From a bacterium (GTDB lineage: Bacteria; CSSED10-310; JAFGSJ01), in NCBI GenBank assembly GCA_016934675.1, contig JAFGSJ010000141.1, positions 1-64,000 on the forward strand: DNA of 64,000 bases, given 5' to 3'. The notes under the pieces were generated by a model. The model saw only the letters and a program-made list of their open reading frames with translations. It did no database searches and was not told the origin of the DNA. A program made the position numbers and the translations under genes. This document shows, piece after piece, positions 1 to 64,000 of the stretch. Numbering within the stretch: the stretch's first letter is position 1; each line of letters begins with the position of its first letter.

Positions 1-261
1 CTCTCTTTTTTCCCTCGGATCAGGTCCAGTACATTGCAGGCAAAAGGACATTATCTGAAAAGTCTCATTTTCAGGAGGCATGACCATGGAACTCGGGCAG
101 GGATTCTGTTCAAAATAACCAACTCCTATGCCCCTTGTATCTTGCATCACGCAACAGATTGTATTAAAAAAGAACTGACTTGACATTGTTTATCAGATCT
201 GGTAGTTTCATTTCCGTGACTAGGTTTTTTGATACTGTGTCTGTATAGAAAGGGATGGTAT
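1..261. other. Leading intergenic stretch before yebC
   Basis: No convincing gene is visible. At 80-118 a 12-codon reading frame (two possible ATGs at 80 and 86) follows an AGGAGG at 73-78. It is too short to call and could be a leader or the decayed start of a gene. A possible promoter for yebC is listed separately. Confidence 0.4.
180..208 (+). promoter_or_regulatory. Possible sigma70-type promoter of yebC
   Basis: A perfect -35 hexamer TTGACA (180-185) is followed after 17 bases by TAGTTT (203-208), which matches only half of the -10 consensus. It lies about 55 bases before the yebC start. The -35 is strong but the -10 is weak, so the call is tentative. Confidence 0.3.
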
Positions 262-1014
262 ATGTCCGGACATTCAAAGTGGAGTAGTATCAAGCACAAA
301 AAAGGAAAAGCAGATGCCCGTCGCGGCAAAATTTTCACAAAACTCATAAAAGAAATCACAATAGCGGCCCGATTAGGTGGAGGTGATCCCGGGGGGAATC
401 CGCGACTCCGTCAGGCGATCATTGTAGCCAAAGAAAACAACATGCCAGCGGACAATATCAACCGGGCCATTAAAAAGGGAACCGGTGAACTGCCGGGGAC
501 CAGTTACGAGGAAGTGACGTACGAAGGTTATGGCCCGGGCGGCGTGGCAGTTTTGATCGAGGCCTTAACGGACAATAAGAACAGAACACTTGCTGAAATC
601 AGGTATCTTTTTTCCAAATCGAGCGGCAACTTGGGTGATACCAATTGCGTCGCCTGGCTCTTCGAATTAAAGGGATTACTGATTTTTGACCTGGGTGAGC
701 GTGACGAGGAGGAACTCCTTGAAAAATCGCTGGAACTCGAAGTTGATGATTTCAAGGTTGAGAATGGTGTCGTTGAAATTCATACTTCAACTGAGACATT
801 CGAGGAGATCAAGGAGAAGTTCAAGGCTATGGACATTGAATTGACCTTCGCCGAGATCACAAAAATCCCGAAAACCACAGTTCAACTTGAAGGTAAAAAA
901 GCTGAACAGATGCTGAAATTGATGGAAAAGTTTGAAGAACATGATGATGTTCAGGCGGTCTATGCCAATTTCGATATTGATGAAAAAATCATGGAACAAC
1001 TCGAAGAAGAATAA
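262..1014 (+). CDS. yebC: YebC/TACO1 family protein
   Basis: This 250-residue protein is a full-length YebC/PmpR/TACO1 family member. The family was first described as transcriptional regulators and is now also linked to relief of ribosome stalling. The N-terminus MSGHSKWSSIKHKKGKAD is the family signature, followed by the GGGDPGGNPRLRQAI and NMPADNINRAIKKG blocks of domain 1 and the YEGYGPGG motif. An upstream in-frame ATG at 229 would add 11 residues that are not family-like. The ATG at 262 starts exactly at the signature and follows AGAAAGGG, so it was chosen. The next gene begins 11 bases after the stop, which suggests co-transcription. The ruvC gene often found beside yebC is not in the window. 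Confidence 0.95.
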   Translation: MSGHSKWSSIKHKKGKADARRGKIFTKLIKEITIAARLGGGDPGGNPRLRQAIIVAKENNMPADNINRAIKKGTGELPGTSYEEVTYEGYGPGGVAVLIEALTDNKNRTLAEIRYLFSKSSGNLGDTNCVAWLFELKGLLIFDLGERDEEELLEKSLELEVDDFKVENGVVEIHTSTETFEEIKEKFKAMDIELTFAEITKIPKTTVQLEGKKAEQMLKLMEKFEEHDDVQAVYANFDIDEKIMEQLEEE

Positions 1015-1025
1015 TACTGAGGCTA

Positions 1026-4000
1026 ATGCAGAACGATCTTATCATCGAAAAATCGTACGGGATTTATGCTCTGGAGAAAATTCTGGGTGATACCGGTTTT
1101 TCTCAAACTTTTCTGGCTTATCGTTCGGATGATCCGGACAAGACCTTGTATACACTCCGACGGACACGGCGCAAGCTGAGTTCTGATGAACAGTATAGCC
1201 GTTACTTCCGTTTTTTAATGAAGGTTTTGTCTCTTCTTTCGCATCCGGCCATTCCGCCCATCATCGATCATGGTCAGATCAATGGTTTGTTCTTCACCGT
1301 CAGAAAGTATATTAAAGGCTATTCACTCAGCGAAATGATCGATCATGCCTTGCGCGGCAATGTCAGATTGGGCCAGGAGGTGGTCCTCGCTTTTTTCAGT
1401 CAACTGATCGATGTTCTGGATTACTCGAATAATGTCAACGTTACTGACAAGAAGAAAGGCATAACCCACAGTAATATCTCGACAACGAACTTTATCATCG
1501 ATAACACCGGCCAGCTTTATGTAACAGATTTCAGACCTCCTTTCACTCGTCCGGACTTGTTACGTGAATTCAATATTATGGCTTTGGACAGAATGTCACC
1601 TCAAATGGCCCAAAACAAATCAGTCCTTGAGGATTCTGATGTCTATCAAGCGGGATTGTTACTGTATGAACTGGTATATTTCGAGCCATTCCTGAAAAAT
1701 ATCGATGGCGCAGAGAAGCTGAATTCGGAATTGAGAAGAAAAATCCCCATAAAAAATGACCCAAATGCCGGATTCCCACCGCATATTAACCACATGATCG
1801 CCAAACTCATCGATGTTTTCGATGTTCAGCATTTGGTCAATTTTTCAACGATGGCCGACCTGTTTCGGACAGAATGGAAATTACCCACAATCGAGCAAAG
1901 TAAACAGATCCTGAGTGATTACTACGGTCAGGTTTCGCAGGACCAGGTCCATGACATCATTGAGGATTTTAAGGAGGAGATCGAGGATACGCTTGATGCC
2001 ATCAATATCGAGGACCCTCTGATCGAGGTCGAGCCTGAAAAACAACCCGTCCAAACCATTCAATCAGCAACGGATGAGAGAGAAACCGGGCCTGAGGGGC
2101 CTAAACCGACTCAAACCGCTCCTTGCCTGGATTATAAAGCATTGGGTATTCAACAATATGTTTCTTTGTTGAAGAGTATCAGGGAAACACTGAAAATAAA
2201 ACCTACTAACCTGGAACTGATCAAATCTGCCTATGATACCCTGGAAAAGATGCGTATGCACTATCAGATTTCACAGCATCTGCACAGAGCGGAAAGTGCC
2301 CGAGCCAAGGGCGATACCATCGACGAGATTGTCAATTACCTGCTTGTCTTGAGTATCGAGAAGGAAAATGGCACGGCCCTGGCCATGTTACAACAATATG
2401 CCGGTCATGTAACTGAAAGTCAGGATAGTAAAACCCAAAAGGAAGAAAAAACCCTGCATTCTGCTTTAGAGTATTTCCAAAAAAAGCAATATCATGATGC
2501 AATTTCGCTGCTTGATACAATTCCACGTTCGAGTACGTTATTTCGTCAGGTCAAAGAATTAAAGGACAAGGCCATCAAAATAATCGATCAGCAGGTGGAA
2601 ATGCAGTTTGCCTATCAGCAGGGCATGAAATATCTTGAGGACTCTCACTATGAGTTGGCTATCCAGGAGTTGACCAAGGTTTTAATGGGAGAGCCAGGGC
2701 ACATTCAGGCCATTGAAGCTATCGAGAAGGCTCAAGCCAAACTGATCGAGCAGCAACAGGTCATCCAGCGATTATTTGATGACGCTTCTGTTGCAGCAAA
2801 AACCGGGTTTTTTCAGAAAGCAATCGATACCTGGCAGCGCATCCTTGGCCTCGATCCTGATAATCAACAAGCCCAGGATTATATCTATGAAATGCAACAA
2901 GCCGTTCAGAAACGCGATACCACCATTCAAGCTCATGCTGATAAAGCGAATGCTTTTCTTGAAGTCGAACGCTATGATAAAGCGATCGAGGAATGGGCCA
3001 CAATTCTTGAACTTGATCCTGAACGAACTGAATATAGTGCGAAAATCGAGCAAACCCGGTTACTGATCGCGAAATCTGTTCAGTCAGAGGCAGTACCGGT
3101 GATCCACGAAGAATACGAATCGCCCGAAGAAGAAAAAGAAGCCGTTCGATTCGAGCAGATTGAAACAGAAGAGCCGGAAACAACCCCGGTTGATTTGAGC
3201 AGTGATGAACTGGAAACGATCGAGGAAATCGAAGAAATCGAGGATATTCAGGAAGTCGTTATAGGGTCTGATGATGGCGATTCGACTCATATATTGTCTG
3301 ATTCTTTGCCTCAAATGGCGTCCGAGAAAAGCCAACTTGACCATACCCAGGGTCCTGATGTTCAGGGAGATGAGACCGCTCGTTTCCCGGGACCGGATGA
3401 GGCGATAACTTCAGTCACACCAGATCAAAGCACAATCCGTCAGTTACTCGAACAGGGCTTGCAGGAGTACGGCGACGGGCATTTTCATTCCGCAATCGAG
3501 ACCTGGTCGAAAGTCCTTGAACTCGATTCGCACCATGAACAAGCTCTAGAATATATCGAACTCGCTCGCGAAGAGGTCGAACAGATAGAAGAGTCGCCGA
3601 TATCTCCTGAAACCGTTCAAGAAGCAACCACAGCATTGCCGATGGGGAATACGCCCTTACCCGATGTCGACCGAAACGCCATTGAACAGGTCGAATTATC
3701 CCTTGAAGATTCAACACCTGAATTTGCACCGACAGAGTATGAGGAAGTAATTGATCAGGACACTAGCGAGACTGATGGTTATTCTTTACCACGGACTGAG
3801 AGACCTGCAACCGGGGAGGATCTGGCTATCGAGCATGATGAGGAGCTGCCCGAACTTGAACTTGATGAGCCCATTACTCTGGAAAGCGATCATATTGAAA
3901 TCCTTGAGGATTATGCTGAATTACCCTCTGAGTCACGGACAGTAACCACTGATGCCGCAGATACTGTAGTCGAAGACAGTCTGGATGTGGAAGGGTACGA

Positions 4001-5468
4001 CACCGGGGCTCAGGCAACGACCGGTCCGGACAAAATTGCATTTGTGGAAGAATTGCCGTCAACTGCTGAGATCAGGGAGACAAAATTCACTCCGGCTGTC
4101 GAGAAAACAGGCGCGTCTGTTGATGATGTCGAGGACATTTTTCAACGAGGTTTTTCTGCATTCGAGCGTGGGGATTTCGACACAGCGATCAATGAATGGA
4201 ACAGGGTCCTCAGTCTTAATCCAAATCATACAAAAACGAAAATACTGTTGGTCAAAGCCCAGAAAAAGCGGATGGAAGAACAGGGACCGGTGAAAGCAGA
4301 GCCTTCAAAAGGCGTCGAGCTAAAGACTTCACCGAAGAAGTTGATGTTTGGCATAATCGGTCTGGCTTTATGTCTGATCTTGACCGGTGTCGCTTATTGG
4401 GGCTGGTCGAGTTATTCTACGTCGAGGAACAAGACGCTGGGGTCACAATATTTTACCGAGGGCAAGTACGACCAGGCTGTCCTTCATTTTCAACGTTATC
4501 TGGACAAACAACCTAATGACTTGATTGCTCTTGGAAAACTGGGTGAATCATATCTGAAAATTGAAAAATATCAGCAGGCTTTGGCTGCTTTGACCAAGAT
4601 CAAGAATCCCCCTTCCGAAACCAGGACACTGCTTGCCGAAGCCTATGTTCGGTCCGGCAATAACCTCGAGGCCCAGAAACAGTATGAAGCCATTATCGAG
4701 GCTGAGCCGGGTAATATTGATGCCATTCTTGGTCTCGCAAAAATATATTATCAAAATGGTGATCCACAACAAGCCATCAAGCATTTTCAATCAGCCCGGG
4801 AACTCGGTCCGGCCAAAATCCCAGATGAGGACTTCATTATAATGGGACAGTCTTTTCTGGATGTCAGTGATTATAACGCCGCGATCGAAACCTTTCAGAA
4901 AATCAAGAATCACACTCCCAAATCCCTTACAAGTATTGGAAAGGGTTATTATATGATGGGTGAGTTCGAGGAAGCGGCTCGTTGGTTTGATAAAGTCAAG
5001 GCCCTGGATAGTCAGTCAGTCGAGAGTAGGCTTTTCCTGGGACGATGTTTCTATCGTCTGAAAATGTACCAGCAGGCTATTGATGAATATTTGGGCATTA
5101 TTGAACGCTTCCCTGAAGATCTCGATGTGTATCTCGAGCTGGGCACTGCTTCCCTGAAACTTGAAAAATATGAAGAAGCTATCGCCTATTACCAGAAGGC
5201 CCTGCAATATCATCCCGATAGTGCTAAACTCCATTTCAGCCTCGGTGTCACCTATCATGCTCATAATGACCTCGAAGCGGCGCTCGAGGAATATCACAAG
5301 GCCATCGAATTGGAGGCTGATCATGCCGAAGCTATGGCCAATCTCGGCCTGATCTATTATAATCAGCAAAAATGGGACGTTGCCAAAGAGATCTGGTTGA
5401 GATCGCTGAAAATTAACCCTGATCAACCGCTGATCCAATCCTACCTCCTTCGTCTCGGCCTCAAATAA
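1026..5468 (+). CDS. Membrane-anchored pseudokinase with TPR repeats
   Basis: This 1480-residue protein starts with a Hanks-type kinase fold (about 12-290) that has lost key residues. The HRD triad reads HSN (148-150), DFG reads DFR (168-170), APE reads SPQ (191-193), and no VAIK lysine is evident (LYTLRRTRRK at 41-50). N155 and D168 remain. TPR-like helices fill about 390-690 and recur at 790-850 and 1040-1080, separated by long Glu/Asp-rich linkers. One transmembrane helix follows at about 1105-1127 (MFGIIGLALCLILTGVAYWG). The last 350 residues are clean TPR units such as YQKALQYHPDSAKLHFSLG. The topology suggests a cytoplasmic pseudokinase with TPRs outside the membrane. The gene sits 11 bases after yebC with only a weak GAGGC ribosome site. 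The pseudokinase reading comes from motifs; the partner is unknown. Confidence 0.8.
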   Translation: MQNDLIIEKSYGIYALEKILGDTGFSQTFLAYRSDDPDKTLYTLRRTRRKLSSDEQYSRYFRFLMKVLSLLSHPAIPPIIDHGQINGLFFTVRKYIKGYSLSEMIDHALRGNVRLGQEVVLAFFSQLIDVLDYSNNVNVTDKKKGITHSNISTTNFIIDNTGQLYVTDFRPPFTRPDLLREFNIMALDRMSPQMAQNKSVLEDSDVYQAGLLLYELVYFEPFLKNIDGAEKLNSELRRKIPIKNDPNAGFPPHINHMIAKLIDVFDVQHLVNFSTMADLFRTEWKLPTIEQSKQILSDYYGQVSQDQVHDIIEDFKEEIEDTLDAINIEDPLIEVEPEKQPVQTIQSATDERETGPEGPKPTQTAPCLDYKALGIQQYVSLLKSIRETLKIKPTNLELIKSAYDTLEKMRMHYQISQHLHRAESARAKGDTIDEIVNYLLVLSIEKENGTALAMLQQYAGHVTESQDSKTQKEEKTLHSALEYFQKKQYHDAISLLDTIPRSSTLFRQVKELKDKAIKIIDQQVEMQFAYQQGMKYLEDSHYELAIQELTKVLMGEPGHIQAIEAIEKAQAKLIEQQQVIQRLFDDASVAAKTGFFQKAIDTWQRILGLDPDNQQAQDYIYEMQQAVQKRDTTIQAHADKANAFLEVERYDKAIEEWATILELDPERTEYSAKIEQTRLLIAKSVQSEAVPVIHEEYESPEEEKEAVRFEQIETEEPETTPVDLSSDELETIEEIEEIEDIQEVVIGSDDGDSTHILSDSLPQMASEKSQLDHTQGPDVQGDETARFPGPDEAITSVTPDQSTIRQLLEQGLQEYGDGHFHSAIETWSKVLELDSHHEQALEYIELAREEVEQIEESPISPETVQEATTALPMGNTPLPDVDRNAIEQVELSLEDSTPEFAPTEYEEVIDQDTSETDGYSLPRTERPATGEDLAIEHDEELPELELDEPITLESDHIEILEDYAELPSESRTVTTDAADTVVEDSLDVEGYDTGAQATTGPDKIAFVEELPSTAEIRETKFTPAVEKTGASVDDVEDIFQRGFSAFERGDFDTAINEWNRVLSLNPNHTKTKILLVKAQKKRMEEQGPVKAEPSKGVELKTSPKKLMFGIIGLALCLILTGVAYWGWSSYSTSRNKTLGSQYFTEGKYDQAVLHFQRYLDKQPNDLIALGKLGESYLKIEKYQQALAALTKIKNPPSETRTLLAEAYVRSGNNLEAQKQYEAIIEAEPGNIDAILGLAKIYYQNGDPQQAIKHFQSARELGPAKIPDEDFIIMGQSFLDVSDYNAAIETFQKIKNHTPKSLTSIGKGYYMMGEFEEAARWFDKVKALDSQSVESRLFLGRCFYRLKMYQQAIDEYLGIIERFPEDLDVYLELGTASLKLEKYEEAIAYYQKALQYHPDSAKLHFSLGVTYHAHNDLEAALEEYHKAIELEADHAEAMANLGLIYYNQQKWDVAKEIWLRSLKINPDQPLIQSYLLRLGLK

Positions 5469-5492
5469 GTGCACCATTCTCAAGCACGAATA

Positions 5493-5521
5493 TTGACGAA
5501 AGCACTCATCTAGAATATTAT
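5493..5521 (+). promoter_or_regulatory. Sigma70-type promoter before the kinase-ARH gene
   Basis: TTGACG (5493-5498), a 17-base spacer and TATTAT (5516-5521) form a good promoter in the 163-base gap between the pseudokinase and the active kinase. Transcription would start near 5528, about 100 bases before the ATG at 5632. Confidence 0.5.
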
Positions 5522-5631
5522 TGAACCAGAATGAGGAAAGGGCTTGCTTACCCTGCCCTCATGACCCGGTCCGGGAATTATCCTCGTACAGATAGACAGA
5601 GAACGGGCTGACTCGATAAGGATAAAGGCTG

Positions 5632-8600
5632 ATGATCTGTTCCCAGTGTGGTAAAAGCTTTGCCGATGAACTCGGTTCGTGTCCCTATTGCTCGACCTTA
5701 CCCAAGAAAATCGAACAGAAACTGGGCGCAGATTTCATATCCCGCTTATTTGCAGGTGATCTTCCCAGTGGGACACCTTTTGGTGACCGCTATCAGATCG
5801 AGGAACTGGTCGGTCGGGGGGGCATGGGCATCGTGTATCGATCCAAGGATAATATCCTGCACGAGACCGTCGCCATCAAACTGCTTAACCCACTGTTCAG
5901 CTCTGATAAGGAAATCGTGGTCCGGTTCAAACAGGAAATAAAACTGGCCCGAAAGATCAATCACAAGAATGTGATCCATATCTATGATATCGGTGAAGTT
6001 GATGGCATCAGATATATTTCAATGGAATATGTCCAGGGAAAGGATTTGAAAGAAGTGATCCGGGCGGAGGGCGGAGGTCTGCCCCTGAACGTCGGCATCA
6101 TGATCATTCAAAAAATCGCAGAAGCCCTCCAGGTAGCCCACGATCTGGATATCATTCATCGCGATATCAAACCTCAGAACATTCTGATTCAACCAAACGG
6201 TGACGTCAAGATTCTCGATTTCGGCATTGCCCGTCTGTCCGACTCGGATGATCTCTCGAAAACAGGGTCGTTGCTCGGCTCACCCGTCTATATGTCACCA
6301 GAACAGGCCTCAGGGAAAGATACTGACCGTCGGACCGATATTTATTCGCTGGGAGTAATCATGTTTGAGATGTTTACCGGTCGCATCCCTTTCCTGGCCG
6401 ATACACCGATCGCAACGGCCTTGAAACACGTGAACGAGACACCACCATTGCCCTCATCCTTGAATCCCGATATTCCGGTCTGGGTCGAAAAAGTCATCCT
6501 AAAAGCCATGGAAAAAGACCCGGCCAACAGGTTCCAGAAAGTGATCGATATTATCGATCCTGTCCACGGTCTCCACATCAGCAGAATCACCGATACGGAT
6601 ATCGTGGTCTGTGCCCAGTGTGGCAAACATAATCCAGCCTCGAATTCCTCCTGCTCCAATTGCCAGTCCTTTTTGATCAAGGAAGCACCGTCAGAGCAGA
6701 GTTTACCTGTTCAAACATTGCCTGTTCTGGAGGTCCAGGCTGAAGAACGAAGATTGATGCGCTTGGCTACCGCCGCTTTTGAACGGCACGACTTGCAACA
6801 GGCCAAAGATCATCTCGAACACCTGCTGTCCATTACTCCGGAAAATGTTAAAGCACAGCGTATGCTCGAAGTCATAGACTCCAAAATCAGGCTCGAAAAG
6901 AAAATCAATCTTTACCATCAGAATGCCCTGATTTCGTTTCAGGACAAAAAATATGATGATGCTCTGGCCCTTTGGGAGAAAATTATCCAACTTGATCCGG
7001 ACCGGACCGAATGGAACGATTTTCTGGTCAAAGCCCGTGATGCCCAGGGTATGTATAATCGGATTAAAGGCTTTATCAGTAAAGGCTTGCAGGCATACAA
7101 CCAGAATGATTATCAAGAAGCGATCTCATACTGGGAGAAAGTGATCGAAATTGACCCTCGTAACCCGGAAGCCGTTTTCTATATCTCGAAAACACAAGTG
7201 CTCCTCGACTCTGAAAACAGATATCTGAATCTGCAGAACCAGGCAGAAATTTTTATCAAACACCATGAATATTCCAAGGCCATCGAATGTTATGAACAAC
7301 TCTTGAAGCTGGATCCGGAGAATATTGCCCTGCAAATCAAGCTCGATGAATTACGAGAGACCGAGACTATTAATAATCTTTTGGCCGAGGGCCTTGCTCT
7401 TTACAATCATCACGAATATGAGCAGGCCATAACCTGTTGGCGGAAAATTTCCGATCTTGATCAGGATAATAAGGACGCCCATAATTATATCATCCAAGCC
7501 GAAGCCAGGATCAATGAATTAATCAAAGTGAAAGAAATTTTTCGGATTGGCTTGGTCCATTTTAAAGACAAACAATGGAAAAATGCCATCGCTCAATTCG
7601 AGGATGTCCGCAAATTCGAGGGACCGTATCAGAAAGATGCTCTGGCTTTTATCCTCAAATCCCAACAACAACTGGAAAAAGAAAGCAGGATAGAAAAACT
7701 GCTCAAGGAAGGCCTCTTGATCTATCAACAGGAACATCACGACCCTTCCCGAAAAATCTGGGGCGCTTCGGCTGCGATAAAAGAATGGGAAAAAGTCCTT
7801 GAAATCGAGCCGGACCATGCTGAGGCCCTGGATTATATCGCTAAGGCGAAACTGATCATCCAGAGATCAAAGATGTTGGCTGAATCAAAGAAAACCGAGG
7901 GAGTTGTGCCCACGATTATCTCGACCCAGGCAGCCGAGTCGTTACTCAAAGCCGGGCAAAAAGCTAAACTCAAAAAACAACGGAAAAAAATCGCTGTCAT
8001 ACGGGACATCCAGGAATACGTCGTTGGGGCCATTATCGGAGGTGCTATCGGTGATGCTCTGGGTTTGGGAAACTCCTGGGTCGTCCGTCGGAGTGATGAT
8101 ATCGAAGACATCACTCATTATGTTGCCAATACGATCGGACACTTCCGAAATATACAACCAGGGCAGATCAGCGGGGATTTGGAACTGGTCCTCAAGACCA
8201 TGTTGCTCCTGTTTCAGGGTGATACTCTCAAGGCGAGCAATGTATTGCATACCATGATCAAACAAAAGAAAAAAATAGCCTCCCCCCTGGAAAAGAGTAC
8301 CGATACGCTGTTGAATAATCTGAGGAAGGGCGTCGCCTGGAAAGATGCCGTCCTGGTCGAGGAAGATGATTTTTCACCTCTCTATCGGTCGGCACTCATG
8401 GCCACTTTGACTTTCCATGACCAGGAAAAAATGGTCAGGAACATCAAAACACTGGTCATGATGACCCATCGAAACAAAAAGGTCCTGGCTTGCAGCATGG
8501 CTGTCGCCTTTGCCTTGGCCTCCATCCTGGAATACCGGAACACGACCCTGAAAGGTGCGAGCGCCATGATCGGCGGCGATACTGTGCCCATACCCCTGTG

Positions 8601-9012
8601 GGATAATACCTCTTTTATCAAATCAATCAGCGAACATGTCGAGGATTATGACCTGGAAACCGCTGACCAAATCCGAGAACTCCTGATCTATTCCTCCATG
8701 CCTTCTGAACGCTTTTTTGATACAGTCGGCATCAGCGATAAGGCCCAGGAAACTCTGCTCGCCTCCCTGTTCTGTTTTCTCAAACATCACGATAATTTCA
8801 GCGAAGCTGTAATATTGGCTGTGAATTCACGCGGCTCGAGTAAACATGTCACCGGTAATCGACACGGTATTGCCGGCTTGACCGGTTTCATGACTGGAGC
8901 ATATAATGGCTTTGTCCAGATACCCTTTGCCTGGATCAACGATTTACTCGACCACAATCAAGTGTTCGAAACAGCTACTTCTCTCTTTACAACCTGTATA
9001 GCCGCACGCTGA
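5632..9012 (+). CDS. Ser/Thr kinase-TPR-degenerate ADP-ribosylglycohydrolase fusion
   Basis: This 1126-residue protein has four parts. An N-terminal zinc ribbon (C3, C6, C17, C20) is followed by a complete Hanks-type kinase: GRGGMG loop at 61-66, VAIK K83, HRD 176-178, N183, DFG 196-198 and SPE 222-224. A second zinc ribbon (C327, C330, C341, C344) leads into about eight TPR-like repeats (370-740). The C-terminus (about 790-1126) has the ADP-ribosylglycohydrolase/DraG fold signature GAIIGGAIGDALGLG (799-813) and the mid-domain THRNKKVLACSMAVAFALA (945-963). However, the metal-binding TDDT motif reads SGDL (847-850), and the terminal GGDTDT position reads GSSKHV (1068-1073). The ARH part is therefore probably not a normal hydrolase and may be a binding module. 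The stop overlaps the next start. No transmembrane helix is apparent. Confidence 0.85.
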   Translation: MICSQCGKSFADELGSCPYCSTLPKKIEQKLGADFISRLFAGDLPSGTPFGDRYQIEELVGRGGMGIVYRSKDNILHETVAIKLLNPLFSSDKEIVVRFKQEIKLARKINHKNVIHIYDIGEVDGIRYISMEYVQGKDLKEVIRAEGGGLPLNVGIMIIQKIAEALQVAHDLDIIHRDIKPQNILIQPNGDVKILDFGIARLSDSDDLSKTGSLLGSPVYMSPEQASGKDTDRRTDIYSLGVIMFEMFTGRIPFLADTPIATALKHVNETPPLPSSLNPDIPVWVEKVILKAMEKDPANRFQKVIDIIDPVHGLHISRITDTDIVVCAQCGKHNPASNSSCSNCQSFLIKEAPSEQSLPVQTLPVLEVQAEERRLMRLATAAFERHDLQQAKDHLEHLLSITPENVKAQRMLEVIDSKIRLEKKINLYHQNALISFQDKKYDDALALWEKIIQLDPDRTEWNDFLVKARDAQGMYNRIKGFISKGLQAYNQNDYQEAISYWEKVIEIDPRNPEAVFYISKTQVLLDSENRYLNLQNQAEIFIKHHEYSKAIECYEQLLKLDPENIALQIKLDELRETETINNLLAEGLALYNHHEYEQAITCWRKISDLDQDNKDAHNYIIQAEARINELIKVKEIFRIGLVHFKDKQWKNAIAQFEDVRKFEGPYQKDALAFILKSQQQLEKESRIEKLLKEGLLIYQQEHHDPSRKIWGASAAIKEWEKVLEIEPDHAEALDYIAKAKLIIQRSKMLAESKKTEGVVPTIISTQAAESLLKAGQKAKLKKQRKKIAVIRDIQEYVVGAIIGGAIGDALGLGNSWVVRRSDDIEDITHYVANTIGHFRNIQPGQISGDLELVLKTMLLLFQGDTLKASNVLHTMIKQKKKIASPLEKSTDTLLNNLRKGVAWKDAVLVEEDDFSPLYRSALMATLTFHDQEKMVRNIKTLVMMTHRNKKVLACSMAVAFALASILEYRNTTLKGASAMIGGDTVPIPLWDNTSFIKSISEHVEDYDLETADQIRELLIYSSMPSERFFDTVGISDKAQETLLASLFCFLKHHDNFSEAVILAVNSRGSSKHVTGNRHGIAGLTGFMTGAYNGFVQIPFAWINDLLDHNQVFETATSLFTTCIAAR

Positions 9013-10454
9013 TGGACGAAACACGCTTCATACAAGAAAATGCCGATTCTCTCCATAAACTCGAACTACTGGTCTTCTTCTATGATAATCCCTCGACCAT
9101 GGATACGGCTGAGAGTCTGGCGATCTGGTCCGGCATTCCACTTGTCGATATCACTCCTATTCTCGCACAATGGTCCCACAGTGGCATACTCAAACAAGAG
9201 GGCGCTATTTTCTACCTGATGACCGAATCCGATCTATTCCCGATTCTCGAGAAAGTCGTGCTTTCCTATAAGTCAACCCGTCGCTTGTTTCGGGTCGAGC
9301 TTGATAAGATCACCCAACAGCAGCGGGAGGAGCAGCGCAGACACGAAGCAGCCCTGACTCTCGAAACCGGCAAAACCGACACGTTGCTGGAGAGCATCTC
9401 CGATGCAGTCATTTTGATCGATAAGGACAGGTCCATTACCCGCTTCAACCGGGTCTTCCCGAGTTTTTTCCCATCGTTCAACCCGAGTCAGCTACCCTGC
9501 TCTTTTGATTTTTTCAAATCAGATCAGGAATTATATCAGGTATTCACAACTCTGTTCGCAAAGGGTGAAGGGAGCCATAAAAAGACCCTGGGGGAACGTT
9601 GCTATGAGATTGTCATTACCAGCATCAAAGATGAGTATGGTTCAGCCCTCCTCGATGAAACCGGTCAATCAGTCGGCTTCGTCTGGGTATTCCATGATAT
9701 CTCCATGCAGATGCAACTGGATAGAATGAAGGAGGAATTAAGCCGCATGATCACGCATGATCTCCGTAGTCCCATGGCTGGTATTCTCACTGCATTCGAA
9801 TTGCTCCTGAAGAATGCCCAGGAGAGTCTGTCCGAGAATCTCTATAAATCCTGTCAATTGGGTAAAAAGACCTCACAATTTCTGCTTGATATGGTCAATG
9901 ATCTGCTTGATGTTCAGACCATCGAAGATGGGACACTGCCCATCGCCACAGGGCCGACCACGATTCAAGACCTGGTCAGTGAAAGTCTGGACCAGGTCTC
10001 GAGCCTGGCCCAGGACCGACTGATCGAGCTTTCATCCGATCTTCCCCACAAAAACTGTCGGCTCATGGCCGATCACTCGAAATTGGTCCGCGTTTTCGTC
10101 AACCTGTTGACCAATGCTCTCAAGTTTACTCCCAAGAAAGGTTCGGTCAGTATCGAGCATGTTCTACTCGAATCGGGTGATCGGGCTTTTGCCGAAAAAG
10201 CCGATCCAGAATCATCCCGAATCATCATTCGAGTCCAGGATAATGGTGCCGGTATTCCGCCCGAGGACCTGCCCTTTGTCTTCGACAAATACTATCGGGC
10301 TCAGCAATCTAAAAAATCCTACATCGCCGGCACCGGCCTGGGGCTCTATTTCTGTAAACTCATCCTCAAAGCCCACCACGGTGATATCTGGGTAGAAAAC
10401 AGGCAACCTCAGGGCTCCACGTTTTCAGTGCTCCTACCCCTGACCGGCCCCTGA
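9012..10454 (+). CDS. PAS-domain sensor histidine kinase
   Basis: This 480-residue protein is a soluble two-component sensor kinase. Residues 1-95 look helical and winged-helix-like, with no close family recognised. A coiled coil and a PAS domain (about 118-235, opening LLESISDAVILIDKDRSI) follow. HisKA carries the phospho-acceptor H249 in MITHDLRSPMAG. HATPase_c shows the N box NLLTNALKFTP, the G1 box DNGAGIP and the G2 box GTGLGLYF. No transmembrane helix is seen, so it probably senses an internal signal. The ATG overlaps the TGA of the kinase-ARH gene by one base (TGATG), so translation is probably coupled. No response regulator is adjacent; the nearest in the window is at 43603-44679. Confidence 0.88.
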   Translation: MDETRFIQENADSLHKLELLVFFYDNPSTMDTAESLAIWSGIPLVDITPILAQWSHSGILKQEGAIFYLMTESDLFPILEKVVLSYKSTRRLFRVELDKITQQQREEQRRHEAALTLETGKTDTLLESISDAVILIDKDRSITRFNRVFPSFFPSFNPSQLPCSFDFFKSDQELYQVFTTLFAKGEGSHKKTLGERCYEIVITSIKDEYGSALLDETGQSVGFVWVFHDISMQMQLDRMKEELSRMITHDLRSPMAGILTAFELLLKNAQESLSENLYKSCQLGKKTSQFLLDMVNDLLDVQTIEDGTLPIATGPTTIQDLVSESLDQVSSLAQDRLIELSSDLPHKNCRLMADHSKLVRVFVNLLTNALKFTPKKGSVSIEHVLLESGDRAFAEKADPESSRIIIRVQDNGAGIPPEDLPFVFDKYYRAQQSKKSYIAGTGLGLYFCKLILKAHHGDIWVENRQPQGSTFSVLLPLTGP

Positions 10455-10801
10455 TACGCTCTCCCCGGTGTTCAAAGTGTTCGATCTGTGCTATGCTTTC
10501 CTATTACCGGCTTGTGAGAGAGTCATCATATTGTTACAGGAGTTCATATGAAAAAAATAACCATCCGAGAAGCTACTGAACAGGATTTTGATGCTTTGGG
10601 CCGACTCTATTATGATTTTCATCAGTTCCATGTACCCACTTATGTAAAACTGTAAGTGTTGAAGAAGTCATGTCGATTGGTATAAAGGGAGAATAATACC
10701 CAGGTTATCAGGATCATGAGAAGACTAGAATCGTAAACCAGGCGACAGCTCCCTCATGAGGTTGGGTATAAGAAGCACAGACAAGCATGGAGAAGGGGCT
10801 C
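10455..10801. other. Intergenic stretch holding only a gene remnant
   Basis: Between the histidine kinase and the phosphodiesterase-like gene, the only recognisable item is the truncated acetyltransferase start at 10548-10655. The stretch from 10656 to 10788 holds no convincing reading frame, terminator or consensus promoter. Confidence 0.5.
10548..10655 (+). pseudogene. GNAT acetyltransferase remnant (N-terminus only)
   Basis: A 35-codon reading frame starts at ATG 10548 behind an AGGAG at 10538-10542. It encodes MKKITIREATEQDFDALGRL and ends at TAA after VPTYVKL. The opening (I-R-x-A-x-x-x-D, then a helix) is the typical first strand and helix of GNAT-family N-acetyltransferases, which normally run to 140-170 residues. 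No continuation of the fold, including the acetyl-CoA-binding R/Q-x-x-G-x-G/A segment, is visible in any frame before the next gene. This looks like a gene truncated by deletion that kept its ribosome site. A functional microprotein is possible but less likely. Confidence 0.6.
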
Positions 10802-12610
10802 ATGCGAAATCCGGATAGAAGATTTTATACATTTCCTCTCAGGGCCGGGCTGAGTGGCATGTTCCTGGGATTCTGTCTGACGGCTTTGATCATGCTCTTC
10901 AGTAACGACACCATTACACTGCTCGGATTGATGCATGTGCTGGTAACGCTGGGGTTGGGTATTGCATGTGTCATGTGTGTGGCAGCTTTGGGAGCAGGTT
11001 TTTTCTGGCGTTTACTGTGGGAATGGCCGAAGGGGATCTGGATTTTTCCCTTGATTGTAGCGACTGTTCTGGGTATTTACGGCTGGAATATGTATCTGTT
11101 CGGGCAAATGCTGCGGATGCAGCAACAACTCATTTTAGCGGTGGAGTTGGGTCTGTTATTCATTCTGTTTGTTCTGGTGTTGCGGGCTATAGTTCTGGGT
11201 TGGACAGTATCTGCGAAAAAGCATATCTGTGTTTTTGCCAGTGTTCTGGTGTTATTGTTCCTGATCATAAACAGTCTCAACAATCCATTAGCGCAGCCAT
11301 CACCGGGCAAGTCGGTCGCGGATATGGCTCCCCTGAAATTGGAATATCCGCATCCGATCTACGTTCTGGGTATAGACGGGGCGGATTGGCAGGTAGTGCT
11401 GCCTTTGATCAAGATGGGTAAGCTTCCGAGTTTATCATGTTTGTTTCGGAATAGTGCCGTGGATTATCTGAGCACCTTTGACCCGACCTCGTCACCCCTG
11501 ATCTGGACGACCATGGCCACGGGTAAAGGCCCATTCGAGCACGGCATCCGCGATTTCGGCATACATGTCCTCAAACCTTTAGACAGTTGGATATCGGTCC
11601 TTCCAAAAGGTGCCGGTTTACGTAAAATCGCTGCATTTTTTCAGAAACTCGGTATCTGGGAGTTTTATCCGGCATCATCAGCCCAGATTCAATGCAAAAC
11701 GATTTGGCAGATAGCGAACGATCGTGGTGTTCCGGTCTCGGTCAGCAATTGGCCTGTCTCAGTTCCGGTCAACCCCGTCCGGGGATTCATGACCGCTGAG
11801 ACCGATTACTATCTGTTTCATGGCCTTCAACCGACTGAGGCGGTTTTCCCTCGTTCTTTCGGTGAGGACATCCTGTCAGGTTCTGAATCGCCGATTTTAG
11901 CACAAAGGGGCCCTGCACCTGACGATGTCCTGTCATCATCATTGGCCCTGGTCTCGGACTCGGGGTATCGTATGACCCAGGCCTGGCATATCTTTCAGTA
12001 TGGTTGTGCCAAATGGCCGGTCCCGCTCAACTTATATTACACGCATACTCTTGATCTGACTCAGCATTTATTCTGGCAGTACGGGCTGCGGGAAAATGGT
12101 AATACTCAAGGTTCAGGGTCCACCTTCGAATCTGCTTATCGGGTCATCGAGGAGCAGATCATGGCGATTGACGCGCAGATTGCCGGTTTGTTCGAGTTTC
12201 TGACCGATCAGCCTTACATTCTGATTGTCTCGGATCACGGTTTTAGGACAATATACCTGCATGAACGACTGTTAAACCCTCAATCCGAGAGGGTCCAAGG
12301 TGTTCATGATTACGCGCCGCCGGGCCTGTTGTTACTCGATGGACCCGGTATTCATTCATGTTATCTCGGGCAACGCTGTTCGGTTTATGATATCGCACCA
12401 ACCCTGCTCGATCTGCTCGATCTGCCGCAGGCCATGGATATGACCGGGCATACTATTGTGCCATTGGCAGACAGCTCAGAGACCAGACGCGAGGAGCGAC
12501 CGCTCATCCCCACCTATGAAACGGATGTCATCATATCCGCACGATCGGAACGTCAAGCCTGTGACGATGCTGTCGAGCAGCGACTCAAATCACTGGGTTA
12601 CATCGAATAG
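10802..12610 (+). CDS. Membrane-bound alkaline phosphatase superfamily (type I phosphodiesterase) protein
   Basis: This protein has 602 residues. Roughly five hydrophobic segments in the first 170 residues anchor a C-terminal domain of the type I phosphodiesterase/nucleotide pyrophosphatase family in the alkaline phosphatase superfamily. IYVLGIDGADW supplies the first metal-binding aspartate. SSPLIWTTMATGKGPFEHGI carries the nucleophile Thr region. LNLYYTHTLDLTQHLFW and ILIVSDHGFR supply later metal ligands, and APTLLDLLDLP is the usual C-terminal motif. Such proteins often cleave or transfer phosphoester-linked head groups on lipids or glycans; the substrate here is unknown. An in-frame ATG at 10787 lacks a ribosome site. 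The ATG at 10802 follows GGAGAAGGGG and was chosen. Confidence 0.8.
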   Translation: MRNPDRRFYTFPLRAGLSGMFLGFCLTALIMLFSNDTITLLGLMHVLVTLGLGIACVMCVAALGAGFFWRLLWEWPKGIWIFPLIVATVLGIYGWNMYLFGQMLRMQQQLILAVELGLLFILFVLVLRAIVLGWTVSAKKHICVFASVLVLLFLIINSLNNPLAQPSPGKSVADMAPLKLEYPHPIYVLGIDGADWQVVLPLIKMGKLPSLSCLFRNSAVDYLSTFDPTSSPLIWTTMATGKGPFEHGIRDFGIHVLKPLDSWISVLPKGAGLRKIAAFFQKLGIWEFYPASSAQIQCKTIWQIANDRGVPVSVSNWPVSVPVNPVRGFMTAETDYYLFHGLQPTEAVFPRSFGEDILSGSESPILAQRGPAPDDVLSSSLALVSDSGYRMTQAWHIFQYGCAKWPVPLNLYYTHTLDLTQHLFWQYGLRENGNTQGSGSTFESAYRVIEEQIMAIDAQIAGLFEFLTDQPYILIVSDHGFRTIYLHERLLNPQSERVQGVHDYAPPGLLLLDGPGIHSCYLGQRCSVYDIAPTLLDLLDLPQAMDMTGHTIVPLADSSETRREERPLIPTYETDVIISARSERQACDDAVEQRLKSLGYIE

Positions 12611-12627
12611 GGCCCGCCCAGGCCTGG

Positions 12628-13941
12628 TCATGTTTCGAGACCGAGAGCAGCACATAACTCCTTTTTCCAGTTGGCTCGAGCTCGTAGTTTCATCATATTG
12701 CCGTACATGCCGCCGATGACCCGGTCCAAAAAGACCATATCGGGCGGGATAGTGAATTTTACCTCATTGGGCAGGTATTGAGAAATAATATCGAAGAGCT
12801 CGACATGCAGGGTTGCTTCGCCAAAATCGTAGGGCTGGTCCACGAGATATGGCCGCAGGATGGTCTGGGTGAATTGCTTGATCAGTTTTTCATCGATTGC
12901 AGTTTCGGGCGTCCAGGAAAAACCGATTTTTTTGAGATCGTTCATGAGTTCTTGATAATCAGCCCGCACTGCGTGAATCACCAGTTGCTTGTAGTTGTCC
13001 ATGAAAGTCTGACTGAAATGTTTGACGCATCCGAAATCATAAAGGATCAACCGTCCGTCCTGGCGGAAGTTAAAATTGGCCAGGTTCGGGTCAGCATGGA
13101 GCAGGCGAAAGTCGAACAGTTGTCTGAGTAGGCAACGGAAGAGGGTCAGGGCCAGTTCATTCCTAGTTGTCTCGGGAAATGACGGTGCAATCAGGTCTCT
13201 CCAACTCAGACCGCTGATATATTCGAGAGTCAGAACCTGACGCGTGCAATACTCGGGGATCGGTTCAGGAATGAGTATTTTCGGATCATCCTGAAAGCGA
13301 GCTCGAAAATCGAGGATGTTCTGCAGTTCATGGTCGTAATTGAGTTCTTCTTCGAGGCGTTCCCTGATTTCCGACCAGATGATCAGGACATCCATATTCA
13401 ATTTATAACGAGCGATCGAGCGAAATAACATGCGCAGGTTTTTCATATCGCTGTCGACCATGGCCGCCACGCCCGGATATTGGACCTTGATCGCGACCTC
13501 AGTCCCTTCAGGCAGGACCGCTCTATGGACTTGACCGATGGAGGCGGAGGCAAAGGCTGTCTGATCAAAAGATTTAAAGAGTTTGTTTATGGGAGCGCCC
13601 AATTCATGTTCGATTTGATTCTGTATCAACTCGAAGGGTATTGAGGGTGAGTCCTGCTGGAGGGTACTCAATTCAGCGGTAAATTCCTCGGGAAAAAGTC
13701 CAGCTTGCAGACTCATCATCTGGCCGACCTTCATGACCGCCCCCTTGAGGTTCCCGAATGTTCGGGCAATGCGTTTTGCATTGCGGATATTGGTCTGTTG
13801 CAGGTCTTCGGCGGCTTTATCCGGTGAAACTATCGTTGACTTCAAACGATGTCCCAGATAACTTGCTCCCACCAGACCACTCAGTGAGCCCAAAGACATG
13901 AAACGCTTCAATCGCCCGGTCTGAAAGGTGTCGTGCACCAT
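12628..13941 (-). CDS. ABC1/AarF/UbiB family atypical kinase
   Basis: This 437-residue protein belongs to the ABC1 (UbiB/ADCK/AarF) family of atypical kinase-like ATPases, whose members support quinone and lipid metabolism. The family-defining N-terminal KxGQ motif is present in GAVMKVGQMMS. It is followed by the Ala-rich replacement of the glycine loop in AFASASIGQVHRA, the ATP-site lysine in VAIKVQYPG, the catalytic-loop equivalent LLHADPNLANF and the DFG equivalent ILYDFGCVKHF. It therefore appears intact. GGAG lies just before the ATG. The gene converges with the phosphodiesterase-like gene and diverges from the GT39-like gene. No quinone pathway genes flank it, so its substrate cannot be assigned. 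Confidence 0.88.
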   Translation of the reverse strand: MVHDTFQTGRLKRFMSLGSLSGLVGASYLGHRLKSTIVSPDKAAEDLQQTNIRNAKRIARTFGNLKGAVMKVGQMMSLQAGLFPEEFTAELSTLQQDSPSIPFELIQNQIEHELGAPINKLFKSFDQTAFASASIGQVHRAVLPEGTEVAIKVQYPGVAAMVDSDMKNLRMLFRSIARYKLNMDVLIIWSEIRERLEEELNYDHELQNILDFRARFQDDPKILIPEPIPEYCTRQVLTLEYISGLSWRDLIAPSFPETTRNELALTLFRCLLRQLFDFRLLHADPNLANFNFRQDGRLILYDFGCVKHFSQTFMDNYKQLVIHAVRADYQELMNDLKKIGFSWTPETAIDEKLIKQFTQTILRPYLVDQPYDFGEATLHVELFDIISQYLPNEVKFTIPPDMVFLDRVIGGMYGNMMKLRARANWKKELCAALGLET

Positions 13942-13951
13942 TATTCTCCAT

Positions 13952-13980
13952 TTGACAGTTATGTTCTCACAGATTATACA
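13952..13980 (+). promoter_or_regulatory. Strong sigma70-type promoter of the GT39-like gene
   Basis: TTGACA (13952-13957), a 17-base spacer and TATACA (13975-13980) are close to consensus. The predicted start near 13987 leaves a leader of about 95 bases before the TTG start at 14081. Confidence 0.6.
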
Positions 13981-14080
13981 AGGATGGTAACACCAGATAT
14001 TATCAGCATTAGATTATGGAACACGGATTGAAGAAAAACAAATAGAAACCGGTCCGGGTAGCGAGCGGGGGAGGCTCTGA

Positions 14081-15859
14081 TTGAAAGTCCTGCGTACTAT
14101 TCTGTTTCTGTTGATGAGTGTGGCGATCCTGTTTGTTTTTGTGAAACACTTTCACGGCATTCCGACCATAGACTGGGCAGACAATCCTGATCAGAAAGAG
14201 AAGGTGGCCCGGGAGATTCAACTCTACCAGCTCGGATTGGTTTTTCCTGCCGTTGTTTTGGCATTGCTGGGGCTCAGTGGCTTCTCGAAGCTTATGACGG
14301 GGATGAAAAAACTCAATCAGGTCATTCTGATCATGCCTCGTTGGTTATTCTGTTTGGTCCTTTTTGGAGGTGCCTGCGCCGGCTCGGCTTTCTTGAATGC
14401 TCACTACCTTCACCGCTCCCCGCAGATTATCGACAGTCATAATTATTATTTTCAAGCCCGGATTTTTAAGGAGGGCCGCATCTGGGTGCCGAGTGAACCC
14501 ACTATGGAAAAATTCTTCAATTTCATGGCAATCATGGATACAGATGGACGAAGATATGGTTCGAGCTTCCCCGGTCATCCCTTTTTCCTAGCCATCGGTG
14601 AATTCCTGGGTGTGGCCTGGCTGGTCAATCCAGGTCAGGGGGGCCTGATCGTGGTCCTGATCTATATGCTGGGAACCGTGCTCTTTTCTGAAGGGACCGG
14701 TCGGTTGGCTGGGATTTTGGCCCTGTGTTCACCCTTTCGGTTGTTTCAATGCTCGCTATTCATGGCCCATCCGACAGCGACGTTATGGATACTTGTTGCC
14801 CTGGTGGTCCTTTTCCACTATTTCAGAGAGAACAGAGCATCACGGGCCTTGTTTCTTGGTTTCAGTATAGCCATCTTATATCTGACCCGACCCCAGAGCG
14901 CTGCACCGGTCCTGCTTCCGTTCGGATTCTATTACCTCTGGTTCCTGCTGCGGGGTCGAGTGTCTTCTCGACATGTTGTCCTGATAATCGTTCCCCTGGT
15001 CCTGGCCATTACCGGCTCTTTCTTTTATAACAAACAGCTCACCGGTGATTATTTCGTCTCGCCGCGTGATATTGCTTCACCGAGTTTAAAACTCGGATTT
15101 GGTGCCGATGTGGGACGTCCACTCCCCGGCGGTGGTTTTACGGGGCACTCGCTGGCAAGTGGACTGCGTAATACTCGAGGAAATCTGCAGTTACTGGTCC
15201 GGGATGCGTTGGGCTGGGGTGGTTGGACCGTCATTTTTCTGATTCTGGGCATTATTTTGACCAGAGCCAGGACCGTACCGACCCTGCTTCTGCTATCCGG
15301 TCTGGTCCTGATGGGCCTCTTCATGGCTTATCCGATCAACTCGCCTCTGTTTGGGGCCCGATACTATTTTGAATGGCTACCCCTCTATCTTTTGCTTTTG
15401 GCCCAGGGCATGTCAGGGACAGTCAAGGTAATCCAAACCAGAACCGAAGGGAGGCCCTTGATCCATGACCTTCTGGTCCCTGTTTCGAGCCTGGGCCTGG
15501 TCCTGTTTGTTATTTCGAGTGCCTTGCTATTTCTGCCGGCCCAGATTGATCGCTACTACCGCGAGATTAAGCCTAATACCATGGGGCAGGCCGTCAAACG
15601 GGCCGGAATCACTGAGGGTATTGTTTTTTATAAGGGCGATTATTTCTCACAGGCTTATGCTTTTGTGATGAACGATCCGCTTCTGCATAACAAGTTGCTG
15701 TTTGCCAATGATCGGGGCGACCGTGAGAACATACTCCTGTTTTCTCGTTTTCCCCATCGGGCCTATTATCGTTTGAATGATACCGGCAGGGGTGACATAC
15801 AGGGCAAACCGATTCCCTATCATCCCGGTCAACACGCCGGATTATCCGGAACTGAGTAG
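14081..15859 (+). CDS. GT39-like integral membrane glycosyltransferase
   Basis: This 592-residue protein has about ten to eleven hydrophobic helices and resembles the GT39/PMT-like (dolichyl-phosphate-mannose type) glycosyltransferases or related membrane transferases. The first large loop has the acidic and aromatic pattern DSHNYYFQARIFKEG followed by GSSFPGHPFFLAIGEFLG, typical of the catalytic loop in this class. The C-terminal soluble part has no recognised motif. The start is a TTG at 14081, 7 bases after GGGGGAGG; no better ATG lies nearby. It is a single gene with its own promoter. Donor and acceptor are unknown. The later glycosyltransferases at 51198-54670 are not linked to it. Confidence 0.65.
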   Translation: MKVLRTILFLLMSVAILFVFVKHFHGIPTIDWADNPDQKEKVAREIQLYQLGLVFPAVVLALLGLSGFSKLMTGMKKLNQVILIMPRWLFCLVLFGGACAGSAFLNAHYLHRSPQIIDSHNYYFQARIFKEGRIWVPSEPTMEKFFNFMAIMDTDGRRYGSSFPGHPFFLAIGEFLGVAWLVNPGQGGLIVVLIYMLGTVLFSEGTGRLAGILALCSPFRLFQCSLFMAHPTATLWILVALVVLFHYFRENRASRALFLGFSIAILYLTRPQSAAPVLLPFGFYYLWFLLRGRVSSRHVVLIIVPLVLAITGSFFYNKQLTGDYFVSPRDIASPSLKLGFGADVGRPLPGGGFTGHSLASGLRNTRGNLQLLVRDALGWGGWTVIFLILGIILTRARTVPTLLLLSGLVLMGLFMAYPINSPLFGARYYFEWLPLYLLLLAQGMSGTVKVIQTRTEGRPLIHDLLVPVSSLGLVLFVISSALLFLPAQIDRYYREIKPNTMGQAVKRAGITEGIVFYKGDYFSQAYAFVMNDPLLHNKLLFANDRGDRENILLFSRFPHRAYYRLNDTGRGDIQGKPIPYHPGQHAGLSGTE

Positions 15860-15902
15860 ATAGTATCCTCCACAGTAGGTGTCGGATAGCGTTCAGATGT
15901 GG

Positions 15903-17669
15903 TCAGACCTGACTGAGTTCCTGTTGCCATTTATGTCGGGAATAGATGCGATGATAGATGCCCTGCTTGGTCATGAGTTCCGCGTGTGGACCGGTTTCGA
16001 CGATAGACCCGGCCTCGAGAACAAAAATACAGTTGGCTTTTTCCAGGGTCGAGGGCCGGTGGGTAATAACCAGACAGGTGGTCCCGGGCAGTATCGTGTA
16101 TAGTTGTTCCCAGAGAGCATCTTCGGTATCGGCATCGAGTGCGGCGGTGACATCATCGAGCAGGAGAATTCGGGGTCGAGTGACCAAGGCCCGAGCCATA
16201 GCCAGTCGTTGTTTCTGGCCGCCGGACAGGGTCAGTCCTCGTTGGCCGATCTGGGTATCCAGACCTCGAGGCAAAGCCCGGACATCATCCAGGATTTGAG
16301 CAGTTTCGAGGGCCTGGTCAATATCTGAATCGGTAATATTGTCCCGACCGAACACGATATTATCGCGAATCGATTTCGAAAAGAGGACTGGTTCCTGAGA
16401 GACATAACCAATATGTCGGTGCAACTCGCTGATTTTTATTTCCGCCAAAGGGACGCCATCAAGAGTCACTGAGCCCGAAGTCGGATCGTACGATCTGATC
16501 AACAGGTTGAAAATCATACTTTTACCGGAACCGACCGGCCCGGCGAAGGCGGCTATATCGCCCGGTTTGACCGTAAAAGAGATCTCATTCAGGACTTTAT
16601 GGACCCCGAGCGTCAGGCTCACGTGTCGGAACTCGATATTGCCATGGCAGATAGGCAGGGTTCGGGCGTCTTCTTTCTCGATGATTTCCGGATCGGATTG
16701 CTCGATATCACGGACCCGGTCCATTGAAACGGAAGCTCGGCGGTAACTAACCATCAGGTTTCCGATATCGAACATGGGGAAGATGAGTAAGCCGATATAG
16801 TAATCAAAAGCGACGAACTCACCGAGAGTCATCCGATCGGTGATGACCATCCAACCTCCCGCCAGCAGGACGATAATCAGGGCGAACTGCCAGAAATAGC
16901 CGTAGAGAGAGTGAATAATGATATGGGCACTTTCGGCCGAAACTTCAGCCGCGGCACGATCCGCAGCCGCTTCCTTGAATTTTTTGATCTGCATCTTTTC
17001 CATGGTATAAGCCTGGACGACCCGAATACCCGAGAAGCAACTCTCGATGATCTCGGAGACGCGGGAGATTTGGCTCTGCAGACTTGAAAAACGTTTGTGC
17101 AGGAGGCCCTCGGTCTTGATGAAAGTAAAGAATTGCAAGGGCAGTGGCAACAAGGTCAGGAGTGTCAGGAGCGGATTGATCAGGACCATTGCGATTAAAC
17201 TGAATACGATTCTCAACGCTGAATCGAAACTGCGGAAAATACCAGAACAGGCGAACCAACTCAATTTTCGGCCTAAATCGTCAGTCATGCGGGTAACCAG
17301 ATCGCCTGTCCTGAACCGGTTATAGAAAAATGGCCCCATTTTGAGTAAATGCTCGAAGATATATTGACGCAGGTCCCACTCGAGGACCATATTCATACGG
17401 GCCCGGGCCGCTGTCAACAAAGAGGATAAAACAAAGATGCCTGCTCCCAGCAGAAGCAGCAAGCCGATATCATGCTGGATTGAGCGGATAGACTCGTTGT
17501 TCTTCAGGCCGTCGATTATGGCAATGTAGAGAAAAGGAACATAAATCGACACGCCGGCATGGAAAATCGACAGGACAATGATCCGGCCGAGCCATTTCCG
17601 ATATGGTCGCCAGAAACGCCAGAGCCACAATGTATTCCGTTTAATTGTTGAGTGCGTATTGAGTGTCAT
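15903..17669 (-). CDS. ABC exporter half-transporter with degenerate Walker B
   Basis: This 588-residue protein has six membrane helices followed by an ATPase domain. Walker A is GPVGSGKS, the signature is LSGGQKQRLAMARAL (canonical), and the H-loop is VITHRPST. Walker B reads ILLLDDVTAALD, with Asp where the catalytic Glu usually sits. That substitution is the hallmark of the degenerate subunit of heterodimeric exporters such as TM287/288 and BmrCD. A longer in-frame start at 17807 would lie deep inside the upstream gene. The ATG at 17669 overlaps the upstream stop (17641) by 29 bases and gives a normal N-terminus, though without a clear ribosome site, so translational coupling is likely. 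The substrate is unknown; drugs or lipids are typical of the family. Confidence 0.85.
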   Translation of the reverse strand: MTLNTHSTIKRNTLWLWRFWRPYRKWLGRIIVLSIFHAGVSIYVPFLYIAIIDGLKNNESIRSIQHDIGLLLLLGAGIFVLSSLLTAARARMNMVLEWDLRQYIFEHLLKMGPFFYNRFRTGDLVTRMTDDLGRKLSWFACSGIFRSFDSALRIVFSLIAMVLINPLLTLLTLLPLPLQFFTFIKTEGLLHKRFSSLQSQISRVSEIIESCFSGIRVVQAYTMEKMQIKKFKEAAADRAAAEVSAESAHIIIHSLYGYFWQFALIIVLLAGGWMVITDRMTLGEFVAFDYYIGLLIFPMFDIGNLMVSYRRASVSMDRVRDIEQSDPEIIEKEDARTLPICHGNIEFRHVSLTLGVHKVLNEISFTVKPGDIAAFAGPVGSGKSMIFNLLIRSYDPTSGSVTLDGVPLAEIKISELHRHIGYVSQEPVLFSKSIRDNIVFGRDNITDSDIDQALETAQILDDVRALPRGLDTQIGQRGLTLSGGQKQRLAMARALVTRPRILLLDDVTAALDADTEDALWEQLYTILPGTTCLVITHRPSTLEKANCIFVLEAGSIVETGPHAELMTKQGIYHRIYSRHKWQQELSQV

Positions 17670-19440
17670 GATGTTGTAATTGATAGAGTTTGAAATAGAG
17701 GCCCCTTTGTTCAAGCAGGACCGGATGGGTGCCCTGTTCGACGATGCGTCCTTGATGAAGGACCAGAATGTGATCGGCGTTGAGAATCGTCTGCAGGCGA
17801 TGGGCAATGATCAAGGAGGTCCGACCGTTCAGAAGCACCTGCAGGGCTGACTGGATGTTTTTCTCAGTAAGCGGATCAACAGCAGAGGTAGCCTCGTCCA
17901 GGACCAGTATTTCCGGATCACGGACCAGTGCCCGGGCAAACGAGAGCAACTGACGCTCACCTTGTGAGAAATTCCTGCCCCGTTCGGCAATGTACGTGTC
18001 AAGTTTTTTCTCCTGGTTCTCAATCAGAGGGGCGGCCTGGACGGCTTTCAGTGAATCCCACAGAAGATTATCGTCAATCATTCCCTGCTCGAGACGTAGA
18101 TTTTCCCGGATATTCATGGGAAAAAGGTAAATATCCTGGAGAACAAGTCCGATCCTGGCTCGCAGTTCATCGAGTGCGATCTCGCGAATATCGGTGCCGT
18201 TGAGAAAAATACGACCACGTTGTGGATCGTAAAAGCGGAGTAACAGGTTAATGACTGTAGTCTTACCACCACCGGTCGCGCCGACCAGGGCCCAGCGTTG
18301 ACCTTCAGGGATGGTGAAGGTCAGGTCCTGGACGACCCAGCGTTCCGCTTCATAGGCGAACCAAACATGATCGAAAGTGATCGAAGTCGGATGATTATTG
18401 AGTGGCACTGGTCGCTTGGGCGAATGGACCGCTGCTTCTCGGCTCAGTATGTCGAAAATACGTTCCGCCCCGGCAAAGGCACGCTGAATGACGTTTATCT
18501 GTTCACTGAGATGGAACAGGGGTTCAAAAAACCGCCGGATATAGGCCAGAAACATGATCAACGTCCCGATCGTGATCGAGCCGTCCATGGCCCACTTGGT
18601 CCCAAACCACAATACCAGCACGGTCCCAACCGTATTCATGAAAAAAATGAAATTGAAAAAGAGTATGACTAAAAGCTCGGCACGAAAATCGATCCGGAAT
18701 TTTCTCTCATTCTCTGTTTCGAGCCATTGAGCGACTGGTGCCTCCCGACTGAATGCCTGGACAATGGACATACCGCCGATATATTCCTCGAGGAAACCAT
18801 AAATGACTGCCATCTGTCGCCGGACCGCCAGAAACAGAGGTGCCCCCTTGAGATTATAGAGGTAAATGTTCAGAAATACGATGGGCATGATCGTAAAGAG
18901 TATGGCTGCTAATCGCCAGTCAACGGTAAACATGACCACAAACATGCCCAGCAGCATGAGCAGGTCGCCCAGCAGGGTCACAACCGTGTCGGTAAAGAGC
19001 ATTCGCAGGGCTTCCGTATCGCTCTCGATCCTCGAAATCACGGTCCCGACCGAGTTGCGATCGAAATACGATAGTGAAAAACGGGTCAGTTTCTCAAACA
19101 ATGACTCCCGTAACATCTGGATGATTTTTTGACCGACTTTTTCGAGTTGTATCCTTTGGAAATAGGCAAACACAAAAGAGCCGAGCAGGGTGAAGAAAAA
19201 AGCCAGTACCGTCACAGCCAGGCCACGTATGTCCTTGTTCACAAAATTGACATCGATTGCGTGTCTGATCAACAGAGGTCCGACAATGGACAGGATTGAA
19301 TAGCCGGCCAGAAGAAAGGCGCATACCAGCAAGGCCCAGACATGAGGCCTGGCCAGAGGCAATAATAGCCGGGTAAGATCGAGACTGATCCCTCGGGCTT
19401 TCTGTTCGTCCTCTTCATTATAGGGTAAATGTCGATGCAT
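17641..19440 (-). CDS. ABC exporter half-transporter with non-canonical signature
   Basis: This 599-residue partner has six membrane helices and an ATPase domain with Walker A GATGGGKT and an intact Walker B ILVLDEATSAVD. The signature motif is NFSQGERQLL in place of LSGGQ. The family pattern for heterodimeric exporters is one subunit with a weakened signature and one with Walker B Asp. Combined, they give one active and one degenerate nucleotide site, which is exactly what this pair shows. The C-terminal part (LQTILNADHILVLHQGRIVEQG) also resembles TM288-type proteins. The ATG at 19440 has an AGGA about 9 bases upstream, and a promoter is visible at 19470-19498. The gene heads a two-gene operon. 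Confidence 0.87.
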   Translation of the reverse strand: MHRHLPYNEEDEQKARGISLDLTRLLLPLARPHVWALLVCAFLLAGYSILSIVGPLLIRHAIDVNFVNKDIRGLAVTVLAFFFTLLGSFVFAYFQRIQLEKVGQKIIQMLRESLFEKLTRFSLSYFDRNSVGTVISRIESDTEALRMLFTDTVVTLLGDLLMLLGMFVVMFTVDWRLAAILFTIMPIVFLNIYLYNLKGAPLFLAVRRQMAVIYGFLEEYIGGMSIVQAFSREAPVAQWLETENERKFRIDFRAELLVILFFNFIFFMNTVGTVLVLWFGTKWAMDGSITIGTLIMFLAYIRRFFEPLFHLSEQINVIQRAFAGAERIFDILSREAAVHSPKRPVPLNNHPTSITFDHVWFAYEAERWVVQDLTFTIPEGQRWALVGATGGGKTTVINLLLRFYDPQRGRIFLNGTDIREIALDELRARIGLVLQDIYLFPMNIRENLRLEQGMIDDNLLWDSLKAVQAAPLIENQEKKLDTYIAERGRNFSQGERQLLSFARALVRDPEILVLDEATSAVDPLTEKNIQSALQVLLNGRTSLIIAHRLQTILNADHILVLHQGRIVEQGTHPVLLEQRGLYFKLYQLQHHDTQYALNN

Positions 19441-19469
19441 CGTACTTGTCCTGGGTTTTTATCTTATGA

Positions 19470-19498
19470 TGTATAGTCATCAATGAGAGTGAGTTCAA
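19470..19498 (-). promoter_or_regulatory. Sigma70-type promoter of the ABC exporter operon
   Basis: Read on the minus strand, TTGAAC (19498-19493), 17 bases and TATACA (19475-19470) precede the ABC exporter start at 19440. The leader would be about 25 bases. Confidence 0.5.
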
Positions 19499-19561
19499 CA
19501 GAGGGGCAGTTTGTTGTGTACTCTGATACAAAAATGAGCCGGGCTCCATTGCACTCCGGGA

Positions 19562-19598
19562 TGACAGTCCGGTAGAAAATTTTTTCTGACTGCTGTCA
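19562..19598. repeat. Imperfect inverted repeat between hflK-like and ABC genes
   Basis: TGACAG (19562-19567) pairs with CTGTCA (19593-19598), and inside it AGAAAA pairs with TTTTCT around a TT centre. Between these arms the pairing is poor. It lies just downstream of the last SPFH gene and upstream of the ABC promoter, so it may help terminate the SPFH operon. Three GTCCGG words also occur in 19567-19620. Confidence 0.3.
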
Positions 19599-19621
19599 AA
19601 CAAGGTCCGGTTTTGTCCGGT

Positions 19622-20578
19622 CTATTTCTCCGACTGCAGCAATCGGAGAGTTATCGAATCGCCCTCGACCACAATCTTGCTGTCTAATAGGGGATACAAT
19701 GAATCGATGAATTCATGATACAGACGTTTTCGGGTGACAACGGGATTTCTTTTATATTCGCTTAATTGGGCCAGAAAACGTTGGGCCTCCCCGGAAGCCT
19801 CATCCTGGACCTTGTTCCGATATGCTTCCGCTTCCTGCAACATGCGGGTGTACTGACCATTGGCGGCCGGGAGACGCTCGTTTTGATAGGACTCCGCTTT
19901 CGAGATCATCTTACGTTTATCAATTGTACTGTTGATGACATCGTCAAAATAATGCTGCACGATACTGGGTGGTTGGACATCCTTGAGTTCGATAAAAGTC
20001 ACATTGATCCCGCATCCGATCTGGTCCAAACGTTCCTGAAGATTGGATTTGATATAAATTTCGATCTGGGCCTTGGCCGAGGTTAAAATATCATCGACGG
20101 CCAGACCGGCCAGACAATGGATTATCGTGTTGGAAGCCAGCGATTGTAACGTGATATCAATCTGGTCCACCTTAAAAAGATAATCATGCGGATTGGCTAT
20201 GGTATATTGTAAAACACAGTTCAAGGTCACGATGTTGTTGTCACCAGTGATACAATTCGAGTTCAAACCGGTTAAACGGTAATACAGATCAGCATTCGTG
20301 CCCTGCTCGAAAAAATCATCGATAAAGATACGACGGACTTCCTTGACAGGGACTCGATTAATCCGATCGATGGGCCAGGGCAACCGAAAATGAATACCGG
20401 GTCTGACATCGGCATCGACCACTCGCCCAAAACGCTGCAGGACCCCGATTTCGTTCGTCGAAATCGAATAAATACCCGAAGCACAATATATCAGTAACAA
20501 GGCCCCAAGTATGTAATTCAAAAAAGAGCGGGTCTTTTTCAGGCTTGTTCTCAATTCGCTTTCAAATGGTTGTTCCAT
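19622..20578 (-). CDS. HflK-like SPFH-domain membrane protein
   Basis: This 318-residue protein has one N-terminal transmembrane helix (about 21-40) followed by an SPFH/band-7 domain. EIGVLQRFGRV and GIHFRLPWPIDR are the HflK/HflC-type opening motifs. A coiled region (SKAESYQNERLPAANGQ) and a hydrophilic tail follow. In E. coli, HflK and HflC form a large ring-shaped assembly around the FtsH protease and modulate it. PWPID and the ENERLP-like turn are closer to HflK than to HflC. It is the last of three SPFH genes and starts 30 bases after hflC. Its coexistence with a second HflK-type domain in the same operon is unusual. Confidence 0.8.
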   Translation of the reverse strand: MEQPFESELRTSLKKTRSFLNYILGALLLIYCASGIYSISTNEIGVLQRFGRVVDADVRPGIHFRLPWPIDRINRVPVKEVRRIFIDDFFEQGTNADLYYRLTGLNSNCITGDNNIVTLNCVLQYTIANPHDYLFKVDQIDITLQSLASNTIIHCLAGLAVDDILTSAKAQIEIYIKSNLQERLDQIGCGINVTFIELKDVQPPSIVQHYFDDVINSTIDKRKMISKAESYQNERLPAANGQYTRMLQEAEAYRNKVQDEASGEAQRFLAQLSEYKRNPVVTRKRLYHEFIDSLYPLLDSKIVVEGDSITLRLLQSEK

Positions 20579-20608
20579 CTCTTTGTTTCTTTCTCTTCAG
20601 GAAATAAG

Positions 20609-21490
20609 CTATTTCCGATTGTAATCGGTCAGATATTTGAATAATTCCGAATCCGTTGAAAGGACCAGTGTACTCTTGCTTTGTAATATTTTTTCATACG
20701 TTTCCAGAGATTTTTTGAACTCGAAGAATTCCTGGTCCTGCCCATATGCCTCGCCATAAATTTTCATGGCAGCCCGGTCACCCTCGCCCTTGATGATCTC
20801 AGATTCTTTGTAAGCCCGGGCCAATATTTCAGACACTTCTCGATCAGTCTCCGCCTCGATTTTCGAGGCAGCTTCCAGTCCTTCGGCCCTGAATTTTTTC
20901 GCCTCTTTCTCCCGCTCGGCCCGCATTCGATTATAGACAGCATCCGCTACGATCGCGGGATAATTGATCCGTCGAAAACCCATTTTGACCACCTCGACCC
21001 CATATTCCTGTCGCGCTCGGGCGTTGCAGTTCGTGGTGATATTTTCCTCGATCTCGACAAGTTTGATCATGTTCTGGTCCGTGTTGATGATATTCTCCAG
21101 GGTAAAGTCACCTAAAACGCTCCCCAACTGTGAGGTCGCCATATCCGAGAGTTTCTGCCGGGCATTGTCAACAAATGTCAGGGATTGAAAAAAACGGAGC
21201 GGCTCTGAAACACGCCAGGCAATAAAACTCGTCACAATAATGGGATTCTTATCACCCAGAAGCAATTGAATAGGCAATGTTTTAAAAACATTGATTCTGC
21301 GATCAATGCGATTGGCTTTTTCCAGAAAGGCCGGCCATTTCACATGCAGGCCCGGTTCGGTGATGACCCGTTTCGGATTGCCAAAACGCGTAACAATGAC
21401 ATATTCGCTTTCACTGACCGTGAAGACCGAAAAATAGACCAGCCCAACCAAAAACAGGCCTAGAAGCAGACCGATTGTCATTTTTTTCAT
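20609..21490 (-). CDS. hflC: HflC-like protease modulator (SPFH domain)
   Basis: This 293-residue protein matches the length and layout of HflC: an N-terminal membrane helix (LLLGLFLVGLVYFSV), an SPFH domain with SEYVIVTRFGNPKRVITEPGL, the segment VVKMGFRRINYP, and a long Ala/Glu/Lys-rich coiled coil containing RMRAEREKEAKKFRAEG. The RAEGxxxAxxIxAexD region followed by KGEGDRAAM is the HflC hallmark. It begins 2 bases after the stop of the CDF-HflK fusion, so the two are almost certainly co-translated. HflC pairs with HflK to regulate FtsH. Here it is sandwiched between two HflK-like genes. ftsH itself is not in the window. Confidence 0.88.
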   Translation of the reverse strand: MKKMTIGLLLGLFLVGLVYFSVFTVSESEYVIVTRFGNPKRVITEPGLHVKWPAFLEKANRIDRRINVFKTLPIQLLLGDKNPIIVTSFIAWRVSEPLRFFQSLTFVDNARQKLSDMATSQLGSVLGDFTLENIINTDQNMIKLVEIEENITTNCNARARQEYGVEVVKMGFRRINYPAIVADAVYNRMRAEREKEAKKFRAEGLEAASKIEAETDREVSEILARAYKESEIIKGEGDRAAMKIYGEAYGQDQEFFEFKKSLETYEKILQSKSTLVLSTDSELFKYLTDYNRK

Positions 21491-21492
21491 GG

Positions 21493-23226
21493 TTATTCAT
21501 TGCCTCCCTGCCAGGTGACCGCATCCGATCCGGCTTTGCCCATCCAAATGGATGGTTTTCCCGCCTTCGGATCATAGACGACCTTACCGGTAGCGCTTAA
21601 TGCGTTTTTCATGGTTTCAAGATGTAATTTTCTTTTCAATACAGACAGATGCGTCTGATAAATCTCGTTCTGCAATAAAAAACGTCGAGCATCACCCTCG
21701 GCCCGATCTACCTTCTCGACCACGTAAGCCTGGGCCTGTTCGACCGTACGCAGTGCCTGACCTCGGGATTCCGGCACATTCTTGTTCCGATAGCCATAGG
21801 CTTCATTGATCGTCCTTTCTTTTTCTTGAAGAGCAGCGATGACTTGCTCAAAGGAATCTGCGATAGAAATCGGCGGATGGATGTCCTTAAAATGAACGCT
21901 GACGACATCGAGTCCAACCTGCATCTGGTCCAACTCACTTTGAACATACACAATCAAATCATCGGCCAGATCTGCCCGATACGAAGTGACGATCTCGTAA
22001 AAACTCCGTCGAGCGAAGAGCTTGGAAATTGCTTGGTTGGTAATATCCTCCAAAATCTGGACCGGATCATCAAATTGAAAAATATAGGCATACAGGTCCT
22101 TTATCCGATAATGAACAATGACATAGGGAAACATGAAATAATTATCTCCCGAGAGGAATGCTTCCTCGGTGCCATGAGCCCGTGTCCAGAGCAGGGCGGC
22201 ACTCTGTGCATCAGTTATATTGCCGACTGACTTACTGTTGATCGAGGTGACATCGACAATGATTGTTCTATCTATCGGCCAGGGCAATTTCAGATGTAGC
22301 CCCGGTCCTACCGGCTGCCGTTGGATCGCACGGCCAAAACGTAACACCAGGGCCTGTTCCTGGGCCCTGACCGTGTACAACATGGTCGATACATAGATCA
22401 GGATGACGATGATTGGAATGGACCTGTACAAATAACGCAACGATTTATGCAACCATGATCTCCGCAGTAATCCCCAACCATATCGAGATTCTACCTCGAT
22501 AAACAGTGCCTTTAGTTGCCGGGGATTGAATAAAAAAGCCATGATTTGATACGACTTGATCTGAAAGAGGATTTGACCGTCACCGCGTAATCGGGCCCAG
22601 ATGACATTGACCAATACCTCGAGGGCAAATGAGAGAATAAAGAGAGAGATTATCAAGGCTGCAAATCGATCAAGGTCTAGACCAAGGCCATACAGAATGA
22701 GTGAAAAACCTGCCAGAAGCGAGGCGGTCATATCAGCTTTCGCATGCAGACTGTCAGAAATAAGACCGACCGAGTGAAACCGTGCACCGACACTACCCTC
22801 GAAGCGGGAAATCAGGTAAGAGCCCAGGGCGAAGCCTATAAAAATCAAGCCTGCCAGGACCGGTTTAGCCACAATGACCCGCTCCCCCCAGATCACCGAT
22901 CGAATCAACATCAGGGAAACAATGAGTAAAAAAACTCCAATCCCAAGCGAAACACTCATCTCGAGGTTCCATTTTTCCCGACCACTCCCCGTCGAGCCTT
23001 CAACCTGGTCCAATGTGTCAGGAGTCAAACCTGGTTTGCTCTCCTCCTTGATCCGCTTGCTCATCGCCCAATATACACAGACCGAAGTGGCTATGTCCGA
23101 AAAAGAATGCCACGCCTCCGCCAAAATGACCAAGCTGCCGGTGAAACTGTACAGAACAAACTTGGCTACGGTCAGAGCCGTGTTCATGAGTGTGACGATT
23201 AATGCCGCTTTCTTTCTTATATCCAT
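21493..23226 (-). CDS. Cation diffusion facilitator-HflK (SPFH) fusion protein
   Basis: This 577-residue protein joins two families. Residues 1-215 look like the membrane half of a cation diffusion facilitator: KAALIVTLMNTALTVAKF opens the domain, and both metal-site motifs are intact, H40-SFS-D44 in helix 2 and H161-AKA-D165 in helix 5. After a linker and another membrane helix (about 268-283), an HflK-type SPFH domain begins (AQEQALVLRFGRA, then GPGLHLKLPWPIDR) and runs to a coiled coil with ESRGQALRTVEQAQAYV. The usual cytoplasmic CDF C-terminal domain is missing and the SPFH part takes its place. Start 23226 lies 3 bases after the upstream lipoprotein stop, and hflC follows 2 bases later. 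Zn, Fe or Mn transport is plausible from the family but the metal is unknown. Confidence 0.83.
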   Translation of the reverse strand: MDIRKKAALIVTLMNTALTVAKFVLYSFTGSLVILAEAWHSFSDIATSVCVYWAMSKRIKEESKPGLTPDTLDQVEGSTGSGREKWNLEMSVSLGIGVFLLIVSLMLIRSVIWGERVIVAKPVLAGLIFIGFALGSYLISRFEGSVGARFHSVGLISDSLHAKADMTASLLAGFSLILYGLGLDLDRFAALIISLFILSFALEVLVNVIWARLRGDGQILFQIKSYQIMAFLFNPRQLKALFIEVESRYGWGLLRRSWLHKSLRYLYRSIPIIVILIYVSTMLYTVRAQEQALVLRFGRAIQRQPVGPGLHLKLPWPIDRTIIVDVTSINSKSVGNITDAQSAALLWTRAHGTEEAFLSGDNYFMFPYVIVHYRIKDLYAYIFQFDDPVQILEDITNQAISKLFARRSFYEIVTSYRADLADDLIVYVQSELDQMQVGLDVVSVHFKDIHPPISIADSFEQVIAALQEKERTINEAYGYRNKNVPESRGQALRTVEQAQAYVVEKVDRAEGDARRFLLQNEIYQTHLSVLKRKLHLETMKNALSATGKVVYDPKAGKPSIWMGKAGSDAVTWQGGNE

Positions 23227-23229
23227 TGT

Positions 23230-24552
23230 TCAGGGCTTGCTTTTCTGGACCATCAAACCAAAGGTAATGGTATGGTCCTTGATCGAGGCAATTGTGGTTT
23301 TCACGAAACGCTGACCGTCCCAACGGTATTGGGAAAGGGCACGTTGATCATCAGCGGCAACATATATTTCCTGAGTGCCATCACCATCGAGGTCAAACAG
23401 GACAGTCGCATGCTCGTAACCAGAGGAATCCGCGTCAATCAGCGTCTTGGTCCACTGCTCTGTCCCGGCATCGGCGTCCGGTTGTTCCAGTAACCACAGG
23501 CCCGATTTAAAGCCAGCCGCGATCATGTCGATTGTCTGGTCGCCATTGACATCGCCCAACATCAGAAAACGACATTGACGGTCCGATAATTCGGCAATAA
23601 CTATGCCTTGATACGTTCCATCGCGATAACAATATTGCTTGATTTTGACCGGATCGACGATGGACTCACTATCGCCGGATTTGGTCGTTTCCGCTTCAAT
23701 CGCAGCAAACAGCACGGGATGGGCCGAATTCGTCGTTAGATTACCCACCAGGATTTCTTTGACATGTCGTTCAGGGAACTCTTCCACGCTAAAACTGACA
23801 TAGTGCCCGTCCCGATATTCATAACCGGTAATGCGACCCGGTTGGGGCGTTCCATCCATTTTATTCGGTGCACTCGGTGTCGTATAGAATTCATTGGTCC
23901 CATTCCCATTCACATCACCTATTTCGATCTCATGAACAAAGGTCTTTTCAGTCCGACCTAATTCTGTGGCTTGCCAGGTCGTTTGCTCCCCCTGGAGCAC
24001 GGCAATGACACCTTGATCGTGTGTGGCCATGACGATTTCAGGCTTATCATCACCGGTAACATCCCCGATTTCAATATCGCGCAATCGATTGTGCTTCCCT
24101 CCAAAAACCGGGTTCCAGAGCGATGTTGCGGTCCATGTTCCGCTTTGATCACGCTGCCACAGTTTCAGAAAAGCTTCATTTGCTCCTATCGTCACCAATC
24201 GGTCCGGAAAACCCAGGCAAGAGCCAGACATGGTCTTATGAAAAACATTGCTCTGACTGTCTTCGATCACTTCAGATGTGACCTGGCCAGACCGGGTCGA
24301 GATTATTTCGAGTCGGGCCGGTCCGGGGAGCGGTTTCTGACCGCCAACCCCATCATCTTCATACACAAATTGGGCTTGACTGAGGAGAAAAATACCCTCG
24401 GGCAGCTCGGACTCTGTTTTGACTGGCTTCTGTTTCGATTGGGAAAGCTGCTTATTATTGCTCGGCTCTTTTCGCTCATCCTTTTTTGAACATGCAATAA
24501 CAGCCAGCATAGAAAGGACCATTATGATAACAACACTATGCCTTGATTTCAT
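23230..24552 (-). CDS. VCBS/FG-GAP repeat lipoprotein
   Basis: This 440-residue protein has a lipoprotein signal peptide ending LAVIAC (lipidated Cys about residue 21), then a charged linker and a beta-propeller-like body. Several repeats carry the acidic FG-GAP/VCBS pattern: DIEIGDVTGDDKPEIVMA, EIEIGDVNGNGTNEFY, LMLGDVNGDQTIDMIAAG and LFDLDGDGTQEIYVA. These Asp-rich loops usually bind calcium. It should sit on the periplasmic side of a membrane. AGGGAGG (24561-24570, minus strand) gives a good start at 24552. It is the first gene of the CDF-HflK/HflC/HflK operon and is separated from the fusion gene by only 3 bases, so a role with that complex is likely but unproven. Confidence 0.78.
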   Translation of the reverse strand: MKSRHSVVIIMVLSMLAVIACSKKDERKEPSNNKQLSQSKQKPVKTESELPEGIFLLSQAQFVYEDDGVGGQKPLPGPARLEIISTRSGQVTSEVIEDSQSNVFHKTMSGSCLGFPDRLVTIGANEAFLKLWQRDQSGTWTATSLWNPVFGGKHNRLRDIEIGDVTGDDKPEIVMATHDQGVIAVLQGEQTTWQATELGRTEKTFVHEIEIGDVNGNGTNEFYTTPSAPNKMDGTPQPGRITGYEYRDGHYVSFSVEEFPERHVKEILVGNLTTNSAHPVLFAAIEAETTKSGDSESIVDPVKIKQYCYRDGTYQGIVIAELSDRQCRFLMLGDVNGDQTIDMIAAGFKSGLWLLEQPDADAGTEQWTKTLIDADSSGYEHATVLFDLDGDGTQEIYVAADDQRALSQYRWDGQRFVKTTIASIKDHTITFGLMVQKSKP

Positions 24553-24812
24553 GAATCAGACCTCCCTCTGGTGAGGATGAAGATTACTTCCGGCGAACAT
24601 ACGGTCACGGTTCCATAATTTAACCGAAATCCCTATCCCTGTTCTTGTTACCATAAGATACATTCATTAGTGTTCTTTCTTAATAATTTCAACCAATTGT
24701 CGTCAATTCTTCGTTGCATTGCGAAAGAAAATGGCATACCATGAGCGTTAGATCGAGTATGATGGCCCTCAGAATGGGGCGGTCCCAGATAATCTCTACA
24801 GGAAGGATATTT

Positions 24813-26057
24813 ATGAACGACACAAAACGAACAGCTCTGGCATGGATTGAACAGCAGACGCAGGATATGATCGAATTGCAGGCGATCTTAACCTCGAAAC
24901 AGGCCCTCAGCCCAGACTGCGGTGGAACTGGCGAATGGCAAAAAGGTGAAGCGCTAACGGCCTGGCTGAAAGCGAACGGTTTTCCGGAAATCGAGTCGTA
25001 CCATGCGCCAGATCCACGTGCCGATCATGGTCTGAGACCGAATATCTGCGTCCGATATCCCGGCCGGAACAGGTCCAGAACTTTATGGATCATTGCCCAT
25101 CTCGATGTCGTTCCGGCAGGAGATGTAAGCTTGTGGCAGTCGGACCCATGGCAAATCAGGGTCGAACATGGCAGAGTCTATGGACGAGGCACCGAAGATA
25201 ATCAACAGGCTATGGTGGCCTCCGCGTTTGCCCTGAAAAGTCTAATCGTACACGGATTTGAGCCGGCTACTGATGTGGCCCTACTCTTTGTTGCCGACGA
25301 AGAAACGGGCAGCCAATACGGTTTGGATTACCTGGTTAAAAATTTTGATCTGTTTCAACCCACGGATTTGGTCCTGATTCCCGATGCAGGTAATGAAACA
25401 GGGACCATGATCCAGGTGGCTGAAAAATCGATCCTGTGGCTCCGTTTCACAACACTGGGCAAGCAGACCCATGCCAGTCGACCATCAGGAGGGATCAATG
25501 CCATGCGAGCCGCGGCATATCTTGTGGTCGAGCTTGATACTGTTTTCAAAGGCTTCGACCGTCAGAATGAGCTTTTCGATCCACCGGTCAGCACTTTTGA
25601 ACCGACCCTGCACGAGGAGAATGTGTCGAACATCAATACGATTCCCGGTCGAGATGTGTTTTGTTTTGATTGTCGCATCCTGCCGGAAGTAAATATCGAA
25701 CAAATCATGAACCAGATCAACACCGTCTGCCGAAAAATCGAACATGATTATGGAGTGACTGTCACCGTCGAGATCGCACAAAAAACACAATCAGCTCCTG
25801 CCACCTCTCCACAAGCAGACATTGTCAAGCATCTGAGCCAGGCGATCAGGTCCATTTATCAGGTCGAGCCTTATCCCCTGGGCGTTGGTGGCGGTACAGT
25901 CGCAAATTTCCTGCGTTTACAAGGCATCCCCGCCGCGGTCTGGAGTCGTCATGACAAAATGGCCCATCAACCCGACGAGTATTGTCTCATCCGAAATATG
26001 ATCGGCGATGCCCAGGTTTTTTGTCACCTGTTATTAGGCATGCATGAAGAAAAATAA
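24813..26057 (+). CDS. M20 family metallopeptidase
   Basis: This 414-residue protein is an M20 (ArgE/DapE/CPG2-type) zinc peptidase. IIAHLDVVPAGD carries the first metal His and catalytic Asp. GRGTEDNQQAMV supplies the bridging Asp, LFVADEETGSQYG the catalytic Glu and next Glu ligand, and LVLIPDAG a further ligand. HASRPSGGINAM marks the dimerisation lid, and KMAHQPDEYC supplies the last His. All key residues are present, so it is probably an active dipeptidase or deacylase; the substrate cannot be told. An upstream in-frame ATG at 24714 gives an unlikely 33-residue extension. The ATG at 24813 follows AGGAAGGA and matches the family start. Confidence 0.85.
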   Translation: MNDTKRTALAWIEQQTQDMIELQAILTSKQALSPDCGGTGEWQKGEALTAWLKANGFPEIESYHAPDPRADHGLRPNICVRYPGRNRSRTLWIIAHLDVVPAGDVSLWQSDPWQIRVEHGRVYGRGTEDNQQAMVASAFALKSLIVHGFEPATDVALLFVADEETGSQYGLDYLVKNFDLFQPTDLVLIPDAGNETGTMIQVAEKSILWLRFTTLGKQTHASRPSGGINAMRAAAYLVVELDTVFKGFDRQNELFDPPVSTFEPTLHEENVSNINTIPGRDVFCFDCRILPEVNIEQIMNQINTVCRKIEHDYGVTVTVEIAQKTQSAPATSPQADIVKHLSQAIRSIYQVEPYPLGVGGGTVANFLRLQGIPAAVWSRHDKMAHQPDEYCLIRNMIGDAQVFCHLLLGMHEEK

Positions 26058-26103
26058 AAAGTCGCACAAATCGAGCATATGCCTAAAAGTATTGTCGAAC
26101 GGT

Positions 26104-27339
26104 TCATTCAGCTCGTTGGAATAAAACTTCGAGAATCTCTCCTGGTTTGAAGAGTCGGTTATCACCAAAATCACTGACCCGACGACCTTGAAAAAGATAC
26201 AACGATCGCTCAGTGATGTACTCGAAATTCTGCTCGATTGATATGTTTCTGGTCCTTGTATACAACTGATGCAGAGTCTCGAGCTGCCGTTCAAGTTGAC
26301 GGCCGGGGTCCGGCTTCGTATATTCTTTCGGGATCGTGACACGTCCCCGTTTCTCGGCACGGAGTCCTTGGGCCATAATATCAAGTTTCTGTAAGGCCCG
26401 GGCTGTTTTGTCCGGTTTTTTGAAAACGTCATCATAGAGGGGCAAAGGGACTGCCTGACAATTAGCCTGATGTAATTTCTCACTCTTGATGATCCAACCC
26501 AGGTTGATTATGTTTATCCGCGAGGAAACATTCCGAACAATGTTTTCGACGAAGGGCTGAACAGCCTTGTCATACGATTCGCGGACCTCATTGAACATGT
26601 TGAGTACAAAATACGTTTTGAAATACTCCAGAGTATGGGCAATCAATTGTACGACACGGTGCTCACCAAGCTGTTCATGTAACCAGACCAGGAGAGAATC
26701 CAGGTTTTCGAATTCTTCATCATAGACATCCTCGACCCGATCGATCAACTCATTCAAACGATAACAAAACATGGCATCGATACCCAGTTCACTATAAATC
26801 GGCGAACCCTTGATGAAAATCTGCCTCAATTTCTTGAACAGCACGGCTTTTACCATGTCAGAAGCGGCCATGGTCGCGGCGGGTAAATGAGGCGTAAAAA
26901 CAAGAATACCTGTATTCGAATAGGGCAAAAAATCAATCACATTGGCATCAAGACCAGCTTTCAAATCCAGGACGACATACTTGGCCTTGAGGCCATTTAT
27001 GGCATCGATTAAAAGATTCCGACGCTCCTGATTGAAATTGGTAATATCATCAATCATCCGCTTGGGACCTGCGATAAAACCGAAATGAGCGAAACGATTC
27101 TTCGGATCGATGGTCCGATCAAGTGTCGTGATACACTCGTCGAGACGATAACCCTTCCTGAAGAAATGATATAAGTCCCTGGTCACCTGAACGTTTAATG
27201 TGTTCCGGATACTCGATGTGCCAGTATCCAAATCAATGAGAATTGTCTTGCCCTGACGCGATAAATTCAAGGCGTAATTGATGGCAAAAGATGTTTTGCC
27301 AACGCCACCCTTTCCGGATGATACCGTTATTATCCGCAC
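26104..27339 (-). CDS. MinD/ParA-like P-loop ATPase
   Basis: This 411-residue protein begins with the deviant Walker A motif GKGGVGKTS (residues 9-17), typical of MinD, FlhG and ParA proteins, followed by switch regions ILIDLDTGTSSIRNTL and YVVLDLKAGLDANVIDF. It is about 140 residues longer than MinD, with extra helices around 175-260 and a long basic C-terminal region. These proteins position complexes or regulate their assembly through ATP-dependent dimerisation. No flagellar, min or parB gene is nearby. The start is a GTG at 27339 behind GAGGGGG. It lies 169 bases after the radical SAM gene on the same strand, so co-transcription is possible. Its partner is unknown. Confidence 0.8.
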   Translation of the reverse strand: MRIITVSSGKGGVGKTSFAINYALNLSRQGKTILIDLDTGTSSIRNTLNVQVTRDLYHFFRKGYRLDECITTLDRTIDPKNRFAHFGFIAGPKRMIDDITNFNQERRNLLIDAINGLKAKYVVLDLKAGLDANVIDFLPYSNTGILVFTPHLPAATMAASDMVKAVLFKKLRQIFIKGSPIYSELGIDAMFCYRLNELIDRVEDVYDEEFENLDSLLVWLHEQLGEHRVVQLIAHTLEYFKTYFVLNMFNEVRESYDKAVQPFVENIVRNVSSRINIINLGWIIKSEKLHQANCQAVPLPLYDDVFKKPDKTARALQKLDIMAQGLRAEKRGRVTIPKEYTKPDPGRQLERQLETLHQLYTRTRNISIEQNFEYITERSLYLFQGRRVSDFGDNRLFKPGEILEVLFQRAE

Positions 27340-27508
27340 TGTTCTTACCCCCTCACTGAAATGTCTTCATTAGCCCCAATTACAATCACATAAACAGCCT
27401 GCTTTAGGCCACCATGCCCATGTGTAACACATCACATTCTCTGCAAAACATCCTAGCAAACCTGGACTGAAACAGCAACCCCAAAAACGTCATGGTCTGA
27501 TCAGTCCA

Positions 27509-28558
27509 TCACCACCAAGACCGATAGAACGGGCATGTGCATTTCTGACAGTAATCCGCATATACCCGGTCCTTGATTTGTAAACGCTCGAAGAGTTCCG
27601 GTGAGAAAAGCTGCGGTAGAAGGCGACCGTGCTCGAGACGCATCACCACGGGTCGGAAAAAACACGGTAATACCTCAGCCCGCTCATTGATGAAAACCGA
27701 AAATAAGGGCGTGTTACACTTGACTCGCTTTTTGTGTCCTTGTGATCCGAACACCACTTCTTGCACTATCTCTCGAAGCTTGCTGGGTGATTCCTGAATA
27801 AAGCCACGCCTGAAAAATGGACCTAATTCGCTGATCATTCGCTCTATGATGTGTTGATACTCGAGCGAAGACTGCTTTTGATCTATCAGACACGGCGCTG
27901 CTTCGACTCGAGACCTGTCTCGACCATAAGCCTGACTCTGCGTATCGACCGCCACAAATGAAATATAATCAAAACCAAGTTCCTCGGCATGATGCACCAG
28001 TTTAGCGCATTCAAGCCAATTGAATCTATGCAACGTGCAACGTGCTACGGTAATATGTTCCGGGAGGTGTTTTTTGAGCAAGTGGACGCCCTGGACCATG
28101 GGGGTATATGAGTCAGGACCTCTGAAGCGTTCATGAGTTTCACGATCGGGTCCGTCTAATGAAATAAAGAAGGAGTCACATAAAGAGAAGAGGTCCGGAT
28201 CGAAAATTGTTGGGATAAGGGTCCCGTTGGTCATCAGCAGGAGTTGACGTTTCGGATGTTTCAATGTTCTGATGATATGCTTGAAATCAGGATGAAGCAA
28301 TGGTTCTCCGCCTGTGAGTCCGATGACACGACAATCGAGTCTGGTCAGGTCTTCATCCAGGGCGTCGAGATTTGTGGTCGGAAAGTCAACCGGTTCGTTT
28401 TGCCAGTAGTGGCACATGATACAGCGGCAATTACAGTGGCTTGTCAACGAGATTGTGACCAGGGGGAGACTCGCTATCCGGCCTTGGTAACGATTACGGA
28501 TAAGGGCGGAGCGGGGAATATTCAGCCTCGCTCGTTTTGTAGCATGGTTACGTTTCAT
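27509..28558 (-). CDS. Radical SAM/SPASM-like protein
   Basis: This 349-residue protein has the radical SAM cluster motif C42-x3-C46-x2-C49 in HCNCRCIMCHYW, the GGEP motif in LTGGEPLLHPDF and a TIM-barrel pattern through SFFISLDGPDRETHE. The C-terminus carries extra cysteines (CQKCTCPFYRSWW, and VLPCFF earlier), as in SPASM-type auxiliary cluster proteins. A longer start at 28723 would run into the upstream gene. The ATG at 28558 overlaps the methyltransferase stop by 11 bases and begins the basic N-terminus MKRNHATKRARLNIPRSALI. Such enzymes modify peptides, sugars or lipids; the substrate is unknown. The coupling to a methyltransferase suggests a shared pathway. Confidence 0.85.
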   Translation of the reverse strand: MKRNHATKRARLNIPRSALIRNRYQGRIASLPLVTISLTSHCNCRCIMCHYWQNEPVDFPTTNLDALDEDLTRLDCRVIGLTGGEPLLHPDFKHIIRTLKHPKRQLLLMTNGTLIPTIFDPDLFSLCDSFFISLDGPDRETHERFRGPDSYTPMVQGVHLLKKHLPEHITVARCTLHRFNWLECAKLVHHAEELGFDYISFVAVDTQSQAYGRDRSRVEAAPCLIDQKQSSLEYQHIIERMISELGPFFRRGFIQESPSKLREIVQEVVFGSQGHKKRVKCNTPLFSVFINERAEVLPCFFRPVVMRLEHGRLLPQLFSPELFERLQIKDRVYADYCQKCTCPFYRSWW

Positions 28559-29378
28559 GAGGCAACTCGTTATCGTTTCGTTGTAAGACCAGGGCGGTGT
28601 GATCGCCCCATTCCCGGCACAGTTTGCACGTGGCAATAAGGCGGTCCCAACGAGCGAGCCAGTCGATATGTTTTTCGAGGGCAGGGCATGGGAAGAGAAA
28701 AGGCGGAGGCAGTATGATCCCAAGGGGTACTATTTCGATGATCGAGAAAAATGGACGAAAGTACGAGTACATATTTGCGGACGAGTAGTAACGGATAGGG
28801 ATTGCACAATTGCCGAGTCGGGCAGTTTGGCTCGAAGAGGAAAATCGTCTGATCATGGGGCCGGGTTTGGCTTTAAGTAAATAATATAACGATTCGAGCG
28901 GACTGAATCGGCCCATATAAATCAGAACCAGGAAGGCATCTTTGGGCAACAGTGAGGCACAGGTCCGGGCAAAAGTCACCAGATTTTCAAGGCAATTAAG
29001 TGCGCCGAAGTTGGAATATATTCCCGAGATAGGGCCCACTTCTCTCAGAAGTCGCCCCAGATCAGGCGAATCGAGAGCTTTCTGGATTGTCATAATTGAA
29101 TCATGCAGTTGGTTTTGTTCGATTTTTTTTACGACTTCAGCCAGCATGGCTGTTGCCTGATCTGTTGCGACAATCCTGTATCCCGAGCGGGCCAAGGCAA
29201 GTGCGTCCAGACCAGACCCGCAACCGGCATCCCAGAGAAGACCGGGTGATTGAAAATATTTCTTAAAAAGCAGATGGCAGCGCTCTCGAAGTTTCAATCC
29301 CACGGGATTTGCTCCGAAATCCTGATCGTATGAAGCTGCGATCCGATCAAATGCTTTTTGGGTGATCTTGGATGTCAT
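28548..29378 (-). CDS. SAM-dependent methyltransferase
   Basis: This 276-residue class I methyltransferase shows the opening AFDRIAASYDQDF, the SAM-binding motif I LLWDAGCGSGLDALALA, and motif II RIVATDQATAML. A later hydrophobic strand gives SNFGALNCLEN. The overall shape fits the UbiE/Methyltransf_11 group. The C-terminal half, rich in Pro and Leu (GIILPPPFLFPCPALEKH), is not diagnostic. It is the middle gene of an operon: it starts 12 bases after the deacetylase-like gene and overlaps the radical SAM gene by 11 bases. The acceptor molecule cannot be inferred. Confidence 0.83.
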   Translation of the reverse strand: MTSKITQKAFDRIAASYDQDFGANPVGLKLRERCHLLFKKYFQSPGLLWDAGCGSGLDALALARSGYRIVATDQATAMLAEVVKKIEQNQLHDSIMTIQKALDSPDLGRLLREVGPISGIYSNFGALNCLENLVTFARTCASLLPKDAFLVLIYMGRFSPLESLYYLLKAKPGPMIRRFSSSSQTARLGNCAIPIRYYSSANMYSYFRPFFSIIEIVPLGIILPPPFLFPCPALEKHIDWLARWDRLIATCKLCREWGDHTALVLQRNDNELPHET

Positions 29379-29390
29379 AGGGCCAAGTAT

Positions 29391-30404
29391 CTAGCGCTTT
29401 CGTGCGAGTTGGTCCGTAGAATAAGGTGGAGACAGTAGAGATGTCACGGGAACAATGGTAATACCTTTTTGTTTAAAGATCGGACCATATTCTTTCAAGA
29501 GAGCGAGTGTTTTTGGTTTTGTATGACCGATGGCAATCGCCGATTTGTCCCTGATAATGAGCTGGATAAAACGTTCGAATTCATCGCGTATCTTGTCATC
29601 GTCATCCATATTGTCAAAAAAGACTTGACGCTCTGCACTGGGGATACCCATGGATTGTGCGATTTGAAAAGCCAGTGTTTCCGTGGTCGTGCGACTATCG
29701 ATAAAGAACATGCCCCTTTTTTTGAGACAGCTCAGTACATCTTTCATGCCAGTCCGATCAGCCGTAAACCGCGAACCGGTGTGATTATTTGCTCCCTGAG
29801 CATGATGAATTTCTGCTATGATAGTATCGATAGTAGTCTCGATGGTGCTCAGACTCATCCCGACCAGTAACCAGGGGAGGCTCTGCTTCATTTTGGTCTC
29901 ATCGATCGTTTCCATGGGAATATGGGCCATGACAATTTTCCCGTTTTGGTGAGCTCGTTCGGCAATTTTAGTCGAATAGGGCATATTGGGAAGGATCGAG
30001 CAGGCGATGGGCAGATCGAGCGAGATACATTCCTGCGCTATAGCCCAGTCTAAGCCGAGATCATCGATAATGATCGCACCGCACATATTCGGTTTCTGGG
30101 AAGGACTGTTCCGGGGGGAGTCGGTTTGCCCCTGTTCGATTTGGGAGGCCCGGACCTGGTGCTTATTCGTATCAGGGGTTGCTTCAGTGCCTCTTTGAGG
30201 GATATACGGATCATACTGTCGCTTTTTAATGAGTGAGGGGAAGCCTTGATTGATTTGATATTCATCGATGAAGATGATCAGCAAAACCAGTGAAATAACA
30301 ATTGATATCACTATACCCCAAACTTTAATCATTGGATTCAAACCGGTCGACCTCCTCCCTTTGGCCCTTTGCCTTTTTTCAGTCCGCGATTTTCGCGAGG
30401 CCAT
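29391..30404 (-). CDS. Divergent polysaccharide deacetylase (YibQ family)
   Basis: This 337-residue protein has a basic N-terminal tail, one transmembrane helix (IVISIVISLVLLIIFI, about 31-46) and a periplasmic domain of the divergent polysaccharide deacetylase family (PF04748, YibQ). Family blocks include GAIIIDDLGLD, ACSILPNMPYSTKIAERAH, IVMAHIPME, NNHTGSRFTADRTGM, MFFIDSRTT and AIAIGHTKPKTLALL. The family resembles NodB deacetylases; its reaction is poorly known. A TTG at 30410 is in frame. The ATG at 30404 follows AAAGGGGA and was chosen. It is the first gene of the deacetylase-methyltransferase-radical SAM operon. Confidence 0.85.
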   Translation of the reverse strand: MASRKSRTEKRQRAKGRRSTGLNPMIKVWGIVISIVISLVLLIIFIDEYQINQGFPSLIKKRQYDPYIPQRGTEATPDTNKHQVRASQIEQGQTDSPRNSPSQKPNMCGAIIIDDLGLDWAIAQECISLDLPIACSILPNMPYSTKIAERAHQNGKIVMAHIPMETIDETKMKQSLPWLLVGMSLSTIETTIDTIIAEIHHAQGANNHTGSRFTADRTGMKDVLSCLKKRGMFFIDSRTTTETLAFQIAQSMGIPSAERQVFFDNMDDDDKIRDEFERFIQLIIRDKSAIAIGHTKPKTLALLKEYGPIFKQKGITIVPVTSLLSPPYSTDQLARKR

Positions 30405-30585
30405 AATCAAAATCCCCTTTCAGAAGCACGCAGTTTCATATGTTCATTCCACATGATTGTTTTATGAGTAATGAGAACTGTTCCTGATACAGAAAAACTG
30501 ACTTGTCAGATAGTATGTCTAATCAATTATACGTACTCTGTCAAACTGCGGTGTGGAGATAGTGATGATCACTTGAACAGTACTC

Positions 30586-31944
30586 TCAGAAAGGCCAATG
30601 ACCTTCATAGCGCATCATCTGTTCGAGATGGAAGTCCTTTATTGATTGCAGTACGTGCCCGGCCGTTTTTCTTTGCCGAGGCAGTTCTTGACTGTTGGCC
30701 AATCGATACATGATCCTGCTCATATACATTGCCATCCGCTGCAGGATGGGCATACTGACCTTCTCGAATGTATCGGCGATGGTATGTCCCCAACCCCGGC
30801 CCGTGCTCATGGGTGTATAACAGAAAGCGCCGGGAACACCGTGCAGGACGAACGGGAAATGGTCGGAAAAGGGGACAAGGTGGTTTTCGATTTGTATCGG
30901 CGCACCGATGTGTTGAATACAATTTTTCAAAATTGGCTCCCATTCAGGTGCGTTTTGCAGGCACAATACCGGGTCTGAGGCTGCGCCGACGCAATCGAGG
31001 TTCAACACAAACAGGATAGTGTCCAATTCATGTTTTTTGTGTTTCACATAGTAATGAGAGCCGATGAGTCCCATTTCTTCACCACTGAACAGGACGAATC
31101 TGATCGATCGCTCCAAGCGATCAGGGTTTTGGGCCAGGATGCGGGCGACTTCCATGACGACCACGGTTCCGGTGGCGTTGTCAAAAGCGGCGTGGGCAAT
31201 ATCATGACCGTCATAATGACCGCCTATGATCAGATAGGGCGAGTTGTCTGTTTGCTTCCCGGGAATATCCCCGACGATATTCCAATCCTGACCCGGTTCG
31301 AGCGTATTGGTCATTTGTAGCCTGATCCGGACCGGTCCCTGTTCGAGCCAGTATCGCAGTTCCTGGCCAATTTCGCGGGCAATACCGAGTGAGGGCAAAG
31401 CCTGGTTTATGTCCCGGTCATGGTGAAAAGCCAATGATCCGGTCGGGGCGAGCATGCCTTCATTGCCATGGGCAAAGAGAAAAGCGGCTGCTCCCGCTTC
31501 AAGGACATTGACATATTTTTGGAGTCGGTGCAGTTTTGGGCCATCGCTCGGATTACTATCATCGATCAGGACTGCTTTGCCACGGATTTTTTCACCCACT
31601 GCCCTGATCTGCTCGGGCATTCCCATGCCACAGTCTATCAGTTCGAATTCCGCAGAACAGGCCGGTGCATAGGGCAGAGCAATCGCGGGCAATGAAAGCT
31701 GGACCGGCTCGATCATCTCAAAAACAAGCTCGCCTCGTTGCCAGTTTGTTTTTGTGAACACTTGTTTGTGGACCTGACTCAAACCATATTCCTTGAGCGT
31801 TTGCTCGATAAAGTTCCCGGCAGCCAGGCCTTGTTCCGAGCCGCTGAATCTGCCCCGATATCGCAGACATAAGGTTTGAAAATTCCGTGTGATCTGGTCA
31901 TGCGACCAGGCTTCGCTGATTATTTTTTCTTCAAAATCTGGCAT
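30586..31944 (-). CDS. M28 family aminopeptidase with PA domain
   Basis: This 452-residue zinc peptidase belongs to the M28 family. IIGGHYDGHDIAHAAFDNATGT provides the first His and bridging Asp, with HAAFDNATG in place of the usual GADDNASG. RFVLFSGEEMGLIGSHYY gives the catalytic Glu pair, LNLDCVG the next Asp, and GRGWGHTIADT the final His. A protease-associated (PA) insert (about 90-210) precedes the catalytic core, recognisable from GKAVLIDDSNP and GAAAFLFAHG. No signal peptide is visible, so it probably works in the cytoplasm. AAGGAAGG lies before the ATG. No neighbour indicates the substrate. Confidence 0.85.
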   Translation of the reverse strand: MPDFEEKIISEAWSHDQITRNFQTLCLRYRGRFSGSEQGLAAGNFIEQTLKEYGLSQVHKQVFTKTNWQRGELVFEMIEPVQLSLPAIALPYAPACSAEFELIDCGMGMPEQIRAVGEKIRGKAVLIDDSNPSDGPKLHRLQKYVNVLEAGAAAFLFAHGNEGMLAPTGSLAFHHDRDINQALPSLGIAREIGQELRYWLEQGPVRIRLQMTNTLEPGQDWNIVGDIPGKQTDNSPYLIIGGHYDGHDIAHAAFDNATGTVVVMEVARILAQNPDRLERSIRFVLFSGEEMGLIGSHYYVKHKKHELDTILFVLNLDCVGAASDPVLCLQNAPEWEPILKNCIQHIGAPIQIENHLVPFSDHFPFVLHGVPGAFCYTPMSTGRGWGHTIADTFEKVSMPILQRMAMYMSRIMYRLANSQELPRQRKTAGHVLQSIKDFHLEQMMRYEGHWPF

Positions 31945-32052
31945 GGCAGACCTTCCTTCCCTTGAGTTCGGGATCAGTAAAAGTCAATTCATTATTGGAT
32001 GTCTGTGATAATTATCGTAAAACTACCCGGTGAGTATCACTACTATACTGTA

Positions 32053-32805
32053 TTATCGCCCCTTCTTCATATTCGTCAGAGAACTGTGATCCAGGACCAG
32101 ACGCAAGCCGATGTTGGCTACCATGCGTCCATCCAGGTAATAATCGGTATATTCCGCAGAACTCGTGTAATTGGTCAAGGTAATCCTATGGTCAAAAAAA
32201 TAAGCGGGTGTCGAAAGTACGATTTCAAACGCAAAAGGCGCTATCTTACGTGACAGTGCAGGAAAAGCCAGTGATATGCCCGGTTCAATTACATTTATGG
32301 TCGATATCTGCTCATCAAGATAGGAACCATGATGCTCGAAGTGTCTACTCAGGACTATTTCTCCTCGCCCCAGACCGAATTCAGCCCTGAAGCGGACATG
32401 TTTACAATCGAATGAACGTGAGATAGAGATGAGTCCGGCTGTTGCCCTCATTTGTAATTGTCCTCTCGGCACATTATCATTGAAGGGAAGAGCATCGCCC
32501 CATTCCTGAACAAGGAGACCCAATCCCAAACGATACTGCTTTTTGACCATGAAAGCAGTCAGTGTGCTGCATGATGTCAGGTGATCATACGAGAGATCAG
32601 ATGTATCATGATCAGTATATTCAGCCAGGGTCTCATCTTTGTTCGGAAAACCCTGACCGTAAAAGAGCGAGAATCCCCAATCCCAACCTGAAAATTGACC
32701 TATTTCTTCAGTGTTCACTTCCGAACTGTAACTTACAAGCATCACTGCAAAAAACAGCCAGAACACGGTCTTCCTGATGTTGTTGCGGCATATTAACCGA
32801 GCCAT
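32053..32805 (-). CDS. Exported hypothetical protein, probable outer-membrane barrel
   Basis: I do not recognise a named family. The 250-residue protein starts with a signal peptide (RKTVFWLFFAVMLVSYSSEV). It continues with alternating aromatic and polar strands such as WGFSLFYGQGFPN, YRLGLGLLVQEWG, MRATAGLISISRSF and ARFRAEFGLGRGEIVLSRH-like segments, ending YYLDGRMVANIGLRLVLD. This resembles small acyloxyacyl-hydrolase (PagL-like) outer-membrane barrels, which also contain GRGE-type and AEFG segments, but no catalytic triad can be assigned with confidence. An ATG at 32835 is in frame. The ATG at 32805 follows GAGGGGAG and starts just before the signal peptide, so it was chosen. Confidence 0.55.
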   Translation of the reverse strand: MARLICRNNIRKTVFWLFFAVMLVSYSSEVNTEEIGQFSGWDWGFSLFYGQGFPNKDETLAEYTDHDTSDLSYDHLTSCSTLTAFMVKKQYRLGLGLLVQEWGDALPFNDNVPRGQLQMRATAGLISISRSFDCKHVRFRAEFGLGRGEIVLSRHFEHHGSYLDEQISTINVIEPGISLAFPALSRKIAPFAFEIVLSTPAYFFDHRITLTNYTSSAEYTDYYLDGRMVANIGLRLVLDHSSLTNMKKGR

Positions 32806-32933
32806 ATCTTCTCCCCTCATCAATACACTCGACATTCATGAAATGCACGATAATCTGACAGGAATGTCATCTTTTTTTGTGATGGTACCCAGTATATCTC
32901 AAATCGGGTTCTCGTTCAATCTCGTTTTTTGTA

Positions 32934-32962
32934 TTGACAATTATGGTGATCTCGGGTAATCT
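32934..32962 (+). promoter_or_regulatory. Sigma70-type promoter of the propeller lipoprotein
   Basis: TTGACA (32934-32939), 17 bases and TAATCT (32957-32962) precede the lipoprotein gene. Initiation near 32970 would leave a leader that contains the GAGGAGG ribosome site at 32995-33001, which favours the TTG start at 33014. Confidence 0.5.
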
Positions 32963-33013
32963 TCTATAAGATAAGAAAAATATACTATGCCCCTCGAGGA
33001 GGAAAGCGTATCC

Positions 33014-34180
33014 TTGTTCAAGCAAGGTTACATAGTGTTCGTGTTTTTGCTGCTCGTCGTCATATCCGGTTCATGTAACTGGGATGATGAGTACAGTCCT
33101 GAGGAAGTCTATGCCTATCATTATGGCAGTGATTACTATGACGAAATGAGGGGATTGTTGTCGACTTCCGATGGTGGCTGTGTAATGGTTGGTCTCTCTT
33201 CGAGCAGTCTTGAATATAACTATGCCGATACCAAAGGGTATGCTCTCAAGGTCGATCAGGACGGTCAGGTCCAATGGGAAGTCAGTGACAGTGTCCAATT
33301 TGACAATATCAGTTTCGACGGGGTCGTTGCAGTCGATGACGGTTATCTGCTCTTGAGAAACTGTTATTACAACAGCGCATTGGTCAAGCTCGATCCGGAT
33401 GGCGCTCTGATATGGCAAGTCAACCTTCAATGTGAACAGGGCTATAATCAGCATTTCTCAAGCTTGATTCGCAGCGCCGATGGGCAGCTCTATATCGCCG
33501 GATGTGTTGATAAGATCGGAGTTGCTCATGATTATCATGCCTTGCTGATCAAAGTGGATTATCTGGGCAATGAAATTTGGCGGGTTACTGGCGATGATAT
33601 TGCCCAGAGTAATGCTCGGGCTGTATCAGCAATCGCTGATGGTGGTTGTTATCTCGCAGGCTATCGCGAAAGAGCCGATACATCAAGATCTGATCCGATC
33701 GTCTGGCGAATTGGTGCAGATGGTCAGCAACTCTGGACGAATTTGCACGATGGGGCGGAGACAGATGATGAACTGAGCGACATAATCACCCTGGAAAATG
33801 GCGGTTGTCTGGCCCTCGGCCATACTGCTCAGGTTGGTGAATCGAGCCACCCCCTGCTCATGCGCTATGATGAAGCTGGGAACACTCTCTGGTCAAGGAA
33901 GTTCGGTTCCGCGAGGGCACGCCTCAATGATCTCACAGAGCTTGAAAATGGTTCAATCCTCGCCGTGGGTTCGTATCAGTCTGACTATTATCTTGCCAGT
34001 ATTGATTCAGAAGGCAATAAGAACTGGGACAAGGCTTTTGGCTGGTTTGAAAGTGAAGGAATCCTGAAGATTACTCCCTCCGAAACGGACCTCTTTCTCA
34101 TCGGCGGGACCATTGGGTATAATGCGATCGATTTCGTTGTGTTTAGAGCGAATTGTCAGGGTGAAATCGAGCCCTTTTAA
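33014..34180 (+). CDS. Lipoprotein with beta-propeller repeats
   Basis: This 388-residue protein opens MFKQGYIVFVFLLLVVISGSC, a clear lipoprotein signal with lipidation Cys about residue 21. The body has seven or so repeats of the form DGGCVMVGLS, GYALKVDQDGQVQWE and ALVKLDPDGALIWQ, as in the delta-60/PQQ-like propeller proteins common in diderms. A role in binding or envelope scaffolding is inferred only from the fold. An ATG at 32987 is in frame but has no ribosome site and would put acidic residues before the signal. The TTG at 33014 follows GAGGAGGAAAGC, so it was preferred. Confidence 0.7.
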   Translation: MFKQGYIVFVFLLLVVISGSCNWDDEYSPEEVYAYHYGSDYYDEMRGLLSTSDGGCVMVGLSSSSLEYNYADTKGYALKVDQDGQVQWEVSDSVQFDNISFDGVVAVDDGYLLLRNCYYNSALVKLDPDGALIWQVNLQCEQGYNQHFSSLIRSADGQLYIAGCVDKIGVAHDYHALLIKVDYLGNEIWRVTGDDIAQSNARAVSAIADGGCYLAGYRERADTSRSDPIVWRIGADGQQLWTNLHDGAETDDELSDIITLENGGCLALGHTAQVGESSHPLLMRYDEAGNTLWSRKFGSARARLNDLTELENGSILAVGSYQSDYYLASIDSEGNKNWDKAFGWFESEGILKITPSETDLFLIGGTIGYNAIDFVVFRANCQGEIEPF

Positions 34181-34379
34181 TGTTTATTCCATTGAAACGG
34201 GGGGACTGAAATAACCAGAGAACGGGAAGAAAATGAGGAAAGGAGGGCAAGGTTAGAACACGGGATCCTTTCAAATGTTCGGGTTATGAACACCTCGAGT
34301 GGGAGAGGCCATGAGATTTCGATCCATGGACAAGCATTATCAAAAGCAGAGAGCAATGCCAAATGAAGGAGGCCAATAG

Positions 34380-37300
34380 ATGGTCTTGAGCAAGAACAAG
34401 CTGTTTTGCAGTCTGGTTATCGTGGTGCTGTTAGGTGCAGTCCCGGTTTTTTCACAGATGGTGAAAGATGGGCAATCGGCACTTGACGCCTTGACGCTTC
34501 TATCGTCCGAATTGAGGGTGGTGGAAACGAATCAGGATGTTCGTGAGCTGAAGGAGTCATTCGTCACCCAGACAGGGATAGACCTGTTTTTGAGTGATAA
34601 TGATGACAACTGGCATGTCATCGTGGACAAGCGACGAGGAGTGCCATCATTGATCGATGGGGGCGCGATTCCTTTTATTCCTGGGGTGAAGAACACGTTG
34701 TCCTGGTTGGATTTTGGGGCAAGTTGCGAATCAATTCGCTGTTTGGCCAAGGAAGAAGTCGAGTCGCGGGCGCGTGAATTTCTGGAGATATATCCGGGTC
34801 TTTTTCCGGTCAGCCAGGCTGAACTGGTCATGGACCCCGAGGGGACGCTGCCCATCGGTGAGTCGATATACCTGCTTCGTTTTCAATGGGTGATCGATAA
34901 CATACCGGTTGAGCGGGGCTCACTCTTTTTCAGGATCAACAATGGTAATCTGATCCAGGTGGCATCGACCAATATAGCCTCGATCGGGAAGCTGGACACA
35001 AAGCCGTCCTTGCCGTTGGAAATAGCCTGGGACATCCTACAGGAGTATCTGGGCAAAGAGGGTGTGACGAAGCGGGACGAGATCGTTGAACCGGGCAGGT
35101 TGGTCATCGTGCCGATCACGGTTCGGGGATATGATGCCAATGTGTATCAGGGCCCGATCGGGACGATGCATGATTTTGCTTTATGCTACCGGATCACGTT
35201 TCGCCGTTCCGGGGTGATCGGGACGTGGGAAGCCCTGATTAATGCTCATACAGGTGAGTTGTTACGGTTCGTCGATGCCAATCGGTATGGTCAGATTCAG
35301 GGTGGTGTGTATAAAACCGACAAGAACCCGACCCAGACCGAAGTGACCATGACCTTCCCGTATGCGGATTACGGCACGAGCAGTTTTGCGGACATGGGCG
35401 GTTTGTTCTCCGGGACGACCGGGACCTCGACCATGACCGGTCGGACGGGCAGTTCCGGTAATGTGGGCAGTGTTGACATCTCGGATAACTGCGGAGCCAT
35501 ATCACTGGTATCGGATGCAGAGGGCCTGATTGACTTCGGGACTTCGACCGGGACGGACTGTACCACGCCCGGAGTGGGAGGGGCGGGCAACACGCACGCT
35601 TCCCGGACACAGTATTACAATGTGGCCTGGATCAAGATCAAGGCGTACACCTATTTAACGGGTAATACCTGGTTGCAAGGTGTTTTGACGGACAATGTGA
35701 ACATAAACAGCACGTGTAATGCCTACTGGAGCGGGTCCACGATCAATTTCTATCGCTCTGGCGGCGGATGCGGTAATACGGGAGAGATTCCGGGCGTGTC
35801 GCTGCATGAGTGGGGCCACGGTATGGATGATAACGACGGTTCCGGCGGTCAAAGTCCTCCGGTGGAAACGCGGGCCGATTGGACGGCAATACTGCAGACG
35901 CACCAGTCCTGTGCCGGTGGCGGTTTTTTCATGTCGTATGATATGGGCTGCGGTAATCCTCCTTCGCAGGGCAGCGAGTATCATAACTGCGGTGGTTACG
36001 GAGATTGCTGTCTGGACTGTTCGGGTATACGCGATTCGGATTGGGCCCAACATGCGTCCAATACGCCCTGGACGCCAGCGAACAACGTCGATGGTGGCGG
36101 CAGTGTGTGGGGTAGTTGTGGTACCGGGTCGTATCAGGGTCCCTGCGGATGGGAAGACCACTGTGAAGCGGGCTTTTCTTCACAGGCCCTCTGGGACCTG
36201 GTCAATCGCGACCTGCCCACGTATTGTTCCATGGATATCACCTCGGCCTGGCAATTGGTGGACCGCCTGTGGTATAGTTCCATGCCGCAGCTTGGTGATA
36301 TGTATACCTGTACCCCGCCGACCTCGAATGGGTGTGGCTCGACCAGTTTATTCAATCTGTTCCGCTCCTTTGACGATGACGGGGACGGGACATCCAATGG
36401 GACGCCTCATGCCCAGGGCATATTCCAGGCATTCGAGCGTCACATGATCGCCTGCGGAGCGGCAGGTGATGAATCAAACCAGAACCAGACTTCCTGTCCG
36501 CCACTGGTCGTTTCGACCTTATCAGGCGTGGCGGGTAGTAACTCGGCGGTCCTGACCTGGGGAGCTGTCACGAATGCCACTCGTTATTTTGTATACCGGA
36601 ACGACACTTCCTGTGATTCGGGCTTCACCAAGATAGCCACAGTCACCATACCGATGACCAGTTATACTGATACCACGGTGATCAACGGTGTCACCTCGTA
36701 TTACCGGATACAGGCGGCGACGAACAATGATTCCTGTGTCAGCGCGATGAGTAACTGTGTCGAGGTCACGCCCCAACCCTGTGCCGGAACAGTGACATTA
36801 GACAATCCCCAGTATAATTGTGCGGGGACGGTCAATGTGACCGTACTCGATTCCACGGCACCGGCATCACCGTTCGACGTGGAGGCCTGGTCAACGACCG
36901 ACTCGACCCACATATACATCGAAGTAACGGGCATTCCCTCGACCTATACCGGCTCGTTCACCTTGACGACGGGCACGCCCGGTTCGAACCAGGTCCAGGT
37001 TTCGGACGGCGACACGCTCTACGTGCAATACACCGACCCCGATTACTGCGGTGGTGGGAGCCAGTCAGTGTTGGCCACGAGCACGATTGACTGTCAACCG
37101 CCCATCATCTCGAATGTTCAGATCTCGGATATAACCGACAGCACCGCTTTGATTACCTGGACTACCAATGAGGTAGCCAACTCACGGGTCACATACGATA
37201 CTTCCACTCCTCCGGCCATGATCGAGGATGACCTGACGAGTTATGTCACCAGTCATGCAATCACGCTGACCGGTTTGACCATGTGCACCGATTACTATTT

Positions 37301-39929
37301 CAGTGTCACCTCGGTCGATCCCGCAGCGAATTCAGTTACGGATGACAACAGCGGGGCATACTATTCATTCGAGACCTGGGGCAGAGTGTATAGCTTCCAG
37401 GACGACATGGAGTCGGGCATCAACGGTTGGACCTCTTCAGGGCTCTGGCACCAGGTCACGGAACCGACCTGTACACCGTCAGCACAATCACCGAGCACGA
37501 GTTGGTATTACGGTCAGGACAGTGATTGTACCTTCAACACCGGCTCAACGACGAGTGGGCGACTCTATTCGACACCTTTCGAGGTGGATCCCGGTACCTT
37601 TCTCGAATTTTGGTATCGCCGCAACACGGAGTGTGGTGGCTGTTGTTCTTATGACGACAGCATTGTCCAGATTTCAACCGATGGAGGATCGAATTGGGAT
37701 ACACTCGAGGAAGTCTGCGACGATACTGATAACTGGGTCGAATATGCCGGTTATGATTTATCCGCTTATGCCGGTCAGACCGTTAATCTCGGTTTCTATT
37801 TCAACAGTGTAGACAGTGTTTCCAACTCGTATACGGGCTGGATGATCGATGATGTCTCGATCTCGAAGCCAGCAGCGTGTGGTGCCTATCTGGCGTATGA
37901 GTCCAACACTTTTACCGATGACTGTTCAGTCGGCGGGACCGGTGACGGCGATGGCTTGATCGATGCCGGTGAGAGCGTGACCGTGATCATCACGGCTGCC
38001 AATGAAGGCTCATTAACGGCAACGGGCGTCTCAGCGGTGTTATCCAGCAGCACTCCGGGTGTGACCGTATCGGATAATTGGGCAGCTTTCCCGGATATTC
38101 CGGCCTATTCGACCGGGGTTTCCCTGGCCAATCATTTCACTTATCAGGTCAGTCAATCGGTTGCTTGCGGGACGACGCTGGATTTCACGATCGAATTCAG
38201 CGCGAATGGAGATAGCTGGACCGATTATTTCAGCATGGATGTTGGCGAAGTCATTCCCGGTAATTTCAGTCTGATCGATGAGGATTTCGAGAGTTCCTGG
38301 GGGACATATGGTGACAATCCACCCGCGGGTTGGACCATCGAGGACTATGGCGATGAAGGCACCCCAACCTGGAATGCCAACGACTGGTATCGCTACTCCA
38401 AGGGTGGGGCTAATTCATACATCGCCCGGGTCTATTATTCACCGCTCGAAAATCAGGACGAATGGTTGATCACTCCGACATTTGCCATTCCGTCCGGAGC
38501 GACCTCGGTCAACCTCGAGTATGACCATTATTTCCGGGTCTACAGCAGTGGTGAGTATGGTTATGTCGATTTCCGTTCGACCCAGAACCCGACCTGGACC
38601 AATCTGGTGACCTATTCGAGCACGACCACGGACATGGCCCATGTCACGATTTCATTGCTGGCCTATGCGGGTAACACCAATTGTGAACTAAGATTCCGCT
38701 ATGTTGGCTACAACGGTTGGAACTGGGACCTTGATAATGTGTTGGTTTCAGGTGTTCAAGAGGGCACGTGCAATATGACCCTGTGTGAGGGTGGTTGCAC
38801 AATGACCGTGGATGTGACCCCGAATGGGACGACTACGGTTTGCAGCGGCACGAATATTGTCTTCACGGCGACGCCGACCGGTGGGACCAGCCCGTACAGC
38901 TATCAGTGGACCCAAGATGGTTCGGACATTAGTGGGGCGACCAATGCCACTCTGACCCGGAACTACGGCACAGCTCAATCCCACTCCTATAATTGCAAGG
39001 TGTCCGATGCGGGCAGTTGTGTCGATATTGTCGATGCAACCAACTCGATTGGGACTTGGGAACTCACGCCGGGTGCACCGGTGATCACTTCGGTGACCGA
39101 TCTGAACGCCTGTGCGGCGACCGGTGTTTCGATCGTCTTCACGGCCGGTTCTGGTGCTTCGAGCCACAACCTGTGGGTGGATGGTTCCCAGGCAGCCACG
39201 GGCATAACCAGTCCGTATACCTATGTGCCCGGTGATACTTCGAGCCATAGTTACGTGGTTAGGGCAATCAACGGCAGTTGTTATGCCAATTCGAACGCCA
39301 TGGCCGGGACCGATTTCAACGACGGTGTCACCACAGCACCAGTCATTACGAGCATTGTTGACCAGGATCCCTTGGTCCAGGACGGCATTTTTATATACTA
39401 CATGGACGGCTCACCCGCGATGTCGCATGATTTATGGCGGGACGGCATTCAGGTTGTTACCGGTTATGTGACCGGGGCCTTGTATGATCCAGGTGACACC
39501 AACAGCCATAATTATGTGATTCGGGCGATAAACGGTGCCTGTTCTGCCGACTCGAACACCATGGCGGCGACTGATGAGGAAACGCCGTCTGTGCCTCCGG
39601 AAATCACGCCCATTGGTTGGACTGATAAAACCACGCTCAGCTGGTCCGAGGAAGTGACAGCCACTGACGGCTATGTGCTCTATCGGGGCGAACTGGCAAA
39701 TCTGGCCAATCTGCTGAACAGTGATCCGGATTTCTGTATTCGTTGGACCGGAACAAGCTCGAGTGATACCTCTGCGGGCGGTTTGACCGAAACCACCACA
39801 CTCGGCGATTGCTACTATTACCTGGTCGTTGGAGTCAATAGTCACGGCAATGGTACAGCCGGGTCTGCCACGGCCGGTGAACGCCAAGTGAACGATACCG
39901 GATTGTGTTATATCAGTTATACAGATTAG
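34380..39929 (+). CDS. Large secreted M36-like metalloprotease with adhesin repeats
   Basis: This 1849-residue protein has a signal peptide (SLVIVVLLGAVPVFSQ). An FTP/PepSY-type propeptide spans about 30-300, and a zinc protease domain with HEWGH (476-480) and a downstream VETRADW segment supplies the probable third ligand. HASNTPWTPAN and QALWDLVNRDLP resemble fungalysin-like (M36) proteases of Acidobacteriota style. Two FN3-like domains (about 700-805 and 900-1000), a MAM/immune-inhibitor-A-like module (about 1000-1165), a CARDB-like segment, a cleaved-adhesin (choice-of-anchor) module (about 1295-1460), an Ig/PKD-like unit, two tandem 87-residue repeats (1567-1740) and a final FN3-like unit follow. 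AAGGAGG (34366-34372) precedes the ATG. The protease is probably secreted or surface-bound; no sorting signal was recognised. A terminator follows. Confidence 0.8.
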   Translation: MVLSKNKLFCSLVIVVLLGAVPVFSQMVKDGQSALDALTLLSSELRVVETNQDVRELKESFVTQTGIDLFLSDNDDNWHVIVDKRRGVPSLIDGGAIPFIPGVKNTLSWLDFGASCESIRCLAKEEVESRAREFLEIYPGLFPVSQAELVMDPEGTLPIGESIYLLRFQWVIDNIPVERGSLFFRINNGNLIQVASTNIASIGKLDTKPSLPLEIAWDILQEYLGKEGVTKRDEIVEPGRLVIVPITVRGYDANVYQGPIGTMHDFALCYRITFRRSGVIGTWEALINAHTGELLRFVDANRYGQIQGGVYKTDKNPTQTEVTMTFPYADYGTSSFADMGGLFSGTTGTSTMTGRTGSSGNVGSVDISDNCGAISLVSDAEGLIDFGTSTGTDCTTPGVGGAGNTHASRTQYYNVAWIKIKAYTYLTGNTWLQGVLTDNVNINSTCNAYWSGSTINFYRSGGGCGNTGEIPGVSLHEWGHGMDDNDGSGGQSPPVETRADWTAILQTHQSCAGGGFFMSYDMGCGNPPSQGSEYHNCGGYGDCCLDCSGIRDSDWAQHASNTPWTPANNVDGGGSVWGSCGTGSYQGPCGWEDHCEAGFSSQALWDLVNRDLPTYCSMDITSAWQLVDRLWYSSMPQLGDMYTCTPPTSNGCGSTSLFNLFRSFDDDGDGTSNGTPHAQGIFQAFERHMIACGAAGDESNQNQTSCPPLVVSTLSGVAGSNSAVLTWGAVTNATRYFVYRNDTSCDSGFTKIATVTIPMTSYTDTTVINGVTSYYRIQAATNNDSCVSAMSNCVEVTPQPCAGTVTLDNPQYNCAGTVNVTVLDSTAPASPFDVEAWSTTDSTHIYIEVTGIPSTYTGSFTLTTGTPGSNQVQVSDGDTLYVQYTDPDYCGGGSQSVLATSTIDCQPPIISNVQISDITDSTALITWTTNEVANSRVTYDTSTPPAMIEDDLTSYVTSHAITLTGLTMCTDYYFSVTSVDPAANSVTDDNSGAYYSFETWGRVYSFQDDMESGINGWTSSGLWHQVTEPTCTPSAQSPSTSWYYGQDSDCTFNTGSTTSGRLYSTPFEVDPGTFLEFWYRRNTECGGCCSYDDSIVQISTDGGSNWDTLEEVCDDTDNWVEYAGYDLSAYAGQTVNLGFYFNSVDSVSNSYTGWMIDDVSISKPAACGAYLAYESNTFTDDCSVGGTGDGDGLIDAGESVTVIITAANEGSLTATGVSAVLSSSTPGVTVSDNWAAFPDIPAYSTGVSLANHFTYQVSQSVACGTTLDFTIEFSANGDSWTDYFSMDVGEVIPGNFSLIDEDFESSWGTYGDNPPAGWTIEDYGDEGTPTWNANDWYRYSKGGANSYIARVYYSPLENQDEWLITPTFAIPSGATSVNLEYDHYFRVYSSGEYGYVDFRSTQNPTWTNLVTYSSTTTDMAHVTISLLAYAGNTNCELRFRYVGYNGWNWDLDNVLVSGVQEGTCNMTLCEGGCTMTVDVTPNGTTTVCSGTNIVFTATPTGGTSPYSYQWTQDGSDISGATNATLTRNYGTAQSHSYNCKVSDAGSCVDIVDATNSIGTWELTPGAPVITSVTDLNACAATGVSIVFTAGSGASSHNLWVDGSQAATGITSPYTYVPGDTSSHSYVVRAINGSCYANSNAMAGTDFNDGVTTAPVITSIVDQDPLVQDGIFIYYMDGSPAMSHDLWRDGIQVVTGYVTGALYDPGDTNSHNYVIRAINGACSADSNTMAATDEETPSVPPEITPIGWTDKTTLSWSEEVTATDGYVLYRGELANLANLLNSDPDFCIRWTGTSSSDTSAGGLTETTTLGDCYYYLVVGVNSHGNGTAGSATAGERQVNDTGLCYISYTD

Positions 39930-40280
39930 TATGTTCGAGAGTTAGTCATCAATAGAAAAAGGGTCGAGAAGATCATTCTTCTCGGCCCTTTTCATTTATC
40001 ATGAGACTAATCACAGATGGTCATCGCCATGTATGATAGCAGAGAAGCGTCGGTCAAACCATCATGAACCATGTGAAGAATAAGTTTATTCACAATTCGA
40101 ACTAATCCGATTTGCAATTTCAGGACCCATGGTCTATAAGAACAGTGGCTCATAGGGGAGCCACTCGTCTGCGGGAAGGGTTGAACCCACCCCAATGAAG
40201 TCTTTGGACTGATCGAAGAAACGGACCTTCTTTCTTCCTGGTTTTGCAGACAGCAGGAAACGATTGGAAAGGAGGACCTT
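39930..40280. other. Intergenic stretch after the secreted protease
   Basis: It holds the terminator at 39957-39992 and then about 290 bases with no convincing gene. A short A/T-rich segment around 40080-40110 shows no consensus promoter. The ribosome site AAAGGAGG of the next gene lies at its end. Confidence 0.5.
39957..39992 (+). terminator. Rho-independent terminator of the protease gene
   Basis: GGGTCGAGAAG (39961-39971) and CTTCTCGGCCC (39978-39988) form an 11-pair stem with one G-T pair and a six-base loop, flanked by an A run before and TTTT after. It lies 28 bases after the stop codon. Confidence 0.8.
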
Positions 40281-40850
40281 ATGTCTTTCCCGCTACAATT
40301 TCCATTGCATCCGGACCCGGATTATCTTCGCAAACAGGCCAAAGATTTCCTGAAACGGTGCCATGAGAACGATCATGCAATCCTGGCCCTGTTACGGCAT
40401 CATGAGCATAAATACCATGATAATGAGCCGGAGACAAATTTTCAAAAGGAGGTGACCCTCCAGGAAATGCAACATTGTCTGGCCCGTGAATATGGTTTTG
40501 AGAACTGGACTGAGATGCTCGAATTCGTCAAAACCGATAATGCCGTGCGTGAAAAATGTCTCCGGGAATTACGGCACTTTCTGGATGCTGAAGGCAAATT
40601 CAAGGCCTGGCCGGCCAAACACAAGAAGCAACTGTTCATGGTCGAATTCATGTCCGTCAAGTTTTTGCCTCATCGTCATTACACGGAACGCGAAGTGAAT
40701 GAGGTCTTGCTCGCCTTTCACAGTTTTGATGATCCGGCTTTACTGCGGCGTTTTCTGGTTGACTATGGTTATCTTGAACGGGACCGTGCCGGCCGTCGTT
40801 ATTGGAAAAGAGAAAGTGAGAAGCTTTCGGGTGAAACGGATTCTGAGTGA
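40281..40850 (+). CDS. DUF2087 domain protein
   Basis: This 189-residue protein has two parts. The N-terminal half (LRKQAKDFLKRC, then LAREYGFENWTEM) matches the short segment often found before ankyrin repeats, with no ankyrin repeats here. The C-terminal half (LRHFLDAEGKFKAWPAKHKK, FLPHRHYTEREVNEVL, RRFLVDYGYLERDRAGRRYW) is the DUF2087 domain, a small helix-turn-helix-like module sometimes joined to transcription regulators. It could bind nucleic acid, but nothing shows it directly. AAAGGAGG lies just before the ATG. It converges with the YchF-like gene, 15 bases apart. No membrane segment or signal is present. Confidence 0.8.
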   Translation: MSFPLQFPLHPDPDYLRKQAKDFLKRCHENDHAILALLRHHEHKYHDNEPETNFQKEVTLQEMQHCLAREYGFENWTEMLEFVKTDNAVREKCLRELRHFLDAEGKFKAWPAKHKKQLFMVEFMSVKFLPHRHYTEREVNEVLLAFHSFDDPALLRRFLVDYGYLERDRAGRRYWKRESEKLSGETDSE

Positions 40851-40865
40851 CAACGCGGTCTTTGT

Positions 40866-41936
40866 TCACACATTGAACTTGATTTCCATGACCGTGCCGT
40901 CAGGAACGATGTAATCTTTTCCTTCCAGGCGGAGGAGCCCTTTTTCGCGAATTTTTTTCTCTGAGCCGAGATTGGTCAAGTCAGAGTAGGCAAAGCAGGC
41001 CGCCCGAATGAAGCCACGAGCCAGGTCGGAATGAATGACCCGAGCAGCCTCGATGGCTGTATCACCCTGATGGATGGTCCAGGCCCTGACTTCATCCGGA
41101 CCGACCGTAAAGAAACTGATCAAGCCCAGCGTTTTATATGCAATTTGGGTCAATCGCTCGCGGGCGGACATCTCGATACCCAGATCAGCCATAAAAAGCC
41201 GGGCTTCTTCAATGTCCGTGAGAGCGACCAGTTCCATCTCGAACTTACCGGAGAATTCGACCGAGTTCCCCTTGAGATTGAGCTGTTCAAAGAAATGTCC
41301 CGATTTATTGAATCGAGTTTCATCAGAATTGAGAATGATCATCAAAGGTTTTTGGCTGAGGAATTGAAAACCACGTAGTAATTTCTGTTCCTCAACGCTT
41401 AGCTTGATTTCACGGATCGGGTGTGAATTACCCAGATGCTCGGCCAGTATCCGCAGGATGTTTTCCTCACGCTCTATCTCCGAGGTCATTTTGCCGCGCT
41501 GGCGTGACCATTCGATACGGGCCAGCCTGTTTTCTACCATTATCAGATCATTCAACTGCAGTTCTGCTTCAATTTTTTCCAAATCTTTCAGGGGGTGTAT
41601 CGGTTCTCCTAATTCGTTGTCGAAATTCCTCAGGACCACCGCCAGACCATCTGTTGTTTTCATCTGAAGCACAATTTCAGCGACATTCTCACCCATGCCC
41701 GGACCCTTTTCCAGAAAGTCCGGGAAATCGACCAATTCGATCGAGGCATACGTTGTTTTTTTGGGCTGGTAAACTCGGGCAAGCTGATCAATCCTGCTAT
41801 CCGAGACAGGGATAAATATCCTGTTGAGGACATGCCGGGCTTTTGCCTGGCTATTCTGCGGTGTCGGCCCGTTCGTCAACGCATTGAATATAGTCGTTTT
41901 TCCACAAGAACGTACACCTATTAATCCGAGTTTCAT
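40866..41936 (-). CDS. YchF/OBG-like P-loop GTPase/ATPase
   Basis: This 356-residue protein resembles YchF. It has a P-loop near the N-terminus, a middle helical insert (about 120-200) and a C-terminal TGS-like region (FFTVGPDEVRAWTIHQGDTAIEAARVIH, then RLEGKDYIVPDGTVMEIKFNV). The G1 motif reads GVRSCGKTT in place of the usual GLPNVGKST. The G3 region is VELVDFPDF rather than DxAGL. ILNSDE occupies the position of NKxD, as in YchF proteins, which prefer ATP. It may be a divergent paralogue of the housekeeping YchF. A GTG at 41942 is in frame; the ATG at 41936 follows AGGAGGTGATC, a near-perfect ribosome site, and was preferred. Confidence 0.8.
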   Translation of the reverse strand: MKLGLIGVRSCGKTTIFNALTNGPTPQNSQAKARHVLNRIFIPVSDSRIDQLARVYQPKKTTYASIELVDFPDFLEKGPGMGENVAEIVLQMKTTDGLAVVLRNFDNELGEPIHPLKDLEKIEAELQLNDLIMVENRLARIEWSRQRGKMTSEIEREENILRILAEHLGNSHPIREIKLSVEEQKLLRGFQFLSQKPLMIILNSDETRFNKSGHFFEQLNLKGNSVEFSGKFEMELVALTDIEEARLFMADLGIEMSARERLTQIAYKTLGLISFFTVGPDEVRAWTIHQGDTAIEAARVIHSDLARGFIRAACFAYSDLTNLGSEKKIREKGLLRLEGKDYIVPDGTVMEIKFNV

Positions 41937-42260
41937 GATCACCTCCTGATCCTGTAACTCTAATCAGAACTGCTTTCGAGACAGTATTCATTCCAGGAGA
42001 ATTGCTTGTCTCATCTGGATGGATCAAAGAAGTGTGTTTGTAGAGCATACCAGTAATTTTTCAAGTAATACCCAAATATTTTAGAGAGGGGCAGGCAAGG
42101 GAATTTCCCTTCGACTCGTTGGATCCGCTTTGGATGGGGAATCGCTGCTTGAGGTAAAACGATGCTGTCGCCGTGGTGTAATGGCTCTAACTCTCGCCGA
42201 ATTAGTTCCAGACGTTCATTCAGCGACCGAACAAGATAGAAAAAGAGTAGGACATCTTTC
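41937..42260. other. Intergenic stretch between GTPase genes
   Basis: No gene is supported in these 324 bases. AAGGGAA and TTCCCTT form a short palindrome near 42097-42111. The stretch near 42170-42200 looks superficially like a tRNA D-arm but does not fold into a tRNA. Confidence 0.45.
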
Positions 42261-43367
42261 TTACTTCTGAAGTTTGCGCAGTTCTTCTTTGATTTCGTCC
42301 ATGGTCCGGGTGATTTGGGTTTGCCGTTCGAGGATATCGTAATTGTCTTCCATGACTTTCTTGAGGCGTTGCATGATGATTTTCAGGTCCATCTGGTTTT
42401 CTAAATGTTTGACCGAAAGATCGCCTGTTGCGGTCTTGGTCGCTTTCGGACCTGTTTTTCCGTCTGGCTTGGTATGTTTTGAATTGGCGTCATCACTGGC
42501 ACTGGTCGTGGGTTTGAGCGTATGAAAAACGACCTCGGATTCATCGGGGATTTGTCGGGTCAAATCAAGCTGACCGTCTTCATTGAAGTCAACCACAAAC
42601 TCATTGGCCATGGCATAGTGCATAAAAGCGTAGTCATCTGTCTTGGTGGTGGGACTATCCGGTGAACCGTGAGGTTGGTCTTCTTTCACTTTGGTTTCGT
42701 CTTTGAGCGGGTCTGACTTTTTTGAAGGTTTACGCCCCTTGTCCTCATCTGCTTTTTCACGTTCCGCCGTGACTTCGACCTTGTATTTGTTGCCGATATC
42801 GACCAGGAGAAGGCGCCCGATTTCCTGAAAGGTCTCCATGACGCCCGGACCTTTGATAGCAATTGCTTCAAACCATTTCACCCCGCGGGTATTCAATTTT
42901 TCGTTGAGTGCATCCAGTGTAAGGATATCGGGCAAATCCCGCTTGTTGTACTGAATTACCATCGGGATTCGGTCAGGGTCCAGTCCGTTTTCCTTAAGAT
43001 TCTCGACCATGTTCTCATAGCTGAACACATTGGAATCAAGTAACGACTCCTGGGAATCAGCCACGAATACGACCGCATCCGCACCGCGGAGCACCATTTT
43101 CCTGGTTTCGTTGTAATGGACCTGTCCGGGCACCGTGTATAACTGGAATTTGATTTTCATACCTTTGATATAACCGGCATCGATAGGCATGAAATCAAAA
43201 AACAGGGTCCGGTCGGCATCGGTCGAAAGTGAGACCATTTTGCCTCGGTCCGAGGGATCGACATTATCATGAATATACTGCAGATTACTCGTTTTTCCGC
43301 AGAGTCCCGGGCCATAATAAACGAGTTTTCCCGTAATCTCGCGCCGTTGATAATTAAACAGGACCAT
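42261..43367 (-). CDS. MglA-like small GTPase with C-terminal coiled coil
   Basis: This 368-residue protein opens with an MglA-type Ras-like GTPase domain (1-195). MVLFNYQRREITGKLVYYGP matches MglA-family N-termini. G1 is GPGLCGKTS, FQLYTVPGQ is the G3 region, and IQYNKRDLP is the G4 NKxD motif. MglA proteins control polarity in gliding bacteria. The C-terminal 170 residues hold a charged, Lys/Asp/Thr-rich linker and an end helix with coiled-coil pattern (LKIIMQRLKKVMEDNY, then MDEIKEELRKL). No MglB/roadblock gene is adjacent. The ATG at 43367 follows GAGGT; the ATG at 43379 has no ribosome site. It lies on the same strand as the REC-PATAN gene, 235 bases downstream of it. Confidence 0.83.
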   Translation of the reverse strand: MVLFNYQRREITGKLVYYGPGLCGKTSNLQYIHDNVDPSDRGKMVSLSTDADRTLFFDFMPIDAGYIKGMKIKFQLYTVPGQVHYNETRKMVLRGADAVVFVADSQESLLDSNVFSYENMVENLKENGLDPDRIPMVIQYNKRDLPDILTLDALNEKLNTRGVKWFEAIAIKGPGVMETFQEIGRLLLVDIGNKYKVEVTAEREKADEDKGRKPSKKSDPLKDETKVKEDQPHGSPDSPTTKTDDYAFMHYAMANEFVVDFNEDGQLDLTRQIPDESEVVFHTLKPTTSASDDANSKHTKPDGKTGPKATKTATGDLSVKHLENQMDLKIIMQRLKKVMEDNYDILERQTQITRTMDEIKEELRKLQK

Positions 43368-43602
43368 GCACGACCTCATCTACAGGTTGACAGCAATCAC
43401 ACCGGTATAAATGACACAACAGCCTTATAGCTTGTGATATGAGACATTCATACGAGCATATCATCCGACTGCTGAATATACTTTATGAGAGCTCGGCACA
43501 AAAATCAAGTCCTGATTGCAACAGCACGAAATATGATGATCAGAAAATCGTCCGGAGCTCGACTTGGAAGCCGTTCGGAATGAGGTATCAAATCTGGCCC
43601 TA

Positions 43603-44679
43603 TCAGGATTTCTTGTGGTCATCAGCCTGATCAGGCTGTTCGTCCACATTACCGAAAAATCCCTGACTTGTTTTTATTTTTTGACCGGGTTGACTCGTTT
43701 TCTCAGGTGCGATATTCATCCGGGCCCGGCTTTGTTCATCGCAGTCTTCATCCGGGATGACGATCTTACGTTTAATAAGTGAATAGAAGGCCTGCAGGGT
43801 TTCCAGGTCACCGATCTCGTTCCGTTCAAGTATTTTTTGCAAGGTTTTCGTCCCCCGAAACTGGATCAGTATTTGTTTTTCATATCGATCGAGCTGGCTG
43901 TCCTGGATGAGGTGCGAGAGTGGTTGTGCCGGTTTAAAAACCGATCTCAAATCGGGCAAGTCTTCGATCAATCTCTTTTTTTCGTCGTATTGCCGGAGTC
44001 CTTCGAGTACCAGTGATTGCGCTTTCATAAGCACTCTTTTTTCAGGTGTAGTGATTCCATTAGCGAATGAAAACGACCCTTCTTCCCAGGACAACATTCT
44101 GAAAACAGCCCGATCTCCCCGTAACTGCCCTGTCTGGGCATCCACGACCTTACCCCGCTCAAAAAAAATGGTGCCCCGCTGCTCCTCCGATTGGAGTGAG
44201 AGTCGACCTGTTTTGGCATTCATATCCATGGATTGGACCAACTCGACCAGATTCATCTGGGCTAGATATCCGGTCAAACCACCAAACTCATCCAACTCCG
44301 GATTCTGTTGCTCGTGTACCACAGCCTTGATTTGGGTAATAATATCTTCTGGTGATTGGTCCTTACTCAAAAGTGCCTGAGCTCCAACTTCAGAACAGTG
44401 AATTTTGGCATACTCATCAACGTGTGTTGCGATCAGGATGATCCGTATTTTGCGAAAGTCCTCACTGCTTTTGAGAACATTACACAGATCGGCCCCCGAC
44501 ATACCGATCAGATCGATATCCGCCAGCACAACGTCGGGAATGTCCTCGGAGATTTTCTGCAAGGCATCGATCCCGTTCGAGGCCAATCTGATCGTATTCC
44601 AGTCGCCCATCAGGCTTGAAAGAAGCAGGGCCATACTTTTCTGGTCCTGATTGACAATAAGGATATTGATCTTCTTCAT
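43603..44679 (-). CDS. Response regulator with PATAN (DUF4388) domain
   Basis: This 358-residue protein has an N-terminal receiver domain. D54 (VVLADIDLIGMSG) is the predicted phospho-acceptor, with T85 and K106 conserved, though the N-terminal acidic pocket is partly NQD. A DUF4388/PATAN domain follows (about 130-250): LAQMNLVELVQSMDMNAKTG, GTIFFERGKVVDAQTG and VFRMLSWEEGSFSF. PATAN domains occur in cyanobacterial and deltaproteobacterial regulators that control motility and surface behaviour. The C-terminal region (about 270-358) is helical and charged. It sits between an MglA-like GTPase and a diguanylate cyclase. No kinase is adjacent, so its partner is unknown. Confidence 0.85.
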   Translation of the reverse strand: MKKINILIVNQDQKSMALLLSSLMGDWNTIRLASNGIDALQKISEDIPDVVLADIDLIGMSGADLCNVLKSSEDFRKIRIILIATHVDEYAKIHCSEVGAQALLSKDQSPEDIITQIKAVVHEQQNPELDEFGGLTGYLAQMNLVELVQSMDMNAKTGRLSLQSEEQRGTIFFERGKVVDAQTGQLRGDRAVFRMLSWEEGSFSFANGITTPEKRVLMKAQSLVLEGLRQYDEKKRLIEDLPDLRSVFKPAQPLSHLIQDSQLDRYEKQILIQFRGTKTLQKILERNEIGDLETLQAFYSLIKRKIVIPDEDCDEQSRARMNIAPEKTSQPGQKIKTSQGFFGNVDEQPDQADDHKKS

Positions 44680-44696
44680 AATCCGGCATCAGACCC

Positions 44697-44726
44697 TTGT
44701 ATTTTTTTTGTGAGATGAGTATAGAA
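44697..44726 (+). promoter_or_regulatory. Possible promoter of the diguanylate cyclase gene
   Basis: TTGTTA (44697-44702), an 18-base T-rich spacer and TATAGA (44721-44726) lie between the divergent regulator and cyclase genes. The -35 is weak. Confidence 0.3.
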
Positions 44727-44782
44727 TGACACAACATCCTTATTGAATCTATATGCATTCGTCGGAAGGAAGTCAACGGACA

Positions 44783-46906
44783 ATGATCAAATGGAAAAGG
44801 ATTATCAGCTCGATCGGATCGAGTCCGGTAATTGCTTCGTTTTTGACGCCTGTTCCCTATAGGGCCGTGCTTCCGTTCTCGGCCTTTGTGCTCGTGTTCG
44901 CTGGTTGGAGTGAATTACTGCTTCATCACGCCTGGTTGAGTATTTGCTGGACCCTTGTGCTGATTATCGGTATAACCTATTGGCTCATGTTAAATCTCCA
45001 GGCGGGTGAGACCAATAGTTTTGACCAAATCAGTCTGGCCCAGTTCTATCTTGCCCTGGTCAATCTGGCTTTTTCTCTGGTCAGAGGTTGGCACCTTTTG
45101 ATCAGTTTTTACTTGCTCATGATGGTCCTTGTGGTCATGTCCTTTCCGCGTCGGACCATCCAACTGATAAGCATACAGTTTGGACTGATCATCTTCTATC
45201 AGGCCCAGTTTCTACATTCGCCCCTGTCTACTATCTCACCGGATAAAAATGTGGTCGTTGCCTTTGCCTTCTCTTTTGGAGCTGTTATTTTATCATATTT
45301 GAAGATAGCGGCTGCACCTCCCGTCTTTTCGAGTTACCGAGATTCAAAGGACCTTGCTCCTGTTTCACTGAATGATGTTCGCGACATGGACACTGAAAAT
45401 CATGGCCCATTATTGTATGACAATGAAGATTCATTACAGGCCATGGCCGGAGAACGAATAGACCGGGTCCAGCAGATTCTCGATATGGTCCATGATATTA
45501 TCGGATCCTTCAGTACACTGTATTTCGAACTTGATCGGAACCAGGGCACACTTTCACCAACCTGTTGGTCAGTCTCGGACCCGGATGCACTGAAAACAGA
45601 CCTGGCCATACGACTCGGCAAGGGACCGATCGGTTGGGCCGCGAAAAATGATTCGCCCAACTACTGGAACCGTTCTCTGGGAGGGAATGAGCCAGAATAC
45701 TATCTTAACAAAGTCGGGGTCGAATCCATGCTGATCGTGCCTGTGCTCGAAGGCCATCAAGTCGCCGGTTGCATCGTGCTTGATTCTCGTAAAATCAATG
45801 CATTCGATACGCGTGATGAAAAAATTGTCACGGTCTTTGCCCGACAACTGGCCCTGATGTATGAAGTCCAGGACCAGGCTCATTCGATCAGTGAGAAAGC
45901 CGAGCTGTTCAAATCGCTCCAACAAGGCGGAAATCGGCTGCTCAAGACCCTGAAACTCGATGAATTGTTGACGGAAATCCTCAATCAGATGCGTGCCATC
46001 GTCACTTTTCCACATGACCTGATCGTGCTCTTCGACCCCAAAACCGAAAGACTCGAGTTGGTCGAGGTTTCTGAATCCGGATTGGAAAAGTCAAAAGGGA
46101 CAACGTTCGATCTGCTTGAAGGCTTGGCCGGTTATATTCTGCAACACCATAACGAAGCTGTTTTTTTCAGTGAAGCAAAAAAAATGCTCGCTGATCGACC
46201 ACTCCTCGGCTATGGCGAACCGGAATTCGAGGCCCAATCCCTCCTGTTTCTGCCCTTGAAATCGTCAAATCGGGTCCTCGGCCTGGTCATTCTCTGGTCA
46301 GATAGCGAACAGTCCCTCACGATCAGTAATGAGGTCCTGTCCATATTAGCGAACCAATACTGTCTCGCCCTGATCAACGCGCAAATGTATCACGCCCTCG
46401 AACGGTTGGCTGTTACCGACGGATTGACCCAATTGATTAACCACCGTCATTTCCAGGAGATGCTGGGGAATGAATTCAAGAGACTTGAACGGGAACCTCA
46501 CCCACTCTCGCTGATCCTGCTTGATATCGACCACTTTAAAAAATTCAACGATACCTACGGACACCCCATCGGCGACCAGGTCCTTAAGCGCGTCGCAAAA
46601 ATTCTCAAGGATTCCTGTCGCGATATCGATACGGTCGCTCGCTATGGTGGCGAAGAATTCGCCGTCATATTAATCAATACCGAACTGGATGGCTCCATTC
46701 AAATGGCCGAACGGATCAGGCAAACCGTGGCCCAGGATACTCTGACCATCGAAGCACTCGAACTCCAGGTCACGGTCAGCCTCGGCGTGGCAACCTTCCC
46801 CGATAATTGCTCCGATAAACAACAATTGATCGATCTCGCCGACCAGGCCCTCTACAAAGCCAAAGAAACTGGACGCAACCGGGTGGTCCATTGTAACCAG
46901 GTCTAA
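44783..46906 (+). CDS. Membrane GAF-GGDEF diguanylate cyclase
   Basis: This 707-residue protein has about six N-terminal hydrophobic segments (to about 180), then two GAF-like domains (about 215-365 and 380-540), and a GGDEF domain that makes cyclic di-GMP. The active-site motif is GGEEF (622-626) and an RxxD inhibitory site is present as RDID (613-616), so product feedback is expected. YLALVNLAFSLVRGWHLLIS is typical of the membrane part. No EAL or HD-GYP domain is seen. An ATG at 44753 is in frame but lacks a ribosome site. The ATG at 44783 follows GGAAGGAAG, with a rather long spacer of about 10. It diverges from the REC-PATAN gene. Confidence 0.87.
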   Translation: MIKWKRIISSIGSSPVIASFLTPVPYRAVLPFSAFVLVFAGWSELLLHHAWLSICWTLVLIIGITYWLMLNLQAGETNSFDQISLAQFYLALVNLAFSLVRGWHLLISFYLLMMVLVVMSFPRRTIQLISIQFGLIIFYQAQFLHSPLSTISPDKNVVVAFAFSFGAVILSYLKIAAAPPVFSSYRDSKDLAPVSLNDVRDMDTENHGPLLYDNEDSLQAMAGERIDRVQQILDMVHDIIGSFSTLYFELDRNQGTLSPTCWSVSDPDALKTDLAIRLGKGPIGWAAKNDSPNYWNRSLGGNEPEYYLNKVGVESMLIVPVLEGHQVAGCIVLDSRKINAFDTRDEKIVTVFARQLALMYEVQDQAHSISEKAELFKSLQQGGNRLLKTLKLDELLTEILNQMRAIVTFPHDLIVLFDPKTERLELVEVSESGLEKSKGTTFDLLEGLAGYILQHHNEAVFFSEAKKMLADRPLLGYGEPEFEAQSLLFLPLKSSNRVLGLVILWSDSEQSLTISNEVLSILANQYCLALINAQMYHALERLAVTDGLTQLINHRHFQEMLGNEFKRLEREPHPLSLILLDIDHFKKFNDTYGHPIGDQVLKRVAKILKDSCRDIDTVARYGGEEFAVILINTELDGSIQMAERIRQTVAQDTLTIEALELQVTVSLGVATFPDNCSDKQQLIDLADQALYKAKETGRNRVVHCNQV

Positions 46907-46960
46907 TTCCTGTGCCATCAATGACATTTGTTAGCACGAGCACCATAAAGGAGAAAGTCA

Positions 46961-47449
46961 ATGCAATCAGTCCTGTCCATTGTCGGCAAAAGCAATTCCG
47001 GTAAAACCACTCTGATCGAAAAATTGGTCCCTGAACTGAAAAGACGCGGTTATAGGATCGGGACGATTAAACATGATGCCCATGATTTTGAGATCGACTA
47101 TCCGGGCAAGGATAGCCATCGCCATTATCAGGCTGGGGCCGAACAGGTCCTGATCGCCAGCCCACACAAACTGGCCCTGGTCAAACAATTGTCGGATACA
47201 GTCCCACTCGATACGTTGATCGAACGCTACTGTCATGAACTGGACCTGGTTATCACCGAGGGTTATAAATCAGCGGATAAACCAAAAATCGAAGTGTTCA
47301 GGCCTGATATTCACCAAGAACCACTCGATTTGAAAAGCGATGAATTGATCGCCTTTGTCAGTGACACTGCCTTAAGACATGATGTGCCCTGCTTTCAACC
47401 GCACCAAATAGTTGAATTGGCAGATTTAATCGAACAAACCTTTCTCTGA
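46961..47449 (+). CDS. mobB: Molybdopterin-guanine dinucleotide biosynthesis protein B
   Basis: This 162-residue protein matches MobB, a P-loop GTPase that assists MobA in attaching GMP to molybdenum cofactor. The P-loop is GKSNSGKTTL. The family blocks GTIKHDAHDFEID, DSHRHYQAGAEQVLIAS and LDLVITEGYKSADKPKIEVFR are all present. AAAGGAGAAAG precedes the ATG. No other molybdenum cofactor gene is in the window. It follows the cyclase gene by 54 bases on the same strand and converges with the MATE gene. It implies that the organism makes at least one molybdo- or tungsto-enzyme. Confidence 0.92.
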   Translation: MQSVLSIVGKSNSGKTTLIEKLVPELKRRGYRIGTIKHDAHDFEIDYPGKDSHRHYQAGAEQVLIASPHKLALVKQLSDTVPLDTLIERYCHELDLVITEGYKSADKPKIEVFRPDIHQEPLDLKSDELIAFVSDTALRHDVPCFQPHQIVELADLIEQTFL

Positions 47450-47466
47450 AAAAACCGTGGGACTGA

Positions 47467-48927
47467 TCAATGCTCATTTGCTGCCGAGAGTCCGACTGTT
47501 ACCACCGGCATCTCGACCAGAGGCAATTCAGGCTTATCCCTGCTGATTTTTCTCGTTTTCCACTTGCCCCGATAGAACCAATACGCAGAGATGATGCCCT
47601 TGAGTAGGGTTGACAGGGAAATTGCCCACCAGACCGAAAGCAGCCCCATTCCCCAGGTTATCGCACAGAGATAAGCAACCGGGAAACGCAAGGCGGTCAG
47701 GGGAATCGAAATGAGCATGGGCGGAAGTGTATCGCCTGCCCCGGAAAATGCACCTTCAAGAATGATCTCGAACGCCAGAAAAACTTCACAACATGCAATA
47801 ATATACAGATATTGACTACCGAGAATGATCACTTCCTGGTCATTGATGAACAAGGCGATGATCTGGGGCGCAAAGAAGACAGCGATAAGAGCAAACACGC
47901 CCATGGCTATGGATCCATATAAAGTGGCCAACCAAGCCGCACGTTCAGCCCGGTCGGGCTTTCCAGCCCCCAGATTCTGGCCGACCAGCGTCGAAGCCGC
48001 GATGGCAAAGCCGACACTGGCCAGATAGGCTATGCCCTCGAGACGATGTCCCATGCCTAAAGCCGCCAATGAAGCCGTGCCAAAATGGGAAATGACCCGG
48101 GTCAATAGAATATAGATCAGACTGAATGAAACACCCGAGATCGCCACTGGTGAGCCAATCCTGATGATTGACCAGACCAGGCTAAAATCCACCACCAACC
48201 ATTCTCGACTGAACAAGCGAGGTAAGAGAGCCCGTCGCTTCAGGATCGGATGAGAAATCACTAAGCCGAGGCCGTAGGACATGATCGTAGCAATGGCCGC
48301 TCCCCTGACCCCCAGGATCGGAAAGCCCAAATAACCAAAGATAAGTAATGGGTCCAGAACAGCGTTAGCGATCAACGTCATCGCCAGTATTCCCATCGGG
48401 GTCTTTGTGTCACCGCTTGCCCGGAATATCGATTCCAGCCCCATATAGATGAAAGCCAAAGGAATCCCGGCCAGATAATAACCCAGATACTGTCTGGCCA
48501 GAACAGCCACCTCGATGGGCAGGTCCATGATCCGAAATAAGGGGGTCATCGAACCGATACCCACGAGACCAACCGCAATCCCGATCAGGGCGCTGACCAG
48601 CAAACCCAGACTCCCTGATAACCGGGCCAGGTCCATCCTGTCCGCACCGCAATAACGTGCAACCAAAGCGGTGATCCCGGTTGCCGAAATATGACAGACG
48701 GAATAGATGGCCCAGAGTATAAAACTGGCACCGGACACGGCTGCCAATGCTTCGGCACCCAATTTGCCCACCCAGAAAGCATCGATCAGGCTGAACAGGG
48801 TCTGGAGCACCATGGCCAACATGGTCGGCCATGCCAGAATAAACACCTGTCGCTCAAGTCTATCGTTAACCAGAGGATTGTTCTGACCATTTCCATTACC
48901 ACAACCATTGACGGTATTCTTGCTCAT
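47467..48927 (-). CDS. MATE family efflux transporter
   Basis: This 486-residue protein has about twelve hydrophobic helices arranged as two MatE repeats. The first opens LERQVFILAWPTMLAMVLQTLFS followed by IDAFWVGKLGAEALAAV, a clear MATE signature. The second repeat includes GMGHRLEGIAYLASVGFAIAAS and TLVGQNLGAGKP. These transporters export cationic drugs or metabolites using H+ or Na+. Which ion and substrate apply is not evident. A longer in-frame start at 49020 exists but neither start has a strong ribosome site. The ATG at 48927 gives a normal family length. The N-terminal Asn/Gly-rich stretch is unusual. Confidence 0.85.
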   Translation of the reverse strand: MSKNTVNGCGNGNGQNNPLVNDRLERQVFILAWPTMLAMVLQTLFSLIDAFWVGKLGAEALAAVSGASFILWAIYSVCHISATGITALVARYCGADRMDLARLSGSLGLLVSALIGIAVGLVGIGSMTPLFRIMDLPIEVAVLARQYLGYYLAGIPLAFIYMGLESIFRASGDTKTPMGILAMTLIANAVLDPLLIFGYLGFPILGVRGAAIATIMSYGLGLVISHPILKRRALLPRLFSREWLVVDFSLVWSIIRIGSPVAISGVSFSLIYILLTRVISHFGTASLAALGMGHRLEGIAYLASVGFAIAASTLVGQNLGAGKPDRAERAAWLATLYGSIAMGVFALIAVFFAPQIIALFINDQEVIILGSQYLYIIACCEVFLAFEIILEGAFSGAGDTLPPMLISIPLTALRFPVAYLCAITWGMGLLSVWWAISLSTLLKGIISAYWFYRGKWKTRKISRDKPELPLVEMPVVTVGLSAANEH

Positions 48928-49311
48928 GCTATACCTGACTGGACTTTCATTTCCCACTGCCGGTGCGATGAGGACCAATGAGCCCGGTAAACCATACTCT
49001 CCAAGAACATTTATTGCCATTTCAATCTAATACACAAGGTTTAGTACTCCCCTTATGCTTTAGCAAGATGGTCCAGCAAGTTAAGCGCAAACGATGACTC
49101 GTCCATCTGCAATTGTACTTATTCCTTCTGGGGTGGGGGATACCTGTGACCAGCAATGGGCGCCGCCTTCTTCATCGTGCTTTCTGACCCAATCGGGTTT
49201 GAGTAAGCCCATTTCTGACTCGACAAAACTCGCTTTTCCTGATAATAATACATCAAGGCTCTGGCTAACTCATGGTAATAAGTACGACAATCCGAGCGAG
49301 AATTCAGCGCA

Positions 49312-50172
49312 ATGTCAGAACAGAGAGACAACCCGCTACCTGGACTCGATGCCCTCTATACCTGTCATCAGGTCGAAGTGGAACAGGGCATCCGCCTGAT
49401 GGTCTATCAGTGGCAACCCGCTTCCAAATCCAAGCGTGAGAACGGACCTTTGGTCTTTGTGGCGGGTTGTGTCTCGAGTGTCGAGGGTTGGACCGACTTT
49501 CTGCAGGAAATCATTCCCATCAGACCCGTCTATTATATTGAATCACGGGAGAAGCAATCAACGGTCATAAACAGGGGCAAGCTCGGGCCCGCTGATTTTT
49601 CGATCCGAAGCATGAGCCTGGATATCATCTCTGTCTGTCAAAAACTGGGAATTATGGTCCCAAAGGCAATGGTTGCAGGCAGTTCCTTGGGTGCAACCGC
49701 CCTGCTGGAAGCACTGAAAGAAGATCATTTTCAACCGCGATTGGTCGTGCTCATCGGACCCAATACGGAATTCAGGGGACCCTGGTTCAGTAAAATCCTG
49801 CTCTGTCTTCCTGCTTCGAGCTATCATCTGATCAAGCATTTCATTATCTGGTATCTCGGGCATTTCCGAGTTGACCGGCGAAGGGAACCGGAACAGATGG
49901 AAAGATATAAAAGGACCTTACTGGAGGCGGACCCGTATCGCCTGAAACTGACAGTTCGTTCGTTTTTTCGGTACAAGGTCTGGCCAGGTCTCGAAAAGGT
50001 CACCGTCCCCATTGTCATCGCCTATTCGACCAGCGATACTCTGCATGTCGCCCACAATATCCGGCGCATGCGCACGGTCTTAGCTCGGGCCGAACTGTGT
50101 GAATGCCGGACCAACCTCTATATGCACAGTGCCGCCTTTGCCCAGGACTGTGAACGTCTCTTCCTCAAGTGA
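49312..50172 (+). CDS. Alpha/beta hydrolase
   Basis: This 286-residue protein has an alpha/beta-hydrolase fold. LVFVAGCVSSVEGW resembles the oxyanion region, and AGSSLGATALLEAL supplies the nucleophile elbow G-S-S-L-G. VIAYSTSDTLHVA carries the probable catalytic Asp, and NLYMHSAAF the probable His. No lid or signal peptide is clear. The substrate is unknown; small esters are typical of the family. The ATG at 49312 lacks a strong ribosome site. It lies 291 bases after the MATE gene start, in the opposite direction, and no partner gene is adjacent. Confidence 0.75.
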   Translation: MSEQRDNPLPGLDALYTCHQVEVEQGIRLMVYQWQPASKSKRENGPLVFVAGCVSSVEGWTDFLQEIIPIRPVYYIESREKQSTVINRGKLGPADFSIRSMSLDIISVCQKLGIMVPKAMVAGSSLGATALLEALKEDHFQPRLVVLIGPNTEFRGPWFSKILLCLPASSYHLIKHFIIWYLGHFRVDRRREPEQMERYKRTLLEADPYRLKLTVRSFFRYKVWPGLEKVTVPIVIAYSTSDTLHVAHNIRRMRTVLARAELCECRTNLYMHSAAFAQDCERLFLK

Positions 50173-50307
50173 TCATCCTTGACCAGATGCTCTAGTTTGA
50201 CACAATACTCAAAGAAGAAGAAACCCGAACAGAAATATCATTGTTCACACGGAAACACAAAGACACGGTAAAAAGAAGTGACTGGTAATAGCTGCCGCCT
50301 GAGTTGG

Positions 50308-50327
50308 CATGAGCGTCCTCGCTCATG
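50308..50327. repeat. Perfect 8-bp inverted repeat
   Basis: CATGAGCG (50308-50315) and CGCTCATG (50320-50327) flank TCCT. No T run follows closely (TTTT at 50334-50337 comes after GGTGGC), so a terminator role is uncertain. Confidence 0.5.
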
Positions 50328-50425
50328 GGTGGCTTTTCTCCGACACGGCCAGGTCGGCCGGGCCACTCCCAAGGGGAACATCGAATTTTCAGGGTGAAGA
50401 GATGTTTCATATTTGCGGATAATTA

Positions 50426-50434
50426 TGGTATACT
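50426..50434 (+). promoter_or_regulatory. Possible extended -10 promoter
   Basis: TGG-TATACT (50426-50434) is an extended -10 element without a clear -35. It lies 63 bases before the ATG at 50497. Confidence 0.3.
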
Positions 50435-50496
50435 GTCGGGGATGAGGACAGGAGATAGCCCTGAGATGGACAGAGTTATTGGCAAGGAGGTCGCCG

Positions 50497-51165
50497 ATGC
50501 ACGAGAATAAATCAGAAGCAGGTCCGGAACAAGGGGGCGGGTTTGGGCCTGAATTGAAGAAAATACTGTCGGAAGATACTGATACGGATAATCTGGCGTT
50601 TTCGAGTGAGGGTGCCGATCTGGCGGTACCACCCTCTCGTGAGGAGATTGTCCGGAGCATGATAGCCCGGATCGAGAAGATGACCGGGACCTATACCCTT
50701 GGTTTGACCACGAGCCAAACTGAAATTTTCGAGCATCTTCGTTTTCTCAATGACAACTTTTTCTTCGATCGCCCGGTCACGGACAGCGAATTGACCGGAC
50801 CCGAAAAGAATCCGTTGAAAGCGTCCATGAAGAAAACGTTGTTTCCGGTGCTGCGGAATGCGCTTGGCCTTATATTCGAGCGTCAGCGCTCATTCAACGG
50901 TGAATTGGTCAAGTTGTTGAATCGATTGCTCGAGGTTGCAGGCAATCAGCGTGATTTCAACATGGACCTGATCAAGTTCTGCGAGCGGACCATCGATCAC
51001 TATCGTTTGATGGAGGGGCTCGAGCGACGTTTTGATGATTATTTTGCCTATCTGACCAGGTTGTCCGTGCTCGAAGAAGACATGATCATCCTGCAGAAGA
51101 GAGTGAGTGAGCTTGAAAGTAAGACTCCGGTGACACAGCCCAAGGGGAAAAAACGGCGGAAATAA
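50497..51165 (+). CDS. Coiled-coil hypothetical protein of the glycan cluster
   Basis: I do not recognise a family. The 222-residue protein is hydrophilic with no signal or membrane helix. After an acidic N-terminal tail, residues 45-215 are strongly helical with heptad-like stretches, for example EEIVRSMIARIEKM, RQRSFNGELVKLLNRLLEV and EEDMIILQKRVSELES, ending in a Lys/Arg-rich tail (KGKKRRK). Similar coiled-coil proteins often precede GT4 glycosyltransferases in glycan gene clusters of diderms. A TTG at 50479 is in frame. The ATG at 50497 follows AAGGAGG at the right distance and was chosen. It is followed after 32 bases by the first glycosyltransferase. Confidence 0.6.
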   Translation: MHENKSEAGPEQGGGFGPELKKILSEDTDTDNLAFSSEGADLAVPPSREEIVRSMIARIEKMTGTYTLGLTTSQTEIFEHLRFLNDNFFFDRPVTDSELTGPEKNPLKASMKKTLFPVLRNALGLIFERQRSFNGELVKLLNRLLEVAGNQRDFNMDLIKFCERTIDHYRLMEGLERRFDDYFAYLTRLSVLEEDMIILQKRVSELESKTPVTQPKGKKRRK

Positions 51166-51197
51166 GTGGTATCAGGTGTATAGGAGACGAGAGAGGC

Positions 51198-52385
51198 ATG
51201 TCCAAAACGATCACATTTATCTGTCCCTGGTATGGTCAAGGCATCCCGGGAGGGTCGGAGCGAGCGGTCCGCGAATTAGTGCATCAACTCAGCGAGCGAG
51301 GTCTCGAGGTCCAAGTGTTCACGACCTGCGCCCATGACTTTTACGATTGGGCTGCTTATTATCCACCGGGACAGGTCGAGGAAAGCGGGACCAAATTGCA
51401 TCGCTTTATGCCCAACATGCGCAATTCCTCGGAATTCGATCGGGTGAACCGGTTACTGTTGGACGGGCGAGCGATTTCAGCCTGGGACGAGTCCGTTTTT
51501 TTGAACAATATTATTGCCAGTGACGATTTATGTCGTTGTATTTGGAGGGAGCGGGATGGGATTATTCCCATTTTCACGCCCTATATGTTCGGGACAACCT
51601 ATTGGGGGAGCCGGCTTATACCCGAGGACTCGTTCATCATTCCCTGTCTGCATGATGAGCCGTATAGCAAGTTGCCCCGCTACCGGACCATGCTCGAATC
51701 GGTCCGGGCCCTGCTCTTTTATTCGGAGGGCGAGGCCCGTGTCGCCAAGCAATTGGTCCGGAACAATGGTCGGGAACGGGTGATCGGATTAGGTCTGGAC
51801 CTGCCGGGACCTGTGCCCGAATCCGCTCGGCAGGAGTTCAGACGGCGGTATGCCCTGGAGGTCCCATATTTATTTTTACCGGGTCGCAAACAGCCCGAGA
51901 AGAATACCAGTCTGGCCCTTGATTATTTTCAGCAGTTTCTGCAGCGAAATCCGGACACCCCGATCAAGCTGGTCCTGTCCGGACCGGGCAGGATCGAGTT
52001 TCCCGAACATTGCTCGGGAAGCTTTATGGACCTCGGTTTTATCGATACATCGGTTTTAGCGTGTGCGTATGCCTGTGCACGGGCAGTCTGTATTCCTTCG
52101 ACGCGTGAAAGCTTTTCCTTTACCATGTTCGAAGCCTGGTCGCACGGACGACCGGTCCTGGTCCAGAGAGATTGCCTGGCCACGGCCCTGCCGGTCAAAC
52201 ACTGCCGAGGTGGCGACATGTTCCATGATGCCCCAAGTTTCGGGACCGCTCTCGAAGAAATCCTCGGCCGTTCTGAAGCTGAGGACCTGGACATCGGGCG
52301 GCGAGGTTATAATTATACACGTGAGCAGTGTAGCTGGGACCGGGTTATTGACCGCTTTATCGAGGCAATCGGGCATACATCATGA
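51198..52385 (+). CDS. GT4 family glycosyltransferase
   Basis: This 395-residue protein has a GT-B fold of the GT4 type. The N-terminal half begins ITFICPWYGQGIPGGSERAV, which fits a nucleotide-sugar transferase with a glycine-rich acceptor-side loop. The C-terminal donor half carries YLFLPGRKQPEKNTSLALDYF, and the E-x7-E motif lies in PSTRESFSFTMFEAWSHGRPV. TTCAHDFYDWAAYYPPG also occurs, changed, in the second half of the next protein, so the two are paralogues. Donor and acceptor cannot be told. Its TGA overlaps the ATG of the next gene (ATGA). It begins 32 bases after the coiled-coil gene and is probably co-transcribed with it. Confidence 0.85.
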   Translation: MSKTITFICPWYGQGIPGGSERAVRELVHQLSERGLEVQVFTTCAHDFYDWAAYYPPGQVEESGTKLHRFMPNMRNSSEFDRVNRLLLDGRAISAWDESVFLNNIIASDDLCRCIWRERDGIIPIFTPYMFGTTYWGSRLIPEDSFIIPCLHDEPYSKLPRYRTMLESVRALLFYSEGEARVAKQLVRNNGRERVIGLGLDLPGPVPESARQEFRRRYALEVPYLFLPGRKQPEKNTSLALDYFQQFLQRNPDTPIKLVLSGPGRIEFPEHCSGSFMDLGFIDTSVLACAYACARAVCIPSTRESFSFTMFEAWSHGRPVLVQRDCLATALPVKHCRGGDMFHDAPSFGTALEEILGRSEAEDLDIGRRGYNYTREQCSWDRVIDRFIEAIGHTS

Positions 52386-54670
52386 CCAGAACGATCCATA
52401 TCATGACTGCGACTTTGACTGCCGGCGACGCCATTGGAAATTACAGCCGCATTTTGCAGCGAATTTTCTGGCGTCAGGGTTATCGGGTCCGATTGTATGC
52501 CGATTTGTGGGATGAATACAGCCTGTGCAGCCATTCGCAGGAATTCGATCAGGTTTGCACTCCCGATGATATATTATGGTATCATTATTCAATCTATTCC
52601 GAGAACATCCAGGTCATCGAGCGACACCGTGTCTTTACCATTCTCGATTATCATGGTGTGACGCCGCCTGACCTGTTTCACGGCTATTCAGACCATCTCG
52701 AGAAACTCTGTATTATGGGTCGGGAAAAGATCGGGCAACTCGAGGATAGTGTGGATCTGGCGGTGGCCCACTCGGATTACACGCTCAAGGAATTACAGGA
52801 TTACGGTTTCAAGTCAGTGGTCAAGGTACCTCTGGCCGTCGACACGACCCGCTTTGCCCAGTCCCAGCATAACGGCCTGGCCCAATTGTTACGTGAGTCC
52901 GAATATTTACTGTTTGTAGGCCGGATCACGCCACAGAAAAGTCTGCTCGAACTGATCGAAGCTTTTGCCGAACTGGCTCGGGGTCATGACGGGCTTTATT
53001 TGCTCCTGGTGGGTGAATACAGTTATTCGCGGGCATATGTTGCGGAGCTCGAACAGCGTATTGAGGCCAGAGGCCTCGCCGGTCGGGTCATTCTGACCGG
53101 TAAAGTCAAGGACATTCGTGCTTTGAAAGCCCTTTTTCAGAACGCTCTTTTTTCGGTATACCTGTCACATTGGGAGACCTTTTGCGTTCCGATCATCGAG
53201 TCTATGTATCTGGGCACACCGGTCATCGGTCTCAATAAAACCGCAATCCCGGAAGTCTTGGGCGATGGGGGTATTTTACTCGATGATCACGATCCGGCCC
53301 GTTTTCGCCAGGCAGTAGGGCCGTATCTCGGAAACCGGGCCCGATATGATGAACTTTGTCAAAAAGCAGAACAGCATGCCCGGTGTTATACGGAAGCTTC
53401 GCTCGAGACCCGGCTCGACGAGCTCGTTTTGCCCCGTTTGGCCCGTCCGGCTCATCGTCCGCGAATAGCGTGCGTGGTCCAACGTTATGGGCTCGAAGTG
53501 GCCGGTGGTGCCGAGTATCTGTGCCGATTACTGACGGAGCATTTGGCCCGCTATTTCGAGATCGAGGTCCTGACTACATGTGCCATCGATTACCATAGCT
53601 GGCAAAACGAATATCCGCCCGGTTTGTCCTGGATCAACGATATTCCTGTGCATCGTTTCCCGGTCCATGAACCGCGGACAATGTCGCGTTTCACCTCGAT
53701 GTCACGCAAGTTGTTCGAGGGTGGTGTGCAGGCGATCAGTTTCAATCAAGCCATGGATTGGATGCGTTTGCAGGGGCCGCGTGCCCGCGATCTGATCAGG
53801 CATATTCAGGAGCACCATGCCGACTACGATTTTTTCCTGTTTTTTACCTATCTGTATGCGACCACCTTTTATGGTTTGCCACTTGTCCGAGACAAGTCTG
53901 TGTTGGTCCCCACGGCCCACAATGAGCCGGCTATATATTTGAAGCCCTTTGCCGAATTATTTCATCAGCCGCGTGGTCTGCTCTACCTGACTGAAGCCGA
54001 ACGTGATTTTGTGCTGCGTTTATATCAGAATCACCATGTGCCGTCAGTAGTCACGGGAATAGGAATTGATCAACCGGCCAACTACGAGGCCGACCGTTTC
54101 CGAGCCAAATACAAGCTGGATGGACCGTATCTGCTCTATGTGGGACGGATAGCCCGATCAAAGGGCTGCCAGGAATTCATCACGACCTTTCTGAATTATA
54201 AGAGAGAGTTAGGTGGTCCGCTCAAATTGGTCTTGATGGGTAAAATGCTGCTTGAAGGCGAACATAGCACGCACCCTGACATCATTTATACCGGTTATGT
54301 CCCGGACCAGGACAAGTGGGACGCCCTGGCAGGCGCGGCCTGTTTTGTGAATCCCTCACCCTTCGAGAGTCTGTCCTTCTCCGTGCTTGAAGCATGGAGC
54401 TTGGCAACGCCGACCCTGGTCAATGCCCGGTGCGATGTACTGGTCGATCACACGAGACGGAGTCAGGGCGGGTTGATTTATAGGACTGATGTGGATTTTT
54501 TTCAGGCGATCGAGGCTTTGTTTTCGACGCCGGAGCGGTTGAAAGCCATGGGCTTGAGAGGTCAGGAGTATGTTCAGACCAACTACACCTGGGACAAGGT
54601 TGAGGGGACTATACTGGCTTTCCTGGCCGAATTACATAATCCGACCCTGAAACCATCCTTTCAATCCTGA
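52382..54670 (+). CDS. Double GT4 glycosyltransferase fusion
   Basis: This 762-residue protein contains two GT4 glycosyltransferase domains in tandem. Domain 1 (about 1-350) has YLLFVGRITPQKSLLELIEAF and the E-x7-E segment in LSHWETFCVPIIESMYLGTPV. Domain 2 (about 360-755) opens IACVVQRYGLEVAGGAEYL and includes YLLYVGRIARSKGCQEF and SPFESLSFSVLEAWSLATPT. Domain 2 is paralogous to the upstream protein (TTCAIDYHSWQNEYPPG, AHNEP). Both halves keep the family motifs, so the enzyme could add two sugars in sequence. The acceptor is unknown. The ATG overlaps the upstream stop by four bases, which indicates translational coupling. mnmG begins 22 bases later. Confidence 0.85.
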   Translation: MTRTIHIMTATLTAGDAIGNYSRILQRIFWRQGYRVRLYADLWDEYSLCSHSQEFDQVCTPDDILWYHYSIYSENIQVIERHRVFTILDYHGVTPPDLFHGYSDHLEKLCIMGREKIGQLEDSVDLAVAHSDYTLKELQDYGFKSVVKVPLAVDTTRFAQSQHNGLAQLLRESEYLLFVGRITPQKSLLELIEAFAELARGHDGLYLLLVGEYSYSRAYVAELEQRIEARGLAGRVILTGKVKDIRALKALFQNALFSVYLSHWETFCVPIIESMYLGTPVIGLNKTAIPEVLGDGGILLDDHDPARFRQAVGPYLGNRARYDELCQKAEQHARCYTEASLETRLDELVLPRLARPAHRPRIACVVQRYGLEVAGGAEYLCRLLTEHLARYFEIEVLTTCAIDYHSWQNEYPPGLSWINDIPVHRFPVHEPRTMSRFTSMSRKLFEGGVQAISFNQAMDWMRLQGPRARDLIRHIQEHHADYDFFLFFTYLYATTFYGLPLVRDKSVLVPTAHNEPAIYLKPFAELFHQPRGLLYLTEAERDFVLRLYQNHHVPSVVTGIGIDQPANYEADRFRAKYKLDGPYLLYVGRIARSKGCQEFITTFLNYKRELGGPLKLVLMGKMLLEGEHSTHPDIIYTGYVPDQDKWDALAGAACFVNPSPFESLSFSVLEAWSLATPTLVNARCDVLVDHTRRSQGGLIYRTDVDFFQAIEALFSTPERLKAMGLRGQEYVQTNYTWDKVEGTILAFLAELHNPTLKPSFQS

Positions 54671-54692
54671 TCGGATTGGGGACCATCTGACC

Positions 54693-56576
54693 ATGAAACA
54701 AGCACTCGAAGAATTCGATGTGATCGTGATCGGTGCGGGACATGCCGGCTGTGAAGCGGCCCTGGCCACTGCCAGGTCGGGATTCCAGACCGGCCTGTTC
54801 ACCATCAATCTGGACACCATCGCCAGGATGCCCTGCAATCCGTCCATCGGTGGTATTGGGAAGGGACACCTGGTCAAGGAGATCGATGCCCTGGGAGGTG
54901 AAATGGCCCTGGCCATCGATGCGACCGGCATCCAGTTTCGGCGGTTGAATACACGTAAAGGTCCGGCCGTCCAGGCTTCACGGGCCCAGGCCGACCGTCT
55001 GGTTTACCATAAATACATGCGTTCCGCCCTGGAAAACCAGCCCGATCTGCATCTCCGCCAGGCCATGGTGCTCGAACTCGCGCTCGAGAACGATGCCCTA
55101 GCCGGGGTCATCTGCTTTCCCAATGCTTTTTATCGCAGTCGCTGCGTGATCAATACTGCCGGCACCTTTTTGAACGGGTTGATCCATATCGGACTCGAAC
55201 AGTTCCCGGCCGGTCGTGATGGTGAATTCGCCGCTACCCGGCTCTCGGACTCGTATCGACAGCTTGGTTTCGAGATCGGGCGTCTGAAAACCGGAACACC
55301 GCCGCGGATAGCCGGAAACAGTATCGATTTTGCCCAACTGACGCCTCAACCAGGCGATGATCCGCCCCTGCCCTTTTCATTCATGACAGACAAGCTGGAA
55401 CTCGAACAGGTCCCCTGTTACCTGACCCAGACAACTGCCGAGACCCATCGGATCATCAGTTCCGGCCTCGATCGCTCGCCTCTGTATAGTGGGATTATTG
55501 TCGGTATCGGTCCCCGTTACTGTCCTTCTATTGAGACCAAAATCATTCAGTTTCCGGACAAGGAATCGCACCAGGTCTTTCTCGAACCCGAGGGCCGTTT
55601 TACTACGGAATACTATGCAAACGGCATATCGACCAGCCTGCCCTTTGACATTCAGATTGCCATGGTCAGGTCCATACCCGGTCTCGAACATGCGGAACTG
55701 ACCCGACCCGGCTATGCGATCGAATATGATTTCTTTCAACCCACTCAATTGAAGCCCACACTCGAGACCAAGCGTCTGGCCAATTTGTTTCATGCCGGTC
55801 AGATCAACGGGACTTCGGGTTATGAGGAAGCGGCGGCCCAGGGCCTGATCGCGGCCTTGAATGCTATCCGCAATTTGCACAAGGGCGAACCGTTTGTGCT
55901 CAGGCGTGATCAAGCCTATTGCGCAGTCATGATCGATGACCTGTGCAGTCGCGGGGTCCTCGAACCGTATCGTATGTTCACCTCTCGGGCCGAATACCGT
56001 TTGCTGCTTCGTGAAGATAACGCCGATGAACGATTGGCCGATTACGGACGGGAATTCGGCTTGCTCCAGGGGGAACGCTGGCTGAAACTCGAGTCGCGCC
56101 GGGAGCAGATCGGTCAGGAGAAGGAACGGATTGAACATACGGTCCTGGCTCCCGACCAGCAGGTCAATGAGTGCTTGCGGCAGATGCAGTCCGCCCCTTT
56201 GACCGAGGCCCAGCCGTTACGAAAAGTGATCGCCCGTCCGGAAATCGAATATGCCCGCTTACGTGAATTGAAACCTGATTGGCCCGCATTAGCTCCGGGA
56301 CTGATCAAGACGGTCGAGAGCGACATCAAGTACGAAGGCTATATCAAACGACAGCGTGAACAAGCCATCAAATTGCAGGACCTTGAAAAGATCATGATTC
56401 CCGATGACATGGATTACAATACGGTACATGGACTCACACGTGAAATCCGGCAGAGGTTGACCGAAATAGGGCCGCGGACCCTGGCCCAGGCCGCCCGCAT
56501 CTCCGGGGTGACCCCGGCCGCCCTGTCCATCCTGATGATTTTTCTTAAAACACACGGTCGGAGTGGCCATGTCTGA
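54693..56576 (+). CDS. mnmG: tRNA uridine-5-carboxymethylaminomethyl modification enzyme MnmG
   Basis: This 627-residue protein is MnmG (GidA), the FAD-dependent partner of MnmE that modifies U34 of certain tRNAs. The FAD-binding motif is VIVIGAGHAGCEAALATARS. The family blocks MPCNPSIGGIGKGHLVKEIDALGGEM, NTRKGPAVQ and GRLKTGTPPRI are present, with INGTSGYEEAAAQGL and MFTSRAEYRLLLREDNAD. The C-terminal helical region binds tRNA and MnmE. Length and motifs are typical. The ATG at 54693 has a modest ribosome site. It follows the glycosyltransferase fusion and overlaps rsmG, the classic mnmG-rsmG order. mnmE is not in the window, and no DnaA-box cluster was seen nearby. Confidence 0.96.
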   Translation: MKQALEEFDVIVIGAGHAGCEAALATARSGFQTGLFTINLDTIARMPCNPSIGGIGKGHLVKEIDALGGEMALAIDATGIQFRRLNTRKGPAVQASRAQADRLVYHKYMRSALENQPDLHLRQAMVLELALENDALAGVICFPNAFYRSRCVINTAGTFLNGLIHIGLEQFPAGRDGEFAATRLSDSYRQLGFEIGRLKTGTPPRIAGNSIDFAQLTPQPGDDPPLPFSFMTDKLELEQVPCYLTQTTAETHRIISSGLDRSPLYSGIIVGIGPRYCPSIETKIIQFPDKESHQVFLEPEGRFTTEYYANGISTSLPFDIQIAMVRSIPGLEHAELTRPGYAIEYDFFQPTQLKPTLETKRLANLFHAGQINGTSGYEEAAAQGLIAALNAIRNLHKGEPFVLRRDQAYCAVMIDDLCSRGVLEPYRMFTSRAEYRLLLREDNADERLADYGREFGLLQGERWLKLESRREQIGQEKERIEHTVLAPDQQVNECLRQMQSAPLTEAQPLRKVIARPEIEYARLRELKPDWPALAPGLIKTVESDIKYEGYIKRQREQAIKLQDLEKIMIPDDMDYNTVHGLTREIRQRLTEIGPRTLAQAARISGVTPAALSILMIFLKTHGRSGHV

Positions 56577-57234
56577 TCAGCGCTCACTACTCGAACAGGG
56601 CCTGCAATCACTGGGTATCGCCCCGGCTATGCCTCAACTGCACCAGTATGAACTGTATATTCGGGAAATACGGAAGTGGAGCCGACGGACTCGCCTGGTC
56701 GGAGATGCGACCGAACAGGTCCTGGTCAACGAACATATTCTCGACTCACTGACCGCCTGGCCCATCATCTGTCAAGAACCAGCCAAAACACTGATCGATC
56801 TCGGATCAGGGGCCGGCTTCCCGGGCCTGTGCCTCGCAATCATCGCCCCCGAACTGGTAGTGACCCTCCTGGATTCACGCCGGATCAGGACCGAATTTTT
56901 GAAAGCGGTCGTGCGGACCCTTGAACTGAAAAACTGTACCGTGCTCAACCTGCGGCTCGATCGACGGACTGCCCCTGCCTCCCAGATCAACCGGCAATTC
57001 GACCTGATTACGGCCCGGGCTTTCGGCCCGCTCGAGACGATTCTGGAATATGGCCTGCCTCTGCTGGCAGATCGGGGCCGATTTGTGCTTCATCGGGGCC
57101 CGTGTAGTGCCCGTGAACTCGAACAAGAAATGGCCCTGTTCAACGACTTGGGTCTGGTCCAGCTCAGTCACGCCTATCCGGTTTTTGGCCAAAACGCTAC
57201 CGGCAAGATCATCCAGATCATCAGGAGAGGGTAG
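56569..57234 (+). CDS. rsmG: 16S rRNA (guanine-N7) methyltransferase RsmG
   Basis: This 221-residue protein is RsmG (GidB), which methylates G527 of 16S rRNA. The SAM motif LIDLGSGAGFPGLCLAI, VTLLDSRRIRTEFLKAV and FDLITARAFGPL are the family blocks. The N-terminal helix NLTR-like position here reads RRTRLVGDATEQVLVNEHILDSL. A GTG at 56563 is in frame but too close to GGAG; the ATG at 56569 has better spacing and was chosen. It overlaps mnmG by 8 bases, and truA follows with no gap after its TAG. Loss of RsmG can give low-level streptomycin resistance in other bacteria. Confidence 0.93.
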   Translation: MSDQRSLLEQGLQSLGIAPAMPQLHQYELYIREIRKWSRRTRLVGDATEQVLVNEHILDSLTAWPIICQEPAKTLIDLGSGAGFPGLCLAIIAPELVVTLLDSRRIRTEFLKAVVRTLELKNCTVLNLRLDRRTAPASQINRQFDLITARAFGPLETILEYGLPLLADRGRFVLHRGPCSARELEQEMALFNDLGLVQLSHAYPVFGQNATGKIIQIIRRG

Positions 57235-58053
57235 ATGGCGGCGTCTCAGAAAATGGCCATGTTAGTCGAATATGAGGGCACCCATTTCCACGGTTGGCAA
57301 CTTCAGGAGCGCATTGTGACCGTCCAGCAGGTTATCGAACAGAAATTGGCCCTCATAACCGGGCACCATACCCGAGTCTACGGGGCCTGCCGCACAGATG
57401 CAGGTGTGCATGCTCTGGCCCAGGTCGCCCATTTCAGCCCGGAATGCGAGTGTAATCCCCAGGCCCTTCTCAGGGGTTTGAACGCATTACTGCCCGATGC
57501 TGTTTCGATCGTTGAAGTCATCACGGTCCCAATCGAGTTCCATGCTCGCTACGACGCTCGGGCCAAGACCTATCGTTATCGTATTTGGAACGATCGGGTC
57601 GAACATCCCTTGCTGAAACGTTACTGTCACTCCGTCTTCAAATCTTTGGACCTGAATGCCATGACTGGAGCTCTGAAACAGCTTGAAGGTGAACACGATT
57701 TCAGTGCCTTTCGAGCCGCTTCCTGTGCCGCCAAATCACCGGTCCGCACTCTCTATCAGGCTGAACTCGAACAATCGGGGCCACTGTTGACCATCACACT
57801 CCAAGGGAACTCCTTTCTGCAGCATATGGTCCGGATCATAACCGGGACCCTGATCGAAATCGGTTCCGGCAAGCGCCCGGCCCAGGATATGACCGTCCTG
57901 CTCGAAGCACGCGACCGGACCAGGTCAGGTCAGACCGCACCGGCCAAGGGCTTGGCTCTCGAACACATCCGGTATGAACGGGTGACTTTTGACAGGGGAC
58001 CACGCACAATCGAGATCAACCTAAGAAAGAACATTGCTGCGCACGTTGATTAA
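57235..58053 (+). CDS. truA: tRNA pseudouridine synthase TruA
   Basis: This 272-residue protein is TruA, which makes pseudouridine at positions 38-40 of the tRNA anticodon arm. The catalytic D55 lies in ACRTDAGVHALAQVAHF. The opening MAMLVEYEGTHFHGWQ is the family start, and YRYRIWNDRV and FLQHMVRIITGTLIEIGSGK are the usual later blocks. The ATG directly follows the rsmG stop, with GGAGAGGG just upstream, so the genes are translated as a unit. A perfect inverted repeat lies just after the stop. The order mnmG-rsmG-truA ahead of rplM-rpsI is a conserved style of arrangement. Confidence 0.95.
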   Translation: MAASQKMAMLVEYEGTHFHGWQLQERIVTVQQVIEQKLALITGHHTRVYGACRTDAGVHALAQVAHFSPECECNPQALLRGLNALLPDAVSIVEVITVPIEFHARYDARAKTYRYRIWNDRVEHPLLKRYCHSVFKSLDLNAMTGALKQLEGEHDFSAFRAASCAAKSPVRTLYQAELEQSGPLLTITLQGNSFLQHMVRIITGTLIEIGSGKRPAQDMTVLLEARDRTRSGQTAPAKGLALEHIRYERVTFDRGPRTIEINLRKNIAAHVD

Positions 58054-58065
58054 TGAAAAGAAAAG

Positions 58066-58117
58066 CACCACAGATTTCACAGATAAAAAACCTGTGTAGT
58101 CTGTGAAATCTGTGGTG
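58066..58117. repeat. Perfect 18-bp inverted repeat (REP-like palindrome)
   Basis: CACCACAGATTTCACAGA (58066-58083) is exactly repeated in reverse complement at 58100-58117, separated by 16 bases. It begins 12 bases after the truA stop. ATCTTTT follows, so it may act as a terminator. Its wording resembles the CACAGATT palindromes scattered through many environmental genomes. Confidence 0.8.
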
Positions 58118-58177
58118 ATCTTTTGTCTTTCCTCTACTATTTTGAAATTCCGATACAGATGAAATATTTCGATGAAC

Positions 58178-58206
58178 TTGACATGCTCCGGGAATGATCC
58201 TATATC
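58178..58206 (+). promoter_or_regulatory. Sigma70-type promoter of the ribosomal protein operon
   Basis: TTGACA (58178-58183), 17 bases and TATATC (58201-58206) lie about 50 bases before the rplM start. The spacer is ideal and the -35 perfect. Confidence 0.6.
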
Positions 58207-58257
58207 AGCGTTTCGTTGTCTTTAGTGTGTTCAGACTCTTTTTCCACAGGTGAAGTG

Positions 58258-58713
58258 ATGAAAACATTTATTGAAAGCCAAAAAAACATATCAAAAAAAT
58301 GGTTTGTGGTCGATGCAAAAGACCAGGTCCTCGGTCGCATGGCATGTAAAATTGCCACCATTCTCATGGGAAAACACAAGCCCAATTATACCCCCTTTCT
58401 CGATACGGGTGACCATGTCGTCGTGATCAACGCCGATAAAATAAGGGTGACCGGACGAAAAAGAGACCAAAAGCAATATATCTCGTACTCCGGTTATCCC
58501 GGTGGTATCTCGATCGAGACCTTCGACCAAAAAATGAACAGACAGCCTGAATTCGTGATTAAGAACGCAGTCAGGCTGATGTTACCGAAAAACAAACTCG
58601 GTCGGAGTATGTTGAAGAAACTGAAGATTTACACCACTACCAATCATCCACATCAAGCTCAGCAACCTGAAAATCTGGTAATGTCAGAATTCCAGAAGGT
58701 TGAACGATTCTGA
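58258..58713 (+). CDS. rplM: 50S ribosomal protein L13
   Basis: This 151-residue protein is ribosomal protein L13. The opening [19 protein letters not shown] is followed by [39 protein letters not shown] and a tail ending [10 protein letters not shown]. It is slightly longer than the usual 142 residues. An upstream in-frame GTG-like frame extends to 58216, but the ATG at 58258 follows AGGTGA and matches the family start. It heads rplM-rpsI and probably continues into rpsB-tsf-pyrH-frr, driven by the promoter at 58178-58206. L13 binds 23S rRNA early in large-subunit assembly. Confidence 0.96.
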
Positions 58714-58727
58714 GAGGAGGTCGTATT

Positions 58728-59120
58728 TTGGAAGTCAATCGCTATTATGGCACAGGTAAAAGAAAAACCTGTATCGCCCGGGTATGGTTAAAAAGTGGGA
58801 CGGGTGAAATTATGGTCAATAAAAGGACTGTTGACGATTATTTTCCGCGTGAAACATTGAAAATGCTGATTCAGCAACCTTTTGAACTGACCGGGACCCA
58901 GGGTAAGTTCAATGTCTATGCCACCGTCAAAGGCGGCGGTATCGCCGGTCAAGCGGGTGCTTTGAAACACGGTATTACCAAGGCACTCCTCGAATACGAT
59001 CAGGAATTACGCTCTATCCTTAAAAAAGCCGGTTTTGTCCGACGCGATCCACGAGTCAAGGAACGGAAAAAATACGGTCAACGTGGAGCACGGGCTCGTT
59101 TCCAATTCTCCAAACGTTAA
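58728..59120 (+). CDS. rpsI: 30S ribosomal protein S9
   Basis: This 130-residue protein is ribosomal protein S9. [20 protein letters not shown] opens the protein, and it ends in the Arg/Lys-rich tail [20 protein letters not shown] followed by FQFSKR, whose terminal SKR contacts the P-site tRNA. The start is TTG at 58728, seven bases after AGGAGG (58715-58720); no ATG exists at the family start. It begins 14 bases after rplM. A non-ATG start with a perfect ribosome site is notable in an abundant protein. Confidence 0.95.
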
Positions 59121-59164
59121 AATTTGTTGTATAACAACCAACATCATTCATAGGAGGTATCTGC

Positions 59165-60025
59165 TTGTCAATAGTATCCTTGAGAACCCTACTCGAAGCG
59201 GGGGTCCACTTCGGTCATCAGACGAAGCGATGGAATCCCAAAATGAAGAAGTACATCTTTGGTGAACGGAACAATATTTATATTATCGATTTGCAAAAAA
59301 CCTTAAAACTCTTTAATGTGGCCTATGATTTCGTGCGGGATAGCTGCTCGGATGGTGGATCGGTCCTGTTTGTCGGCACAAAGAAGCAAGCCCAGCAAGC
59401 CATCGAAGACGAAAGCAAACGCTGCAACATGTTCTGCGTTACGCATCGTTGGTTAGGAGGCATGCTGACCAACTTCGCTACTATTAAAAAAAGTATCGAA
59501 AAACTCGATAAATATGATGAAATGAAGGCGAAAAACGATTACGCCGATCTGACCAAAAAAGAGATTCTCAAGCTGGAAAAAGAGCGGGTCAAACTGGAAA
59601 AAAATCTGACCGGTATCCGGGGCATGCAAAAGACTCCTTCTGCAGTTTTCGTCGTTGATCCACGACGAGAGAAAATTGCCGTCAAGGAGGCCAGAAAACT
59701 CAATATTCCGATTATTGCCATCGTTGACACGAATTGTGATCCTGATGAAATTGACTTTGTCGTCCCCGGCAATGATGATGCGATCCGAGCAATCAGGCTC
59801 TTCTCCTCGAAGATAGCCGACGCTGTGATCGAGGGTCACGCCATTTATCGCTCCAAGCATGACATTCAGGAAAAAGAAGAAGCGACACCGATCCTGACTG
59901 ATACAGATTTTTCTCAGATGGCTGAGCAAGAGGAAGCCAAAGAGAAAGCCGCTGAAGCGGAGGTGGGCGCCACTACAACCGCTGAAGCTAACGGGCCTGA
60001 AGCCGACACTTCTAAAGACAAATAG
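59165..60025 (+). CDS. rpsB: 30S ribosomal protein S2
   Basis: This 286-residue protein is ribosomal protein S2. [21 protein letters not shown] opens it, followed by [34 protein letters not shown] and the catalytic-like loop [22 protein letters not shown] Glu/Ala-rich tail of about 50 residues ([20 protein letters not shown]) extends beyond the usual end. The start is TTG at 59165, six bases after AGGAGGT (59152-59158). It sits 44 bases after rpsI, and tsf follows after 66 bases, the conserved rpsB-tsf order. Confidence 0.95.
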
Positions 60026-60091
60026 TGTCTCGCGAGTTTCTCGGAGCGGAGATACGCAACCATTGTGGATGTACCTGGGAGGTTGAATGTC

Positions 60092-60691
60092 ATGAATATT
60101 AGTGCTGAATTGGTCAAAAAATTACGAGAGAAAAGTGGTGCAGGGGTGATGGCCTGCAAAGAGGCCCTCGCCACCTGTGACGGTGATATCGATAAATCGA
60201 TCGAGTACCTTCGTAAAAAAGGGATCGATACCGCCGCGAAAAAAGCAGGTCGGGCTACAACCGAAGGCCAGATTGGCTCATATATCCATACTGGAGCCAA
60301 AATCGGTGTTCTCGTTGACTTGCGCTGTGAGACGGATTTTGTGGCCAAAACCGATGAATTTCAGGGCCTGCTCAAAGAAATAGCCATGCATGTGGCCGCA
60401 TTGTCTCCTCGCTTTATCTGTAAGGAAGATGTCACCTCCGAAATCCTGGACAAGGAGCGGGAGATTCTGATGGCCCAGGCCGAACAATCTGGAAAACCCA
60501 TGAATGTCCTCCAGAAAATTGTCGATGGCAAAATGAACAAATTTTACAGTGAATACTGCCTGTTGGACCAGAGTTATTTCCGGGAACCGGAAATCACCAT
60601 CCAGGATTTGATCAAGCGGACTATTGCCAAACTTGGCGAAAACATTCAGATCATGCGTTTTGTCCGGTTTCAAGTTGGTGAGGAGTTATGA
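60092..60691 (+). CDS. tsf: Translation elongation factor Ts
   Basis: This 199-residue protein is EF-Ts, the nucleotide-exchange factor for EF-Tu. The N-terminal UBA-like domain has [20 protein letters not shown], and the core shows [16 protein letters not shown] (the TDFV motif that contacts EF-Tu). It is the short form, lacking the longer coiled-coil region seen in E. coli EF-Ts (283 residues). A GTG at 60065 is in frame; the ATG at 60092 follows GGGAGG and matches the family. Its TGA overlaps the pyrH ATG (ATGA). Confidence 0.95.
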
Positions 60692-61398
60692 AATCGAAGT
60701 ACAAACGCATCCTGGTAAAACTCAGCGGTGAAGCCTTGATGGGGGATGCCCAATACGGCATCTCCCCCGAGGTGGTCGCATCTATCGCCGACGAGATCAA
60801 GCAAATCCACGAAAATGGAATCGAGATTGCTTTGGTTATTGGAGGCGGTAATATCTTTCGGGGCTTATCATTATATGCCCAGGGTATCGAACGTGTCTCG
60901 GCCGACCAGATGGGCATGCTGGCTACTATCATCAACGGGATTGCTCTCCAACAATCACTCGAAAAGCTGAAGGTCGATACCCGCCTGATGACCGCGATCA
61001 GTATGCATGATTTTGCGGAACCGTATATCCGGCGGCGGGCCATTCGTCACCTCGAAAAGCAACGCGTGGTGATCTGTGCCGGTGGGACAGGCAGTCCCTA
61101 TTTTACTACGGATACAGCCGCTGCCTTGCGGGCAATCGAGATCAAGGCCCAGGTCATCGTCAAGGCGACTAAAGTCGATGGCGTGTATGACATGGACCCC
61201 GTTCTCTATCCTCATGCGAAAAAATACGAAAGTCTGAGTTATATGGATGTTCTCAACCAGGGTCTGCAGATCATGGATATGACCGCTGTCTCACTCAGCA
61301 AGGAAAATGATCTCCCCATTATCGTCTGTGATCTGAAACAAAAAGGGACCCTGCTCAAAGTCATTCAAGGCGAACATATCGGCACAATAGTCTGTTAA
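60688..61398 (+). CDS. pyrH: UMP kinase
   Basis: This 236-residue protein is bacterial UMP kinase, which phosphorylates UMP to UDP in pyrimidine synthesis. The amino-acid-kinase fold shows [61 protein letters not shown] and [21 protein letters not shown] lies before the ATG, which overlaps the tsf stop by four bases. UMP kinases are hexamers usually controlled by UTP and GTP. The tsf-pyrH-frr order is conserved across bacteria. Confidence 0.96.
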
Positions 61399-61429
61399 TT
61401 CTTTCTTTCCGATAACAAGGAGGAACACA

Positions 61430-61987
61430 GTGCTTGATCTCGTATATGAAAATCTTAAAGAGCGAATGGATGGGGCCCTCGAGAAACTCGAAAAAAACTT
61501 CAAGGCCCTGCGGACCGGACGGGCTTCAACATCCCTACTCGACGGCATCAGGATTGACTATTATGGGACCCAAACACCGTTGAATCAGGTTGCGACCCTC
61601 ACCGTTCCCGAACATAATCTGATTGTGGTCCAGCCCTGGGACAGCACGATCGTGTCTGATGTCGAGAAAGCCATCAACAAAGCGAACCTGGGACTTGTCC
61701 CCCTCAGTGATGGCAAACTCATTCGAATCAATATCCCTCCTCTGACTGAAGAACGCCGACGTGATCTGGCCAAATCGGTCAGAAAATTCGCCGAAGATTG
61801 CCGAGTGGCCATACGCAATATCAGACGCGATGGTAACGAAGAAATCAAGGGACTCGAAAAGGAAAAAGAAATTTCTGAGGACATGGCCTTTAAAGCCCAG
61901 GCTGAAATTCAAAAAATCACCGAAGAATACATCGTCGAAGTCGATAAACAGATGCAACTCAAGGAAAAAGAAGTCATGAGTGTCTGA
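61430..61987 (+). CDS. frr: Ribosome recycling factor
   Basis: This 185-residue protein is the ribosome recycling factor, which with EF-G splits post-termination ribosomes. The three-helix bundle and small beta domain show RMDGALEKLEKNFKALRTGR, ASTSLLDGIRIDYYGTQTPL, NQVATLTVPE, KLIRINIPPLTEERRRDLAK and NIRRDGNEEIKGLEKEKEI. The length is the family norm. The start is GTG at 61430, seven bases after AAGGAGG. It follows pyrH by 31 bases. Confidence 0.96.
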   Translation: MLDLVYENLKERMDGALEKLEKNFKALRTGRASTSLLDGIRIDYYGTQTPLNQVATLTVPEHNLIVVQPWDSTIVSDVEKAINKANLGLVPLSDGKLIRINIPPLTEERRRDLAKSVRKFAEDCRVAIRNIRRDGNEEIKGLEKEKEISEDMAFKAQAEIQKITEEYIVEVDKQMQLKEKEVMSV

Positions 61988-62084
61988 TTCACTGCACGGT
62001 GACTCAGATCGTTGTATCACACCAAGAGCAAATCTCGAGCTGCACTGTATGAGTGTATCTGCTTTGCTAATCCGGACCTGATTG

Positions 62085-62855
62085 ATGTTGTCAAAATTGA
62101 GCATGCAAACAAGAAAAGAACGGGAATTGCTCGAGCAGATCGATCACGAGCGATTGCCTGTCCATGTAGCGGTGATCATGGATGGCAATGGTCGCTGGGC
62201 CCAGAAACGCGGATTGCCCCGTGTGGCCGGACATAGGGCCGGCATTACCTCAGTCAGGAAAATCATCGAAGCCTCCGCCCAGATCGGCATACAGTATCTC
62301 ACCCTCTATGCCTTCTCCAAGGAAAACTGGCAACGACCGGCCGGCGAAGTGAGCTATCTTATGGGCCTGATCGAAGAATTCGTGCTGAAAGAACTCGATA
62401 CTCTCAGCAAAAACAATATACGATTCAAGGTCCTGGGACATATGGAAGAATTGTCCGCGAATGTCCGCACGCGACTCGAAGAAGCAATCCATAAATGCCA
62501 AGCCAATACCGGCATGTGGTTTAATGTCGCCCTCAATTATGGGAGCCGTGTGGAAATCACCGATGCCTGCAGGACGATCGTCCGTAAAATCCAACAGGGC
62601 ACTCTCGATTACGCCGAGATCGACGAAAACCTTATTTCAGACCATCTCTATACTGCCAGTCAACCGGACCCAGATCTGCTCATCCGCACCTCCGGCGAAC
62701 TGAGAATCAGTAATTTCCTCCTCTGGCAACTCGCCTACTCCGAAATTGTCATTACCCCTGTTCTCTGGCCCGATTTCAGGAAACAACACCTGCTTAAAGC
62801 AATAATCGACTATCAAACCCGCGAGCGACGCTTCGGAAAAGTCATCAATCCCTGA
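62085..62855 (+). CDS. uppS: Undecaprenyl diphosphate synthase
   Basis: This 256-residue protein is a cis-prenyltransferase that makes undecaprenyl diphosphate, the lipid carrier for peptidoglycan and other glycans. HVAVIMDGNGRWAQKRGLPR, GHRAG, TLYAFSKENWQRP, FNVALNYGSRVEI, PDPDLLIRTSGELRISNFLLWQLAYSE and LWPDF are the family motifs, including the catalytic Asp of DGNGRWA. ATGs at 62085 and 62103 are both possible (a TTG at 62082 is in frame), none with a strong ribosome site; 62085 was chosen. It lies 97 bases after frr. The usual cdsA/dxr neighbours are absent, replaced by an antiporter. Confidence 0.95.
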   Translation: MLSKLSMQTRKERELLEQIDHERLPVHVAVIMDGNGRWAQKRGLPRVAGHRAGITSVRKIIEASAQIGIQYLTLYAFSKENWQRPAGEVSYLMGLIEEFVLKELDTLSKNNIRFKVLGHMEELSANVRTRLEEAIHKCQANTGMWFNVALNYGSRVEITDACRTIVRKIQQGTLDYAEIDENLISDHLYTASQPDPDLLIRTSGELRISNFLLWQLAYSEIVITPVLWPDFRKQHLLKAIIDYQTRERRFGKVINP

Positions 62856-62953
62856 ACTTTTTTGTGGTTACGATACTATCTTATTCCGAATGAAAGAAAC
62901 GTTCAATTGATACCAGGTCTTGTTTCAATCCAAAGAATGGAGAGGGAATAACA

Positions 62954-64000
62954 ATGGGCATAGCAACCGATATTATTCTCCTGGTTATCGCTTCATTTTT
63001 TTGTGGTCTTTTATTGCAGCGGCTAGGTCAGCCCATAATACTCGGTTATATTGCTGCAGGTATCATCCTTGGTCCGCATACTGGCGGAATGACCGTCTCG
63101 AATATTCACGATATTGAGTTGCTTGCCGAAATAGGAATAGCTTTTCTTTTGTTTGCACTCGGACTTGAATTTTCACTCAAGGACCTCCAGCCGGTCAAAA
63201 TGGTTGCCCTGGTTGGAACACCTGTGCAGATAATCGCAAGCATAGGGATCGGATTAGGGATAGGACAACTGCTGGGTTGGGAATGGAAACAGTCTCTGTG
63301 GTTGGGCGCGATCATCTCACTTTCGAGCACGATGGTCATTCTCAAAACGCTGATGAATCAAGGCTGGCTTGGAACACTTTCGAGTAAAGTCATGATCGGC
63401 ATGCTCATTGTTCAAGACCTGGCCGTCGTTCCCATGATGATCATTCTGCCTCAATTGAACAATCCGACTGTCGGCCTGCCGGCGCTCGGCATTGCAGCAT
63501 TAAAGGCAGCAGCATTCATCATCGGCATGGTCCTGCTCGGGACCCGATTATTGCCCCGCCTCCTGGCTCATATCGCCAAACTTGGCTCACGGGAACTGTT
63601 CCTGCTTGCGATTACCGCTATTGGGCTTGGTATCGGTTATCTCACCCATATGGTCGGACTTTCCTTTGCCTTTGGCGCATTTGTAGCCGGGTTGGTCTTG
63701 AGCGAGTCAGATTATGGTCATCAGGCACTCAGTGACATCATCCCCTTGCGGGATTTGTTTGGATTGTTGTTTTTTACCTCGGTGGGCATGCTTTTAGAGC
63801 CGCACTTTCTGTTCGATAATCTGAGTGAGATCCTTTTTCTGGTTCTGGCCGTCAGTATTGGCAAAGGGCTACTATTTTCCGGCATCGTCCGCGTTTTCAG
63901 CTACGGGAATGTAATCCCCTTAGCCGTAGGATTGGGCCTGTTCCAAGTTGGAGAATTCTCTTTCGTGTTGGCCCGAGTGGGCTTGTCGACGCATTCCATT
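62954..64000 (+). CDS. CPA2 monovalent cation:proton antiporter (truncated by window end)
   Basis: The reading frame is open from the ATG at 62954 to the window edge (349 codons), so the gene is incomplete at the 3' end. It encodes a hydrophobic protein with at least ten helices. [51 protein letters not shown] and [18 protein letters not shown] are hallmark segments of the Kef/CPA2 family. [20 protein letters not shown] and [10 protein letters not shown] also fit. The missing part would normally include the rest of the membrane domain and often a TrkA-N domain. GAGGG lies before the start. It follows uppS by 98 bases. K+ or Na+ specificity is not shown. Confidence 0.85.

Follow-up and report, generated by a model that had tools for sequence, protein, structure and literature searches.

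Pseudo-ARHs, in which an ADP-ribosylglycohydrolase (ARH) fold has lost its metal site, are best documented in vertebrates (ADPRHL1). A bacterial case is protein P0001, encoded in the window studied here (the whole 64,000-nucleotide stretch of bacterial DNA that was analyzed), in which a domain of this kind forms the C terminus of a Ser/Thr kinase. With its presumably active kinase and a pseudokinase encoded next to it, P0001 is a compact bacterial setting for studying the role of a dead ARH fold, and allows one to ask if bacteria link ADP-ribose signalling with protein phosphorylation. A Ser/Thr kinase to which a pseudoenzyme domain has been added is a known kind of protein; in P0001 it takes a new form, at present a singleton.

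Domain organization of P0001

P0001 is encoded by a single unbroken ORF of 1126 codons with an ATG start, and nothing comparable was present on the opposite strand at 5632-9012. A sequence-only reading of this DNA had described a 1126-residue protein combining a complete Hanks kinase, two four-Cys zinc ribbons, TPRs and a C-terminal ARH domain. Both the ORF with its coordinates and each of the domains were borne out, with Pfam, motifs, repeat spacing and the structural model in agreement (Table 1). From the N terminus, the order is zinc ribbon, Ser/Thr kinase, zinc ribbon, TPRs and pseudo-ARH.

Table 1. Positions of P0001, its parts and its neighbors in the window
Feature	Position (strand)	Residues	Basis	Remarks
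P0002	1026-5468 (+)	1480 aa		pseudokinase, TPRs, one predicted TM helix (aa 1106-1124), TPRs
Promoter-like TTGACG-17-TATTAT	5493-5521 (+)		consensus match only	upstream of P0001
P0001	5632-9012 (+)	1126 aa
N-terminal zinc-ribbon motif	5638-5691 (+)	3-20	sequence motif	C3 C6 C17 C20
PknB/StkP-like kinase domain	5791-6534 (+)	54-301	Pfam, E 3.6e-50
Second zinc-ribbon motif	6610-6663 (+)	327-344	sequence motif	C327 C330 C341 C344
Seven TPR-type repeats	6745-7851 (+)		Pfam TPR families, spacing, model
TPR-ARH linker	7894-7968 (+)	~755-779	model	pLDDT < 55
ARH-fold domain	8020-9009 (+)	~797-1126	Pfam, AlphaFold, Foldseek
Glu-flap position	8074-8076 (+)	815	alignment	S815; E in 26/32 homologues
SGDL, at TDDT motif	8170-8181 (+)	847-850	alignment	D849 (ARH3 D78) sole kept Asp
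EDDFSPLYR, replacing AGNGSAMR loop	8362-8388 (+)	911-919	alignment	R919 alone retained
RGSSKHV, 7-residue insertion	8830-8850 (+)	1067-1073	MAFFT, HMM
TGNRHG, GGDTDT counterpart	8851-8868 (+)	1074-1079	MAFFT, HMM	helix start in model
Histidine kinase (HisKA + HATPase), cytosolic	9012-10454 (+)		Pfam, sequence	downstream of P0001

The kinase domain carries the Gly loop GRGGMGIVY (GRGGMG at 61-66), VAIK with its Lys (K83), HRDIKPQN with the HRD Asp (HRD at 176-178), DFG with its Asp (196-198) and MSPE, as in Hanks-type Ser/Thr kinases of the PknB kind, and its best matches in the PDB were Staphylococcus STK, PknB and StkP (E about 1e-60). Because these catalytic motifs are complete, the kinase is presumably active. 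Both ribbon motifs have the form CxxC-x10-CxxC. The TPR-type units begin at residues 372, 425, 478, 531, 580, 633 and 687, giving an unusual period of ~ 53 residues as against the usual 34-residue unit, and the helices in the predicted model alternate between ~ 14 and ~ 31 residues. A model of the TPR and ARH regions together (772 aa) had a pLDDT of 83.4 and a pTM of only 0.54, with the linker between them of low confidence.

The layout of metal ribbon, kinase and TPR scaffold is that of PknG from Actinobacteria, which is soluble and has a Cys4 metal module (rubredoxin/zinc) at its N terminus and a TPR scaffold at its C terminus, and P0001 would likewise be soluble under the explanation that is somewhat favored below. 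However, the P0001 kinase is PknB/StkP-like by sequence, and the protein differs from PknG in its second ribbon, its C-terminal pseudo-ARH and its long-helix TPR array. None of the 25 best matches of P0001 in NCBIfam or Pfam was a PknG model, and its kinase is not closest to PknG. The TPR domain of PknG has been proposed to connect GlnX, a membrane protein, with the phosphorylation of substrates (PMC8546545).

The ARH fold and its metal site

The C-terminal region of P0001 matched PF03747 (ADP_ribosyl_GH) over residues 799-1098 with an E-value of 1.8e-27 and a score of 97 bits (cut-off 26). An AlphaFold model of the domain, built with 32 homologues, had a pLDDT of 89.9 and a pTM of 0.91, and a Foldseek comparison with the PDB placed it closest to MJ1187 (TM 0.89), followed by DraG (0.83) and ARH3 (about 0.75), with Tri1 also matched. 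The model thus puts the region in the all-helical ARH fold to which the profile match also assigns it. The z-score of the profile alignment against shuffled sequences was 79, far beyond chance. Membership of the ARH superfamily is secure at the level of the predicted fold, because the confident model matches MJ1187, DraG, Tri1 and ARH3. Identity to homologues is ~ 20%, and the domain is therefore probably old, without recent capture. It shares the GxxxGDALG opening with the PF03747 proteins DraG, Tri1 and MJ1187, and the intact opening claimed for it, GAIIGGAIGDALG, lies at 799-811 as described. In contrast to P0001, active ARHs of this type have TDDT and GGDTDT-type motifs and carry neither kinase nor TPRs.

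The register of the metal site was taken from a MAFFT alignment of the 32 homologues and cross-checked with an HMM built without P0001. In human ARH3, one Mg is bound by T76, D77, D78 and D316, and the other by D314, D316 and T317; changing any one of the four metal Asp to alanine abolishes activity (PMC8141533). P0001 has S847 G848 D849 in place of T-D-D, and N1076 R1077 H1078 G1079 in place of D-x-D-T, so that D314, D316 and T317 of ARH3 correspond to N1076, H1078 and G1079, respectively. The position of D316 is Asp in all 32 aligned homologues and His in P0001. Of the four Asp that bind metal, three are therefore absent. The Glu of the flap and the GNG(S/A) loop (911-918), on which the sequence-only reading had not remarked, are also replaced, while D849, R919 and T945-H946 are retained. 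The sequence-only reading had correctly placed SGDL at the TDDT position, but had taken GSSKHV for the GGDTDT position, where both the MAFFT alignment and the HMM assign GSSKHV to an insertion and give TGNRHG as the counterpart. The loss of the metal site that it had deduced stands nevertheless, on different residues (N1076, H1078 and G1079), and no alternative complete metal site was found. Hydrolysis by this domain, already doubted in that reading, is unlikely, because the binuclear metal center is lost and ARH3 does not tolerate the replacement of even one metal Asp by alanine.

The closest stand-alone relatives (L131, L132, L107 and L133) retain TDDT together with GGDTDS, GGDTDT, GNDTDT or GGDSDT, so the loss took place on the branch that gave rise to the fused domain and is specific to it. 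Two further ARH homologues have degraded metal motifs, SDAS/ADSPVM in L113 and TSNT/GGDSSS in L115, so pseudo-ARHs are not confined to P0001.

Gene neighborhood and distribution

The gene upstream of P0001 encodes P0002, with a YebC gene farther upstream. The N-terminal kinase fold of P0002 was detected by Pfam (E 1.2e-9), but it is a predicted pseudokinase because its catalytic motifs are degraded, with HSNxSxxN in place of HRDxKxxN, Arg in place of the VAIK Lys and DFR in place of DFG. Its single strong hydrophobic segment is flanked on both sides by TPRs. The kinase and TPR regions of P0002 are homologous to those of P0001, and the two form a tandem pseudokinase/kinase pair. The genes are separated by 163 bases, in which no terminator-like site was seen; a gap of this length with a promoter-like match weakens the case for a single operon. 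Downstream, the ATG of the histidine kinase overlaps the stop codon of P0001 by one base (TGATG), which suggests that the two are translationally coupled. A role for P0001 in anti-phage defence was considered and found unsupported, as PADLOC matched only the kinase domain and no part of the ARH. Elsewhere in the window (34380-39929), a protein of 1849 aa gave only a weak Reelin-subrepeat match.

The source genome (5.45 Mb in 169 contigs) has at least 51 kinase matches and one PF03747 match, P0001 itself, and a scan of genome contigs with the ARH domain found no relative. The phylum is little sampled, with eight genomes available for the searches, none nearer to the source genome than phylum level; two of the others contain ARHs, and no second kinase-ARH fusion was confirmed among the eight. 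Altogether, about 1,280 distinct genomes were searched with the ARH family or domain, including a 386-genome family survey and domain searches of the same 386 and of three further sets, and no second kinase-ARH fusion was confirmed among the matches listed. Among these matches, only one open frame with an ARH approached P0001 in size (1069 codons), and it was rejected as a counterpart because it proved to be a fusion of ARH with DNA ligase. Literature searches, mostly outside subscription journals, found nothing relevant on a Ser/Thr kinase-TPR-ARH fusion. The earlier statement that no protein with this order has been described is thus in agreement with searches that were broad, though short of exhaustive.

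The ten longest ARH fusions scanned contained no kinase. In the long fusions examined, the partner was an inositol monophosphatase, GntR or NAD-dependent DNA ligase, or else there was no other Pfam match. The ligase fusion is a protein of 1058 aa at L143:7029-10205, in which an ARH with intact metal motifs is joined to an NAD-dependent DNA ligase (adenylation, OB, HhH and BRCT). Fusions of an inositol monophosphatase-like domain with ARH were found in three genomes of different families, at L006:502-2502 (called by reading the sequence), L034:1333-3333 and L099:1875-3908 (both called by Pfam), and a GntR DNA-binding domain is fused to ARH at L104:1223-2917. As in P0001, the ARH of the inositol monophosphatase and GntR fusions is appended to another domain, but there it lies C-terminal to a non-kinase domain.

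The closest kinase outside the source genome is at L169:1691-3532 (-) in G001 (MAG Dive96_bin1.51), with 46% identity to P0001 over the kinase and second ribbon. The tail of this kinase lies at L169:1691-2497 (-), and its C-terminal 25 residues, with the stretch GIEAIPEHLV, resemble the end of the ARH domain at a sub-threshold level (a 23-residue Pfam match at E 0.07, hhalign probability 15%), but the whole-domain profile z of the tail against ARH was only 0.36. It is a candidate ortholog of P0001 and no more, the whole-region test having failed.

Possible roles of the ARH tail

One interpretation of these data, and the one that is held with a little more than even confidence, is that P0001 is an active kinase with a pseudoenzyme ARH as a recognition or scaffold module, and that its likely partners are P0002 and the histidine kinase. 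A kinase of the PknB type would have gained a C-terminal ARH domain, the binuclear metal site of which was later lost. The tail would then act as a noncatalytic recognition module, its fold and cleft binding either a protein or some ligand that is not plain ADP-ribose, and it would steer the activity, substrate choice or localization of the kinase. The TPR array may dock partners, plausibly the adjacent membrane-anchored P0002, and output may pass to, or crosstalk may occur with, the translationally coupled histidine kinase; only the adjacency of the three genes points to these links, although the proposed tie between the PknG TPR domain and GlnX is a precedent for a kinase working through TPRs in this way. 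In favor of a recognition module, the active-site motifs are replaced while the remaining fold is well kept, as the z-score shows, and the frame is undisrupted. The module is also favored because its best analogue, the vertebrate ADPRHL1 (ARH2), has lost three of the four metal Asp, is not expected to hydrolyze and has no comparable activity, yet in vivo the altered cleft is indispensable (PMC7390403). P0001 is a pseudo-ARH of the same description, an ARH fold from which most of the metal Asp (three of four) are lost. The two differ in that ADPRHL1 is a stand-alone eukaryotic cardiac protein and the P0001 domain a bacterial fusion tail, and in that, of the two N-terminal Asp, ADPRHL1 retains the first (Asp55, ADPRH numbering) and P0001 the second. 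Counting against a recognition module, the genome searches gave no ortholog that would show whether the pseudo-pocket is conserved.

The sequence-only reading had instead seen the tail as an ADP-ribose or nucleotide sensor. It could be that the dead pocket still binds free ADP-ribose, an NAD-derived nucleotide or ADP-ribosylated proteins and so gates the kinase, and the retention of D849, R919 and T945-H946 is consistent with this; moreover, the D77A substitution alone gives ARH3 a 23-fold higher affinity for ADP-ribose, so a pseudo-ARH can in principle read tightly (PMC8141533). However, the second site is gone as well in P0001 (N1076, H1078 and G1079), and the conserved GNG loop is replaced. 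Removal of the second metal from ARH3 by D314A weakens ADP-ribose binding about 44-fold, from 1.4 to 63 μM, close to the value of about 80 μM for the metal-free protein (PMC8141533). As the positions of both D77 and D314 are altered here, sensing is disfavored and considered rather unlikely. A broader form of the idea appears improbable: a kinase family of this phylum would use a pseudo-ARH as its reader domain, within a three-gene module that includes a membrane pseudokinase and a histidine kinase, and would read rather than erase ADP-ribosylation, or a protein mimic of it.

That the captured tail is decaying or neutral, without a function of its own, would fit a singleton in the genome sample with several active-site motifs lost. 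This too is improbable, since the domain is full-length and stop-free (330 aa) with a well-preserved fold, and its low identity to homologues marks it as old. The least probable reading, and a very unlikely one, is that the tail is still an enzyme, in which D849, N1076 and H1078, perhaps together with the neighboring insertion, bind another metal and catalyze a different hydrolysis. Asn and His are able to be metal ligands and occupy exactly the two places from which the Asp pair was lost, but the equivalents of D77, T317 and the flap Glu are gone as well, and in ARH3 the loss of a single metal Asp to alanine is sufficient for inactivation (PMC8141533).

Of the ARH homologues, three others (L043, L050 and L004) have SHE[ST] at the TDDT position with GGDTDA intact. 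These could be candidate ADP-ribose readers, because the D77A substitution in ARH3 tightens ADP-ribose binding.
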